A stretch of 48,552 bases of DNA from Clostridia bacterium (GTDB lineage Bacteria > Bacillota > DULZ01), in assembly GCA_012840125.1 (NCBI GenBank), contig DULZ01000024.1, positions 1-48,552 of the forward strand, in the 5' to 3' direction. This document shows positions 1 to 48,552 of the stretch, piece after piece; the stretch's first letter is position 1, and each line of letters begins with the position of its first letter. A program made the translations under genes and the position numbers. The notes beneath the pieces were generated by a model. The model ran no database searches. It was not told the DNA's origin and saw only the letters and a list, made by a program, of their open reading frames with translations.

Positions 1-78
1 TAAAAAAACCCTTCCCATACTCACGTCTTTCCTGTATGTTTGTAGTTGCGTATACCAACAAACGAGGTGAGACGTGAC

Positions 79-1542
79 ATGATCAGTTTACCCATAAAAG
101 ACTTAACATTCAAGGACCTAGAACGAAATTTTTTCGAATTGGGCTGTGAAATCGCCAGAAATATGATGCAGCAGTTCCTGGAACAAGCAGATGAAGACCT
201 AGCGAGGAAAAGAGACAAAACTCAACTAAGACATAAAGGCAAGAAAACCACCACCATTAAGACCCTTATGGGAGAAGTGGTATTCAGTAGAAACATCTAC
301 AAAAAGGTTACCGATGACGGTCAGGTTCAGCACATTTACTTACTTGACGAAGCCCTTGGTTTCGAAAAAATCGGAACCATATCCTCTAACCTGGCAGAAA
401 AGATCATAGAACTCAGCTGCCATAAAGCCTACCGTCAAGTAGCCGAAACAATCACCGAACTAACCAACCAAACCATAAGCCACCAAGCAGTATGGGATAT
501 CATTCAAACCGTAGGCCAAAGACAACGGGAAGCAGAAAAAGAACTCATCGAAGCTAATCAAAATCATGAATTATGTGGCGACCGGGAAGTTCCGGTACTT
601 TTCGAAGAAGCAGACGGGATCTGGCTATCCATGCAAGGCAAAAGCAGGCCCAAAAGAGGCAATGGCCGTAAAGAAATGAAAGTAGGGATAGCTTATGAAG
701 GTTGGGAGCCCCGATATCCGTCCTCCGAGGAATACAGAACAGTAGGTAAAACAGTCTTTGCCGGTTATCACCAAGCCCAGTACTTTCAAGACCTAAGAGA
801 AGCCATCCTAGCCGGCAAATACAACATGGATAAGATAAAGTACCGGATACTAAACGGCGACGGAGCAAGCTGGATTAAATACGACCATGAGCCCAAAACA
901 GGCCTCTTTCAACTGGATCCCTATCACCTATCAAAAAGCATAATCAAAAACGTAAAAGACAAGAAAGCAAGATACCATATCCACAGATGGCTTAAGGCCG
1001 GTGAATTTGACAAAGTATATGCCAAACTGGAAGAATTGAGATATCAATGTGACGGCCTTGTCGATGAAATAGAAAAACTTAACGACCTGGAGACCTATAT
1101 CAGAAACAATGAAGAAGGCATAATCAGCTACAAAGACAGAAAAGGAATAGAAATACAATCTCCACCAGAAGGGTTGGAATACCGGACCCTTGGCACCATG
1201 GAAAAGAACGTGGATTTATTTGCCAAACGTATGAAAGGAGCCAAGAGCTGGAGCGAAGAAGGAGCCACTAACCTGGCAAAAATCATAGCCATTAAAATGG
1301 GAGAGAACTTTAAGGAAAAGCTGGCCGGTCTCATCTCAGGACAAGTATCAGAGCAATTAACCGAGCGGTTTGAAGAGACCATAACAAACACCAGAAAGAC
1401 CATAGACAAAGCCATCAAAAAGAACATACATCCCTTACATCGGGGGAAACTCCCCTATTCCAATTACAAGATGACCAATGGGAGGCGAGTTATTCTCAAT
1501 CTATTTAACATGCAGGATTTTGGTGAATTAACCTACCGTTAA
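79..1542 (+). CDS. ISLre2 family transposase (UPF0236-like)
   Basis: Predicted transposase of the ISLre2 family, which moves its own element by DNA cleavage and joining. The 487-residue product has the family's usual length and looks intact. Its N-terminal part is charged and helical and includes a Lys/Thr-rich stretch (GKKTTTIKTL) followed by GEVVFSRNIYKK. A middle section carries acidic residues in VLFEEADGIWL and RILNGDGASWIK, which fit the acidic catalytic residues expected of such enzymes. I chose ATG 79 because it follows GAGGTG (64-69) at 9 nt; an in-frame TTG at 46 has no ribosome site. The composition is A-rich compared with the GC-richer chromosomal genes downstream, which fits horizontal acquisition. 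No frameshift is seen, so it may be functional. The family assignment is from recognition of the protein, not from a search. Confidence 0.9.
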   Translation: MISLPIKDLTFKDLERNFFELGCEIARNMMQQFLEQADEDLARKRDKTQLRHKGKKTTTIKTLMGEVVFSRNIYKKVTDDGQVQHIYLLDEALGFEKIGTISSNLAEKIIELSCHKAYRQVAETITELTNQTISHQAVWDIIQTVGQRQREAEKELIEANQNHELCGDREVPVLFEEADGIWLSMQGKSRPKRGNGRKEMKVGIAYEGWEPRYPSSEEYRTVGKTVFAGYHQAQYFQDLREAILAGKYNMDKIKYRILNGDGASWIKYDHEPKTGLFQLDPYHLSKSIIKNVKDKKARYHIHRWLKAGEFDKVYAKLEELRYQCDGLVDEIEKLNDLETYIRNNEEGIISYKDRKGIEIQSPPEGLEYRTLGTMEKNVDLFAKRMKGAKSWSEEGATNLAKIIAIKMGENFKEKLAGLISGQVSEQLTERFEETITNTRKTIDKAIKKNIHPLHRGKLPYSNYKMTNGRRVILNLFNMQDFGELTYR

Positions 1543-1616
1543 AGGAGTTATAGCAGGTAGGCTTATTTAGCGGTACCCAAAAACACTATCCCTATGAACA
1601 ATAACAGACAAAGCGA

Positions 1617-1761
1617 AGCCGTAGGTGGCTGCCCCTGGCCAGTCGAAACGGCTTGCTCGAGGCTCCATGTCAAGGCTGGCCGTAAGGCCACCCCATGGGG
1701 CTTGGCCTTGACGTGGAGAAGGCAAGCTGTTAGCCTTTTTGGGGCGCAGCCACACCAGGCT
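1617..1761. repeat. Long imperfect inverted repeat (about 145 bp)
   Basis: The left arm (1617-1677) and right arm (1705-1761) fold into one long interrupted hairpin. Visible helices are GGTGGCTGC near 1624 with GCAGCCACACC near 1746, GCTTGC with GCAAGC, and CTCCATGTCAAGGC with GCCTTGACGTGGAG (14 pairs, one G-U). The apex is a palindrome, CCCCATGGGG at 1691-1700, or a local TGGCC-GTAA-GGCCA hairpin. It is much more GC-rich than the transposase gene beside it and encodes no convincing protein. It could be a MITE-like repeat, part of the IS end, or a structured RNA. Confidence 0.75.
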
Positions 1762-1854
1762 GAGCGTCTAAAAAAACGGAAACTTTCCTAGAGAATTAAG
1801 ATGGATTCAGGAAAGACAAAAAAATTGCCTACTTGTACTTGACACAAACAAGAA

Positions 1855-1886
1855 TAAAGCCGCCGTTGACAGGGCGGCTTTATTGT
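1855..1886 (+). terminator. Terminator-like hairpin overlapping the tRNA-Leu promoter
   Basis: A perfect 10-bp inverted repeat: TAAAGCCGCC at 1855-1864 and GGCGGCTTTA at 1873-1882, with the 8-nt loop GTTGACAG, followed by TTGT. It has the shape of an intrinsic terminator for transcription arriving from the IS side. The loop contains the -35 box of the next promoter. Confidence 0.6.
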
Positions 1887-1894
1887 GCTAATAT
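1866..1894 (+). promoter_or_regulatory. Sigma-A promoter of tRNA-Leu(CAA)
   Basis: TTGACA at 1866-1871, a 17-bp spacer and TAATAT at 1889-1894. The -10 ends about 27 bp before the mature tRNA. The -35 hexamer lies exactly in the loop of a perfect inverted repeat. Confidence 0.8.
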
Positions 1895-1921
1895 ATCAAT
1901 TGTTCAAGCTGTATATCACTT

Positions 1922-2008
1922 GCCCGAGTGTCGGAACAGGCAGACGAGGCGGTCTCAAAAACCGTTGGCTTTACAGCCGTGTGAGTTCGAGTCTCACCTC
2001 GGGCACCA
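1922..2008 (+). tRNA. tRNA-Leu(CAA)
   Basis: Class II tRNA with acceptor GCCCGAG (1922-1928) paired with CTCGGGC (1998-2004), discriminator A and encoded CCA (2006-2008). The anticodon loop CTCAAAA gives anticodon CAA, reading UUG. A long variable arm typical of leucine tRNAs is present, and the T loop TTCGAGT is canonical. It is a single-gene transcription unit with its own promoter and a terminator just downstream. Confidence 0.95.
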
Positions 2009-2016
2009 TGCTTACT

Positions 2017-2043
2017 AAAAGCCGCATGTCAATGCGGTTTTTT
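2017..2043 (+). terminator. Intrinsic terminator of tRNA-Leu(CAA)
   Basis: Stem CCGCAT (2022-2027) and ATGCGG (2032-2037) with a GTCA loop, followed directly by six T. It lies 9-14 nt after the CCA end of the tRNA. Confidence 0.85.
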
Positions 2044-2129
2044 CTTTGCCATTCATGTACCGGCGGCGCGGGACCCATGGAGCGACCAGGGCTCCTTGCA
2101 GCCGGCAATTAACACCGAACGACAAAGCA

Positions 2130-2173
2130 GCAGTTTGTCAACAAGCTGCCGGAGGGAAGTTCCTCCGTTTTTT
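2130..2173 (+). terminator. Two stacked hairpins ending in a terminator
   Basis: The first hairpin is GCAGTTTG (2130-2137), loop TCAA, CAAGCTGC (2142-2149), 8 pairs with one G-U. Immediately after it comes CGGAGG (2150-2155), loop gaagtt, CCTCCG (2162-2167) and six T. No coding gene lies upstream after the tRNA terminator at 2043. This may be a backup terminator, or the 3' end of an unrecognised small RNA from about 2046. Confidence 0.6.
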
Positions 2174-2480
2174 GTATCATTTGTCACGTTTTATGAGGCA
2201 CCGTTGGTTCTATCACGGTAGACTTGGCTTTTCCTGCGGCAGTGGTCCGGGGATTGATGTCACGGCCGGTGGTGTCGAGACCGGCTGCTGCCTCTAACAG
2301 GGAGCCTCCGGCCCCTTTTGTAAGGAGCCAAAAACGTTAATCTCAGGTGGGTCCTATTTGACCGGGTTAATAAAATGACGAGGAGTTGGATAGATACACA
2401 TAGCGGGAACATCATGAATGCCATAGGTCAAGAGCTCTCGGGTGTGTTGCCTGAAAACAAAAAACCGGCCGCCGGTATCG
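2174..2480. other. Intergenic region without recognised gene
   Basis: About 300 bp with no convincing coding region or RNA. An ATG-started ORF of 39 codons (2375-2494) lacks a ribosome-binding site and runs into the 3' end of the opposite gene. The base composition is like the chromosome, so this could be decayed sequence. Confidence 0.5.
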
Positions 2481-3065
2481 TTAAGCCAGGTTAGCCGTTT
2501 GTAGATAACCAATCATGGTGGTAGCCATGATTTCATAGCCCCGGCGATTGGGGTGGCAAGAGTCCGCGTAATAGGCGGGATTGCCGGCACCGTCGCCCTC
2601 CAGCAAGGGGGTATAGAAATCGATGATATTAATCTTCTGCTCCATGGCGAAGGATTGCATCCAAGACCGGTAGTTATCCAGGTACGGAACCGATGCCAAG
2701 GTGCCCGGCAAGTCTGGGTCATCCAGGGCAGACTTGTTAATGGGGATGGGCAGTCCTAAATGAAAACGGATGTGATGCCGGCGCGCCAGGTGAAACATCC
2801 TCATGATGTTTTCTTGCACGACGGCTAGCGGTGTTTTGTACCAGGCGTCATTGGTGCCGCCTAGGACCACCACATCGGTAGGCGCCAGTGCGATGACATC
2901 GGCCTCGAACCTGGCCAGCATATCGGCAGTGGTGTCGCCGTTATGGCCTTTGTTGACCAGTTCTCCCATGAAGGCAGTCTGAGTCAGGTGGACCCAGGAG
3001 GCGTCCGGCCCGTAAGGATATCCATAGGTGATGCTGTCTCCAAGACAGACGAATAACATGTGCAT
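2481..3065 (-). CDS. SGNH/GDSL hydrolase family protein
   Basis: Predicted SGNH-fold esterase or lipase-like hydrolase of 194 residues, probably cytoplasmic because no signal peptide is visible. The four family blocks are present. Block I is CLGDSITYG with the nucleophilic Ser (about residue 11). Block II is NKGHNGDTT with the oxyanion Gly. Block III is LGGTNDAW with the Asn. Block V is YADSCHPN with the catalytic Asp and His near the C-terminus. The natural substrate cannot be told; related enzymes deacylate lipids, thioesters or acetylated sugars. It is monocistronic on the minus strand and divergent from the ArsR regulator, with about 190 bp between them. Fold and active site are sure; the specific function is open. 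Confidence 0.88.
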   Translation of the reverse strand: MHMLFVCLGDSITYGYPYGPDASWVHLTQTAFMGELVNKGHNGDTTADMLARFEADVIALAPTDVVVLGGTNDAWYKTPLAVVQENIMRMFHLARRHHIRFHLGLPIPINKSALDDPDLPGTLASVPYLDNYRSWMQSFAMEQKINIIDFYTPLLEGDGAGNPAYYADSCHPNRRGYEIMATTMIGYLQTANLA

Positions 3066-3255
3066 CCCTGCCTGACATCTAAGTTTTGGTATTAACTAAC
3101 ACTAGTTTAACTGATTTACCTGCCGGTAACAACTGTAGATTGTACCAGAACGTACGGAAAGGGGAAAACGACCATTCTTTAGAATTATTGGCTGTTAGGT
3201 ACCATGATAGTTATAATAAAAGAAGGCAAGAAACTCAAATATAGGTGGTGATGAC

Positions 3256-3618
3256 TTGTCTCGTAATGAGGAACCCCTTTGTGAAGAAGTTTGTATCGAC
3301 AAAGAAGCCGTGTTAAGAGCGAAGCAAAACCGGCTCACCGATGAAGAAGTAACCCAATTGGCCGAGACTTTCCGCGCCTTGGGTGACCCAACGCGCATTA
3401 GAATTATTCAAGCCCTGCGGCAAGAAGAACTATGCGTCTGCGATTTGTGCCAGGTATTAGATATGAGCCAATCGGCCATTTCCCATCAGCTGCGGGTGCT
3501 GCGCAACCTGCGCCTGGTAAAATTCCGCAAGTCAGGGAAGAATGTTTATTATTCCCTGGATGACGAGCATATTGTTTCGCTGTTTGATCAGGGTTTAGTG
3601 CATATTCGTCATGATTAA
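3256..3618 (+). CDS. ArsR/SmtB family metal-sensing repressor
   Basis: Winged-helix repressor of 120 residues that should release DNA on binding metal. It carries ELCVCDLC, the hallmark metal-binding recognition-helix motif of ArsR/CadC-type sensors, followed by the HTH segment MSQSAISHQLRVLR. An N-terminal CEEVC pair resembles the extra thiols of CadC-type proteins. The C-terminal helix has Asp, His and two more His (DDEHIV and HIRH), matching the alpha-5 zinc site of SmtB. Both sensing sites therefore look intact. The start is TTG, placed 7 nt after AGGTGG. TATAAT at 3212-3217 may be its -10 box. No efflux pump or metallothionein is adjacent; a terminator follows, so it is a single-gene unit whose targets are elsewhere. 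Confidence 0.9.
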   Translation: MSRNEEPLCEEVCIDKEAVLRAKQNRLTDEEVTQLAETFRALGDPTRIRIIQALRQEELCVCDLCQVLDMSQSAISHQLRVLRNLRLVKFRKSGKNVYYSLDDEHIVSLFDQGLVHIRHD

Positions 3619-3633
3619 TCTTCGTGCCGGAGG

Positions 3634-3659
3634 AGGTCTCGCTATGTCGAGGCCTTTTT
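3634..3659 (+). terminator. Intrinsic terminator after the ArsR gene
   Basis: AGGTCTCG (3634-3641), loop ctatgt, CGAGGCCT (3648-3655), with one G-U pair, followed by a T run. Confidence 0.8.
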
Positions 3660-3782
3660 CATTTTGGGCCAAAGACGGTTCCTGGTATATCTAATCTATT
3701 TAGTTTAAATAGGCCCTGTGTTATAATGACAAGAGGCTCAAACCTTGAAGCAGGAGAAATCTTGCGGGGGAGAAAAGGGGGG

Positions 3783-4391
3783 ATGGCCGTGGAAAGAGAC
3801 GAAGCAACCTTAATTGCAAGATCTCAACAAGGAGACGTAGAGGCTTTCGGTGAGCTGGTTGCTCTGTACGAAAGACAAGTGTATACCATAGCTTACCGTT
3901 TTATGGGGAATCCTGAAGACGCCAGCGATCTGGCCCAGGAAGCGTTTGTCAGGGCTTTTCGCGCTGTCAAGAGTTTTCGAGGAGAAGCCTCTTTTAAGAC
4001 GTGGCTTTATCATATCATCGCTAATGTGTGCCGGGATGAACTGAGAAAAAGAAAGAAGCAGGTAGTTGTTTCCCTTGATGCCCCGATTATGACGGATGAT
4101 GGTTTTATTACGCGGGAGCAGGATGACTGGTCCCTGGCCCCCGAAAGAGTTTATGAGAGTATAGAATTACAGGAAACCATTCAGAAGCTGTTGAATCAGC
4201 TAACCCCCGAATACAGGCAGGTTTTGGTCTTAAGGGAAATCCAAGGTTTCACCTACGAAGAAATCGCTCAAATACTGGCGTGCTCTCTAGGGACCGTAAA
4301 GTCGAGGATTAACCGGGCACGCAAGGCGATGCGGGACCTGATTGCCGCCAATAAGGAACTTTTTCAAAGCACCTCACGTCTAGTAGAGTGA
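3783..4391 (+). CDS. ECF-type RNA polymerase sigma factor (SigW-like)
   Basis: Extracytoplasmic-function sigma factor of 202 residues that should redirect RNA polymerase to an envelope-stress or similar regulon. Region 2 is clear (AYRFMGNPEDASDLAQEAF, then FKTWLYHIIANVCRDELRKRKK). Region 4 shows LTPEYRQVLVLREIQGFTY and the HTH segment SLGTVKSRINRARK. A longer reading frame begins at 3624 but would cross the preceding terminator. I chose ATG 3783, about 10 nt after GGGGGAG; GTG 3789 is also possible. TATAAT at 3722-3727 may be a -10 box. The stop precedes the anti-sigma gene by 14 nt, so the two form one operon. Confidence 0.93.
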   Translation: MAVERDEATLIARSQQGDVEAFGELVALYERQVYTIAYRFMGNPEDASDLAQEAFVRAFRAVKSFRGEASFKTWLYHIIANVCRDELRKRKKQVVVSLDAPIMTDDGFITREQDDWSLAPERVYESIELQETIQKLLNQLTPEYRQVLVLREIQGFTYEEIAQILACSLGTVKSRINRARKAMRDLIAANKELFQSTSRLVE

Positions 4392-4405
4392 AAGGAGGGA
4401 GACGC

Positions 4406-5590
4406 ATGCTTGATTGTGCAGCCGTTCGAGAGGAATTGTCTGCTTATATCGATAACGAACTGCCCTCAGCCAAACGACAAGAAATCGAACAACACTTGCA
4501 GAGATGTAAAGGCTGCTATGATGAATACATCGAGCTGCAAGTCACCTCTGCCATAATGCACTCCCTGAGAGAACTGGAGCCTCCCCCGGGGTTTAGAGAT
4601 AAAGTGGCCGAGCGATTACGGAAGGAAGAAAATCGGGGCATCTGGCGTAAAGTGGCGAAGAAGCCATGGTACTCTCTCGGTGCGGCGGCAGGAATATTGC
4701 TTCTGATCGGTGCTTGGGGCTTGTGGTTTGACGGCGGGTGGGCCAGATTTCCGGTGGACTTGACGGGGCAGGCGGAAATTGCCCAGGAGGATGCGAGCAC
4801 GGTCGGCGAAGCCGTAGAAATGCAGCTTTTTGCCGGTGATATAGCTTCAGAGGAACGTGCCGCCGGTATGGAAGCTGCAGGGAAAACCCCTGAGCAAAAT
4901 GCAGGGGCTGCCGTGGCCTGGGATGAGCCGGTAATCGAAAAAGCAGAGGCGCCGGAACCCAGTCCTCCCCCGGCCGGGGAAGACGAAAACAGGGTGTTTG
5001 AAGTGGCTTTAAGGTCTCTGCCTCCGGAAGCGGTGGGAGAAACACCGCCGGATCATACGGAAGCAGGGGCAGGCCGAGATGAAATAGATAAGCCGGAAGC
5101 CGATGCCAGGGCTTTGGTCCTGCAAGGAGCACCCCCCGGCGGGGAAGGGCTGGTCATTGAAATCAGCCTCACCACGGAAGCGGTTGAGCAAAGCCGGCAT
5201 GCCGTCGAAAGCCTAGCCTATCGAAACGGCTTGGGGGTAGCCCGCCACGAGGAAAACGGGATCACTGTTTTGGTCATGCTGGTACCAATTCACCTGCAGA
5301 GAAGCATTATTGAGCAGCTGCGAGGAACAGGTTTTGTTACCGGGGAAGTTCTCTCCAATCCTGAGCTGGGCGAAAGAATAAACGAGCTGAGCAGGTCGCA
5401 AGAAGAGCTGTGGCAGCAGCAGAGCGAGTTAAATGCGCTGATTGCCAGCGGCGGGGCTTTGGAGGAAACGCAGGTCTGGGAAGAGGAACTGGCGAAAGTT
5501 CAAGCTCAATTGAAGGAAATAGAAGGGGAGTTGCAGCAGTTGGAAGAAGAATTACCCCCTTCGGAAATCAAGATTATCTTAAAAAAGTAA
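4406..5590 (+). CDS. Membrane anti-sigma factor with zinc-finger and coiled-coil C-terminus
   Basis: Probable partner that holds the upstream ECF sigma factor at the membrane. The N-terminal anti-sigma zinc motif HLQRCKGC (His-x3-Cys-x2-Cys, about residues 31-38) is intact. One transmembrane helix follows (YSLGAAAGILLLIGAWGL, about 86-108). The outside part has a Pro/Glu/Ala-rich linker of roughly 110 residues, a small mixed domain (about 245-310) and a long coiled coil at the end. This last combination resembles DUF4349 proteins, though weakly. The start is ATG 4406, after AAAGGAGGG; a GTG at 4388 lies upstream of that ribosome site. At 394 residues it is much longer than a minimal anti-sigma factor, so it probably also senses something outside the cell. 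Confidence 0.88.
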   Translation: MLDCAAVREELSAYIDNELPSAKRQEIEQHLQRCKGCYDEYIELQVTSAIMHSLRELEPPPGFRDKVAERLRKEENRGIWRKVAKKPWYSLGAAAGILLLIGAWGLWFDGGWARFPVDLTGQAEIAQEDASTVGEAVEMQLFAGDIASEERAAGMEAAGKTPEQNAGAAVAWDEPVIEKAEAPEPSPPPAGEDENRVFEVALRSLPPEAVGETPPDHTEAGAGRDEIDKPEADARALVLQGAPPGGEGLVIEISLTTEAVEQSRHAVESLAYRNGLGVARHEENGITVLVMLVPIHLQRSIIEQLRGTGFVTGEVLSNPELGERINELSRSQEELWQQQSELNALIASGGALEETQVWEEELAKVQAQLKEIEGELQQLEEELPPSEIKIILKK

Positions 5591-5609
5591 GCGGGTGAGG
5601 TAGGAAACT

Positions 5610-5650
5610 GGTATGCAGGAAATTATTTCTTGCATACCGAATTTTTATTT
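5610..5650 (+). terminator. Strong terminator of the sigma/anti-sigma operon
   Basis: Long hairpin GGTATGCAGGAAA and TTTCTTGCATACC (5610-5638) with only a G-U wobble and a 3-nt loop, then AATTTTTATTTTT. TTGACA follows at 5651-5656, but no good -10 lies at the right distance before polA. Confidence 0.9.
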
Positions 5651-5719
5651 TTGACACTCTGACCAGTATGGCAAAACTAATAAACGGAACTTCCATTGAG
5701 GGATTAGAGGTGTATTCAT

Positions 5720-8377
5720 GTGAACGGTAAGAAAAAGAGGTTCTTGGTAGTTGACGGCAGCAGCTTGGCTCACCGGGCTTTTTATGCCTTGCCGCTGCTG
5801 TCGAACCGGCAGGGCGTATTTACCAATGCGGTGTACGGGTTTGTGACAATGCTTGGCAAGATCCTGGCGGAAGAACAGGTAGATTACATAGCCGTGGCTT
5901 TTGATAAAGGCCGGGACACTTTCCGGACGGAGCGTTATGCGGGGTATAAGGGACACCGGAAAGCCACACCGCCGGAACTGGTGCCCCAGTTTAATTTAAT
6001 TGAAGAACTATTGAAGGCACTCCGCATCGCCAGTTTTGCCTTGGACCGTTATGAAGCCGATGATTTGATCGGGACGATGGCCAAAAAGGCTGAAGCACAG
6101 GGGATGGAAGTATTGATCTTAACGGGGGACAGGGATGCGCTGCAATTGGTGTCCCCGTCGATTACAGTCATGCTGACGCGTAAAGGCATCAGCCAGTTAG
6201 AGTATTACGATCCGGCCAAAATCACGGAGAAATACGGCATCCAACCTATCCAGTTGATCGATGTGAAGGGACTGATGGGAGATGCTTCGGACAATATTCC
6301 CGGTGTGCCGGGTGTGGGAGAAAAAACAGCTCTCAAGCTGATACAGCAGTATGGGAGTGTAGAAAACGTCTTGGCGAATTTGGACAGCATTTCCGGGGCT
6401 AAATTGAAGGAAAGCCTGACTCAATATGCAGAACAGGCTTTGCTCAGCAAGGAGTTGGCGACCATAGATTGCCTGGCGCCACTGGAATTTTGTTTAGATG
6501 ACTGCCTTTATCAAAGTCCTGATTATGCCCAGCTTTTGCAGTACTACAAGGACCTGGAGTTTAACAGCTTGATCCCGGCGGTACTGGACAAAATGGGGGA
6601 CTCGGCGGACCGGGTGGCGGTAAAGCAGGACCAGCCCACCGTTTTAACGAGCTGGTCCGAGTATGCTGCCCGCTGGCAGGAAGCCATGACCCACCGGCTG
6701 GTGGCTGTGGAGCTGGAGCTGGACGGCGCTTCCGCCCTCAGGGCTGGTCTGAAAGGCATCGGTTTTGCCACAGAGGACGGTGCATTCGGTTATGAAGTGG
6801 AGCCCGGTCAAGAGCAGCGCGTTCTCGACCTGGTGCGGGAGACAGCTGGCAGCTCTGCACCGGCATTCATCTTGCACGATGCCAAAAAGGCGATGTTGAT
6901 ACTGGGTTTGCCCGGCCTGGGCCGGTTCAACCTGTATGGGGATACCATGGTGGCTGCCTATCTCCTAAACCCCAACAGCGGTCAGAAAGGCTTACCTGAG
7001 ATTGTCCTGGAACACCTGAACCTGCCCCTGGTGCAGGAAAGCAGTACCGGGTTATCCTTAGGGAAAAGGGCGCTGATGGTGTATCGCTTGCATGAGGTGT
7101 TGCGCCGGAAGCTGGCGGACACCGGGATGCTGGAGCTTTATACCCAAGTTGAGCTGCCGCTGGTGGCGGTGCTGGCGTCCATGGAAGCCCGCGGGGTGAA
7201 GCTGGATTTGCCCCAACTGGACAGCATGGGGCGGGAACTGGAAGAGAGCATCAATGAAATTACCCGGGAAATCTACGAGCTGGCCGGGGAGGAGTTCAAT
7301 ATCAACTCCCCGAAACAATTAGGCCGTATTCTCTTTGAAAAACTGGGTTTGCCGCCGGTGAAAAAGACTAAGACCGGGTATTCCACCGATGCGGAGGTGC
7401 TGGAGGAATTGGCGCCGCGGCATCCCATTGTGGCCGGCATCTTGCAGTACCGCCAACTGGTAAAACTGCACGGAACCTACGTGGAGGGGTTGAAAGCCCT
7501 AGCGGATCCGGCTACCGGTAAAGTGCACACGACTTTCAATCAAACGGTGACGGCTACCGGCAGGTTGAGCAGCCAGGAGCCGAACCTGCAAAACATTCCC
7601 ATCCGGCTGGAGCAAGGTCGCTTGATCCGGAAAGCCTTCATCCCGTCCCAGGCAGACTGGCTCTTGCTGGCAGCAGATTATTCTCAAATCGAGCTCAGGG
7701 TACTGGCCCACATCTCCGGTGATGCCAACCTGATTGATGCCTTCCGAAAGAAACAAGATATTCACGCTCGCACGGCCAGTGAGGTCTTCGGGGTGCCTCT
7801 GGACCGGGTTACGCCGGAAATGAGACGGCAGGCCAAAGCGGTTAATTTCGGCATCGTCTACGGCATCAGCGATTACGGCTTAAGCAGGGACCTGGGCATC
7901 AGCCGGAAAGATGCCGCCAGGTATATTGATTTGTATTTTGCCAGGTACCCGGGGGTGAAAAGATACATTGACCAAATCATTTTGGATGCCAGGGAAAAAG
8001 GATACGTTACAACTCTGTTAAATCGCCGCCGTTATTTACCGGATCTCTTCAGCTCTAACCGCAATATCCGTGCCTTCGGGGAGCGGACGGCCATGAATAC
8101 CCCGATCCAGGGAACGGCGGCGGATATTATCAAACTGGCCATGATTAAAATTGAAGAAGTATTCCGGGAACGGGGCCTGGCTGCGGCCATGATTCTCCAA
8201 GTCCATGACGAATTAATTTTTGAAGTGCCCAAAGACGAGTTGGAAGAAGTGGAACGTTTAGTGAGGAATATCATGGAAAACGTGGTGTCCTTGCAGGTTC
8301 CCCTAGAGGTGGATGTGAAGGCCGGACCTAATTGGTATGATATGGTGACCATAGAAAGGAAGGACGACCATGCCTGA
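5720..8377 (+). CDS. polA: DNA polymerase I
   Basis: Repair and Okazaki-fragment polymerase of 885 residues, full length. The 5'-3' exonuclease domain (about 1-290) shows FLVVDGSSLAHRAFYALP, FDKGRDTFR, LTGDRDALQLV and GDASDNIPGVPGVGEKTA. The middle domain (about 310-480) has lost the proofreading Asp-x-Glu: the usual FDTET-like motif reads VAVELELDG, so 3'-5' exonuclease activity is probably absent, as in several Bacillus-type enzymes. The polymerase domain keeps motif A (LLAADYSQIELR), motif B (RRQAKAVNFGIVYG) and motif C (QVHDELIFE). The start is GTG 5720, because the ATG two bases earlier is followed at once by a stop. It overlaps mutM by 8 bp, giving a repair operon. Confidence 0.98.
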   Translation: MNGKKKRFLVVDGSSLAHRAFYALPLLSNRQGVFTNAVYGFVTMLGKILAEEQVDYIAVAFDKGRDTFRTERYAGYKGHRKATPPELVPQFNLIEELLKALRIASFALDRYEADDLIGTMAKKAEAQGMEVLILTGDRDALQLVSPSITVMLTRKGISQLEYYDPAKITEKYGIQPIQLIDVKGLMGDASDNIPGVPGVGEKTALKLIQQYGSVENVLANLDSISGAKLKESLTQYAEQALLSKELATIDCLAPLEFCLDDCLYQSPDYAQLLQYYKDLEFNSLIPAVLDKMGDSADRVAVKQDQPTVLTSWSEYAARWQEAMTHRLVAVELELDGASALRAGLKGIGFATEDGAFGYEVEPGQEQRVLDLVRETAGSSAPAFILHDAKKAMLILGLPGLGRFNLYGDTMVAAYLLNPNSGQKGLPEIVLEHLNLPLVQESSTGLSLGKRALMVYRLHEVLRRKLADTGMLELYTQVELPLVAVLASMEARGVKLDLPQLDSMGRELEESINEITREIYELAGEEFNINSPKQLGRILFEKLGLPPVKKTKTGYSTDAEVLEELAPRHPIVAGILQYRQLVKLHGTYVEGLKALADPATGKVHTTFNQTVTATGRLSSQEPNLQNIPIRLEQGRLIRKAFIPSQADWLLLAADYSQIELRVLAHISGDANLIDAFRKKQDIHARTASEVFGVPLDRVTPEMRRQAKAVNFGIVYGISDYGLSRDLGISRKDAARYIDLYFARYPGVKRYIDQIILDAREKGYVTTLLNRRRYLPDLFSSNRNIRAFGERTAMNTPIQGTAADIIKLAMIKIEEVFRERGLAAAMILQVHDELIFEVPKDELEEVERLVRNIMENVVSLQVPLEVDVKAGPNWYDMVTIERKDDHA

Positions 8378-9209
8378 GCTGCCGGAAGTAGAAACAGTGA
8401 AACGCACCCTGGCTGACCAGTTGACGGGTGAAAAGATTACGAAGGTGTCCATTCATTACCCGGGCAATATCAGACAACCGGAGCCGGAGGTTTTTAAACA
8501 GACCTTAATAGGTAAAGAGTTTCTGGCCATTGACCGGCGCGGCAAGTTTCTCCTCCTTACTTTGTCGGAAGGATATGTTCTTGTCGTGCACTTGCGCATG
8601 ACGGGCCAGCTGGTTTTGGCTCACGCCATGGACGGCTTGGCTAAGCACACCCATCTCGTCTTTTCCTTGTCCGGGGAAAGGGAACTTCGCTATGCGGACC
8701 AGCGGAAGTTCGGCACCATTGATCTGGTGTCTCAAACCGAGATGAACAAGTTAAAAGGATTAAGTGAACTGGGCATGGAGCCCTTATCCCCCGATTTTAC
8801 CGCCGAGCGGTTGGCGGCTGTGCTGCAAAATAAAAAGCGTCCCATTAAAAACCTTTTATTGGACCAAACCATAGTGGCAGGTATCGGCAATATTTACGCT
8901 GATGAGATCTTGTTCGAGGCTGGGATTCACCCGGAAAAGCCGGCCGGTGAGCTGTCACCAGAGGAGATATCCGCCTTGTGGGAAGCTGTGCCCAAAATGC
9001 TGAACCTGGGAATCCAGCACAGGGGCACATCAATTCGCAACTACGTGGATGGGGCGGGGCAGCAAGGAGGTTTTCAAAACCTGCTGAGGGTCTACGGCCG
9101 CCAGGGGAAACCGTGCCGCCGGTGTGGTGCAACCATCCGGAGAACAAAAGTATCCGGCAGGGGTACCTATTTCTGCCCCGGCTGCCAGGGACATGTGGAG
9201 CATAGATAA
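8370..9209 (+). CDS. mutM: Formamidopyrimidine-DNA glycosylase
   Basis: Removes 8-oxoguanine and formamidopyrimidines from DNA and nicks the abasic site. The 279-residue product begins MPELPEVE, with the catalytic N-terminal Pro and Glu directly after the initiator Met. It has the helix-two-turn-helix segment QTIVAGIGNIYADEIL and ends with a four-cysteine zinc finger (PCRRCG and YFCPGCQ). The start codon overlaps polA, so translation is coupled and the two repair enzymes are made together; coaE follows at once. This polA-mutM-coaE order is common in Firmicutes. Confidence 0.98.
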   Translation: MPELPEVETVKRTLADQLTGEKITKVSIHYPGNIRQPEPEVFKQTLIGKEFLAIDRRGKFLLLTLSEGYVLVVHLRMTGQLVLAHAMDGLAKHTHLVFSLSGERELRYADQRKFGTIDLVSQTEMNKLKGLSELGMEPLSPDFTAERLAAVLQNKKRPIKNLLLDQTIVAGIGNIYADEILFEAGIHPEKPAGELSPEEISALWEAVPKMLNLGIQHRGTSIRNYVDGAGQQGGFQNLLRVYGRQGKPCRRCGATIRRTKVSGRGTYFCPGCQGHVEHR

Positions 9210-9222
9210 TGGGGTGTCGCCT

Positions 9223-9831
9223 TTGTATATCATCGGTCTCACCGGAGGCATCGGCAGCGGCAAGAGCACGGTCGGATCCATGCTGGCGCAGCTGGGGGCC
9301 GTGGTCATTGATACCGACCGGGTAGCGCGGGAAGTGGTGGCTCCGGGAAGCACAACCTTACAAGAGATTGTGAGATATTTTGGGCATGATGTCTTGCAGG
9401 CTGACGGGAGCCTGGACCGGAAGAAGCTCGGTTCCCTCGTTTTCGCCGATGAAACTAAACGAAAAATACTTAACAAAATTACCCATCCAGCAATCAAAAA
9501 CGCCGTCCGGGAGAAGCTGGGGCAGATAGAACAGCGGGATCCCGGGGCCGTGGTAGTTATTGAAGCCCCGCTGTTGATTGAAGCAGGCATGACGGAAATG
9601 GTTGATGAAGTTTGGCTCGTTACGGTGGCACCGGAGATCCAGGTGAAACGAGTGATGGAAAGGGACGGGCTGAGTTATGAAGCCGCCATGCAGCGGATCG
9701 GGAGCCAATTGCCATCCTCGGAACAAATGGCTTACAGTGATGTGGTGATTTCCACGGGGCAAAGCCTGGAACAAGTGCGCCGGGAAATCAAAAGACAATG
9801 GAGACGACTAAAAAGTGCCGCAAGAAGATAG
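9223..9831 (+). CDS. coaE: Dephospho-CoA kinase
   Basis: Last step of coenzyme A synthesis: ATP phosphorylates the 3'-hydroxyl of dephospho-CoA. The protein opens with the P-loop IGLTGGIGSGKST, then shows DTDRVAREVV and the IEAPLLIEAG motif typical of CoaE. About 202 residues fits the family. The start is uncertain: TTG 9223 follows GGGGTG at 6 nt and gives the expected short N-terminus, while GTG 9214 or ATG 9193 (overlapping mutM by 17 bp) are alternatives with poorer ribosome sites. It is cotranscribed with polA and mutM. Confidence 0.95.
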   Translation: MYIIGLTGGIGSGKSTVGSMLAQLGAVVIDTDRVAREVVAPGSTTLQEIVRYFGHDVLQADGSLDRKKLGSLVFADETKRKILNKITHPAIKNAVREKLGQIEQRDPGAVVVIEAPLLIEAGMTEMVDEVWLVTVAPEIQVKRVMERDGLSYEAAMQRIGSQLPSSEQMAYSDVVISTGQSLEQVRREIKRQWRRLKSAARR

Positions 9832-9873
9832 AATCTAGAAGAATGCAGATTTCAGATCGGCTGGAGGGAAAAG

Positions 9874-10494
9874 GTGGCTAGGCTGCGCGTACTGTTCAAA
9901 ACAGGGATGATATTCTTTCTGCTGTCCGCCTTGGCAGCGGCAGTATTATTTGTACCATGGTTTTGGCGGTTGTTGTACCCGCTGCCTTACCGGGATACTG
10001 TTTTTGCTCAGGCGGAGGCAGTTAACATCGATCCTTACCTGGCCATGGCCGTGATCAGGGTGGAAAGCAAGTTTCGCCCCCAAGCTCAATCGGTCCGGGG
10101 GGCCAGGGGATTGATGCAATTGATGCCGGACACTGCCCGGTGGGTGGCCCAGCAAATAGGTGAGGAATATCATCCGGATCTGCTCTTTGATGTGGAGTAT
10201 AATACAAAAATAGGATGCTGGTACCTGGCCAAATTGCTGGAGGATTTCGGAGGGAGTTTGCCCCTGGCCCTGGCGGCCTATAACGGGGGACCCAACAATG
10301 TGAGACAATGGCTCAGTGAAGGGATCTGGAACGGGGAGGCGGAGAACCTGCACCAGATTCCTTTTCCCGAGACCAGGGACTTTGTGGAAAAAGTCATGGA
10401 AGGGTACGAATCTTACCGGCGTATTTACGGCTGGTATGCAAAATTATCGACAAAAGGAGGTTTTTGGGGAATAATACCGAATAAGTGTTTTTGA
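9874..10494 (+). CDS. Membrane-anchored lytic transglycosylase (SLT domain)
   Basis: Cleaves the glycan strands of peptidoglycan to 1,6-anhydro products. It has an N-terminal membrane helix (about residues 9-30) followed by a soluble-lytic-transglycosylase domain. That domain carries the catalytic Glu in IRVESKF and the motifs ARGLMQLMP and ALAAYNGGP. The start is GTG 9874 after GGAGGG. At 206 residues it consists of little more than the catalytic domain, so it is probably a housekeeping cell-wall remodelling enzyme. It sits 42 bp after coaE in the same direction and is likely part of that operon. Confidence 0.92.
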   Translation: MARLRVLFKTGMIFFLLSALAAAVLFVPWFWRLLYPLPYRDTVFAQAEAVNIDPYLAMAVIRVESKFRPQAQSVRGARGLMQLMPDTARWVAQQIGEEYHPDLLFDVEYNTKIGCWYLAKLLEDFGGSLPLALAAYNGGPNNVRQWLSEGIWNGEAENLHQIPFPETRDFVEKVMEGYESYRRIYGWYAKLSTKGGFWGIIPNKCF

Positions 10495-10522
10495 CAAAGA
10501 TATGTGTTAAGAGGTGGAACTC

Positions 10523-11563
10523 TTGAACTGGAAAGAAATCACCACATTGAAACAGGTTGAAGAATTTCAGGTGCAGCCTGAACGGTTGTTTTTTTCCGCT
10601 GACCATGACGAGATCCGGAGTGGGGTCACGACTGACATCTATTTTATTAGGACTTTGGAGATACTGTCCCATTTGGGCTTATCTGATACCGAGGTGGTGG
10701 CGGAGGTCTTCGGCCGCAGGGAAGGTATTCTGGCCGGGGTGGAGGAAGTGAAAAACCTCCTCAAGGAAAAGCCGGTGCAGGTATGGTCCCTGCCGGAAGG
10801 AGCTCCTTTTAAGGCAAAAGAAGTAGTGATGAGGATTCAAGGCCCCTACAGCCAGTTTGGGGCTTTTGAAACGGTTTTGCTGGGCATGCTGGCCAGTTCT
10901 TCCGGGTGGGCCACGGCAGCCAGAGCGGCTAAAGAAGCGGCCGGTGACAAGCCCGTTATTTGCTTTGGTGCCAGGCATGTGCACCCGGCGGTGGCGCCGG
11001 TGATGGAGAGAGCGGCGCTGGTGGGTGGGTGCGACGGAGCCAGCTGTATTCTTGGTGCCAAGCTGGTCGGCCGGGAACCCCAGGGGACAGTGCCTCATGC
11101 CGTGTTCCTCATTGTCGGCGACACCGTAGAAACGGCTAAGGCTTATCATCAATGGATGCCTGCCAACGCCAAGCGGGTCATCCTGGTGGATACTTTTAAA
11201 GATGAGGCGGAAGAGGCCCTGCGGCTGGCTCATGCCTTGGGAGAAGCACTGGACGGTATTCGATTGGATACTCCCAGCGAGCGGGGCGGGGTGACCCCGG
11301 ATTTGGTACGGGAAATTCGTTTCCGTCTGGATGCCCAAGGGTTTCACCGGGTGGGCATCTTTGTCTCCGGAGGACTGTCCCCGGAGCGGATCAGTATCCT
11401 GAGTGAGGCCGGTGCATCTGCTTTTGGTGTCGGCAGCTATATTTCAGGGGCTGCTCCGATTGACATGACCATGGATTTGAAGATGGTGAACGGTCAGCCG
11501 ATTGCCAAAAGGGGACGCTTGCCCGGCTTGACCGCATCAGAACGCTTAATACGGATTCTTTAA
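10523..11563 (+). CDS. Nicotinate phosphoribosyltransferase family protein (short type)
   Basis: Predicted to make nicotinate mononucleotide from nicotinate and PRPP in NAD salvage. The 346-residue protein has the fold-type signature of the nicotinate/quinolinate phosphoribosyltransferase group: FFSADHDEIRSGVTTDIYF at the start, GARHVHPAV in the middle, and phosphate-binding SGGLSPERI and AFGVGSYISG near the end. It matches the compact archaeal-like version rather than the roughly 480-residue bacterial PncB. I chose TTG 10523, 6 nt after AGAGGTGG, over GTG 10514. It follows the transglycosylase by 28 bp and ends at a terminator, closing the operon that begins with polA. Confidence 0.88.
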   Translation: MNWKEITTLKQVEEFQVQPERLFFSADHDEIRSGVTTDIYFIRTLEILSHLGLSDTEVVAEVFGRREGILAGVEEVKNLLKEKPVQVWSLPEGAPFKAKEVVMRIQGPYSQFGAFETVLLGMLASSSGWATAARAAKEAAGDKPVICFGARHVHPAVAPVMERAALVGGCDGASCILGAKLVGREPQGTVPHAVFLIVGDTVETAKAYHQWMPANAKRVILVDTFKDEAEEALRLAHALGEALDGIRLDTPSERGGVTPDLVREIRFRLDAQGFHRVGIFVSGGLSPERISILSEAGASAFGVGSYISGAAPIDMTMDLKMVNGQPIAKRGRLPGLTASERLIRIL

Positions 11564-11565
11564 AT

Positions 11566-11586
11566 GGCCGGTTTTCCGGTCTTTTT
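11566..11586 (+). terminator. Intrinsic terminator
   Basis: GGCCGG (11566-11571), loop TTTT, CCGGTC (11576-11581), then five T. It closes the polA-to-nicotinate phosphoribosyltransferase run. Confidence 0.8.
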
Positions 11587-11626
11587 CATTGACCAAAGAA
11601 ATCTGGCGGAAAGGAAATGTTAACCG

Positions 11627-13243
11627 GTGAGTGCGCGCGGGAGAATGAAAATGTTGCTGCTGGTACTCTCGGTCTTACTTGTTGTCACTACCGGCTGCCG
11701 GCAGGAAAGATTTGAGCCCCATGCCAATAAGAGAATAAATACGGTGAATCCGGCAGCCCTCCGAGTAGGACTGGTGCATCAGATCGAGAGCTTGGATCCG
11801 GTAAAAATCAAGCACTTTGGTGAGATGCAGGTAGCTCGCGCTATCTATGAAACCTTGTTTGCTTTGGAACCTGACACCGGTAGGCTAGTCCCTTTACTGG
11901 CGGAGCAGTGGGAGGTGAGTCCTGAAGGGCACTCCTATCTCATCCGCTTGCGTCAAGGCATCAAATTCCACAGCGGCCGGGAATTAACCGCCGAGGACGT
12001 GAAGTTTTCCTGGCAAAGAGTGCTGGCCCTAGGAGAGCCGGTGGATTTAGCCAACGCTTTTCTTTCCGTGGCCGGGGCCATTGAATTCGCTTCGGGCCGG
12101 GCTTTGCATGTGACGGGGCTGGAAGTAACGGATCCTTACACCTTGAGAATTAACTTGACCAAACCGGACAACCGTTTCTTGCAAGTACTGGCCCACCCGG
12201 GGGCGGCGGTGGTGGATATGAAAGTGGTGGAACTGGTGGGTGAGTATTACGGCGAGCCCGGCGACTACCAGTCGCCGGTGGTAGCCCTGGCGGGGACCGG
12301 CCCTTTTGCCCTGGTGGAATGGATTGGAGGGGTGCAGGTGACCCTGCAGGCTTTTGACCAGTATCACGGGGAGGCCCCCCAATCCAAGCGACTGGAGTTT
12401 ATCCAGTATCCGGACTTAGAAATGCTGAGCGCGGATTTTGAAGCGGAATACTTGGATTTGGCCTTGCTGCCTAACGATCTCTACCGGAAGTATTTCGCGT
12501 CGCCTGCACAAACCGTGGTCTTGCCGGGTTCGGACCTGTACTATCTCGGTTTTAATACCGGTCGTGAGCCTTTTAGCAGGTTGGCATTGCGGGAAGCCAT
12601 CAGCCGCTGCCTGGACCGGCACGTACTGGCCCAAATATTTCAGGGAGAACCCCTGTCCGGCCTACTGCCCCGCTCCCTGATGGAGGGCCGGCCGTCCAGA
12701 ACCGGTTACAGCTATCAACCCGGTGCCGGGGCAGTGGTTTTGCCTGGTGACGAACCGGTACCAGGTCTAACTTTAACGCACCGGGAAGGAGAGCCATGGG
12801 CTTCCATCGCCGCGGAAGTGAAAACACAGCTGGAACGATGCGGCTTCACCGTCCACTTGCAGGGCCTGCCTGCAGCTGAGTTTCAAAGGGCGGTACGCAG
12901 CGGGGAAGCCGGCTTTTACCTGGATTACTGGCAGAGCTCAACCCCCTGGGCCGAGTTCTTTCTTGCATCTCATTTTGCTTCCCCTGGCCTTGCCAATTGG
13001 GGGGGCTACACGAATCCCGTGGTAGACGACCGGTTCTTCTTCATTGATACGCAGGCTGACGATGATAGTGAACGGCTGGAGAGCTTGCTGGAAATTGAGC
13101 AGTTAGTTCAGGAGGATTATGCCATCTTGTCCCTGGGGAGCAGCAAGACATTTGTCGCCTTCCAGGAAGATGTGCAAGACGTTGTTGTCCTGCCGCCGGG
13201 CTTGGTCATGTGGGAAAAGTGCTCCCGGTTACCAGTCCGTTGA
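11627..13243 (+). CDS. ABC transporter substrate-binding lipoprotein, family 5 (oligopeptide/dipeptide type)
   Basis: Extracellular solute-binding lipoprotein of 538 residues. The signal peptide ends in the lipobox VTTGC, so Cys at about residue 24 would carry the lipid anchor. Family-5 features include ALRVGLVHQIESLDPVK, AIYETLFAL, LAEQWEVSPEG and IKFHSGRELTAEDVKFSWQR. No permease or ATPase genes are next to it, so it is an orphan binding protein that must use a transporter encoded elsewhere or act as a sensor. The start is GTG 11627, with AAAGGAAATG upstream; ATG 11645 is possible but has a poor ribosome site. The ligand cannot be told. Confidence 0.92.
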   Translation: MSARGRMKMLLLVLSVLLVVTTGCRQERFEPHANKRINTVNPAALRVGLVHQIESLDPVKIKHFGEMQVARAIYETLFALEPDTGRLVPLLAEQWEVSPEGHSYLIRLRQGIKFHSGRELTAEDVKFSWQRVLALGEPVDLANAFLSVAGAIEFASGRALHVTGLEVTDPYTLRINLTKPDNRFLQVLAHPGAAVVDMKVVELVGEYYGEPGDYQSPVVALAGTGPFALVEWIGGVQVTLQAFDQYHGEAPQSKRLEFIQYPDLEMLSADFEAEYLDLALLPNDLYRKYFASPAQTVVLPGSDLYYLGFNTGREPFSRLALREAISRCLDRHVLAQIFQGEPLSGLLPRSLMEGRPSRTGYSYQPGAGAVVLPGDEPVPGLTLTHREGEPWASIAAEVKTQLERCGFTVHLQGLPAAEFQRAVRSGEAGFYLDYWQSSTPWAEFFLASHFASPGLANWGGYTNPVVDDRFFFIDTQADDDSERLESLLEIEQLVQEDYAILSLGSSKTFVAFQEDVQDVVVLPPGLVMWEKCSRLPVR

Positions 13244-13329
13244 CAAAATGTGGCGAGAATGACTAGGGGTGGTATAAGGAGGCCGCCGGAGCCGGATACT
13301 AGGGAATAAAAAGCTAAAAGGTGAGCATG

Positions 13330-14169
13330 ATGTTTGACCTCCGTTACCACATTGCCTCACTGACGGCTGTGTTCCTGGCTCTGGGGTTGGGGATCCTGGT
13401 AGGGATTACGGTGGTTGATGATGAAGCCCTGGTCAATGAGCAGAAATACTTAATTGACCGCCTGGAAGAAGAGTTCAGGTCGATAAGGGGGCAAAATGCC
13501 CTCCTGCGCCAGGAAATAGCCAGGCAGCAGCAGGATAAGGCTGTGCTGGAGCAGTTCGCGCAAACCGCATTGCCGTATGTTATTAAAGACCGTTTAAAGG
13601 GTAAGAGAATAGCCATCGTGCAGACCACCGGTACCCCTTTACCGGATGGGCTGGCCGCCAATTTGGAGCTGGCCGGCGCCGAAATAGTATCTTTAATCGA
13701 TTTGAATACTATCTTTAGACAGGACGACCGGCCCCTTAAAGCAATACCGGAAGGTGAAAAAGACGAGGCACCCATGGCTATCGCAGGGCCCGTGCCGGAA
13801 ATGGTGGAAATGGTGTGGACCTGGCTGTCTTTGCCGGGGGAAGCAGCCCCTGAAGCAGGCAGCATTCCATTAGACGCAGTGATTGTCCTGGGGGGTACCG
13901 CTACCAGGGAAGATATGCTTTGCGAAGAGCTGGACTTGCCGCTGATCTCCTTGTTGCGGGAAAAAGGAATCATCGTAGCCGGTGTGGAGGTCTCGGGCAT
14001 GCCCTATTCCTACCTGCCCCATTACCGGAAGTGGGCGGACATTACGGTGGAAAGAGTGGATACGGTTTATGGACAGGTGGCTTTGATCTGGGCTTTGATG
14101 GGGTTTCCGGGCTATTACGGCACCAGTGGGGAGGCCTGGGGTTTACTGCCGCCTGTGGACGACGCTTAA
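13330..14169 (+). CDS. MctB/SteB-like (DUF3186) membrane-anchored coiled-coil protein
   Basis: Resembles the family annotated as copper transporter MctB, also called SteB next to SteA in other bacteria. The 279-residue protein starts MFDLRYHIASLTAVFLALGLGILVG, an N-terminal membrane helix typical of the family. A coiled coil follows (about residues 35-80), then an alpha/beta domain with KGKRIAIVQTTG and VIVLGGTA. Topology suggests one membrane anchor with the rest outside. A direct role in copper export is doubtful for a Firmicute; a cell-division or cell-wall role is equally likely. I chose ATG 13330, 6 nt after AGGTGA, over GTG 13321. It ends at a bidirectional terminator. Confidence 0.8.
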   Translation: MFDLRYHIASLTAVFLALGLGILVGITVVDDEALVNEQKYLIDRLEEEFRSIRGQNALLRQEIARQQQDKAVLEQFAQTALPYVIKDRLKGKRIAIVQTTGTPLPDGLAANLELAGAEIVSLIDLNTIFRQDDRPLKAIPEGEKDEAPMAIAGPVPEMVEMVWTWLSLPGEAAPEAGSIPLDAVIVLGGTATREDMLCEELDLPLISLLREKGIIVAGVEVSGMPYSYLPHYRKWADITVERVDTVYGQVALIWALMGFPGYYGTSGEAWGLLPPVDDA

Positions 14170-14182
14170 GACCCGGGAGCAG

Positions 14183-14213
14183 CAAAAAAGCGTGGTCCAT
14201 TACCACGCTTTCC
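14183..14213. terminator. Bidirectional terminator between MctB-like gene and tRNA-Leu(GAG)
   Basis: Hairpin AAGCGTGG and CCACGCTT (about 14188-14210), loop TCCATTA. It has T-rich tails on both strands: TTTCCTTT on the plus strand, and six T on the minus strand (aaaaaa at 14184-14189). It can serve the convergent gene and tRNA. Confidence 0.85.
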
Positions 14214-14222
14214 TTTACAGAC

Positions 14223-14307
14223 TGGTGTCGGAGGAGGGACTTGAACCCTCACGGTATGCACCATACGCCCCTCAAACGTACGCGTCTGCCGGTTCCGCCA
14301 CTCCGAC
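14223..14307 (-). tRNA. tRNA-Leu(GAG)
   Basis: Minus-strand class II tRNA. Acceptor GTCGGAG (from 14307 down) pairs with CTCCGAC (to 14227), with discriminator A and encoded CCA (14225-14223). The anticodon stem TACGT/GCGTA encloses loop TTGAGGG, giving anticodon GAG for CUC and CUU codons. A long variable arm is present. It is monocistronic and convergent with the upstream protein gene. Confidence 0.95.
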
Positions 14308-14461
14308 ATGTGTTATAATATTATGTGGTTGTTCACTACGTATGATACTATAGCACAAGTGAAGGTGCTTCGTCAAGTCTGGCCGGAAGCAAACCCGGTG
14401 CTTTTTGGCCGTGATTTTTTTATGCTGTGCCGGTCCATAACCGGTAAAGAGGTGTTGGTGA

Positions 14462-15571
14462 ATGCACAACATTTGGGTCATGTACGGAACCCGGGCGGAT
14501 GAGATGGCGTATCGCATGCTGGAGGCCATGGGCGTGGCGGAAGAGATCAAAGCCCTGGGAGTGAATAACCCTTTGATAGGCCTCAAGCCTAACTTGGTGG
14601 TAGCCCAGCCCTCCCACTGGGGAGCCACCACTGACCCGGCATTGGTGGCGGGGGTAATCCGGTATCTCAGAGAGCATGGCTTTTGCCGGATCATGATCAT
14701 GGAGAGCTCCTGGATGGGGGAACGAACGGAAGACGCTTTTAGACACTGCGGCTATATGGCTTTGCAGCAGGAATTTGACGTACCCCTGATCGATTTAAAA
14801 AAGGATGATTATGAGGAAAGAGACATTAATGGGTACAAGCTATTGGTTTGCCGGCAGCCCCTGCAAGTTGACTACTTAATTAATTTGCCGGTGCTGAAAG
14901 CGCACTGCCAAACAAGAATCACCTGTGCCCTGAAAAATATGAAAGGGTGTGTCCCTGACGCGGAAAAAAGGCGGTTTCATCGTTTAGGGCTGCATGAACC
15001 CATCGCGTATTTAAACAAGGCTTTGCGGCCCCATCTCACCGTGGTGGACGGGATTATCGGTGACTTAACCCATGAAGAAGGGGGAAACCCGGTCCGGATG
15101 GGGCGGGTAATTGCAGGCCGGGATCCGGTGTTGATTGATGCTTATGTGGCGGAACTGTTGGGTTACGAGGTGAATGACATCCCTTACATAGAAATGGCCG
15201 CCGCGCTGGGGGTGGGGCGTGCCGAACTCCTGCCCGGAGATGTCCTGGCATTAAACCGGGTGGAGAGCCAGGCGGTGGAAGAGATTGAACCCGGCTTTCA
15301 GGTAGACCTGCTGCGGCCCTGGTTTACAGAAAAAGAGGCTTGCTCCCCTTGTGTCGGCGGCTTAGTGCATGCCCTTCAGCGGCTCCGGGAAGAGGGAAAG
15401 CTGCCGGGTTTGCCTCAAACCATTGTCATTGGACAGGGCTACAAGAACCGGCAGGGCGACGGCATCGGTATCGGAACATGCACCGGGGGTTACAGCTCCT
15501 GCCTCAAGAAATGCCCGCCGACAGCCAGGGAAATCATAAATTTCTTGGAAAACTACCTGGCCGGGAGGTGA
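14462..15571 (+). CDS. DUF362 domain-containing protein
   Basis: Protein of 369 residues from the DUF362 family, whose members often accompany iron-sulfur proteins but have no agreed biochemical role. Family features seen are LIGLKPNLVVAQPSHWGATT, YLINLPVLKAHCQTRITCALKNMKGCVPD and HLTVVDGIIGDLTHEEGGNPVRM. Two cysteine groups near the C-terminus (ACSPC at about 297-301 and GTCTGGYSSCLKKC at about 341-354) could hold a metal or iron-sulfur centre, but the spacing is not that of a classic ferredoxin. The start is ATG 14462 after AGAGGTG. It is followed after 7 bp by the glycosyltransferase and then by the PHP phosphatase, forming a likely three-gene operon. Confidence 0.85.
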   Translation: MHNIWVMYGTRADEMAYRMLEAMGVAEEIKALGVNNPLIGLKPNLVVAQPSHWGATTDPALVAGVIRYLREHGFCRIMIMESSWMGERTEDAFRHCGYMALQQEFDVPLIDLKKDDYEERDINGYKLLVCRQPLQVDYLINLPVLKAHCQTRITCALKNMKGCVPDAEKRRFHRLGLHEPIAYLNKALRPHLTVVDGIIGDLTHEEGGNPVRMGRVIAGRDPVLIDAYVAELLGYEVNDIPYIEMAAALGVGRAELLPGDVLALNRVESQAVEEIEPGFQVDLLRPWFTEKEACSPCVGGLVHALQRLREEGKLPGLPQTIVIGQGYKNRQGDGIGIGTCTGGYSSCLKKCPPTAREIINFLENYLAGR

Positions 15572-15578
15572 GTGAAAG

Positions 15579-16694
15579 ATGCCGGTCATCATAGCGGCCG
15601 TTTTCGGCATAGGTATCCTGCTGCATTTTTTTGCTTTTCTAGTCGGGTTGTCCAGGATCAGGAGCATCCAAGGAGGCCGTGAACCCGAGGGCATTTCCGT
15701 CATTAAACCCGTCAAAGGGGTAGACGCAGAAGCATATGAAAATTTTAAATCTTTTTGTTGCCAGCAGTTATCTGTTCCCTACGAGTTAATTTTCGCCTTG
15801 CAGGATCCCCAGGACCCGGCCTTGCCGTTAATTGAGAAGCTCAAGCATGAGTATCCGGAGGTGGATATCCGCATTACCGTGAATCCGGTCAAGCATCCCT
15901 GGACCGGCAAGTGCAGCAACTTGTATTACGGCCTTCAACTGGCCAAATACGATTGCCTGGTGTTAAGTGATGCTGATATGCGGGTGGCTCCTGATTTCAT
16001 CTCCCGGATTACCTCGCAGCTGTACGGCCGGGGATTAGGGTTGGTCTCGGCTCTTCCCATTCATGTGGAGGCCAGGGGATTCTGGGCTTTGGTTTACCAA
16101 CTGCATCTCAACGCCACCATTTTGGCTCAATGGCTCCCCTGGGCTTCGGTATTCAAATTGGGAGTGGCCGGCGGGACAGTGGCCATCAAGAGAGAGGTTT
16201 TGGAGCAAATTGGGGGCATCGAGGCCATAGGCGATTATGTGGTGGAAGATGTGCAGTTAGGTTTTCTGGTGAAAGAAGCGGGATACGGCATCGCCGTTGG
16301 TCCGGAGATCTATTCCCCCGTGGGAGCGAAAACGAAAGAAGATGCGGTGAGTCTCATGGCGCGAGGTGCCATCATCTACCGGAGGATGCTGCACCTGGCT
16401 CTGGAAGTTCCTTATTTGGTGGTGGCTTATTTTTACCTGCCGTTACTGCTGGCCGGTATCATGTTTCTGGAGCCGAGCTTTTTGTGGGCTGCAGGTATAC
16501 ATTTGGGGTGCAAAATGCTCACCGGCTTCCTGATTTCCCGTACCGCCGGTACTTCCGGAGCGGAAACCTTATGCATACCGATTGCTGATTGCCTGTTTCT
16601 TTATATCTATGTCAGAACGGTTGTTTCCGGGGATTTGACCTGGCGGGGTATCTCTTACCGGGTGGATGGCAAAGGCAGGCGGCTGACATCGTAA
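15579..16694 (+). CDS. Family 2/21-type glycosyltransferase (ceramide glucosyltransferase-like)
   Basis: Membrane-associated glycosyltransferase of 371 residues, similar in layout to ceramide glucosyltransferases and HpnI. An N-terminal membrane helix (about 2-22) is followed by ISVIKPVKGVDAEAYENF and the metal-binding LSDADMRV (about 131-138). The acidic VVEDVQLGFLV lies at about 226-236, and two or three membrane helices stand at the C-terminus. The family adds a sugar to a lipid acceptor; the acceptor here is unknown. Being one gene away from an inositol-phosphate operon makes an inositol or polyprenyl lipid a possible target, but that is inference. The start ATG is 8 nt after GGGAGGTG, and the preceding gene ends 7 bp upstream. 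Confidence 0.88.
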   Translation: MPVIIAAVFGIGILLHFFAFLVGLSRIRSIQGGREPEGISVIKPVKGVDAEAYENFKSFCCQQLSVPYELIFALQDPQDPALPLIEKLKHEYPEVDIRITVNPVKHPWTGKCSNLYYGLQLAKYDCLVLSDADMRVAPDFISRITSQLYGRGLGLVSALPIHVEARGFWALVYQLHLNATILAQWLPWASVFKLGVAGGTVAIKREVLEQIGGIEAIGDYVVEDVQLGFLVKEAGYGIAVGPEIYSPVGAKTKEDAVSLMARGAIIYRRMLHLALEVPYLVVAYFYLPLLLAGIMFLEPSFLWAAGIHLGCKMLTGFLISRTAGTSGAETLCIPIADCLFLYIYVRTVVSGDLTWRGISYRVDGKGRRLTS

Positions 16695-16738
16695 GGAACA
16701 TTTCGGTGACGGAGATATCAGGAAAGAGGTGCTGTTCC

Positions 16739-17605
16739 ATGCAGAAACGGAGAACGGATTACCATGTACATCCCAACTATTCCATTGATGCTTCGCCGGT
16801 TACCATGTATGAGTATTGTGAGAAAGCATTACAATTGAACCTGGCAGAGATCTGTTTTACTACCCATGTGGAACTGGACCCGGTCAGGGAGCAGGTGGAG
16901 AATTTTGTTTATGTGGACGGTCGCCGGGTTCCGGTCCACGACCCCCATTGGCTGGACCGGTACTTTCAAGAATTACTGGAGGTGCGGGAAAGGTTTAATG
17001 AGGAAGGTTTGACGGTGCGGGCCGGGGTCGAAATCGGGTATTGCCCCGGTGTAGAAAAAGACATCGAAAGAATGATAGACAATTATCCCTTCGATTATGT
17101 GCTGGGGGCGATTCATTGTCTCGATCACATTTCCATTTCCTCCAAGAAAGAAAGCCCGGTTTACTTTCGGCGGAAAAGTGTCACCCAAATGGCCCAAGCC
17201 TACTTCCGGGTGCTGATGGAAGCGGTCCAAACCGGCTTATTTGATTGCATTGCTCATGTGGATCTCTATCGCAGGTACGGTTACAGCTTCTACGGGGATG
17301 CCGTTTTCACGGCCCATCGAGGATTCATTGAGCCGGTTTTTGCGGAGATGGCACGAAGGGGAATGGGTCTGGAAATTAATACTTCCAGCCGGCGCCGCGG
17401 GTTACAGGATTTTCACCCGGCGGAAGAAATTCTTTCATTAGCCGCCCAGCATGGCATCGCCATTTTTACCGTCGGATCGGATGCCCATTCCCTGGCGGAG
17501 CTGGGCGGGGATATTGATGAGGCTCTGGCGCTGCTGGAGCGGTACCGGCTGGAAAATTATGTCTTTACCCAAAGGAAACCTTGTCCTACCCGTGATGCTG
17601 CATGA
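16739..17605 (+). CDS. PHP-domain phosphatase (HisK/histidinol-phosphatase-like)
   Basis: Predicted metal-dependent phosphoesterase of 288 residues. The PHP metal ligands can be read in order: DYHVHPNYS (His-x-His), FTTHVE, AGVEIGY, GAIHCLDH, AHVDLYRR and GSDAHS. It resembles HisK-type histidinol phosphatases, but no histidine genes lie nearby, so the substrate may be another sugar or polyol phosphate. ATG 16739 follows GGAAAGAGGTG at 7 nt; the reading frame open upstream overlaps the glycosyltransferase and is not used. Its last 20 bp overlap, tail to tail, the end of the fused inositol-phosphate enzyme on the other strand. Confidence 0.9.
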   Translation: MQKRRTDYHVHPNYSIDASPVTMYEYCEKALQLNLAEICFTTHVELDPVREQVENFVYVDGRRVPVHDPHWLDRYFQELLEVRERFNEEGLTVRAGVEIGYCPGVEKDIERMIDNYPFDYVLGAIHCLDHISISSKKESPVYFRRKSVTQMAQAYFRVLMEAVQTGLFDCIAHVDLYRRYGYSFYGDAVFTAHRGFIEPVFAEMARRGMGLEINTSSRRRGLQDFHPAEEILSLAAQHGIAIFTVGSDAHSLAELGGDIDEALALLERYRLENYVFTQRKPCPTRDAA

Positions 17606-18929
17606 GCTGCCTGGCTTTGACCAGGCGGGCCAGAGCTTGCAGGTGGGTGATGAGGGCCAGCAAGATTAAGACCAGGGGGACTTGATTGAAAATACCTCCC
17701 AGCATGATCAGGAACAGCCGCCCGTCCCGGTTGGCGGGAAGGTAATGCAGTACACCGTCGTGAAGTTCGGGTATATAGGTGCTGCCCGTGAGAGCATGGT
17801 ATTTTTCCTTAAAAAGCATGGACATGGGGATGCCGGTTAGCGCCAAGACACCGAACACTAAAGCGGAAGGATGGGCTGCTTGGGCATACCAGCCGTAAAC
17901 CATGCCGAACACAATCATGTAATCCGCGTACCGGTCCAACACGGCGTCGAAAAGGGCGCCGAATTTATTTTGAAGGAACTTCAACCGGGCAATTTCCCCG
18001 TCAACCCCATCCAGAATGGAACAAAACTGGGCCAGCAGTCCTCCCGCCCAGGGCCGGCCCAGGCCGAAAGCCAGTGCCGAGGCTGCCGCCACTACCAGGG
18101 AAAGGAAGGTAATCTGGTTGGGGGTAACTTTCGTTTTGGCCAGCTGCCGGGTAATCGGCAGGGAAAAGCGGCGGTTGAGGTTTTTGGAAATAAACCCGTC
18201 TTTGGAAGGTATCAAGGCGTTAAGGAGCATTTTTTCCGCTTGCAGGTGACTGTCCCTGTCATCCACATCGATCCAGCGGCCGCTGATGAAATGGAGTTTT
18301 AGCCGTCCTGCGGCGGCCAGGGCATTGACGGCATCGGTGAGAGCATATGCTCCCTTATCAATGGCAGCCCCGAGGGCATCGAGCAGGGTTCCGGTGCCCA
18401 TAAACAAGCCGCAATCGACGGAGGAAAAATTTTTCAGGTCTTTTCCCAACCTTTCCGGCTTGTCGCCGGACATTTTTATTTTGGTGCATTCCTCTAAGTC
18501 AAAGACCTGCTCCAAATCGCGGTCCGCGGCCAGCAGGACCTGGTCCGGCGCCAGGCGTTGTTCTTGCGCCAAAAAGTCCTGCAGCACCTTTGGCTCGAAA
18601 ATGTGGTCTGCCATGACCAGCAAGAATCTTTCGCCGGGGCGGTAGGCCCGGTGAAAAGTATAGGCGGAGACACCGTTGCCTAATGCCCAATCCGGGTTGT
18701 GCAAGTACTCGACGGCTACGCCTAACCGCTTCCCGTCCCCCAGGTGGGTTTCGATTTCCCTGCGGTAACGGCCGGTGATCACGACAAACTCCTTGATACC
18801 ACAGGCCCGCAAAGAGAGAATGCTTCTTTCGATTAAAGATAAGCCGCATAAACGGATAAGAGGCTTGGGCCGGTCAAAACTAGCCCTGAGCCTCTTACCT
18901 TCTCCGGCGGCCAGGATCACCGCTCGCAC
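17586..18929 (-). CDS. Fused nucleotidyltransferase / CDP-alcohol phosphotransferase (IPCT-DIPPS-like)
   Basis: Two-domain membrane protein of 447 residues. The N-terminal half (about 1-235) is a sugar-nucleotidyltransferase fold with ILAAGEGKRLR, RPKPLIRL and VMADHIFE. The C-terminal half (about 245-447) has five or six membrane helices and the full CDP-alcohol phosphotransferase signature D-x2-DG-x2-AR-x8-G-x3-D-x3-D, seen as LDGVDGEIAR with GALFDAVLD (about 305-331). This fusion is the architecture of CTP:inositol-1-phosphate cytidylyltransferase/di-myo-inositol-phosphate-phosphate synthase from thermophiles. It starts at GTG 18929, sharing one base with the stop of the inositol-phosphate synthase gene, so translation is coupled. 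Alternative: an enzyme using another phosphopolyol. Confidence 0.88.
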   Translation of the reverse strand: MRAVILAAGEGKRLRASFDRPKPLIRLCGLSLIERSILSLRACGIKEFVVITGRYRREIETHLGDGKRLGVAVEYLHNPDWALGNGVSAYTFHRAYRPGERFLLVMADHIFEPKVLQDFLAQEQRLAPDQVLLAADRDLEQVFDLEECTKIKMSGDKPERLGKDLKNFSSVDCGLFMGTGTLLDALGAAIDKGAYALTDAVNALAAAGRLKLHFISGRWIDVDDRDSHLQAEKMLLNALIPSKDGFISKNLNRRFSLPITRQLAKTKVTPNQITFLSLVVAAASALAFGLGRPWAGGLLAQFCSILDGVDGEIARLKFLQNKFGALFDAVLDRYADYMIVFGMVYGWYAQAAHPSALVFGVLALTGIPMSMLFKEKYHALTGSTYIPELHDGVLHYLPANRDGRLFLIMLGGIFNQVPLVLILLALITHLQALARLVKARQLMQHHG

Positions 18930-20020
18930 TATCGTTCCCTCCTGCCGGCAATGAAATCTTCCACCATCTGTTTGGCCTCCGTATCGGTGTATTGTACCGG
19001 AGGAGATTTCATGGTGTAGGCGGAAATAGAATGGAGGATACCGCCGGTGCCCCGGTCTAAGGCCAGTTTCATGCAGCGGATGGCATCGATGATGACCCCC
19101 CCGCTATTGGGAGCATCTTCCACGGATAGCTTCACATCCAAAGTGAGGGGGACATTGCCGAAGCCCCTGCCTTCCATGCGAATATAGCAGATCTTGTTGT
19201 CGTTCAACCAGGGGACGTAGTCGCTGGGACCGATGTGAATCATATCATCTGCCAGGGAGACTTTCAGCTCAGATTGCACGGATTGGGTTTTCGATTTTTT
19301 CTTGGATGTTAACCGGCTGTGGTTGAGCATGTTCAGGAAGTCGGTGTTGCCGCCAAAGTTCAATTGGTAAGTACGGTCTAGGATAACACCCCTGTTTTCA
19401 AACAACTTGGTCAGGGTACGGTGGACAATGGTGGCCCCTACTTGGCTCTTAACATCATCGCCGATAAGCGGCAGTCCTTTTTCCTGAAATCTTTTCGCCC
19501 AGGCGGGATCCGAGGCAATGAAAACCGGCATGGCGTTAATGAATCCTACACCGGCTTCCAAACAGGCTTCTGCGTAGAAGCGGGCTGCCTGTTCTGAACC
19601 GACGGGCAGGTAGTTAATGAGCATTTCGGCGCCGGATTCTTTCAGCACTTTAACCACATCGCAAGGTTCCGCGTCGGCCACGATAAAGCGCCGGTCATCG
19701 GGATAATCGGCCATGTGTTCCGAGACCCCGTCCAGGACATGGCCCATCTGGACGGTAACAGGATAATCCGGAAGGTTCTCATAAAACACCGTGGTGCAAT
19801 TCGGCTTGGCAAAAACAGCTTCCTTCAGTTTCTTGCCGACCTTTCGTTGATCGATATCGAAAGCGGCAACGATATTAATGTCACCGGGAGTGTAACCTCC
19901 CAGGTTGTCATGCATTAAACCGATGGTGTTCTCCGGTGAGTGTTTGTACATTTCAATACCTTGCAGTAAAGCGCTGGCACAATTGCCGATGCCTGCAATA
20001 GCGACATTGATTTTACCCAT
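18929..20020 (-). CDS. ino1: myo-Inositol-1-phosphate synthase
   Basis: NAD-dependent conversion of glucose 6-phosphate to inositol 1-phosphate. The 363-residue product is the short prokaryotic type. It begins with a Rossmann motif (VAIAGIGNCASALLQG), has INYLPVGSEQAARFYAEA and GDDVKSQVGATIVHR, and contains LNFGGNTDFLNM and the lysine-rich SRLTSKKKSKTQSV typical of the active site. I chose ATG 20020, 9 nt after GGGAGG; an ATG six bases earlier is too close to that site. It is first gene of a two-gene operon with the fused phosphotransferase. A good promoter and an unusually long leader lie upstream. Confidence 0.95.
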   Translation of the reverse strand: MGKINVAIAGIGNCASALLQGIEMYKHSPENTIGLMHDNLGGYTPGDINIVAAFDIDQRKVGKKLKEAVFAKPNCTTVFYENLPDYPVTVQMGHVLDGVSEHMADYPDDRRFIVADAEPCDVVKVLKESGAEMLINYLPVGSEQAARFYAEACLEAGVGFINAMPVFIASDPAWAKRFQEKGLPLIGDDVKSQVGATIVHRTLTKLFENRGVILDRTYQLNFGGNTDFLNMLNHSRLTSKKKSKTQSVQSELKVSLADDMIHIGPSDYVPWLNDNKICYIRMEGRGFGNVPLTLDVKLSVEDAPNSGGVIIDAIRCMKLALDRGTGGILHSISAYTMKSPPVQYTDTEAKQMVEDFIAGRRER

Positions 20021-20026
20021 GTGCAT

Positions 20027-20240
20027 TCCCCTCCCAAATAATAATGTGTAATTTATTATTCAGGCGGGCTCATCCGGATTTCACCCAAAAGAAAACACTC
20101 CTTAATGCGGGAGTGTTTGACAAATCCATTAGTATAGTATTCTACAAGGAAAACCACTCCCATCAAGCCAAGCTACCCATGAACAGCCTAAAGGAATGCT
20201 CTTTCCTTGCTTTATTAGCACTCATCTAGCAGCGCTGCTA
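20027..20240 (-). promoter_or_regulatory. Structured leader of the ino1 operon with attenuator-like hairpins
   Basis: About 215 nt lie between the predicted start of transcription (near 20239) and the ribosome site. On the minus strand, AAACACTCC (20118-20110), loop, GGAGTGTTT (20101-20093) and a T-rich tail TTTTCTTTT form a terminator. The upstream stretch GGGAGTGGTTT (20161-20151) can pair with the same left arm AAACACTCCC (20118-20109) with one bulged G, so the two structures exclude each other. I do not recognise any known riboswitch or T-box sequence in it. A 20-codon ORF near its 5' end has no ribosome-binding site. Confidence 0.6.
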
Positions 20241-20245
20241 ACAAC

Positions 20246-20273
20246 ATTATAGCAGAAATTTTGGTAAAGACAA
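20246..20273 (-). promoter_or_regulatory. Sigma-A promoter of the ino1 operon
   Basis: Read on the minus strand: TTGTCT (20273-20268), 16-bp spacer, TATAAT (20251-20246). Confidence 0.7.
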
Positions 20274-20352
20274 GGTGGCAAGATAAAAAAAGTATTTTAT
20301 TTTTCTTAAATTGTTATTGCCTGCAGGGATGAAAAGGGCATCAAACAGGATC

Positions 20353-20389
20353 AAAGAAAGCCGCTGTCTATTTCCAGACGAGCGGCTTC
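20353..20389 (-). terminator. Terminator of initiator tRNA
   Basis: Minus-strand hairpin AAGCCGCT-c-GTCT, loop, AGAC-a-GCGGCTT followed by TCTTT, about 25 nt after the tRNA 3' end. The stem is long but the T-run is short. Confidence 0.7.
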
Positions 20390-20411
20390 GGTGACAATCA
20401 CATATGAAGCT

Positions 20412-20487
<76 letters not shown>

Positions 20488-20492
20488 GCAAT

Positions 20493-20521
20493 ACTATATC
20501 AGCTTTCACGGAACCTGTCAA
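20493..20521 (-). promoter_or_regulatory. Sigma-A promoter of initiator tRNA
   Basis: Minus strand TTGACA (20521-20516), 17-bp spacer, TATAGT (20498-20493), ending 5 bp before the mature tRNA 5' end. Confidence 0.85.
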
Positions 20522-20826
20522 ATCCCAAAAATTGTGAGGACAAAGGAAGACGGATGCTGTCATCCCGCTAACCTATTCCGCCCGCGGCCCTGTTGTTGCT
20601 GAAAAACGGGTCTTGCCGGGAGGATGAAACTATGCTAATTTACCAGTTGACCCTGCATGGCTGCAGGAGTAATTGACATGAAAACACGGGCAGCATGGGT
20701 GTCAAGGTGTCTGCAGGTAACCGGCATCCGCTAAGTGCGGCAGGAGAGGAAGCTCAATGGGACGCTGTTTAAATTGCCGCACCGGGGCAAGAATAAGGGA
20801 AGATAACCAGTTAGAGGGGATTAGGC
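20522..20826 (+). other. Upstream region of the terpene synthase gene with short SD-led ORFs
   Basis: No gene of normal size. Three very short ORFs each follow a ribosome-binding site. 20632-20676 (14 aa, MLIYQLTLHGCRSN) follows GGGAGG. 20678-20734 (18 aa, MKTRAAWVSRCLQVTGIR) follows GGAG. 20757-20903 (48 aa, starting MGRCLNCRTG) follows GGAGAGG and overlaps the start of the terpene synthase gene in another frame. None resembles a known protein. No clear sigma-A promoter is visible. Confidence 0.35.
20735..20782 (+). repeat. Perfect 8-bp inverted repeat enclosing 32 nt
   Basis: GTGCGGCA (20735-20742) and TGCCGCAC (20775-20782). The loop holds a ribosome-binding site (GGAGAGG) and the ATG of a short ORF, so folding would hide both. 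Confidence 0.5.
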
Positions 20827-21891
20827 ATGAAAATACGCCATTTAGGGCACCAAGTTTTGGTGATCAAGGAATTCGTACAAGGGGTGTTTCCCCTGGTGGA
20901 TGAGGAACTGCAAAAATGGGCGGCCCTGTTGGAGCACTGCCCTTGTGAAGCGCTGCGGTACCAGGCTTTGGCCAGTATCCGGACAAAGCGTTTTCACGCC
21001 CAGGGAGGCAGCATTTACGCTTTGTTTCCGGGAGTTGAGGTCAAGCCCTTTGTCCGTTTTGTGGTGGCCTTGCAGACCATCAGTGATTACCTGGATAATC
21101 TCTGTGACAGGGCCGGCGTCTATGAGGAAAAGGCCTTCCGGCAGCTCCATTTAGCCATGCAGGATGCCGTGATTCCGGCCCGGGAGCCGTGCCATGATTA
21201 TTACAAGTTTTTTCCCTATCAAGATGACGGAGGCTATCTCAGCGCCCTGGTCCGGGAGTGCCGGGAAGTCATTACTGGGTACCTGCCGGGTTATGGACAG
21301 GTTCAGGAGGACTTGTTGCGGCTAGTCAATTACTATATTGATCTGCAGAGTACCAAACATCTCAGTCTGGACGTGCGGGAGGAGATGATGCTTAACTGGG
21401 CTGCCAGGCACAAACCGCCCGAACTCACTCCCTGGGAATTTGGGGCTGCCACCGGTTCGACCCTGGGGATGTTTATGCTGGCAGCGGCGGCTTTCAAGGA
21501 AGATTTGACAGCCCAGGAGGTCTTACAAATTAAAGAAGCATATTTTCCCTGGGTGACCGGGTTGCACATTCTACTGGATTATTACATTGATCAAGAAGAA
21601 GACAGGGAGGAAGGGGACTTGAACTTTCTCCATTACTACGGCGACGGGACTACCTGTCAACAAAGGCTGATTCTGTTTGTGGAGCAAGCTTTAGCTAAAA
21701 CAGCCGCTTTGCCTGAACACCTTTTTCATGAGTTGGTCATCAAAGGATTGCTGGCGATGTATTTATCCGATCCTAAAGCCGTGCAGGGAGATAAGAAAGG
21801 AATTACCAGCCGGATCCTGGCCGCCGGAGGGTACAAGGCTTTGATCATGCACCGGATCTGTCAAAAGCTAAGAGCTTCAAAAAAACTATAA
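20827..21891 (+). CDS. ytpB: Tetraprenyl-beta-curcumene synthase-like terpene synthase (YtpB/DUF2600)
   Basis: All-helical terpene synthase of 354 residues, expected to convert heptaprenyl diphosphate (C35) to tetraprenyl-beta-curcumene or a similar sesquarterpene. The metal-binding motif ISDYLDNLCDRAG (about residues 84-96) matches the Asp-rich DYLDNLCDR of Bacillus YtpB. A second acidic motif, LLDYYIDQEEDREEGDLNF (about 252-270), fits the other side of the active site. The start ATG follows GAGGGG at 7 nt. It is convergent with a polyprenyl diphosphate synthase, only 3 bp separating the two stops, and that enzyme could supply its substrate. No squalene-hopene-type cyclase is in the window, so a later cyclisation step would have to be encoded elsewhere. 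Confidence 0.9.
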   Translation: MKIRHLGHQVLVIKEFVQGVFPLVDEELQKWAALLEHCPCEALRYQALASIRTKRFHAQGGSIYALFPGVEVKPFVRFVVALQTISDYLDNLCDRAGVYEEKAFRQLHLAMQDAVIPAREPCHDYYKFFPYQDDGGYLSALVRECREVITGYLPGYGQVQEDLLRLVNYYIDLQSTKHLSLDVREEMMLNWAARHKPPELTPWEFGAATGSTLGMFMLAAAAFKEDLTAQEVLQIKEAYFPWVTGLHILLDYYIDQEEDREEGDLNFLHYYGDGTTCQQRLILFVEQALAKTAALPEHLFHELVIKGLLAMYLSDPKAVQGDKKGITSRILAAGGYKALIMHRICQKLRASKKL

Positions 21892-21894
21892 CCT

Positions 21895-22899
21895 TTAATG
21901 CATGCGCTCCAGGACATAATCTGCAATGGAAGCCAGCATTTTTGTGGCGTTAGAACTAGGAAATACACCCAATTGTTCCTTGGCAGCCTCCACGAACATT
22001 TTGGCCTCCTCCTGTGCCGCATGAATGGCGCCTGAGTCTTCCAAAAGGCTGGTGAGCTCCTGCAAGGCAGCCGGGTCCCCGGGCAGCCGGTCTAAGAGTT
22101 CGCCGGTCCTACTGCCGTACTGGGGGTGATGCACGAGTTTGATCAGAGGCAGGGTGAAGTAACCCTGGCTCAAATCCAGTCCGGTGGGTTTGCCCAGGGT
22201 TTTGCTGTCCCCTTTGAGGTCCAGAATATCGTCAATGATCTGAAAAGCATAACCCAACCACCGGCCGTAATTCTGCAAAGAAAAAAGTTTTATGGGTTCG
22301 CTGCCTGCCAGCAGCGGCCCTACAGAGCAGCTGGCAACGATGAGTTTGCCGGTTTTTTTTTCAATCCGCTCTAAATAGAGTGCTTCCGATTGGATGCATT
22401 TACCCCTGGCCAGTGATTGCTCTATTTCACCGTCGCACATGGCTTCAATGGCGTCAACCACCAGTTCCAGCACGGGTAATAAACGAGCAGAAGAAAGCAA
22501 GCGAAAAGCCCTGGCGAACAAGAAATCCCCGGTCAAGACAGCCACATGGTTGCCCCAACGAGCGTTGATAGAAGGTAGACCGCGCCGCGTATCTGCATTA
22601 TCAATAATATCATCATGAACCAGTGAAGCCATATGGATTAATTCGATGGCGGAGGCGCATGTTACCACGTCCTCAAAATCGGCGTTGAGGAGTCGCCCTG
22701 AAAGACAGGCCAACATGGGGCGGATTCTTTTGCCGCCCGCTTCCAAGAGGTACTGGGACACTTCTTTGACGGCGCCGCAATTCTCGCTCAGGATGGCGCG
22801 CAGTTTTGTTTCTACTGCGGCCAATTCCGGCAGGAAACCGGTGCCGGCCATGAGGTCCCGGATTTGTTCATTTTGGCGAAAAGATAATATTGTTTTCAT
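21895..22899 (-). CDS. Long-chain polyprenyl diphosphate synthase (heptaprenyl type likely)
   Basis: Head-to-tail prenyltransferase of 334 residues that extends farnesyl or geranylgeranyl diphosphate with isopentenyl units. It has GGKRIRPML, the first aspartate-rich motif VHDDIIDNADTRRG (about 93-106) and the second QIIDDILDLKGD (about 218-229). The residue five positions before the first motif is small (Ala in HMASLVHDD), which favours long products. Chain length cannot be fixed from sequence, but convergence with a C35 terpene synthase makes heptaprenyl diphosphate likely; it may also feed menaquinone. Start ATG 22899 follows GGGGATGA. Confidence 0.92.
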   Translation of the reverse strand: MKTILSFRQNEQIRDLMAGTGFLPELAAVETKLRAILSENCGAVKEVSQYLLEAGGKRIRPMLACLSGRLLNADFEDVVTCASAIELIHMASLVHDDIIDNADTRRGLPSINARWGNHVAVLTGDFLFARAFRLLSSARLLPVLELVVDAIEAMCDGEIEQSLARGKCIQSEALYLERIEKKTGKLIVASCSVGPLLAGSEPIKLFSLQNYGRWLGYAFQIIDDILDLKGDSKTLGKPTGLDLSQGYFTLPLIKLVHHPQYGSRTGELLDRLPGDPAALQELTSLLEDSGAIHAAQEEAKMFVEAAKEQLGVFPSSNATKMLASIADYVLERMH

Positions 22900-22998
22900 G
22901 GATAATCATCCCCGTGTTTTTCTGTCTGAGTAAGATTATTCCCTTTTTGTCCTTATTTAAGTAATGATTTGCGGTGTACCGGTCTTTGAGAAAGGAGC

Positions 22999-23028
22999 TT
23001 GACTGCCGTTGCTTTAACAAGTTAAAAT
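22999..23028 (+). promoter_or_regulatory. Promoter of the amino-acid ABC transporter operon
   Basis: TTGACT (22999-23004), then TTAAAA at 17 bp or TAAAAT at 18 bp (23022-23028). It is followed by about 40 bp to the first ribosome site. Confidence 0.6.
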
Positions 23029-23068
23029 GGTAACAGCCAGAAACCATTAAGGGTAAGGAGAGAGGAAG

Positions 23069-23932
23069 ATGGAGAGGAAGAGCAAAAGGATTTTATTATT
23101 TCTGCTAGTTCTTGGACTGGCGGTAGCTTTGATTGGCTGCAGCGGGAGTTCAGAGGCACCGCCGCCGGCAAGGGAACAGGGTGAGCAATCCCAGGCCGAA
23201 GGGGATGCCAATGCCGGTGAGGTAGTCGACGCTTTGGATGTAATTAAGGAAAAAGGAGTGCTGGTCGCCGGGCTGGATGATTCCTTCGCGCCCATGGGTT
23301 TCCGCGATGAGAATAATGAACTGGTTGGTTTTGACATTGATATGGGTGAGGAAATCGCCAAGCGCATGGGTATTAAGATTGAGTGGCAGCCGACCGATTG
23401 GGACGGTGTGATTTCCGCCCTGCAAACGAAAAGGTTTGACGTGATCATTTCCGGCATGACCATTACCGAGGAACGTGCTAAGCAGGTCAATTTCACCCAG
23501 CCCTATGTGGTAGCCGGTGTAGTGGCTCTGGTGAGAGCGGGAGATGACAGGGTCCAAACCGCCGAAGACTTGGCCGGGAAAGTGGTGGGTATTCAAGGCG
23601 GCAGCAGCGGGGAAGAAGTTGTGAAGGAACTGGAAGGCTTGAAGGAAGTCAAAAGATACAAGCAGTTCCCCGAGTGCCTGGCGGATCTGGAAATCGGCAG
23701 GCTTGATGCAGCCATCGTGGACGTAACCGTGGCGGCACACTTCTTGGCCCTGCGTCCCGGGGTTTTTGAGATTGCCACACCTTTGAACGAAGAATTGTTT
23801 GCCATTGCCACCCGGAAAGAGGATACCAAGTTGCTGGACGAGTTGAACAGGATCATATCCGAAATGAAGGCTGATGGCACTTTGGAACAGATTTCCATGA
23901 AATGGTTTGGTGAAAACGTCGTTCCAGAATAA
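23069..23932 (+). CDS. Polar amino-acid ABC transporter, substrate-binding lipoprotein
   Basis: Family-3 binding protein of 287 residues anchored outside the membrane. The signal peptide ends in lipobox ALIGC (Cys about residue 24), followed by a Ser/Pro/Glu linker. Recognisable segments are GVLVAGLDDSFAPMGFRDENNELVG, DVIISGMTITEERAKQVNFTQPY and KVVGIQGGSSGEE, the pattern of glutamine, cystine or arginine binding proteins. It is the first gene of a three-gene transporter operon with permease and ATPase directly downstream. The exact amino acid cannot be told. Confidence 0.95.
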   Translation: MERKSKRILLFLLVLGLAVALIGCSGSSEAPPPAREQGEQSQAEGDANAGEVVDALDVIKEKGVLVAGLDDSFAPMGFRDENNELVGFDIDMGEEIAKRMGIKIEWQPTDWDGVISALQTKRFDVIISGMTITEERAKQVNFTQPYVVAGVVALVRAGDDRVQTAEDLAGKVVGIQGGSSGEEVVKELEGLKEVKRYKQFPECLADLEIGRLDAAIVDVTVAAHFLALRPGVFEIATPLNEELFAIATRKEDTKLLDELNRIISEMKADGTLEQISMKWFGENVVPE

Positions 23933-23954
23933 ATCGACAGCTTGGTGAGTGAGC

Positions 23955-24608
23955 ATGGATTCCTTACAGTTTATTTGGTCGGTTCTGCCTGTTTTGTTAA
24001 AAGGAATGGTCATGACCATCCAGTTGGCCGTCTTGGCCATTCTTTTTGGCACCATCATTGGGCTGCTGATAGCCTTGATGAAAATTGATCACCGGCCTTG
24101 GCTTAATAAAATTGGGGGATTATACACCTGGTTTTTCCGGGGAATCCCCCTTTTGGTTCAACTAATTTTCCTGTACTACGGCCTGCCGGCCATTGGAATT
24201 GTTCTGACACCCTATGCGGCAGCGGTCATAGGTTTAAGCCTTTGCGGGGGTGCCTATATTGCGGAAATTATCAGGGCCGGCATCCAATCTATCGAAAAAG
24301 GACAAATGGAAGCGGCCCTGTCTTTAGGTATGACCTACGGCCAGGCCATGCGCCGGGTCATTATCCCGCAGACTTATCGCCGCTTGTTGCCTCCCATGGG
24401 AAATGAATTCATTACTCTATTGAAAGACGTTTCTCTGGTTTCTGTTATCACCATGGTGGACCTGCTCCGCTCGGCTCAATTGCTGAACCAAACATATTTC
24501 CGTCCTTTTGAGCTGTATGCCACCGTGGCGGTCATCTACCTGATCCTTACGAGTATTTTTACTGTGATCGTAGGATATATGGAAAAGAAACTCACCTTAC
24601 CTGAATGA
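23955..24608 (+). CDS. Polar amino-acid ABC transporter, permease
   Basis: Inner-membrane permease of 217 residues with about five transmembrane helices. It shows the His/Glu/Gln/Arg/opine-type signature [38 protein letters not shown], which holds the ATPase-docking loop. Usually such permeases act as dimers; only one is encoded here, so a homodimer is likely. I chose ATG 23955, 5-6 nt after GGTGAG, over GTG 23949. Its stop overlaps an ATG of the next frame, but the ATPase gene probably starts slightly later. Confidence 0.93.
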
Positions 24609-24628
24609 TTGATGCCGGAGGGACCTTT

Positions 24629-25366
24629 GTGATCCGTATTTCCAATGTCTCCAAAAGTTTTGGCAAGCTCAAAGTCTTGCAGAATGTGTCTTTAGAAGTA
24701 AACCAAGGGGAAGTTGTCGTTATCATCGGACCTAGCGGTTCCGGTAAAAGCACCCTCTTGCGCTGTTTAAATTACTTGGAAGTAATTGATGAAGGCTCGA
24801 TCACGGTCAACGGTTTTACCATTGATAACGGTAAGCGTCATGCCAGGTCCAAGGAGATTTACCAACTGCGCCAGGGGATCGGGATGGTCTTCCAGCGGTT
24901 TAACCTCTTTCCCCATATGACTGCCTTGGAAAACGTCATCGAGGGATGTATTACCGTGAAGAAAATGCCTGTCCGGGAAGCCAGGGAAAAGGGGATGGCT
25001 TTGCTGGCTAAGGTGGGCGTGGCAGATAAGGCAGATTCCTATCCCGGCCAGTTGTCCGGTGGGCAGCAGCAACGGGTGGCTATTGCCCGTTCCCTGGCCA
25101 TGGAGCCGCAGATTATGCTGTTCGATGAACCGACTTCCGCCCTAGACCCTGAATTAGTAGGAGAAGTACTGGCGGTCATGAAGGATCTGGCTCGAGAAGG
25201 GATGACCATGGTGGTGGTGACCCATGAAATGGGTTTTGCCAGGGAAGTGGCGGACCGGGTCATCTTTATGGATGAGGGACGGATACTGGAGGAAGGCACC
25301 CCGGAAGTAATCTTCAGCGAACCGAAGCATTCACGGACCAGGGAGTTTTTGCGGAAGCTTTTATAA
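24629..25366 (+). CDS. Polar amino-acid ABC transporter, ATPase
   Basis: ATP-hydrolysing subunit of 245 residues. Walker [11 protein letters not shown]-loop [12 protein letters not shown], signature LSGGQQQR, Walker [13 protein letters not shown] and the switch His in VVTHEMGF are all intact. The best start is GTG 24629, 6 nt after GGAGGG (24617-24622); an ATG at 24605 overlaps the permease stop but lies before that ribosome site. Together with the preceding two genes it makes a complete importer of the GlnQ/HisP class. Confidence 0.95.
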
Positions 25367-25384
25367 ACGAGCTGGAGGGATACT

Positions 25385-25930
25385 ATGTACTGGGATAAAC
25401 AGGGTAGAGAGAACACTGAAAAGACGGTGCAACTGGCCATTAAGCGGGCCAAAGAGCTGGGTATCGAGTACTTAGTAGTTGCCTCCAATACGGGGCGTAC
25501 TGCCAAGTTGTGCCTGGGACATGGTTTGCAAGTGGTTTGCGTCACTCATCATGTAGGCTTTTCCGCTCCCGGTGAAGATGAAATGCCCGCCGATGTGCGG
25601 CGGGAATTAGAGGCTCAGGGTGTCAAGTGCCTGACGACAACCCATTTGATGGCCGGGCTGGACAGGGCATTGCGCTTTAAGTTCGGCGGCGTTTACCCGG
25701 CGGAGATTATTGCCGCAAGCCTAAGAATGCTCGGGCAAGGGCTAAAAGTGGCTGTGGAAATTGCTGGAATGGCCTTGGATGCGGGGTTAATCCCTTATGG
25801 CCAAGAGGTCATTTCCATTGGTGGCACAGGTCAAGGGGCTGATACGGCCATCGTGGTGTTACCGGCTCACTCCCAAAAGTTTTTCGATACTAAAATCAAG
25901 GAGATTATCTGTAAACCGAGGGATTTCTAG
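25385..25930 (+). CDS. Pyruvate kinase C-terminal-domain-like protein
   Basis: Stand-alone alpha/beta protein of 181 residues resembling the C-terminal (allosteric) domain of pyruvate kinase: ENTEKTVQLAIKRAKELG, LVVASNTGRTAKLCLG and GTGQGADTAIVV. No catalytic barrel domain is attached. Members of this type are known only as uncharacterised proteins. It begins 18 bp after the transporter ATPase with its own ribosome site (GGAGGG), so it is probably cotranscribed and could link transport to a small effector molecule. Function unknown. Confidence 0.85.
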   Translation: MYWDKQGRENTEKTVQLAIKRAKELGIEYLVVASNTGRTAKLCLGHGLQVVCVTHHVGFSAPGEDEMPADVRRELEAQGVKCLTTTHLMAGLDRALRFKFGGVYPAEIIAASLRMLGQGLKVAVEIAGMALDAGLIPYGQEVISIGGTGQGADTAIVVLPAHSQKFFDTKIKEIICKPRDF

Positions 25931-26096
25931 CAGGAACAAGCGTGTTGCCTGCGGCACCGCCCAGTCTAATGCGCTGGGGCAAGTTAGGGCTCTGCTGCCG
26001 TTTTTGGCAAAAATGATTAAAGATGCTTGAGGGGGTGGTGTTGCCATCGATGTCAGTTGAGCTGCCGGACAAAATAATTATTCGGGGAGGATGAAC

Positions 26097-27656
26097 GTGG
26101 AGGCAAGCTTTCAAGTTATCATTGCAATGACCCTTTATATTTTGATGGTCATAGTCATTGGACTGTATTATGCTGGACGTGCAAGTGAAAGTAGTCATAA
26201 TTTCTTGATTGGCGGTAGATCCCTTGGTCCTTGGGTTACCGCCATGGCGGCAGAAGCTTCTGATATGAGCGGTTGGCTGTTGATGGGGCTGCCGGGCGTT
26301 GCTTACTGGTGTGGTTTGGCTGACGCAGCCTGGACGGCTATTGGACTTGCCATCGGTACGTATTTAAACTGGTTGTTCGTGGCCAAAAGGCTTCGGGTTT
26401 ACTCCCATGTGGCCGGAGATGCCATTACCATCCCGGACTTTCTCAGCAATAGGTTCAAGGAAGAAAAGAAAGTTATCCTTACTATTGCAGCTTTGTTTAT
26501 TCTCATATTTTTCAGTGTTTATGCTGCCAGCTGCTTTGTCACCGTTGGGAAACTATTCAGCACCTTATTTAATACCTCGTATGTGTCTATGATGATTGCC
26601 GGTGCCGTATTTGTGGTGCTTTATACGTTCATCGGCGGCTTTCTGGCCGAAAGTGCTTCCGATTTTATGCAGGGTGTAGTCATGTTCTTTGCGTTGTCTG
26701 TGGTATTGATTTTTGGCGTGGCCCATGCCGGAGGCATTGGGGCTGTGATCGCCAACGCAAAATCCATACCTGGCTTTTTTGAGTTCTTTGGCATTGCCCA
26801 ACCTCAGGTCGTCGACGGTGTGCAGCAACTTGGGGCCGGCGGTCGGCCTGTATTTGGTGATGCAGCCGTCTACGGGTTTATCACCATTGTTTCAACTTTA
26901 TCCTGGGGCTTGGGATACTTTGGCATGCCGCAAGTCTTGTTGAAGTTTATGGCTATTAGGGATTCGGTGGAGCTAACCATGTCCAGGAGAATCGCGGTGG
27001 TTTGGGTCGTTATTTCTCTTACGGCGGCTGTTTTCATTGGACTCATAGGCCGTATCCTTTATCCGGCGGAGCTGCTTACGCAAAGTGCGGCGGAAAGAAT
27101 CTTTATTGTCATGTCCATGGACTTTTTCGTACCTTTTGTGGCCGGCATTGTGATGGCCGGTATCCTAGCGGCAACCATCAGTTCTTCAGATTCCTACCTG
27201 CTGATTGCTGCTTCTGCTCTTTCTAAGAATATCTATCAAGGCATCTTGAAAAGGGATGCCACGGACAAGCAGGTGTTGCTGGTTTCCAGGCTGACGCTCC
27301 TCATTGTTGCGCTGGTGGCCATGGTGATTGCCTTGGATGAGAACAGCGTAATTTTCATGGTTGTTTCCTTTGCCTGGGCCGGCTTCGGTGCCACTTTTGG
27401 CCCGATCATGCTGTTCTCCCTTTTCTGGAAGAGAGTGACGCGAGCCGGGGCCATTGCCGGCATGATCACCGGCGGCAGTATGGTATTCATCTGGAAGCTG
27501 CTCATCCGGCCTTTGGGCGGTGCATTTAACATTTACGAACTGCTGCCGGCATTCCTGTTGTCATGTCTTGCTATTGTGATTGTATCTTACCTGTCGCCTG
27601 AAGAGTCCAAAGAAATCCAAGACGAATTTGACCTGGTACGGAATATGGTGGCTTAA
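26097..27656 (+). CDS. putP: Sodium/proline symporter
   Basis: Na+-coupled proline importer of the solute:sodium symporter family, 519 residues with about 13 membrane helices. Family features include SHNFLIGGRSLGPWVTAMAAEASDMSGWLLMGLPG near the N-terminus, TFIGGFLAESASDF, and the Na+-site Ser pair in ILAATISSSDSYLL. The start is probably GTG 26097, 6 nt after GGGGAGG; ATG 26091 touches that ribosome site. The 160 bp upstream show no promoter I trust and no gene. It ends at a hairpin shared with the convergent spore-coat operon. Proline uptake could serve nutrition or osmotic protection. Confidence 0.95.
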   Translation: MEASFQVIIAMTLYILMVIVIGLYYAGRASESSHNFLIGGRSLGPWVTAMAAEASDMSGWLLMGLPGVAYWCGLADAAWTAIGLAIGTYLNWLFVAKRLRVYSHVAGDAITIPDFLSNRFKEEKKVILTIAALFILIFFSVYAASCFVTVGKLFSTLFNTSYVSMMIAGAVFVVLYTFIGGFLAESASDFMQGVVMFFALSVVLIFGVAHAGGIGAVIANAKSIPGFFEFFGIAQPQVVDGVQQLGAGGRPVFGDAAVYGFITIVSTLSWGLGYFGMPQVLLKFMAIRDSVELTMSRRIAVVWVVISLTAAVFIGLIGRILYPAELLTQSAAERIFIVMSMDFFVPFVAGIVMAGILAATISSSDSYLLIAASALSKNIYQGILKRDATDKQVLLVSRLTLLIVALVAMVIALDENSVIFMVVSFAWAGFGATFGPIMLFSLFWKRVTRAGAIAGMITGGSMVFIWKLLIRPLGGAFNIYELLPAFLLSCLAIVIVSYLSPEESKEIQDEFDLVRNMVA

Positions 27657-27662
27657 AGGATG

Positions 27663-27691
27663 GGAGAGCTGTAACGGCGCTACAGCTCTCC
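27663..27691. terminator. Shared hairpin between putP and cotJC
   Basis: Perfect 11-bp stem GGAGAGCTGTA (27663-27673) and TACAGCTCTCC (27681-27691) between convergent genes. T-runs are weak on both sides (cgccttctta; catccttt), so efficiency is uncertain. Confidence 0.6.
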
Positions 27692-27738
27692 GCCTTCTTA
27701 TCCCGCGACCCACCGGCTTTGCTTACTCCGGCCTTTCG

Positions 27739-28311
27739 CTAGAAAGCCCACTTGTGGGCATAGTGCTCCTGCACGCTGTTGAGAGCTTCCCCAAAGCGCT
27801 GGAAATGCACCACTTCCCTTTCCCGGAGGAACCTGAGGGTATCAATTAAATCCGGGTCGTCGGTCATCTGAATTAAATGCTCGTAAGTGGTACGGGCCTT
27901 CTGTTCTGCCGCCATGTCTTCGTGGAGGTCCGTCACCGGGTCTCCGGTGGATTGAATGTAAGCGGCGGTCCAGGGCACGCCGTTGGCGTCCACATAGTAA
28001 AGGGCCCGGTCATGGTGGATATAGTATCCTGCGGCGCTGGCCTCTTTGATTTCTTCCAGGGATGCATTTTTCATGAGCTTATATACAAGGGTGGCAATAA
28101 TCTCAAGATGAGCCAGCTCTTCCGTGCCGATATCGGTTAACAAACCTTTGGCTTTACCGGTGGGCATGGTATAACGCTGGGTGAGATAGCGTAAAGCTGC
28201 GGACAGCTCACCGTCCGGTCCCCCGTATTGGGCCAGGAGCAGTTTGGCCATTCTTGCGTCAGGTTTGCTCACTTTAGCCGGGTATTCCAACTTCTTTTCA
28301 TAAACCCACAT
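27739..28311 (-). CDS. cotJC: Spore coat protein CotJC (manganese-catalase fold)
   Basis: Spore-coat component of 190 residues, homologous to non-haem manganese catalases. The expected metal-binding carboxylates and histidines are present: GTEELAHLEI (about 62-71), EDMAAEQKARTTYEH (about 131-145) and REREVVHFQRF (about 163-173), so catalase-type chemistry is possible. Start ATG 28311 follows AAAGGAGG. It is last gene of cotJABC on the minus strand. It is a clear marker of an endospore-forming organism. Confidence 0.97.
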   Translation of the reverse strand: MWVYEKKLEYPAKVSKPDARMAKLLLAQYGGPDGELSAALRYLTQRYTMPTGKAKGLLTDIGTEELAHLEIIATLVYKLMKNASLEEIKEASAAGYYIHHDRALYYVDANGVPWTAAYIQSTGDPVTDLHEDMAAEQKARTTYEHLIQMTDDPDLIDTLRFLREREVVHFQRFGEALNSVQEHYAHKWAF

Positions 28312-28329
28312 GGATGCATGCCTCCTTTT

Positions 28330-28578
28330 CTATAATTCCCAGGGCCAGGGATCATCGGTCCAGGACCAGCGGTCGACCTTTGATTCACCAAAGGCCATCA
28401 GGGGCCCGTAATAGCGTTCGTATTCTGCCTTCACCTGCTTGAGACGTTCGACAATCTGGTTATAGTCGTCCACAGGTTGCCTTTGTTCCGGGTGGATGTC
28501 CATAAAAAGGGTCAGCTCAATAGCGGCAAATTCCAATTCTTGAATTTGGCGTAAGAGTTCTCTTCTTTTGGGATCCAT
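28330..28578 (-). CDS. cotJB: Spore coat protein CotJB
   Basis: Small spore-coat protein of 82 residues, matching the family in length. It is mostly helical, with LLRQIQELEFAAIELTLFMD and a Trp-rich tail (DRWSWTDDPWPWEL). It starts at ATG 28578, after AGGAGG, and lies between cotJA and cotJC with gaps of 18-19 bp. CotJ proteins are deposited around the forespore during sporulation; their biochemical role is little known. Confidence 0.95.
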   Translation of the reverse strand: MDPKRRELLRQIQELEFAAIELTLFMDIHPEQRQPVDDYNQIVERLKQVKAEYERYYGPLMAFGESKVDRWSWTDDPWPWEL

Positions 28579-28597
28579 TTGGTAACCTCCTCCGGTG

Positions 28598-28771
28598 CTA
28601 GTATCTTCCGTAAGGTTGATAGAGTTCAGGGAATAATGTACCTTTCATCAAGGCTTCCCGCGGTGAAAAGGTACGTCCGTAGCGCTGCCAGGGAACATAA
28701 GCCGTGGCCAGCCTCAGTTTGGGAGGCCTGATGATACCGGCGTTTGGATCGTTAAACATCCTGTTGTCCAT
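28598..28771 (-). CDS. cotJA: Spore coat associated protein CotJA
   Basis: Short gene of 57 codons plus stop, easily missed by length filters. The product begins MDNRMFNDPNAGIIRP and contains TAYVPWQRYGRTFSPREAL and GTLFPELYQPY, the proline- and tyrosine-rich pattern of CotJA. The start ATG at 28771 lies 6 nt after GGGGGAG. It is first gene of the operon with cotJB and cotJC. In Bacillus this operon is switched on in the mother cell during sporulation. Confidence 0.93.
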   Translation of the reverse strand: MDNRMFNDPNAGIIRPPKLRLATAYVPWQRYGRTFSPREALMKGTLFPELYQPYGRY

Positions 28772-28806
28772 TAATACTCCCCCTACGACATAAATGTTTT
28801 TTTTTA

Positions 28807-28836
28807 TATAGTATGGAATACTTTGCCGATGGTGCC
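28807..28836 (-). promoter_or_regulatory. Candidate sporulation-sigma promoter of cotJABC
   Basis: On the minus strand CATACTATA (28815-28807) fits the CATAnnnTA -10 element of mother-cell sigma factors, with GCACC (28836-28832) about 16 bp upstream as a weak -35. It lies 36 bp before the cotJA start. Sigma-E or sigma-K cannot be separated. Confidence 0.45.
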
Positions 28837-28840
28837 AAAA

Positions 28841-28865
28841 TAAAAAAGGCTCTTTAAACGAGCCC
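28841..28865 (-). terminator. Terminator of the unknown minus-strand gene
   Basis: Minus strand GGCTC (28864-28860), loop, GAGCC (28852-28848), then six T and ATTTT. The hairpin contains the stop codon of the gene. Confidence 0.75.
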
Positions 28866-29564
28866 TTTGGCCAGTGACTGCTGGATGGCGGTTATACAAT
28901 GTGTCAGGAAAACGTGATAGTCGCTTTCGATAATGTGGAGAGATTTGCCGATAATTGCTTGGCAATCCGCGGGAGTGAGGGATAAGGAATAAAAGTTGTT
29001 TAGTTTTGCCGCATAATCCTGAGCCAGTGCGTCTTCATTTCCTTGAATGGTGAGAAAACGCTGCAGCACGAGAGGTGCTCTGTCAGGATGCGATGCTTCC
29101 AGGGCGCAGGCCAGTTTTTCCACCTGGCTCAACAGGTTAGTGCCGTTTTGGGCCTCAAATAGATGTTCCCAAAGCTGCGGGTATTGCTGGGACAGTCTTA
29201 TTTCAATCGCCATTTCAATAAAATTATGTCCTCGCCACAAGGCATGATCCGGGTGCACCCCCAGTGCGACCACATCTTGTTCAATAAGAGCTGCCTTTTG
29301 ATAGGCATAACCCCGGCCGTTTTGATAGGCAATGTCGCTGAAGTAATCCAACCCGGGCAGATCGATCCCGTGCAAGACCGCCCCCAGTCTCAGTGCAGGG
29401 GAAGTCAAATGTTCCCGGAAGGGAGCTTCGGTGGAACGATGGGCTTTGCGCCAGAGAATGCCGGTACCTACCAAAATGTCTGGCAAAACACTGCCCAGCG
29501 CCGTAGGGGCATCCATTTCATTCAAGGTGCAGTATGACACATAGATATGACTTAACGGGTACAT
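28854..29564 (-). CDS. Uncharacterised protein, possible metal-binding hydrolase fold
   Basis: I do not recognise this 236-residue protein with confidence. It starts MYPLSHIYVSYC and has several conserved-looking His and Asp groups: HGIDLPGLDYFSD (about 76-88), GVHPDHALWRGHNFIEMAIE (about 112-131) and IIESDYHVFLTHC near the C-terminus. That layout recalls helical metal-dependent phosphoesterases such as zinc-dependent phospholipase C-like proteins, but this is a guess. No signal peptide or membrane helix is visible. The frame stays open upstream to 29744, across the divergent promoters, so ATG 29564 is the sensible start (AAGGAC and GAAGG just before). It has its own strong promoter. Confidence 0.8.
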   Translation of the reverse strand: MYPLSHIYVSYCTLNEMDAPTALGSVLPDILVGTGILWRKAHRSTEAPFREHLTSPALRLGAVLHGIDLPGLDYFSDIAYQNGRGYAYQKAALIEQDVVALGVHPDHALWRGHNFIEMAIEIRLSQQYPQLWEHLFEAQNGTNLLSQVEKLACALEASHPDRAPLVLQRFLTIQGNEDALAQDYAAKLNNFYSLSLTPADCQAIIGKSLHIIESDYHVFLTHCITAIQQSLAKGLV

Positions 29565-29595
29565 AACCTTCAGTCCTTTATCACTCTTTGAAATC

Positions 29596-29624
29596 ATATT
29601 ACGTATTAAAATCCGTCGTGTCAA
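29596..29624 (-). promoter_or_regulatory. Sigma-A promoter of the unknown minus-strand gene
   Basis: Minus strand TTGACA (29624-29619), 17-bp spacer, TAATAT (29601-29596). Confidence 0.8.
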
Positions 29625-29638
29625 TCGTAATTCCCGGG

Positions 29639-29668
29639 TTGACAGGTTGCATTGGCAAGAGTTACAAT
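29639..29668 (+). promoter_or_regulatory. Sigma-A promoter of the MFS transporter gene
   Basis: TTGACA (29639-29644), 18-bp spacer, TACAAT (29663-29668). It is back to back with the minus-strand promoter; the two -35 boxes lie 14 bp apart. Confidence 0.75.
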
Positions 29669-29700
29669 CTTGAATTACAGTGAAAGGAGATGAAAAAAGC

Positions 29701-30918
29701 TTGTCAGTTAATCCTGAATTGATTAAGAGCAACGTGTCAATCAAGCCGGACTATCGTGTGTTAGTGTTGTTGAGTTTGGGTCATTTGGCCGCTGACATCA
29801 ATCAGGGTGCTTTACCTGTGATTCTGCCCAGGTTGTTCACTGAGTACGGGTTGTCCTATACCTTGGCGGCTACCATCATGATGGTTTTTAATTTTAGCTC
29901 TTCCATCATCCAGCCTGTTTTCGGTTGGTATAGTGACAGGAAAACAGCCTTATGGTTACTGCCGGGAGGAGTGTTGCTGGCCTCTTTAGGGATGGCCTTG
30001 ATGGGATTTGCCGGGAATCTCGGCCTTATTTTATTACTGGTTCTGCTGAGCGGCATCGGAGTCGCCAGTTACCATCCCGAAGGTTCTAAAGCTGCTCATT
30101 TTGCCAGCGGTACCGCCAAAGCATCAGCCATGTCCATTTTTTCCGTTGGGGGTAATTTAGGTTATGGTTTGGGAGCGGCTATTATGGCAGCCTTTCTTGC
30201 GGTGGGGGGAGTGAAGGGGACAGTCTACCTATTGATTCCGGGGATTATTGTCGCAGGGCTGCTGTGGCATTACTTGCCCTACATACCCAGTGCACCCCGT
30301 GGCTCCGGCGCGGCGAAAGGTGGTGCGCCTGAAAGTTCCGGCAGCCAGGTGTACTGGAAGCCCCTCATCCTGTTGTGCATCATCGTAGTGCTGCGATCTT
30401 TCATTCAGACTGGGCTCACTACCTTCATCCCTCTTTATCTTGTGACTTATCTCGGGGCGTCGGAGAGTTACGGCAGCACGCTGATTTCCGTTTTCCTATT
30501 GTCAGGTGCTGTCGGTACCGTGTTGGGGGGACCCTTAGCGGACCGCATGGGTAAAACGAAATTAATCGCCTGGTCCATGGGTTTAATGCCGCCGTTGATT
30601 CTGTTGTTCCTGTTTGCGCCGCCCTGGCTAAGCGTGATAGCCTTAAGCCTGACCGGCGGGGTATTGATTTCCACGTTTTCTTCTACCATCGTGCTGGGCC
30701 AGTCTTTCATGCCCAACGCCGTCGGGATTGCTTCGGGGCTGATGCTGGGGTTTGCCATCGGTACCGGTGGACTGGGGGCCGTGTTACTGGGATTGGTGGC
30801 TGACCACCTGGGGATTGATGTGACGATGTTGACCATAGCTTTCTTGCCGGCCGTTGGCTTGCTGCTGTCTCTCATCTTCGCTAAAGTGCAGCGGAAGTAC
30901 GTCGGTGTGGTGAGCTAA
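29701..30918 (+). CDS. fsr: MFS transporter of the fosmidomycin-resistance (Fsr) type
   Basis: Twelve-helix major-facilitator exporter of 405 residues. Typical Fsr features are LSLGHLAADINQGALPVILP in helix 1 and GVASYHPEGSKAAHFASG after helix 4, with a second half starting YWKPLILLCIIVVLRSF. A Gly/Ser-rich cytoplasmic loop separates the halves. Homologues pump out fosmidomycin and other small compounds; the natural substrate here is unknown. I chose TTG 29701, 11 nt after AAAGGAG, over GTG 29680, which has no ribosome site. It is monocistronic, with its own promoter and a strong terminator. Confidence 0.92.
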   Translation: MSVNPELIKSNVSIKPDYRVLVLLSLGHLAADINQGALPVILPRLFTEYGLSYTLAATIMMVFNFSSSIIQPVFGWYSDRKTALWLLPGGVLLASLGMALMGFAGNLGLILLLVLLSGIGVASYHPEGSKAAHFASGTAKASAMSIFSVGGNLGYGLGAAIMAAFLAVGGVKGTVYLLIPGIIVAGLLWHYLPYIPSAPRGSGAAKGGAPESSGSQVYWKPLILLCIIVVLRSFIQTGLTTFIPLYLVTYLGASESYGSTLISVFLLSGAVGTVLGGPLADRMGKTKLIAWSMGLMPPLILLFLFAPPWLSVIALSLTGGVLISTFSSTIVLGQSFMPNAVGIASGLMLGFAIGTGGLGAVLLGLVADHLGIDVTMLTIAFLPAVGLLLSLIFAKVQRKYVGVVS

Positions 30919-30943
30919 AAAGAACCGCAAGGTTCTTTTTTTT
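30918..30943 (+). terminator. Terminator of the MFS gene
   Basis: AAGAACC, loop gcaa, GGTTCTT followed by seven more T (about 30920-30943). Confidence 0.9.
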
Positions 30944-31022
30944 GAACTCGCCAAGCATTGACGCCCTTGGCTTGAGAGGCTTTTGGAACAATTTACTACT
31001 ATCCATCCCTGAGATGGACGAG

Positions 31023-31187
31023 TATAATCTTAGTATACAAGTGATAATTCCCATTTTTTCCTTTACACTCTGAGGAACGTTGATTGTGGGAGCTCGAGCT
31101 GGTGGACAAGGGGGTGTTACCGTTTTAGAGTGTTTGGGAAAATTTGGGGATGCAATTCAATCCTAATCTTTGGAAAGGGGTAACGAG
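31023..31187 (+). promoter_or_regulatory. Promoter and possible structured leader of the CAP-domain gene
   Basis: TATAAT at 31023-31028 is a good -10 but has no recognisable -35. Downstream, ACACTCT (31065-31071) and AGAGTGT (31127-31133) can close a 55-nt internal region that contains the palindrome AGCTCGAGCT. The ribosome site AAAGGGG follows. I do not recognise a known riboswitch. Confidence 0.4.
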
Positions 31188-31934
31188 ATGAAGTTAGCAA
31201 AGTATCTGGCAACCGTGGCACTGGTTCTGTCTTTGGTGGTTTTACCGGTCCTACCAACGGAAAGTGCAGATGCGGCAAGTAGATATGTAACTAACTATAA
31301 GACCACGTACTATTACTCCTACTCGGTTCCAACTCAGACGGTTAATTATACAACCACTTACAAATTGTATTATGATACTGCCACAGGTAAGTATTATTGG
31401 GTACAGCAACCTGCCTCACAAACTCCTGTAACACCCGGCAATACCGGTAATGCGGGCAACTCCGGCAGCACCGGTACACCTGCTAAGCCGCAGGAAACAC
31501 CTACCCAGCCCCAAAAGCCGGCTCCCAGCCCCTCTACCCCGTCTAATGCCAGCAGTTTTGAAATGCAGGTAGTGGAGCTGGTAAACCAGGAGAGAGCTAA
31601 AGCCGGATTAAAGCCTTTGACTTATGATGCCCAGCTGTCCCAAGTGGCAAGATTAAAGTCTCAAGACATGAGGGACAAAAAGTACTTCTCCCATACGTCA
31701 CCCACTTACGGTTCTCCCTTCGACATGATGAAGAAGTACGGTATCAGCTACCGTACGGCAGGGGAGAACATCGCTGCCGGACAAGCCACACCGGCGCAAG
31801 TGGTGCAGGCATGGATGAATAGTTCCGGCCACAGGGCTAATATCCTGAACAGCCAGTATACTCATATCGGCGTGGGTTATGCCCAAGGCGGCAGTTACGG
31901 TCACTACTGGACCCAGATGTTTATCGGTAAATAG
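31188..31934 (+). CDS. Secreted CAP-domain (SCP/PR1, YkwD-like) protein
   Basis: Exported protein of 248 residues. A signal peptide (about 1-30, ending near ADAAS) is followed by a Tyr/Thr-rich segment rich in TTYK and YYSY, a Pro/Thr/Gly linker, and a C-terminal CAP domain (about 120-248). The domain carries VELVNQERAKAGLKPL, YFSHTSPTYGSPFDMM, TAGENIAAG, VQAWMNSSGHRANIL and HYWTQMFIG, including the conserved His and Glu. Bacterial CAP proteins of this type are cell-surface or spore-associated; their chemistry is unsettled. The start is ATG 31188 after AAAGGGG; an in-frame TTG at 31170 precedes that site. Confidence 0.92.
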   Translation: MKLAKYLATVALVLSLVVLPVLPTESADAASRYVTNYKTTYYYSYSVPTQTVNYTTTYKLYYDTATGKYYWVQQPASQTPVTPGNTGNAGNSGSTGTPAKPQETPTQPQKPAPSPSTPSNASSFEMQVVELVNQERAKAGLKPLTYDAQLSQVARLKSQDMRDKKYFSHTSPTYGSPFDMMKKYGISYRTAGENIAAGQATPAQVVQAWMNSSGHRANILNSQYTHIGVGYAQGGSYGHYWTQMFIGK

Positions 31935-31952
31935 AAATCAACTTTAACTCTT

Positions 31953-31981
31953 AAAGCCACAGTTGACCCTGTGGCTTTTTT
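31953..31981 (+). terminator. Terminator of the CAP-domain gene
   Basis: AAAGCCACAG (31953-31962), loop TTGACC, CTGTGGCTTT (31969-31978), then more T. Confidence 0.9.
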
Positions 31982-32047
31982 ACATGATTTTTAGTATACT
32001 TATTAAAATAGATAGACTTTGCACAGGTTTTAGAAGAGGAGAGATGG

Positions 32048-33982
32048 ATGTTGGGCAAAACTCTGGCGGAAAAAATCATTGAGCAGCACTTAGTTTCAGG
32101 GAAAATGGTGCCGGGTGAAGAAATCGCTATCAAGATCGACCAAACCCTGACGCAGGACGCTACTGGCACCATGGCTTATTTGCAGTTTGAAGCCCTGGGG
32201 ATCCCGAGAGTGAAAACGAAACTTTCGGTTAGTTACGTGGATCACAATACTTTACAGAACGGGTTTGAAAACGCCGACGATCACCGCTTTTTGCAGACTT
32301 TTTCCAAGAAATACGGTCTTTATTATTCCAAAGCCGGGAACGGTATCTGCCATCAAGTGCATTTGGAACGCTTTGCCAAGCCCGGTGACACGCTGCTGGG
32401 CGCTGACAGCCACACTCCTACCGCCGGGGCCATGGGGATGCTGGCCATCGGAGCCGGCGGTTTGGATGTAGCCACGGCGATGGCAGGAGAGCCTTTTTAC
32501 CTCCGGATGCCCAGTATTACCAAAATCGAGCTGCGCGGTAAACCGGCTCCTTGGGTGACGGCGAAGGATATTATATTAGAAGTGTTACGCCGCTTAACAG
32601 TTAAAGGTGGCGTTGGGAAAATCATCGAATATGCCGGTGATGGACTGCAGCACCTGACCGTGCCTGAAAGGGCCACGATTACCAACATGGGGGCGGAACT
32701 CGGTGCTACCACCTCTATTTTTCCCAGCGATGAGTTAACCCGCCAGTATCTTAAGGCCCAGGGTAGGGAAGAGGACTGGCAGCCGCTGGCGGCGGATCCG
32801 GATGCCGTTTATGCCGAAGAAATCGTCATCCAACTGGACGAACTGGTGCCCCTGGTAGCCTGCCCCCATAGTCCTGATGCGGTGCGGCCTGTAGCGGAAT
32901 TAGGGGAAATCAAGGTCGATCAAGTGGTGATAGGGAGCTGCACCAATTCCTCCTACAAAGACCTGATGCAAGCGGCTTGGATTCTGAAAGGAAAGAGAAT
33001 CCATCCGGACGTGAGCCTGGTGGTGGCGCCGGGATCCCGCCAGGTGATGAAGATGCTAGTCGACAACGGGGCCCTGGGTGACCTGATCATGGCGGGAGCC
33101 CGTATCTTGGAGTGCGCCTGCGGTCCCTGCGTAGGGGTGGGACAAGCACCTGCCACCAATGCCGTTTCGGTGCGCACCATCAACCGCAACTTTGAGGGTC
33201 GAAGCGGGACCAAGAGTGCACAGGTGTATTTGGCCAGCCCGGAAGTGGCAGCCGCCGCAGCCCTGGCCGGGAAGCTGGTAGACCCGCGTACCCTGGGCGA
33301 ATATCGCAGCGTCCCCATGCCGGACAAGTTTATCATCGACGACAGCATGATCTTGCCGCCGGCGGAAAACGGGGCGGAAATAGAGATTATCAGGGGTCCG
33401 AATATTAAACCCCTGCCGATCAATGAAGCTTTACCGGAGGAAATTGAGGCACCGGTTATTCTCAAAGTGGGGGACAATATTACTACCGACCATATCGTCC
33501 CAGCCGGTTCCAAAGTACTGCCCCTGCGTTCCAACATTCCTGCCATCTCGGAATATACTTTCTCCGGCATTGATCCTGCTTTTGCCGCCAGGGCTAAAGA
33601 AGCAGGCAAGAGTTTTATTGTCGGTGGCGAAAACTATGGGCAAGGTTCAAGCCGGGAGCATGCTGCGCTGGCGCCCATGTACCTGGGGATTAAAGCCGTG
33701 ATCGCTAAATCCTTCGCTCGAATTCATAAAGCCAATTTGATTAACATGGGGATCCTGCCGCTTACTTTTGTTAACAGCCAGGATTACGACGGCATCGACC
33801 GGGATGATCGCTTGCGCGTTGTGAACCTGCCGGCACAGCTGCAAGCAGGGAACAAGATCGTGTTCCAGAACCTCACCAAGGGAACGGAAATCGTGCTGGA
33901 ACACAACCTGACCGGCCGGGAGTTGGCCATTGTGCTGGCCGGTGGTCTGCTAAATTATGTAAGAAAATCACGGGCACACTGA
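32048..33982 (+). CDS. acnA: Aconitate hydratase (aconitase)
   Basis: Interconverts citrate and isocitrate in the TCA cycle. The 644-residue protein is the compact aconitase type rather than the roughly 900-residue AcnA/IRP form. Iron-sulfur ligands are seen in IGSCTNSS (about 295-302) and CACGPCVG (about 357-364). Substrate-binding motifs include GADSHTPTAGAMG (about 118-130), and the swivelling domain has GGENYGQGSSREHAA (about 517-531). ATG 32048 follows GAGGAG at 6 nt. It is monocistronic between two terminators. Homoaconitase or isopropylmalate isomerase is less likely at this length. Confidence 0.95.
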   Translation: MLGKTLAEKIIEQHLVSGKMVPGEEIAIKIDQTLTQDATGTMAYLQFEALGIPRVKTKLSVSYVDHNTLQNGFENADDHRFLQTFSKKYGLYYSKAGNGICHQVHLERFAKPGDTLLGADSHTPTAGAMGMLAIGAGGLDVATAMAGEPFYLRMPSITKIELRGKPAPWVTAKDIILEVLRRLTVKGGVGKIIEYAGDGLQHLTVPERATITNMGAELGATTSIFPSDELTRQYLKAQGREEDWQPLAADPDAVYAEEIVIQLDELVPLVACPHSPDAVRPVAELGEIKVDQVVIGSCTNSSYKDLMQAAWILKGKRIHPDVSLVVAPGSRQVMKMLVDNGALGDLIMAGARILECACGPCVGVGQAPATNAVSVRTINRNFEGRSGTKSAQVYLASPEVAAAAALAGKLVDPRTLGEYRSVPMPDKFIIDDSMILPPAENGAEIEIIRGPNIKPLPINEALPEEIEAPVILKVGDNITTDHIVPAGSKVLPLRSNIPAISEYTFSGIDPAFAARAKEAGKSFIVGGENYGQGSSREHAALAPMYLGIKAVIAKSFARIHKANLINMGILPLTFVNSQDYDGIDRDDRLRVVNLPAQLQAGNKIVFQNLTKGTEIVLEHNLTGRELAIVLAGGLLNYVRKSRAH

Positions 33983-33988
33983 TACGGT

Positions 33989-34017
33989 GGAGAGGCCGCC
34001 AAAGGCCTCTCTTTTTT
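33989..34017 (+). terminator. Terminator of the aconitase gene
   Basis: GAGAGGCC (33989-33996), loop gccaaa, GGCCTCTC (34003-34010), then seven T. Confidence 0.93.
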
Positions 34018-34028
34018 TCATGCCCGGC

Positions 34029-34072
34029 ATTCGCTGAATCATATTGACAGCGAATTATTCGGTTGGTAAAAT
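34029..34072 (+). promoter_or_regulatory. Promoter with embedded inverted repeat, iron-sulfur/cytochrome b operon
   Basis: TTGACA (34044-34049), 17-bp spacer, TAAAAT (34067-34072). A perfect 8-bp inverted repeat, ATTCGCTG (34029-34036) and CAGCGAAT (34048-34055), brackets the -35 box. A nearly identical arrangement stands at 43125-43150, which suggests a shared operator. Confidence 0.7.
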
Positions 34073-34119
34073 AAAAACATCAAACCCCATGGGGGTATAT
34101 TTAAGGGGAGGGAATACGA

Positions 34120-35097
34120 TTGCCGCCTATTTCGAGGAGGACTTTCATCAAAAGAGCCGTTGCGTCGAGTGTCGCAGGCACTGTCGCTTTGTCGGGAGCC
34201 GGGAAATGGGCAAGGGCTGCGACCGGCAGTGGAGCCGTGGGCACTTTAATTGATTTAAGTAAGTGTAATGGGTGTAAGGAACGGCCCGTGCCGGCTTGTG
34301 TGGAGGCCTGCCGGACGGAGAATAAAGAAAAGTTTCCCCGGGTAGAAGTAAAAGACATCCCCAACTACTGGCCGCAGAAAAAGCATGAGGACTGGTCCGG
34401 CAAACAGGACTTGATAAATCGCCTGACGCCGTACAATTGGACCTACGTAGAAACGGTCCAGGTGGAACATGAGGGCCGGCAGTATGAGCTGCACATTCAA
34501 CGCAGGTGCATGCACTGCGACAACCCGCCTTGTGCCAACCTGTGCCCATTCAGTGCTCAGGAAAAGACCCCGGAAGGCCCGGTGTTAATTAATCACTCTC
34601 TTTGCTTTGGAGGAGCCAAGTGCCGTGACGTCTGTCCCTGGCAGATACCGCAGCGACAGGCGGGGGTGGGTTTATACATGCAGGTGGCGCCAAAGTACGT
34701 GGGTGGCGGTGTAATGTACAAATGTGATCTCTGTTATGACAGGATTAAGGCGGGAGGAGTACCGGCTTGTGTGGAAGCCTGCCCCCGGGAGGCCCTGTTG
34801 TTTGGTGCAAAGGAAACAATGTTACAAGAAGCCCGGGCCAGGGCCCAAGGGATGAACGGTTACATTTATGGTGAGGTTGAAAACGGTGGGACCTCTACCT
34901 TTTACGTATCGCCGGTACCTTTCGAGAAAATCCATGAGGCCCTGGTTGAGAAAGGGGCAGTCCCGGGTATGAAACCGGAGGTAGAGAATTACCTGGATTC
35001 GGTGAACGGCATCGCTAAGAGTCTGGTCATTGCCCCGCTGGCCGGGATTTTTGCCGCCGGCTATGCTGCGGTCAAAACCATGAAAGGGGAGGAATAG
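34120..35097 (+). CDS. Tat-exported 4Fe-4S ferredoxin subunit (FdnH/HybA-like)
   Basis: Electron-transfer protein of 325 residues with four iron-sulfur cluster motifs. The N-terminus has a twin-arginine signal (SRRTFIKRAVASS), so it should be exported folded. Cysteine groups follow: SKCNGCKERPVPACVEAC, RCMHCDNPPCANLC, CFGGAKCRDVC, and YKCDLCYDR with PACVEACP. A C-terminal hydrophobic helix (about 290-315) would anchor it outside the membrane. This is the beta-subunit layout of formate dehydrogenase or hydrogenase complexes. The start is TTG 34120, 8 nt after GGGGAGGG. The cytochrome b gene follows after 2 bp, but no molybdopterin or nickel-iron catalytic subunit lies in the window. Confidence 0.92.
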   Translation: MPPISRRTFIKRAVASSVAGTVALSGAGKWARAATGSGAVGTLIDLSKCNGCKERPVPACVEACRTENKEKFPRVEVKDIPNYWPQKKHEDWSGKQDLINRLTPYNWTYVETVQVEHEGRQYELHIQRRCMHCDNPPCANLCPFSAQEKTPEGPVLINHSLCFGGAKCRDVCPWQIPQRQAGVGLYMQVAPKYVGGGVMYKCDLCYDRIKAGGVPACVEACPREALLFGAKETMLQEARARAQGMNGYIYGEVENGGTSTFYVSPVPFEKIHEALVEKGAVPGMKPEVENYLDSVNGIAKSLVIAPLAGIFAAGYAAVKTMKGEE

Positions 35098-35099
35098 GA

Positions 35100-35759
35100 A
35101 TGCAGCGACATAACCTGGCGGTCCGTATCCAACACTGGTTGGTGGTGCTCTCCACCTTTACGTTGATTTTTACCGGGATTGGCCAGATGCCCGTTTACAA
35201 GCGGTACATGGTGGACCAGTTACCCGGTTTAGCTTGGAGTTCAGATTATGGCATTACGGTGATGCTGCATTATATTGCCGGCATCGTGCTGGTCTTTGCC
35301 GCCGTTCTTCATCTTTGTTACCTGTTTTTTACGAAGAATTATGACATTATCCCCAGGAAAGGGGACGTGAAGGAAAGCTTCTTAATTATCAAGGCCATGT
35401 TCGGCCTGGGAGAAGAACCGCCCCAAGGGAAATACCTGGCGGAGCAGAGACTGGCCTACGCTTATATGGTCTTCTGGTTCGCTGTAATCATCATCACCGG
35501 GATAGTCAAGATGATCAAAAACTTCCCGGGCGTGTACTTGCCCGCAGGTTTTATATCCCTCAATACCCACCTACACAACTTGTCGATGATATTTCTCTTG
35601 CTCGGCATCATCGCCCATTTGGCGGCTTTCCTGCTAAAGCCCAACTGGCCTCTCGTGCCGAGTATGTTTACCGGTAGGGTTAATCCGGAATATGCCAAGA
35701 AGAGACATCCCTTGTGGTACTATGCGAAACTGCACCGGACGGATAAACCCTCAGCCTGA
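35100..35759 (+). CDS. Membrane cytochrome b subunit (formate dehydrogenase gamma/hydrogenase type)
   Basis: Four-helix membrane protein of 219 residues expected to bind two haems b and pass electrons from the iron-sulfur partner to quinone. Candidate haem ligands are His in RIQHWLVV (helix 1), VMLHYIAG and VLHLCYL (helix 2), and HLHNLSM and IIAHLAAF (helix 4). It starts 2 bp after the iron-sulfur gene and is translationally linked to it. A strong terminator follows, so the operon holds only these two subunits. Confidence 0.9.
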   Translation: MQRHNLAVRIQHWLVVLSTFTLIFTGIGQMPVYKRYMVDQLPGLAWSSDYGITVMLHYIAGIVLVFAAVLHLCYLFFTKNYDIIPRKGDVKESFLIIKAMFGLGEEPPQGKYLAEQRLAYAYMVFWFAVIIITGIVKMIKNFPGVYLPAGFISLNTHLHNLSMIFLLLGIIAHLAAFLLKPNWPLVPSMFTGRVNPEYAKKRHPLWYYAKLHRTDKPSA

Positions 35760-35785
35760 ATGCCTGTACCGCACAGGCATTTTTT
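35759..35785 (+). terminator. Terminator of the iron-sulfur/cytochrome b operon
   Basis: AATGCCTGT (35759-35767), loop accgc, ACAGGCATT (35773-35781), then T-run. Confidence 0.92.
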
Positions 35786-35823
35786 CTTTGCTGTCTTTTG
35801 CAAGAAAATTCTTTGAATTTTGA

Positions 35824-35879
35824 TTGACTTCATGGCCTGGAATTCATATAATGGAAGTTAAGAATGAATGGTCATTCAT
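35824..35879 (+). promoter_or_regulatory. Promoter and FadR-type operator of the beta-oxidation operon
   Basis: TTGACT (35824-35829), 17-bp spacer, TATAAT (35847-35852). Just after the expected start of transcription is a perfect palindrome, ATGAATG (35864-35870), GT, CATTCAT (35873-35879). It resembles the TGAATGA...TCATTCA box bound by Bacillus FadR. The TetR-family gene is first in the operon, so autoregulation is likely. Confidence 0.8.
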
Positions 35880-35900
35880 CAATTTGAAAGGGAGACCCTT

Positions 35901-36491
35901 ATGCCGATCAAAAAAGGAGAAAAATACCTACAGATACTGGAAGCGGCCGTCAAGGAATTCGCCGAAAACGGTTATCACAAGACGCAAGTGTCACGCATTG
36001 CTAAGGAGGCCGGAGTAGCTGACGGAACCATTTATTTGTATTTTGAGAGCAAAGAGGACATCCTGATTTCTTTGTTTACCGAAAAGATGGGGGACTTTGT
36101 AGCCGCATTGAGGAATAAACTGGAGGCGTCAAAGGGCTTCTGTGAGCAGTTGAAAACCTTGGTTTACCACCATTTAGAAATGCTGGGGGCTAACCCGGCT
36201 CAGGCGATGGTGACGCAAATCGAGTTGAGGCAAATAGATCCTAAGATAAATCAGGGCATTTCCGCTCCGCTTAAGAGTTATTTTAATGTCATTGAGGAGG
36301 TGATCCGGCTAGGACAGCAAGAGGGACAGGTGAGCAAGGACCTGGATGTAAGACTGGCCCGCAAGCTGGTCTTTGGTGCCATTGATGAAGTAGTTACCTG
36401 TTGGGTAATGACCACCAAAAAATATGAACTAATCTCCCTGGCTGAGCCACTGTATGCCATGCTCAAAGCTGCATTGGTAAAAAATAAATAA
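35901..36491 (+). CDS. fadR: TetR family regulator of fatty-acid degradation (FadR-like)
   Basis: Repressor of 196 residues expected to bind the palindrome at its own promoter and release it on binding long-chain acyl-CoA. The N-terminal HTH is seen as ILEAAVKEFAENGYHKTQVSRIAKEAGVADGTIYLYFESKEDIL, and the helical ligand domain follows. I chose ATG 35901, 7 nt after AAAGGGAG; the frame open further upstream crosses the operator. It is followed within 20 bp by fadN, matching the pairing of a FadR-type regulator with fad genes in Bacillus. Confidence 0.9.
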   Translation: MPIKKGEKYLQILEAAVKEFAENGYHKTQVSRIAKEAGVADGTIYLYFESKEDILISLFTEKMGDFVAALRNKLEASKGFCEQLKTLVYHHLEMLGANPAQAMVTQIELRQIDPKINQGISAPLKSYFNVIEEVIRLGQQEGQVSKDLDVRLARKLVFGAIDEVVTCWVMTTKKYELISLAEPLYAMLKAALVKNK

Positions 36492-36508
36492 AAAGGAGGA
36501 ATGGTTTC

Positions 36509-38887
36509 GTGATTAAGATTCGCAAGGCGGCGGTATTGGGCGCCGGTATCATGGGAAGTGGTATCGCCGCTCATTTGGCCAACGTGGGTATTCCGGTATA
36601 TCTCTTGGATATCGTACCACGGGACTTACCTGAGGGCGCCGGCCCGGAACAGAGAAACAGCTTGGCCCAGAAAGGTTTGGAAGCGGCAATTAAGTCTAAA
36701 CCGGCGGCATTTTACAGCAAGAACGATGCCAGGTTGGTTAAAGTAGGTAACTTTGAAGACCACATGCACTGGCTGAGTGAAGTGGATTGGATTATTGAAG
36801 TCGTCGTAGAGAGATTAGACATTAAGAAACAGCTGCTGCAGAAAGTGGCCCAGCATCGCCGGCCGGGGACGATTGTCAGTTCCAATACAAGCGGAATTTC
36901 CATCAATAAAATGGTGGAAGATCTGCCTGAAGAGTTCCGGCAGCATTTCCTGGGAACCCATTTCTTCAATCCACCCCGTTACATGAAGCTGTTGGAAATC
37001 ATTCCATGCAACGACACCCTGCCTGAAATCCTGGAGGGAATGGTCAGGTTTGGCGAAAAGGTCTTGGGCAAAGGGGTCGTGGTGGCCAAAGATACACCCA
37101 ACTTCATTGCTAACCGGATAGGTACTTACGGGATGCTGGAAACCACCAGGATCATGCTGGAAGACGGTTATACCGTGGAAGAAGTGGATGCCATCAGCGG
37201 ACCGGCCATGGGGAGGCCGAAGAGCGCTTCCTTCCGTACTTTGGATTTGGTAGGATTGGACACTTTCCTCCATGTGGCCAACAACGTGCTGGAAAATGTT
37301 GATGACCCCTTTGAAAAAGAAGCTTTTAAAGTGCCGGAATTATTAAAAAACATGGTCGAGAAGGGCCTTTTGGGGGACAAGACGAAACAAGGTTTCTACA
37401 CGAAGAAGACGACCGAGGCCGGCAAGCAAATCTATTATTTGAATTATCAAACCATGGAATACGAGCCCCTGGCAAAACCGAAATTTGCTTCCGTGGAACA
37501 AAGCAAGAATATACCGGGGCTGGCCAACCAGATTAAGAACCTGGTAAATGCTAAGGACAGGGCCGGGAATCTGGCATGGAAAACATTGAAGAAGACCTTG
37601 CTGTACAGTGCTAGACAGCTCGGCGTTATCGCTGATGACATCCCGTCCATTGACAAAGCCATGAAGTGGGGCTTCAACTGGTCCCTAGGTCCCTTTGAGG
37701 TGTGGGACGCCATTGGCGTGGAAGCCTCTGTGGCCAGGATGAAGGAAGAAGGCGAAGAGATACCGGCCGTCGTGGCTGAGTTCCTGGCCAAAGGCAACAA
37801 GAGCTTCTATGTGAAAAACGAAGAAGGCTTGTTCTGCTACGACTTCAAGTCGCAGGAGTACAAGTTGATTGAGCAGCCGAAAGAATTAATTGTTCTAAAA
37901 GATTTGAAAAAACAGAATAAAGCGGTACACTCCAACTCCGGGGCCGCGTTGATTGACCTGGGTGACGGGGTGGCCTGCTTGGAATTTACTTCTCCCAACA
38001 ATGCACTGGGTGTTGACATCATTCAAATGATCAACTGGTGCGTTGATAACCTGGAGAAGAATTTCGAGGGTTTGGTTATCGGTAACCAGGGCAAGAACTT
38101 CTGCGTCGGCGCCAACCTGATGCTCATCCTGATGGAAGCGGAAGACGAGAATTGGGACGACATCGAAAGAATGGTGAAAGAGTTCCAGTATTCCTTCCTC
38201 CGGATGAAGCGGGCCACCTTCCCGGTAGTAGCTGCTCCCTTTGGTATGACTTTAGGCGGGGGTTATGAGATCTCAGCTGCTGCGGACAAAATCGTTGCTG
38301 CCGGCGAAACATATATGGGCCTGGTTGAATTGGGTGTGGGTCTCATTCCCGGCGCCGGTGGCAATAAAGAATTGCTGATCCGGAACTTAGAAGGTGCCGC
38401 CAATGTGGACAGAGTGGACTTGCAGCCATTTGTCAACAAAACCTTTGAAACTATTGCCATGGCCAAAGTGTCCACCAGTGCTAAAGAAGCGAAAGACTTA
38501 GGTTATATGCGCGCTTCCGATGAGATTTGCGTCAACGGCGATTTCCTGCTGCACGCCGCCAAGAACGCTGTGCTAGAGATGGTTAAGAAGGGTTACCGGC
38601 CCCCTGCACCGGTGCAGATTCCCGTCGTGGGCGAAAACGGTTATGCTGTGATGGAAGCGGCTATTTACACCATGCTCAAAGGCAATTACATCAGCGAATA
38701 TGATGCTCACCTGGCTAGGAAGGTAGCTTTTGTCTTGTCCGGTGGTAAGGTGCCCGCCGGTACGGTGGTGACCGAAGAGTATCTCCTGGACATCGAAAGA
38801 GAAGCCTTCATGAGCCTGGTCGGTGAGCCCAAGTCCCAAGACCGGATGCGGCATATGCTGTTAAAGGGCAAGCCCTTACGGAACTAA
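36509..38887 (+). CDS. fadN: 3-Hydroxyacyl-CoA dehydrogenase/enoyl-CoA hydratase
   Basis: Bifunctional beta-oxidation enzyme of 792 residues. The N-terminal dehydrogenase begins with the NAD motif AVLGAGIMGSGIAAHLA and has SSNTSGISIN and LGTHFFNPPRYMKLLEI with the catalytic His and Glu region. A second dehydrogenase C-terminal domain follows (about 330-440). The crotonase-fold hydratase is at the C-terminus (about 475-690), with GKNFCVGANLMLIL and PVVAAPFGMTLGGGYEI. Domain order is that of Bacillus FadN, the reverse of E. coli FadB. Start GTG 36509 follows AAAGGAGG. Confidence 0.96.
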   Translation: MIKIRKAAVLGAGIMGSGIAAHLANVGIPVYLLDIVPRDLPEGAGPEQRNSLAQKGLEAAIKSKPAAFYSKNDARLVKVGNFEDHMHWLSEVDWIIEVVVERLDIKKQLLQKVAQHRRPGTIVSSNTSGISINKMVEDLPEEFRQHFLGTHFFNPPRYMKLLEIIPCNDTLPEILEGMVRFGEKVLGKGVVVAKDTPNFIANRIGTYGMLETTRIMLEDGYTVEEVDAISGPAMGRPKSASFRTLDLVGLDTFLHVANNVLENVDDPFEKEAFKVPELLKNMVEKGLLGDKTKQGFYTKKTTEAGKQIYYLNYQTMEYEPLAKPKFASVEQSKNIPGLANQIKNLVNAKDRAGNLAWKTLKKTLLYSARQLGVIADDIPSIDKAMKWGFNWSLGPFEVWDAIGVEASVARMKEEGEEIPAVVAEFLAKGNKSFYVKNEEGLFCYDFKSQEYKLIEQPKELIVLKDLKKQNKAVHSNSGAALIDLGDGVACLEFTSPNNALGVDIIQMINWCVDNLEKNFEGLVIGNQGKNFCVGANLMLILMEAEDENWDDIERMVKEFQYSFLRMKRATFPVVAAPFGMTLGGGYEISAAADKIVAAGETYMGLVELGVGLIPGAGGNKELLIRNLEGAANVDRVDLQPFVNKTFETIAMAKVSTSAKEAKDLGYMRASDEICVNGDFLLHAAKNAVLEMVKKGYRPPAPVQIPVVGENGYAVMEAAIYTMLKGNYISEYDAHLARKVAFVLSGGKVPAGTVVTEEYLLDIEREAFMSLVGEPKSQDRMRHMLLKGKPLRN

Positions 38888-38905
38888 AAGAGAGGAGGGT
38901 ACAAG

Positions 38906-40084
38906 ATGCGTGAAGCGGTAATTGTATCTGGAGTAAGAACTGCGGTGGGTAAAGCCCCCCGGGGTACATTACGACACTGCCGCCCTGAGGATTTGGGTGG
39001 TGCCGTAGTTAAGGAAGCGGTAGAACGGGCCAAAGGACTGGACCCGCAGGAAATAGACGACGTGATCATCGGCTGCTCTTTCCCTGAGGCCGAACAGGGC
39101 ATGAATTTAGGGCGGATTGTGGCGCTCCGTGCCGGGCTGCCGAATTCCGTGCCCGGCTTTACCATCAACAGGTTTTGCTCCTCCGGCTTGCAATCCATCG
39201 CCCTGGCCGCCGAAAGAATTATGTGCGGTTTCGCCGACGTGATTGTGGCCGGTGGCGTGGAAAGCATGAGCGTAGTACCGATGGGCGGGCAAAAGATCGC
39301 TCCCAACCCCTATTTGATGGAGCACATGCCCGAAGCGTACATGACCATGGGGTTAACGGCCGAAGAAGTAGCCAGCCGGTTTGGCATCAGCCGTGAGGAT
39401 CAGGATGCCTTTGCCGTGGAAAGCCACCGCAAGGCCTGGCAGGCTATTCAAGCAGGCAAGTTTAAAGACGAGATTTTGCCTGTTACGGTGAAAAAAACCA
39501 GCATCGGGCCTGATAATAAAGTAGTTACCAAGGAAGTGGTCTTTGACACCGATGAAGGCGTGCGCCCGGAAACCAGCATGGAAGCTTTGGCGAAGCTTAA
39601 GCCTGTTTTCAAGCAAGGCGGGACAGTGACTGCCGGTAACTCTTCCCAGACCAGTGATGCCGCGGCGGCAGTAGTGGTGATGTCCGCCGAAAAAGCCCAG
39701 CAGCTGGGGTTAAAACCCATGGCCGTGTTCCGTTCCTTTGCCGTGGGAGGCGTTGACCCGGATATTATGGGCATCGGGCCTGTAGTAGCAATTCCCAAGG
39801 CTTTGAAACTGGCCGGCGTGAAGTTAGAAGACATTGATTTGATTGAATTGAATGAAGCTTTTGCCTCCCAGGCCCTTTACTGCATCAGGGAATTGGGATT
39901 GGATGTCAACAAAGTCAATGTCAACGGCGGAGCCATTGCTTTGGGCCACCCGCTGGGATGCACCGGGACCAAGCTGACGGTGACCCTCATGCATGAGCTG
40001 GCCCGTCGTAACGGCAAGTACGGCATTGTGTCCATGTGCATCGGCGGCGGTATGGGTGCTGCGGCGGTCTTTGAAAGAGTATAA
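38906..40084 (+). CDS. fadA: Acetyl-CoA acyltransferase (3-ketoacyl-CoA thiolase)
   Basis: Releases acetyl-CoA from 3-ketoacyl-CoA, the last step of each beta-oxidation round. The 392-residue protein has the nucleophilic Cys in [17 protein letters not shown] (about residue 93), the [15 protein letters not shown] signature with the active His (about 343-357), and the second Cys in [10 protein letters not shown] (about 375-384). It follows fadN by 18 bp with a ribosome site (GAGAGGAGG) and is clearly in the same operon. Confidence 0.97.
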
Positions 40085-40106
40085 CTTTTGCTCAGGAGGG
40101 ATTGAC

Positions 40107-41879
40107 ATGTCCAATGATTTTGTCAGAGGTGGAAGTTTCTTAATTGAAGATGCCGAGAATATTTCAATCTTTACCCCGGAAGATTTTACGGAAGAGCACC
40201 GGATGATTGCCAAGACGGCGGAGGATTTTGTTGCCGGTGAAGTCAAACCTCACATCGACCGGATTGAAGCCCAGGAAGAAGGATTAAGCAAAGAACTGCT
40301 CCGGAGTGCCGGGGAACTTGGTCTATTGTCCGCTGATATTCCGGAAGAATACGGCGGCGCCGGATTAGATAAAATCAGCTCCATTCTCATTACGGAAAAA
40401 GTTGCCTCCGGCGGATCCTTTGCCGTGTCCTTTGCGGCCCATACCGGTATCGGCACGCTGCCTATTGTCTTCTTCGGCAACAAGGACCAGAAAGAAAAGT
40501 ACCTACCGGCCTTGGCCAGCGGGGAAAAGATTGCGGCTTACGCCCTGACGGAGCCCAGCGCCGGTTCCGATGCCCTGGCGGCTAAGACCAAGGCGGTGCT
40601 GAGCCCGGACGGCACCAAGTATATATTAAACGGGGAAAAAATCTTCATTACCAACGCCGGTTTTGCCGATGTCTTCGTCACCTATGCGAAAATTGACGGG
40701 GAACACTTTACCGCCTTCATCGTGGATGCCGGCACCCCCGGTTTGAGTACCGGTGCCGAAGAAAAGAAAATGGGGATCAAAGGTTCTTCCACCAGGAGCG
40801 TTATCTTTGAAGACTGTGAAGTCCCTGTGGAGAACGTGCTGGGTGAAGTCGGCAAAGGCCATTTGGTGGCTTTCAACATCCTCAATATCGGGCGTTACAA
40901 GCTGGCCGCCGCTGCCGTAGGCGCCGCTAAAGAGGGTTTGGGCGTGACCGTAAAATACGCCAAGGAAAGAAAGCAGTTCAACCAGAGCATTGCCGAATTC
41001 GGTGCCATCAAGCACAAGATCGCCGAAATGGCTTCCAGGATCTATGTGGCGGAGTCCGTGGTGTACCGGACCGGTGGCTTAATTGACAGCATCCTTGCTA
41101 CCCTGGACCCCAATGCGGAAGATGCGGGCCGGGCTGCAGCTAACGCCATCGGTGAGTATGCCATCGAGTGCTCTATTAACAAAGTCTTCGGGTCCGAAGT
41201 GGCCGACTTCTGCGTGGATGAAGCGGTCCAGATCCATGGTGGTTACGGCTTTACCCAGGAGTATCCGGTAGAAAGAATGTACCGGGATTCCCGGATCAAC
41301 CGGATCTTTGAAGGAACCAACGAAATTAACCGTCTCCTCATTCCTGCCACGCTGTTGAGAAAGGCCATGAAAGGCGAGTTGAACCTGCTCGGCGCGGCCC
41401 AAAAGCTACAGGGTGAACTGCTGAGCCTGATGCCTGCCGCACCGGAGGGTGTACTGGGCGTCGAGTTTGCTAAGCTGGCCAACATGAAGAAAATGTTCCT
41501 CATGGCAGCCGGCACGGCGGTGCAGAAACTGGGCATGGCCCTGAAAGATGAACAAGAAATCCTCATGAATGCCGCCGATATGATTATCGAGATTTACGCC
41601 ACCGAGAGCGCCTTGCTGCGGGCGAAGAAGGCTCTGGAGGCCGCCGGGGAAGCCGCTGCCGATCTGAAGATCAAGATGGCGAAACTGTACACCCATAACG
41701 CTTTCCAAAAATGCGAGCTCATTGCCAAGAATACCTTGGCTGCCGTGGAGACCGGCGACAGCCTCAAGACACTGCAGTCGGCCCTGAAGAAACTGGCACG
41801 GTTTGATGTGGAGAATACCATTACTTTAAGACGTGCCATCGCCGATGCCATCATTGACGCCGAAAAGTATATTTGCTAG
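40107..41879 (+). CDS. fadE: Acyl-CoA dehydrogenase
   Basis: FAD-dependent first step of beta-oxidation, 590 residues. Conserved segments are AYALTEPSAGSDA (FAD/substrate), GEKIFITNAGFADVF, YAKERKQFNQSIAEFGAIKHKIAEMA, and VQIHGGYGFTQEYPVERMYRDSRINRIFEGTNEI. A C-terminal extension of about 170 residues makes it longer than typical enzymes (about 380), as in Bacillus FadE and very-long-chain forms. ATG 40107 is 6 nt after AGGAGGG; the longer frame overlaps fadA. No electron-transfer-flavoprotein genes are adjacent. It ends the fadR-N-A-E operon. Confidence 0.96.
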   Translation: MSNDFVRGGSFLIEDAENISIFTPEDFTEEHRMIAKTAEDFVAGEVKPHIDRIEAQEEGLSKELLRSAGELGLLSADIPEEYGGAGLDKISSILITEKVASGGSFAVSFAAHTGIGTLPIVFFGNKDQKEKYLPALASGEKIAAYALTEPSAGSDALAAKTKAVLSPDGTKYILNGEKIFITNAGFADVFVTYAKIDGEHFTAFIVDAGTPGLSTGAEEKKMGIKGSSTRSVIFEDCEVPVENVLGEVGKGHLVAFNILNIGRYKLAAAAVGAAKEGLGVTVKYAKERKQFNQSIAEFGAIKHKIAEMASRIYVAESVVYRTGGLIDSILATLDPNAEDAGRAAANAIGEYAIECSINKVFGSEVADFCVDEAVQIHGGYGFTQEYPVERMYRDSRINRIFEGTNEINRLLIPATLLRKAMKGELNLLGAAQKLQGELLSLMPAAPEGVLGVEFAKLANMKKMFLMAAGTAVQKLGMALKDEQEILMNAADMIIEIYATESALLRAKKALEAAGEAAADLKIKMAKLYTHNAFQKCELIAKNTLAAVETGDSLKTLQSALKKLARFDVENTITLRRAIADAIIDAEKYIC

Positions 41880-41888
41880 GCGCCTGCG

Positions 41889-41920
41889 TAGACCCCTCCG
41901 GGCGGAGGGGTCTATTCTAT
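41889..41920 (+). terminator. Terminator of the beta-oxidation operon
   Basis: TAGACCCCTCC (41889-41899), loop GGGC, GGAGGGGTCTA (41904-41914): 11 perfect pairs, then TTCTATTTCTTT. Confidence 0.92.
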
Positions 41921-41923
41921 TTC

Positions 41924-41952
41924 TTTACAGTCATGGGCTGATTCAGTAAAAT
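41924..41952 (+). promoter_or_regulatory. Sigma-A promoter of ychF
   Basis: TTTACA (41924-41929), 17-bp spacer, TAAAAT (41947-41952). Confidence 0.7.
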
Positions 41953-41985
41953 AGGGAGGGAACATGAACAAGAGGTGAACAAAAA

Positions 41986-43080
41986 ATGGCATTATCTTGC
42001 GGTATAGTTGGATTGCCCATGGTAGGAAAAACCACGTTATTCAACCTGCTCACCAAGGCAGGCTTGGCTACCAGCGAATACATGACCGGGAAGACCAACA
42101 CTCACACCCAACTGGCTCAAATACCCGATGAGCGGGTGGATTTTTTAGCGCAGCTGTACAAGCCCAAGAAGGTCACTTATGCCACTTTGGAAGTAACGGA
42201 CGTGCCGGGGCTGGTGCGGGGTGCCAGCCAGGGCATGGGTTCCGGAAATGAGTTTTTGTCCGCGGTGCAGGAAGCAGATGCCCTGATTCATGTGGTAAGA
42301 GCTTTTAATAATGGTCAGGTTATGCACGTGGAAGGGTCCATAGACATTATACGGGATCTGGAGACCATCAATCTGGAATTATTGTTTGCTGATTTACAGT
42401 TAATAGAAAAGCGGATCAGCCGGATTAACCAGGGTAAGAAAAAAGGGAAGGAAAACGCCATGGAGCTCAGCGCCCTGGAAAAACTCCAGCAGGCGTTCGA
42501 AAATGAAATTCCCTTGTCCCAGATCCAGTTGACGGAAGAGGAGAGAGAGTCCCTCAGGCACATGCGGTTTCTCACCGCTAAACCCATGATTATTGTCGTT
42601 AATGTTGATGAGGAGCAGTTAACTAATCAGGATTATCCCCAGCGGGAAGCCGTCCGTGCATATGCCCGGGAAAAGGGGTTACCTTTGCTGGAGGTATGCT
42701 TGAAGGCGGAAGTGGAAATAGACGAGCTGGACCCGGAAGACCGGGCTGAGTTCATGGGCGAGCTGGGCATTGCCGAGCCGGGGGTGAAGCGCATTGCCAA
42801 AACTGTTTATGAGCATTTAGGTTTAATATCTTTCCTGACCGTCGGGGAAGATGAAGTCAAGGCCTGGACCATTACAAAGGGGCTGAACGCCAAACAAGCG
42901 GCCGGCAAAATCCACAGCGATATTGAAAGGGGCTTCATCCGGGCGGAAACGGTCAGTTTCACAGATTTGTTCGAGCTTGGCTCCATGGCGAAAGTGAAAG
43001 AAAAAGGGTTGGCCCGGCTCGAAGGAAAAGACTATATTGTGCAGGACGGGGACATTATTAATTTCCGGTTCAATGTGTAG
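41986..43080 (+). CDS. ychF: Redox-regulated ATPase YchF (Obg-like P-loop protein)
   Basis: Ribosome-associated P-loop ATPase of the Obg group, 364 residues, the family's usual length. It begins SCGIVGLPMVGKTTLFNLL (G1), has EVTDVPGLVRGASQG (G3), and NVDE in place of NKxD (G4), which explains the preference for ATP over GTP. A helical coiled-coil insert (about 125-195) and a C-terminal TGS domain (from about 285, with DLFELGSMAKVKEKG) complete it. Here the usual GLPNVGKST reads GLPMVGKTT, a mild change. It has its own promoter and stands alone. Confidence 0.97.
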   Translation: MALSCGIVGLPMVGKTTLFNLLTKAGLATSEYMTGKTNTHTQLAQIPDERVDFLAQLYKPKKVTYATLEVTDVPGLVRGASQGMGSGNEFLSAVQEADALIHVVRAFNNGQVMHVEGSIDIIRDLETINLELLFADLQLIEKRISRINQGKKKGKENAMELSALEKLQQAFENEIPLSQIQLTEEERESLRHMRFLTAKPMIIVVNVDEEQLTNQDYPQREAVRAYAREKGLPLLEVCLKAEVEIDELDPEDRAEFMGELGIAEPGVKRIAKTVYEHLGLISFLTVGEDEVKAWTITKGLNAKQAAGKIHSDIERGFIRAETVSFTDLFELGSMAKVKEKGLARLEGKDYIVQDGDIINFRFNV

Positions 43081-43124
43081 CTGGGAAAACCTGTTTCCTG
43101 GCGACCAGTGAGACGCTGAGCATA

Positions 43125-43167
43125 TTTCGCTGAAACTATTGACAGCGGAACACCCTCGATGTATGAT
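43125..43167 (+). promoter_or_regulatory. Promoter with embedded inverted repeat, zinc-ribbon gene
   Basis: TTGACA (43139-43144), 17-bp spacer, TATGAT (43162-43167). TTTCGCTG (43125-43132) and CAGCGGAA (43143-43150) form an inverted repeat around the -35 box. It is nearly the same sequence as at 34029-34055. Confidence 0.7.
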
Positions 43168-43203
43168 AATAACAGAATTGTGCGCCAGGAAGGAGGGCAG
43201 CGG

Positions 43204-43395
43204 ATGCCGTTTTACGATTTCAAATGCAATGCTTGTGGTTACCGGTTCGCGGTCAATGTACCGATGAGGGAGCGAAAGAACGTCACCTGCCCGGAATGTG
43301 GGGCCCGGGAGTTGACCCAACTGTTTACCGGTATCAACATCCTCGGGGTTGGGGGCAGCGGTTGCTCCAGTCCTCCTGGTTCCCGGTTTACGTGA
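43204..43395 (+). CDS. FmdB-type zinc-ribbon protein
   Basis: Small protein of 63 residues with a putative zinc ribbon: CNACG (about 9-13) and CPECGARE (about 29-36). The start MPFYDFKCNACGYRF is characteristic of the FmdB/YgcI-like family, once thought to regulate formylmethanofuran dehydrogenase genes; its actual role is unknown. A Gly/Ser-rich tail follows, ending GSGCSSPPGSRFT. ATG 43204 follows GGAAGGAGGG; the open frame upstream runs through the promoter. It is single-gene, and its promoter shares an inverted repeat with an iron-sulfur operon 9 kb away. Confidence 0.88.
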   Translation: MPFYDFKCNACGYRFAVNVPMRERKNVTCPECGARELTQLFTGINILGVGGSGCSSPPGSRFT

Positions 43396-43468
43396 GGTTA
43401 AGAGCAAGGGAGGGGGTGCCTCCCTTAATTTTTGCCTGGCTTTGGCTACGTGGGCCGGTGTGTCGGTC

Positions 43469-43497
43469 TTGACAGTGTTACGCAAAGAGTATAAGAT
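43469..43497 (+). promoter_or_regulatory. Promoter of the triple-HTH regulator
   Basis: TTGACA (43469-43474), 17-bp spacer, TAAGAT (43492-43497). About 10 bp downstream GGAATATAGTATTTCC (43507-43522) is an imperfect palindrome in a position suited to autoregulation. Confidence 0.6.
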
Positions 43498-43552
43498 TCT
43501 TTTAGTGGAATATAGTATTTCCGAAAATTTCTTGGATTAGGAGCGACCGGTA

Positions 43553-44332
43553 ATGCTAATCAAAGGTGAGAGAATACGCCAGCTAAGGGAAGAAAGGGAT
43601 TGTTCCCTGGCTGAATTTGCTGCCAAGGCCGGTATATCAGTCTCATATCTCAGCGAAATCGAGAGAGGGGCAAAAAAGCCTTCTTTGAAAACCATTGACA
43701 AAATTGCCGCAGCTCTCAACGTGCCGAAGAGCCAGCTGGTAGAAATAACCACTGACTCGAAAGGAATCATGCTGGGTGAAAAACTGCGGCTGCTGCGAGA
43801 GAAGAAAGGGTGGACCTTGTCTGAATTCGCCGGGAAAGCTGATATATCCGTCTCTTATCTGAGTGAGATTGAACGAGGGAATGTGTACCCTGCGATTGAC
43901 ACATTGAAGAAGATTGCTCGCACATTGGAGGTTAGCCTGCAAGACCTGGTCGGCAGGGGTGGTATTTTAGGGAGCAAGTTAAGAATGATCCGGGAAGAGC
44001 AGGGTCTGACCCAGGGAGAGCTGGCTAAACAAGCCGGCATCTCGGCTGGATTGGTAGGGCAAATTGAACAAGGCAAAGTTCAGCCCTCCCTGCAGACAGT
44101 GGAGAAAATTGCCGAAGCGGTAGGTGTTTCGCCCTGTTATTTTCTCATTGATGATGCCGGGGTGGAAGACTTGCTCAGGGCCATGTCCCCGGAGCTGAGG
44201 GAGCTGCTGAAAGATCCCAAAGTCCAATCGGTGTTGCGCTTGATCTGCAGTTGTACGGCGGAGGAACTGAAATTCATTTTTGATTTTATCAAGCTTTACA
44301 AGAAGCACGGCAGCCATGTATTTAGCCATTAA
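43553..44332 (+). CDS. Transcriptional regulator with three tandem XRE-type HTH domains
   Basis: DNA-binding protein of 259 residues with three Cro/C1-type domains in a row, at about 5-62, 74-130 and 137-193. The first two share the exact recognition segment SVSYLSEIERG; the third has diverged to SAGLVGQIEQG. A C-terminal helical tail (about 200-259, with two Cys in ICSCTAEELKF) may serve dimerisation or sensing. Most XRE regulators carry one such domain and dimerise; three on one chain suggests binding to a long or repeated operator. ATG 43553 follows AGGAG at 8 nt. It is single-gene, with a strong terminator. Targets unknown. Confidence 0.9.
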   Translation: MLIKGERIRQLREERDCSLAEFAAKAGISVSYLSEIERGAKKPSLKTIDKIAAALNVPKSQLVEITTDSKGIMLGEKLRLLREKKGWTLSEFAGKADISVSYLSEIERGNVYPAIDTLKKIARTLEVSLQDLVGRGGILGSKLRMIREEQGLTQGELAKQAGISAGLVGQIEQGKVQPSLQTVEKIAEAVGVSPCYFLIDDAGVEDLLRAMSPELRELLKDPKVQSVLRLICSCTAEELKFIFDFIKLYKKHGSHVFSH

Positions 44333-44347
44333 ACGTCATGCTGAGGG

Positions 44348-44381
44348 ACCAGTTGTCAGAAAATGATGACTGGTTTTTTTT
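44348..44381 (+). terminator. Terminator of the triple-HTH gene
   Basis: ACCAGTTGTCA (44348-44358), loop gaaaa, TGATGACTGGT (44364-44374), 11 pairs with two G-U, then eight T. Confidence 0.92.
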
Positions 44382-44449
44382 ATGGGGAGGAGGAACCAGA
44401 AAATGGAAAAAGAATAAGTATGTAACGGTGCATGAGGAGGTAGATGGGA

Positions 44450-45139
44450 GTGCAAGTTGTTTCAAGGGTACTGTTGCTGGCCTTGGTCTTATGGTTACCT
44501 GGTATGGGCCCTGCCCTGGCACAAGGGCCGGATTACCGGGTTTATTTGCTGGGAGAAGAAGTAAATTTAACTTTAAGACAAGAAGGCGGCAGGGTTTACG
44601 CCCTGCAAACCGAATTGATTAACTTGGCAGCAAAGCTGCAGCCCGGCCAACGGTTGTCAAGGTCTGATGAACGGTCTTGGCTGCCCCTGCGAGATTTTTG
44701 GGAGGAACTTGGCCTGAAGGTCAAATGGATACCTGGGATTCAAGCCATCATTATTTCAAACCGTGGTGACGATCAGGTGATTCCGGAGCAAGCCAGCAAA
44801 ATCATCGCTGAGGCCCTGGCTGATACTTTGTGGTTGAGCTTGTCTTCTAAAGAGGAATTGGCCCGGCATTTGTCCCAATACTACACCCAGGCCCTGGTAG
44901 AGGAAGTACTTGATGACACCTGGCTTTTTGTTGAAGGGGAGACCGATTGGCACAGCGTGTACCGGTTGACGGAGAGCTTGCGGCTCGATGGGGGACAGGA
45001 TTGGTTGTTGGTACAGGTGACAGTCCAGGAGACTTTTTCTCCCGGCGAGGAGCCGGTTTATTTTCATGGAGTTATCAAACTGCAGCACCTGGATGAAGGT
45101 TGGCGCATAGCCGCCCAGCAATATTTTGACGAGATATGA
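44450..45139 (+). CDS. Secreted protein with copper-amine-oxidase-like stalk domain
   Basis: Exported protein of 229 residues of unknown function. The signal peptide (about 1-25) ends GPALAQG. The next section, with ERSWLPLRDFWEELGLKVKWIPGIQAIIIS (about 65-100), resembles the copper amine oxidase N-terminal/stalk domain that Clostridia often use as a surface adhesive module. The C-terminal half (about 115-229) looks like a small alpha/beta domain of the NTF2 or calcium-calmodulin-kinase-association type, ending LDEGWRIAAQQYF. GTG 44450 is best placed after GAGGAGGT; ATG 44444 is too close to it. Confidence 0.75.
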   Translation: MQVVSRVLLLALVLWLPGMGPALAQGPDYRVYLLGEEVNLTLRQEGGRVYALQTELINLAAKLQPGQRLSRSDERSWLPLRDFWEELGLKVKWIPGIQAIIISNRGDDQVIPEQASKIIAEALADTLWLSLSSKEELARHLSQYYTQALVEEVLDDTWLFVEGETDWHSVYRLTESLRLDGGQDWLLVQVTVQETFSPGEEPVYFHGVIKLQHLDEGWRIAAQQYFDEI

Positions 45140-45181
45140 ATACAAAGTGACTAATCAATACTTGTGTAAGGACGGTTAACA

Positions 45182-46312
45182 ATGATGGGTCAGCTGGAAG
45201 AGATCATCATCCGGAAAGTTTTAAACGAGGGTCCGGTCAACTTCGCTTCTTTTATGGAATTAGCCCTCTATCATCCCGAGTACGGCTATTACACTAAACC
45301 GGGCAAGAAAATCGGCCGCCAGGGAGACTTTTACACCAGTGTCCATGTGAGCCACCTGTTTGGACAGGCCCTGGCGCGTCAGTTAATCCAGATGGGTTCC
45401 TTCTTGGGTTGGGAGGGGCTGGCGCTGGTAGAATACGGGGCCGGTGAGGGATTCTTGGCCAAGGATATCCTGGAGAGTTTTGCCAAGGAACGGCCGGAAC
45501 TGCAAGGCGGGGTTACATACTATATTTGCGAAAGAAGCCATTACATGCGTGAAGAGCAGCGCAGCTTGCTGCAGCCTTTTTTGTCGCAAGTAAGATGGAT
45601 TGATGACCTGGCGGCCGTCAACGGAGGCAAGCCTGTCAAAGGTATTGTTTTTTCCAACGAGTTGATTGATGCTTTCCCGGTTCACCGGGTGAAACTGGTG
45701 GACGGTGAACTGAAAGAAATCTATGTGGATTACCGGGACGGAGAGCTCGTGGAAATCCTGGGCCCCTTGTCTCACCCTCAATTGGCGGAGTATTTTCCTT
45801 TTCTTGGTTTTCAACTGGAAGAAGGACAAGAGGCGGAAATTAACCTCCGGGCCCTGGATTGGTTATCCCATATCGGCCGGTACCTGTTCTGTGGTTTTGT
45901 CCTGACCGTCGATTATGGCTATGAAGTCCGGGAATTGGCTCATCCCTTGCGCAGGGCCGGTACGGTGATGTGCTACCGGCAGCACCGGGCCGATGCAGAA
46001 CCCTTGAAAGACGTAGGGCTTAAGGACATCACCAGCCATGTTAATTTTAGCGCATTAATGAAATATGGTGAGCAGTATGGTTTCAAGACCACGGGCTTTA
46101 CCAATCAAATGAAATTCCTGGCAGGCTTGGGCGTAGGAAAAGCTCTGGAGGACCCTGATTTGAGCCCGTGGGAAAAGCAGAGAATGGCCTTAGCCCTGAA
46201 AGAGCTCTTAATGCCGGATCGCATGGGAGAGCGCTTTCGGGTACTAATCCAGCAAAAAGGACTGGATGAAATCCCGGACTTGCTGGGTCTAAAAGGGTTT
46301 TCTGTCATGTAA
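45182..46312 (+). CDS. SAM-dependent methyltransferase, MidA/NDUFAF7 family (DUF185)
   Basis: Predicted protein-arginine-type methyltransferase of 376 residues. Family landmarks are FMELALYHPEYGYYTKPG, IGRQGDFYTSVHVSHLFG, the SAM-binding LVEYGAGEGFLAKDIL, IVFSNELIDAFPVHRV, and LTVDYGYEVRELAHP. The mitochondrial relative methylates a complex I subunit; bacterial members have unknown targets. Start ATG 45182 or ATG 45185; both share the weak upstream AAGGACGG. It stands 42 bp after the stalk-domain gene and may be cotranscribed. Confidence 0.9.
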   Translation: MMGQLEEIIIRKVLNEGPVNFASFMELALYHPEYGYYTKPGKKIGRQGDFYTSVHVSHLFGQALARQLIQMGSFLGWEGLALVEYGAGEGFLAKDILESFAKERPELQGGVTYYICERSHYMREEQRSLLQPFLSQVRWIDDLAAVNGGKPVKGIVFSNELIDAFPVHRVKLVDGELKEIYVDYRDGELVEILGPLSHPQLAEYFPFLGFQLEEGQEAEINLRALDWLSHIGRYLFCGFVLTVDYGYEVRELAHPLRRAGTVMCYRQHRADAEPLKDVGLKDITSHVNFSALMKYGEQYGFKTTGFTNQMKFLAGLGVGKALEDPDLSPWEKQRMALALKELLMPDRMGERFRVLIQQKGLDEIPDLLGLKGFSVM

Positions 46313-46374
46313 CCGTGTTATTTGGCGGGTGATGGGCATATTAAGCGATGCTGCCAGGTATTGCAAGGCTGGTC

Positions 46375-46403
46375 TTGCTGGAATTGGCCCAGGTTGTTAT
46401 AAT
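46375..46403 (+). promoter_or_regulatory. Sigma-A promoter of speE-speB
   Basis: TTGCTG (46375-46380), 17-bp spacer, TATAAT (46398-46403). Confidence 0.7.
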
Positions 46404-46449
46404 AAGAATTCAGTGGCGTAATATTACCAAAGCTAAGGAGGAGACGTAA

Positions 46450-47283
46450 ATGGAAGGCTTGTGGTTCAGCGAATTGCAAACGCCGTCTTTGGCCATTTCC
46501 TGCCGCACAAAAGCCACTTTGCACAGTGAAAAGACGGAGTTTCAAGATTTAATGGTAATTGATACTGAGGCTTTCGGGCGCATGCTGTTGTTAGATGGTG
46601 TGATCCAGACGTCCGTCAAGGACGAGTTTGTTTACCACGAAATGATTACTCATGTGGCTTTGAATACGCTCAAGAATCCCAAGCGGGCCCTGGTCGTCGG
46701 CGGCGGCGACGGCGGAAGTATCAGGGAAATCCTCAAACATAAAAGTATTGAAAAGGCTACCCTGGTAGAAATCGACCGCAGGGTGGTGGAAGTGTCGAAA
46801 GAATACTTGCCGGAAATTTCCATTGGATTGCAGGATCCCCGGGTGGAAATAATCTTTGATGATGGGATTAAGCATGTGAAAGAACACAAGAACACTTATG
46901 ATTTAATCGTAGTGGATTCCACGGATCCCGTGGGGCCGGCGGTGGGGTTGTTTGCTAAGGAATTCTATGCTTCTGTGTATGAAGCCCTGACCGATGAAGG
47001 TATACTGGTGGCCCAGACCGAGTCCCCGTTCTTTAACGCCGATTTGATCAAGCGGGTCATGAAAGACGTCAGGGATATCTTCCCCATTGGCAAGCTCTTT
47101 TTGGCTCATATTCCTACTTATCCCGGCGGCTGCTGGTCGTTCACCCTGGGAAGCAAGAAATACGATCCGGAACAGGTGGACCCTGTAGGCATGCCGGAGC
47201 TGGATACGAAGTATTACTCTCCTGAAATTCATAAAGCTGCTTTTGTGCTGCCTCCTTTTGTAAAGGAAATCATTGAGGCTTAG
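46450..47283 (+). CDS. speE: Spermidine synthase (polyamine aminopropyltransferase)
   Basis: Transfers an aminopropyl group from decarboxylated S-adenosylmethionine to putrescine. The 277-residue protein is typical: [31 protein letters not shown] at the start, the nucleotide-binding [16 protein letters not shown] (about 82-97), the catalytic Asp region [11 protein letters not shown] (about 156-166), and [18 protein letters not shown] 46450 follows AAGGAGG. speB follows after 12 bp, giving a putrescine-to-spermidine unit. The decarboxylases for arginine and SAM are not in this window. Confidence 0.97.
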
Positions 47284-47295
47284 GGGGAGGCCGGC

Positions 47296-48180
47296 ATGCA
47301 TCCTTTTGTGCGCCGCAGCCTGGGTTTTATGGGAAGCCAGCCTGATTACGCAACGGCGGACTTTGTCTTGTTCGGTGTACCCATGGATTTCACCGTCAGT
47401 TTTCAGCCCGGTTCCCGTTTCGGCCCGCAGGCCATCAGGAATGTGTCAGAGGGGCTGGAGGAGTACAGCTTTTACCAGCACCGTTCCCTGGAGGAAGTGC
47501 GGTTCTTCGATGCCGGCGATGTGGACTTGCCCTTTGGCAACGTGAAGGCCAGTTTAGCACGCATTGAGGCAGTGGCCCAAGCCTGTCATGGGGATCGCAA
47601 GATCCCCATCGCTTTAGGCGGTGAACACCTGGTTACTTTGCCGCTGGTGCAAGGGGCGAAGGCTTTTTTCCCGGACCTGGCTGTGTTTCATTTTGACGCT
47701 CACGCCGACCTTAGGCAGGACTACCTTGGGGAGGAGTTGTCGCACGCCACGGTCATGTATCAAGTGGCCGGCCTGGTGGGGCCGGAAAACGTGTACCAAT
47801 TCGGCATTCGTTCCGGCACGGCTGAGGAATACAGTTTCGGCAAGAACAATACCAACTTTTTTGCCCACCGGGTGCTGGAACCCCTCCGGGGCGTTGTTGC
47901 AGACTGGGATGGGAGACCGGTCTATGTGACCGTTGATATCGATGTGGTTGATCCCGCTTTTGCCCCGGGTACCGGTACGCCCGAACCGGGAGGATGCTCT
48001 TCACAGGAAATACTGGAGGCTTTATTGCTGGTGATGAAACTGCCGGTAGTTGCCCTGGACATCGTAGAGGTGCTGCCGGACAAGGATGTATCCCAGCGGA
48101 CGGCTTTACTGGCGGCCAAACTGGTGCGGGAAGCATTGATCGGGCTCCAACTCAGGAAAGAAAAAACTTTTGACAAGTGA
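47296..48180 (+). CDS. speB: Agmatinase
   Basis: Hydrolyses agmatine to putrescine and urea with a two-manganese centre. The 294-residue protein has all metal ligands of the arginase family: LGGEHLVT (about 114-121), FHFDAHADLR (about 133-142), and VDIDVVDPAFAPGTGTPEPGG (about 214-234). LFGVPMDFTVSFQPGSRFGP near the N-terminus is typical of agmatinase. ATG 47296 is preceded by GGGGAGG at 7 nt. It is downstream of speE and supplies its substrate. Formiminoglutamase is a less likely alternative given this pairing. Confidence 0.96.
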   Translation: MHPFVRRSLGFMGSQPDYATADFVLFGVPMDFTVSFQPGSRFGPQAIRNVSEGLEEYSFYQHRSLEEVRFFDAGDVDLPFGNVKASLARIEAVAQACHGDRKIPIALGGEHLVTLPLVQGAKAFFPDLAVFHFDAHADLRQDYLGEELSHATVMYQVAGLVGPENVYQFGIRSGTAEEYSFGKNNTNFFAHRVLEPLRGVVADWDGRPVYVTVDIDVVDPAFAPGTGTPEPGGCSSQEILEALLLVMKLPVVALDIVEVLPDKDVSQRTALLAAKLVREALIGLQLRKEKTFDK

Positions 48181-48198
48181 TGGCCCTTGTGATAGAAT
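48170..48198 (+). promoter_or_regulatory. tRNA cluster promoter P1
   Basis: TTGACA (48170-48175), 17-bp spacer, TAGAAT (48193-48198). It begins inside the last codons of speB. The following sequence is GC-rich (cccggcggcggggcggg), as in stable-RNA promoters. Confidence 0.8.
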
Positions 48199-48237
48199 GA
48201 CGTTGCTGTCCCGGCGGCGGGGCGGGCAAAAATGTCT

Positions 48238-48266
48238 TTGACATTGGATAGCAATTTGTGTATAAT
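48238..48266 (+). promoter_or_regulatory. tRNA cluster promoter P2
   Basis: TTGACA (48238-48243), 17-bp spacer, TATAAT (48261-48266): a consensus promoter 14 bp before tRNA-Val. Confidence 0.9.
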
Positions 48267-48280
48267 AAACTTTGCATGAT

Positions 48281-48356
<76 letters not shown>

Positions 48357-48362
48357 CGGTAC

Positions 48363-48439
48363 GGAGCTGTAGTGTAGGGGTTTAACATGTCGGCCTGTCA
48401 CGCCGAAGATCGCGGGTTCGAATCCCGTCAGCTCCGCCA
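48363..48439 (+). tRNA. tRNA-Asp(GTC)
   Basis: Acceptor GGAGCTG pairs with CAGCTCC, followed by discriminator G and encoded CCA. The anticodon loop CTGTCAC gives GTC. It is 6 bp after tRNA-Val. Confidence 0.96.
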
Positions 48440-48450
48440 TCTTCTTTCCT

Positions 48451-48526
<76 letters not shown>

Positions 48527-48530
48527 TCAC

Positions 48531-48552
48531 GCGGAAGTAGCTCAGTGGTAGA
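48531..48552 (+). tRNA. Start of a fourth tRNA, probably tRNA-Gly (cut by window end)
   Basis: The sequence gcggaagtagctcagtggta matches the acceptor and D-arm start typical of bacterial tRNA-Gly. The anticodon is outside the window, so identity is probable rather than certain. Confidence 0.75.

Follow-up and report, generated by a model that had tools for sequence, protein, structure and literature searches.

A CIRCE element and a conserved transcription attenuator precede a predicted di-myo-inositol phosphate operon in a Clostridia bacterium

The ino1 operon, its promoter and its leader RNA

The window analysed here is a stretch of 48,552 nucleotides from a Clostridia bacterium, and its minus strand carries ino1 and a second gene behind a promoter, a CIRCE element and a structured leader. 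The features are as follows:

20246..20273, minus strand: sigma-70-type ino1 promoter, TTGTCT-16 nt-TATAAT, with TG before the -10 box
20215..20241, minus strand: CIRCE element (HrcA operator), TTAGCAGCG-CTGCTAGAT-GAGTGCTAA, at the predicted transcription start
20144..20210, minus strand: 5' hairpin (putative anti-antiterminator), folding z -3.02, kept in 17 leaders
20198-20193, minus strand: segment S, CAUUCC, paired with A inside the 5' hairpin
20155..20161, minus strand: segment A, GGGAGUG, with S or B as alternative partners and covariation with B
20093..20118, minus strand: intrinsic terminator stem, with B as left arm (AAACACTCC), C as right arm (GGAGTGTTT) and a T-rich tail to about 20085
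18929..20026, minus strand: ino1, myo-inositol-1-phosphate synthase (PF01658)
17586..18929, minus strand: second gene, fused IPCT/DIPPS (4mnd homology, Pfam domains, NF041135)

The start of ino1 was set by homology at the ATG at 20020, so that the protein begins MGKINVAIAG, and its product gives a full-length match to TIGR03450 with a score under the cut-off of that model. In the second gene, nucleotidyltransferase and CDP-alcohol transferase domains are fused according to Pfam, and the product aligns with Archaeoglobus IPCT/DIPPS (PDB 4mnd) over residues 1–423, spanning both domains, with an E-value of 2.3e-55; NF041135 is the best NCBIfam model, also with a score below its cut-off. Because the genes encode myo-inositol-1-phosphate synthase and a fused IPCT/DIPPS, the product of the operon should be di-myo-inositol phosphate (DIP), a thermoprotective solute.

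A gene for a PHP-domain phosphatase-like protein (16589-17605, plus strand) is convergent to the IPCT/DIPPS gene, as it is in close relatives (L006, L007, L008 and L010), and in a distant clade (L069, L071 and L099) the sequence directly 5' of ino1 resembles the same family by eye. The PHP-domain gene is a candidate for the phosphatase step in DIP synthesis. Just upstream of the ino1 promoter and on the same strand lies a tRNA gene (20415-20487, minus strand) with its own strong promoter, TTGACA-17-TATAGT, from which transcription running on into the ino1 leader would bypass HrcA. Farther along, a DUF2600 protein gene (20827-21891, plus strand), from the family of the Bacillus YtpB-like terpene synthases, and a polyprenyl diphosphate synthase-like gene (21895-22899, minus strand) converge tail to tail.

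An earlier sequence-only reading of this DNA had described a good promoter upstream of the leader, and TTGTCT-16-TATAAT is indeed found at 20273-20246 on the minus strand, where it matches 10 of 12 consensus positions; in relatives as well, a TATAAT-like box lies just 5' of the CIRCE element. The same reading had proposed that a terminator hairpin competes with an upstream segment, and both elements are real, with GGGAGTGGTTT at 20161-20151 and AAACACTCC at 20118-20110 on the minus strand. The terminator stem (20118-20093) has 9 bp, a loop of 8 and a T-rich tail. A scan for terminator patterns is not significant by itself, with two found and 1.5 expected in shuffles. The proposed pairing of GGGAGTGGTTT with the terminator arm holds over 7–8 contiguous base pairs (GGGAGUG:CACUCCC) and does not extend over the full 11 nucleotides. 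Segment S, the upstream partner of A, had been overlooked. In folding stability the whole leader exceeds all its dinucleotide shuffles (200 of 200, z -2.98), and the 5' hairpin exceeds all but one of 200.

The suggestion that no known riboswitch is present was borne out by the Rfam scan that the earlier reading had called for, in which no family reached its gathering score in the leader; with Rfam 15 at permissive E-values up to 5 only chance-level matches appeared, and no T-box or known riboswitch matched the ino1 leader. Ribosome-mediated attenuation was rejected on reading the leaders across relatives, none of which revealed a conserved leader peptide ORF over S. The sole leader ORF in the window begins with a GTG inside the CIRCE element and meets early stops in two relatives (L037 and L050), and no conserved start with a ribosome site was found in the ino1 leaders read.

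The CIRCE element in the genome and among relatives

Chaperone genes are the textbook targets of repression by HrcA. The operator sequence of HrcA, which the sequence-only reading overlooked between the promoter and the leader, lies at 20241-20215 directly 3' of the -10 box and reads TTAGCAGCG-N9-GAGTGCTAA, the consensus being TTAGCACTC-N9-GAGTGCTAA (PMC3842655). The ino1 site agrees with 15 of 18 consensus positions; its right arm is perfect, its spacer is exact, and all three mismatches are in the left arm. It is the sole match with at most three mismatches in the window, where 0.01 would be expected, and the whole 2.47-Mb genome contains only four sites at this threshold, compared with none in the reversed control. 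The other three sites lie 5' of hrcA and of two groESL (groES-groEL) operons, perfect CIRCE sites occurring at hrcA and groESL. The two groES-groEL loci, each with its own CIRCE, are found at G000:C57:19594 (L001) and G000:C105:11320 (L003). The genome also encodes HrcA itself (PF01628, E-value 3.8e-60), a homologue of 1stz.

In order to survey the operator among relatives, 399 genomes of the phylum were drawn evenly, 25 of which contained the downstream enzyme. The close group comprised 16 genomes with an enzyme identity of at least 59%, and 14 of these could be assessed. A CIRCE with at most four mismatches was present at the ino1 promoter in 13 of the 14, the only exception being G096. All eight assessable genomes with 42–48% enzyme identity lacked it. 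Twelve of the 13 sites came from a scan limited to 409 nucleotides upstream, and for each of these 12 no more than 1 of 200 dinucleotide shuffles of the upstream region did as well; the thirteenth (G146, which is L052), at -449, came from a separate scan. When public genome contigs were scanned, about 20 CIRCE-ino1 promoters turned up, in most of which a TATAAT-like box lies a few bases 5' of the element. One contig (L045) was excluded as apparently misjoined. Most of the genomes compared are metagenome assemblies, and the statistics count related species as separate.

The left arm in the ino1 relatives is mostly TTAGCAGC, and left arms TTAGCAGT or TTGGCAGC also occur 5' of Hsp20, ClpB and hrcA genes in other genera, so a deviating left arm is an accepted variant. 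The three left-arm mismatches in the window are what would favour a chance match, or one unrelated to HrcA control. We regard this explanation as very improbable, given four sites genome-wide against none in the control, a site kept in place in nearly all close relatives, the same left-arm variant before Hsp20, ClpB and hrcA elsewhere, and an ino1 CIRCE with a single mismatch in one relative (L040).

A CIRCE-like site, TTAGCAGCC-N9-GAGTGCTAA or close to it, was also seen 3' of the promoter of another operon (L153-L160, L162 and L161), which encodes a sugar-nucleotide transferase, a glycosyltransferase and a glycoside-hydrolase-like protein. The genomes concerned are G384, G253, G085, G229, G365 and G120 for L153-L160 and L162, and G266 for L159 and L161. 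In other Bacillota, a further carbohydrate pathway may be under HrcA control. In G266 (reverse complement of L161, about 120-550) a leader of about 400 nucleotides with a terminator-like hairpin separates the CIRCE from the nucleotidyltransferase gene, which may be a second case of a CIRCE combined with an attenuator.

Conservation of the attenuator and its possible signals

Seventeen leaders with a CIRCE, from about 17 species, fold independently into one long hairpin in which S faces A. Across the leaders S is typically CUUCUG[AG]UU and A is AAUYGGGAGUG, and in nearly all of them the hairpin is followed by B (CACUCCC or CACUUCC), C and a T run. The poorest fit is L072, in which B and C are disturbed. 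Automatic terminator calls were replaced by hand reading for L040, L042, L052, L054, L072 and L056. The A:B pairing was assessed in a sequence-only MAFFT alignment of 13 leaders, in which standard pairs occupy 88.8% of cells compared with 80.9 +/- 1.7% in shuffles and the covariation score is 0.323 compared with 0.189, neither value being reached in 500 shuffles, with kinship ignored in both cases. With the partner slid out of register, pairing falls to 37–49%, and a separate test by cross-species permutation gave 0 of 5000. For S:A, 95.7% of cells are paired, and the covariation is weaker than for A:B because S hardly varies. Wobble pairs make up 45 of the 112 paired cells for S:A and 11 of 127 for A:B.

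The two-state layout put forward in the sequence-only reading is supported by this conservation across species and by the A:B covariation, the ino1 leaders of relatives containing just such a conserved, covarying structure. Since A lies outside the terminator and yet covaries with B, the data indicate that the antiterminator is under selection. A constitutive partial terminator, with the CIRCE as the sole regulated step, would not require this covariation, nor does it sit well with the retention of S:A in 17 leaders; we consider it unlikely, even though two relatives with a CIRCE (L043/G047 and G398) lack the S/A hairpin. On the other hand, four leaders (L049, L055, L060 and L061) have the A/B/C attenuator and no CIRCE, with another 5' domain in place of the hairpin. 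Hence the operator and the attenuator are not obligately linked. The four CIRCE-free leaders share a 5' domain, GCAAACUGCAACA...UGUUGUAUUUUGC, enclosing GGAAUG..GCAUG..GGAAGUG, for which there was no match in Rfam and which suggests a different sensor for the same operon. Between A and B, the leaders L038, L039, L040 and L079 have a long insert that is conserved in L038 and L039 and partly in L040 and L079.

A search of the genome with a model of the hairpin found one place, the ino1 leader, and for this reason the RNA looks like a dedicated device. When the model (R1) was run against 61 genomes the top four matches were ino1 leaders; the next matches inspected (L118-L122, E-values of 2.8e-4 and weaker) proved to be unrelated hairpins or terminators and were discarded.

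The sequence-only reading had raised the possibility of a new ligand-binding RNA, and a new class of metabolite riboswitch answering to an inositol phosphate, CDP-inositol, DIP or an ion would be in keeping with the two-state layout, with a hairpin found in its own genome only before the DIP pathway, and with the different conserved 5' domain of the CIRCE-free leaders. In the 5' domain there is one long, almost uninterrupted hairpin and no multi-helix junction, the leader matches no Rfam family, and no conserved junction or unpaired core was found in this domain across the leaders. Conservation is confined to the paired segments S and A, the conserved bases being explained by pairing with A, and the lack of conserved bases outside pairs makes a metabolite aptamer less likely. 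The ligand-binding proposal is not supported, and we consider a riboswitch unlikely.

Temperature was among the signals suggested earlier, and is strongly supported at the DNA level through HrcA and CIRCE; at the RNA level, switching with temperature is calculated in some relatives only. For the window, the calculation favours the terminated state at equilibrium at every temperature tried, G(ON)-G(OFF) being positive throughout, and as long as C has not emerged the S:A pairing stays at or above 93% up to 75 C. In five relatives (L037, L042, L046, L050 and L059) a switch from S:A to A:B is calculated between 37 and 75 C, and in other relatives A:B is preferred already at 37 C. A pure equilibrium thermoswitch was accordingly rejected, as it is not general across relatives and is absent in the calculation for the window. 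Given that relatives differ in this way, a shared thermometer is possible without being supported by the energies alone. Warming might melt the wobble-rich S:A stem and free A for the wobble-poor pairing with B, in an operon already under a heat-shock operator, and the five calculated switches are consistent with such an RNA thermometer acting on termination; the firm hold of S on A in the window, its positive energy difference at all temperatures and the preference for A:B at 37 C in some relatives make it a rather doubtful reading.

Because the terminated state is favoured in the window and A is held by S, something must open the hairpin. The leading guess, held with modest confidence, is an RNA-binding protein that would grip the 5' hairpin or S/A and shift the choice to A:B, causing antitermination. 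This need for an outside agent, the plain long form of the hairpin and the nearly constant S are all compatible with such a protein. The constancy of S is also accounted for if S has to match each form that A takes, and we put the protein forward tentatively.

Proposed two-layer control and comparison with known systems

We consider it likely, judging from sequence comparisons, that the DIP operon is controlled by two stacked layers, HrcA and CIRCE at initiation and a dedicated attenuator at elongation. HrcA is known to repress CIRCE promoters, with relief when unfolded proteins make GroE unavailable (PMC3842655, PMC8533110). In the first layer, HrcA would bind the CIRCE at the transcription start and repress the operon until heat or another protein-folding stress occupied GroE and HrcA was released, and the thermoprotective solute would then be made together with GroESL and DnaK. 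In the second layer, the nascent leader would decide whether RNA polymerase gets to ino1. By default in this species the S:A hairpin would form, B would pair with C and transcription would stop; if the 5' hairpin were opened, A would pair with B, the terminator would be blocked and the operon would be read. HrcA binding, heat induction and DIP as the product are what we infer from the sequences, along with derepression of the operon together with the chaperones. It is conceivable, if unlikely, that the operon responds to heat at two levels, through HrcA at the DNA and through the wobble-weakened RNA stem, with warming or a heat-stress protein releasing the antiterminator.

HrcA/CIRCE and attenuators are each already well known. 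A search of the open-access literature returned no paper tying HrcA or CIRCE to ino1, DIP or a compatible-solute operon, and as far as that literature shows, both the compatible-solute operon as a target and the stacking of a CIRCE on a dedicated attenuator are new. One repressor would serve both the protein chaperones and DIP, a chemical chaperone, and this would add a metabolic target to the very small HrcA regulon and offer a testable mechanism by which DIP could be increased with temperature in thermophilic bacteria. A heat switch is in line with the earlier record of DIP genes, which before deep-sea archaea had come only from organisms with growth above 55 C (PMC8397731). The locus also provides a conserved attenuator, and purified polymerase can be used to look for its signal. 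Should temperature be sensed by the RNA itself, this would be a natural RNA thermometer that controls the termination of transcription and not translation.

The ino1 promoter resembles the HrcA/CIRCE class I regulon of the groE and dnaK operons in operator sequence, spacer length and position at the transcription start, and in the presence of HrcA and of CIRCE at hrcA and groESL in the same genome. It differs in that the target is a compatible-solute pathway and not a chaperone, the left arm of the ino1 sites is usually TTAGCAGC, and a long leader with an attenuator follows. With known transcription attenuators (riboswitch platforms, T-boxes and protein-controlled leaders) the ino1 leader shares the exclusive pairings S:A, A:B and B:C followed by a T run, whereas its 5' part is a plain long hairpin without a known sensor domain or Rfam match.

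The IPCT/DIPPS of Archaeoglobus fulgidus (PDB 4mnd) is homologous to the second gene product over nearly its full length, including both fused domains; the protein described here is a bacterial version, scoring below the NCBIfam cut-off set for Thermococcales. Keese et al. in 2010 reportedly found PF1616 of Pyrococcus furiosus to be controlled by the archaeal repressor Phr. This gene, which encodes a DIP-pathway synthase, is induced by 4 log2 units on heat shock (PMC10746257). The same solute pathway thus answers to heat shock in Thermococcales, and the arrangement described here would be the bacterial counterpart of the Pyrococcus response in DIP synthesis, with HrcA/CIRCE and an RNA layer in place of the archaeal repressor, in what would be a case of convergent wiring.
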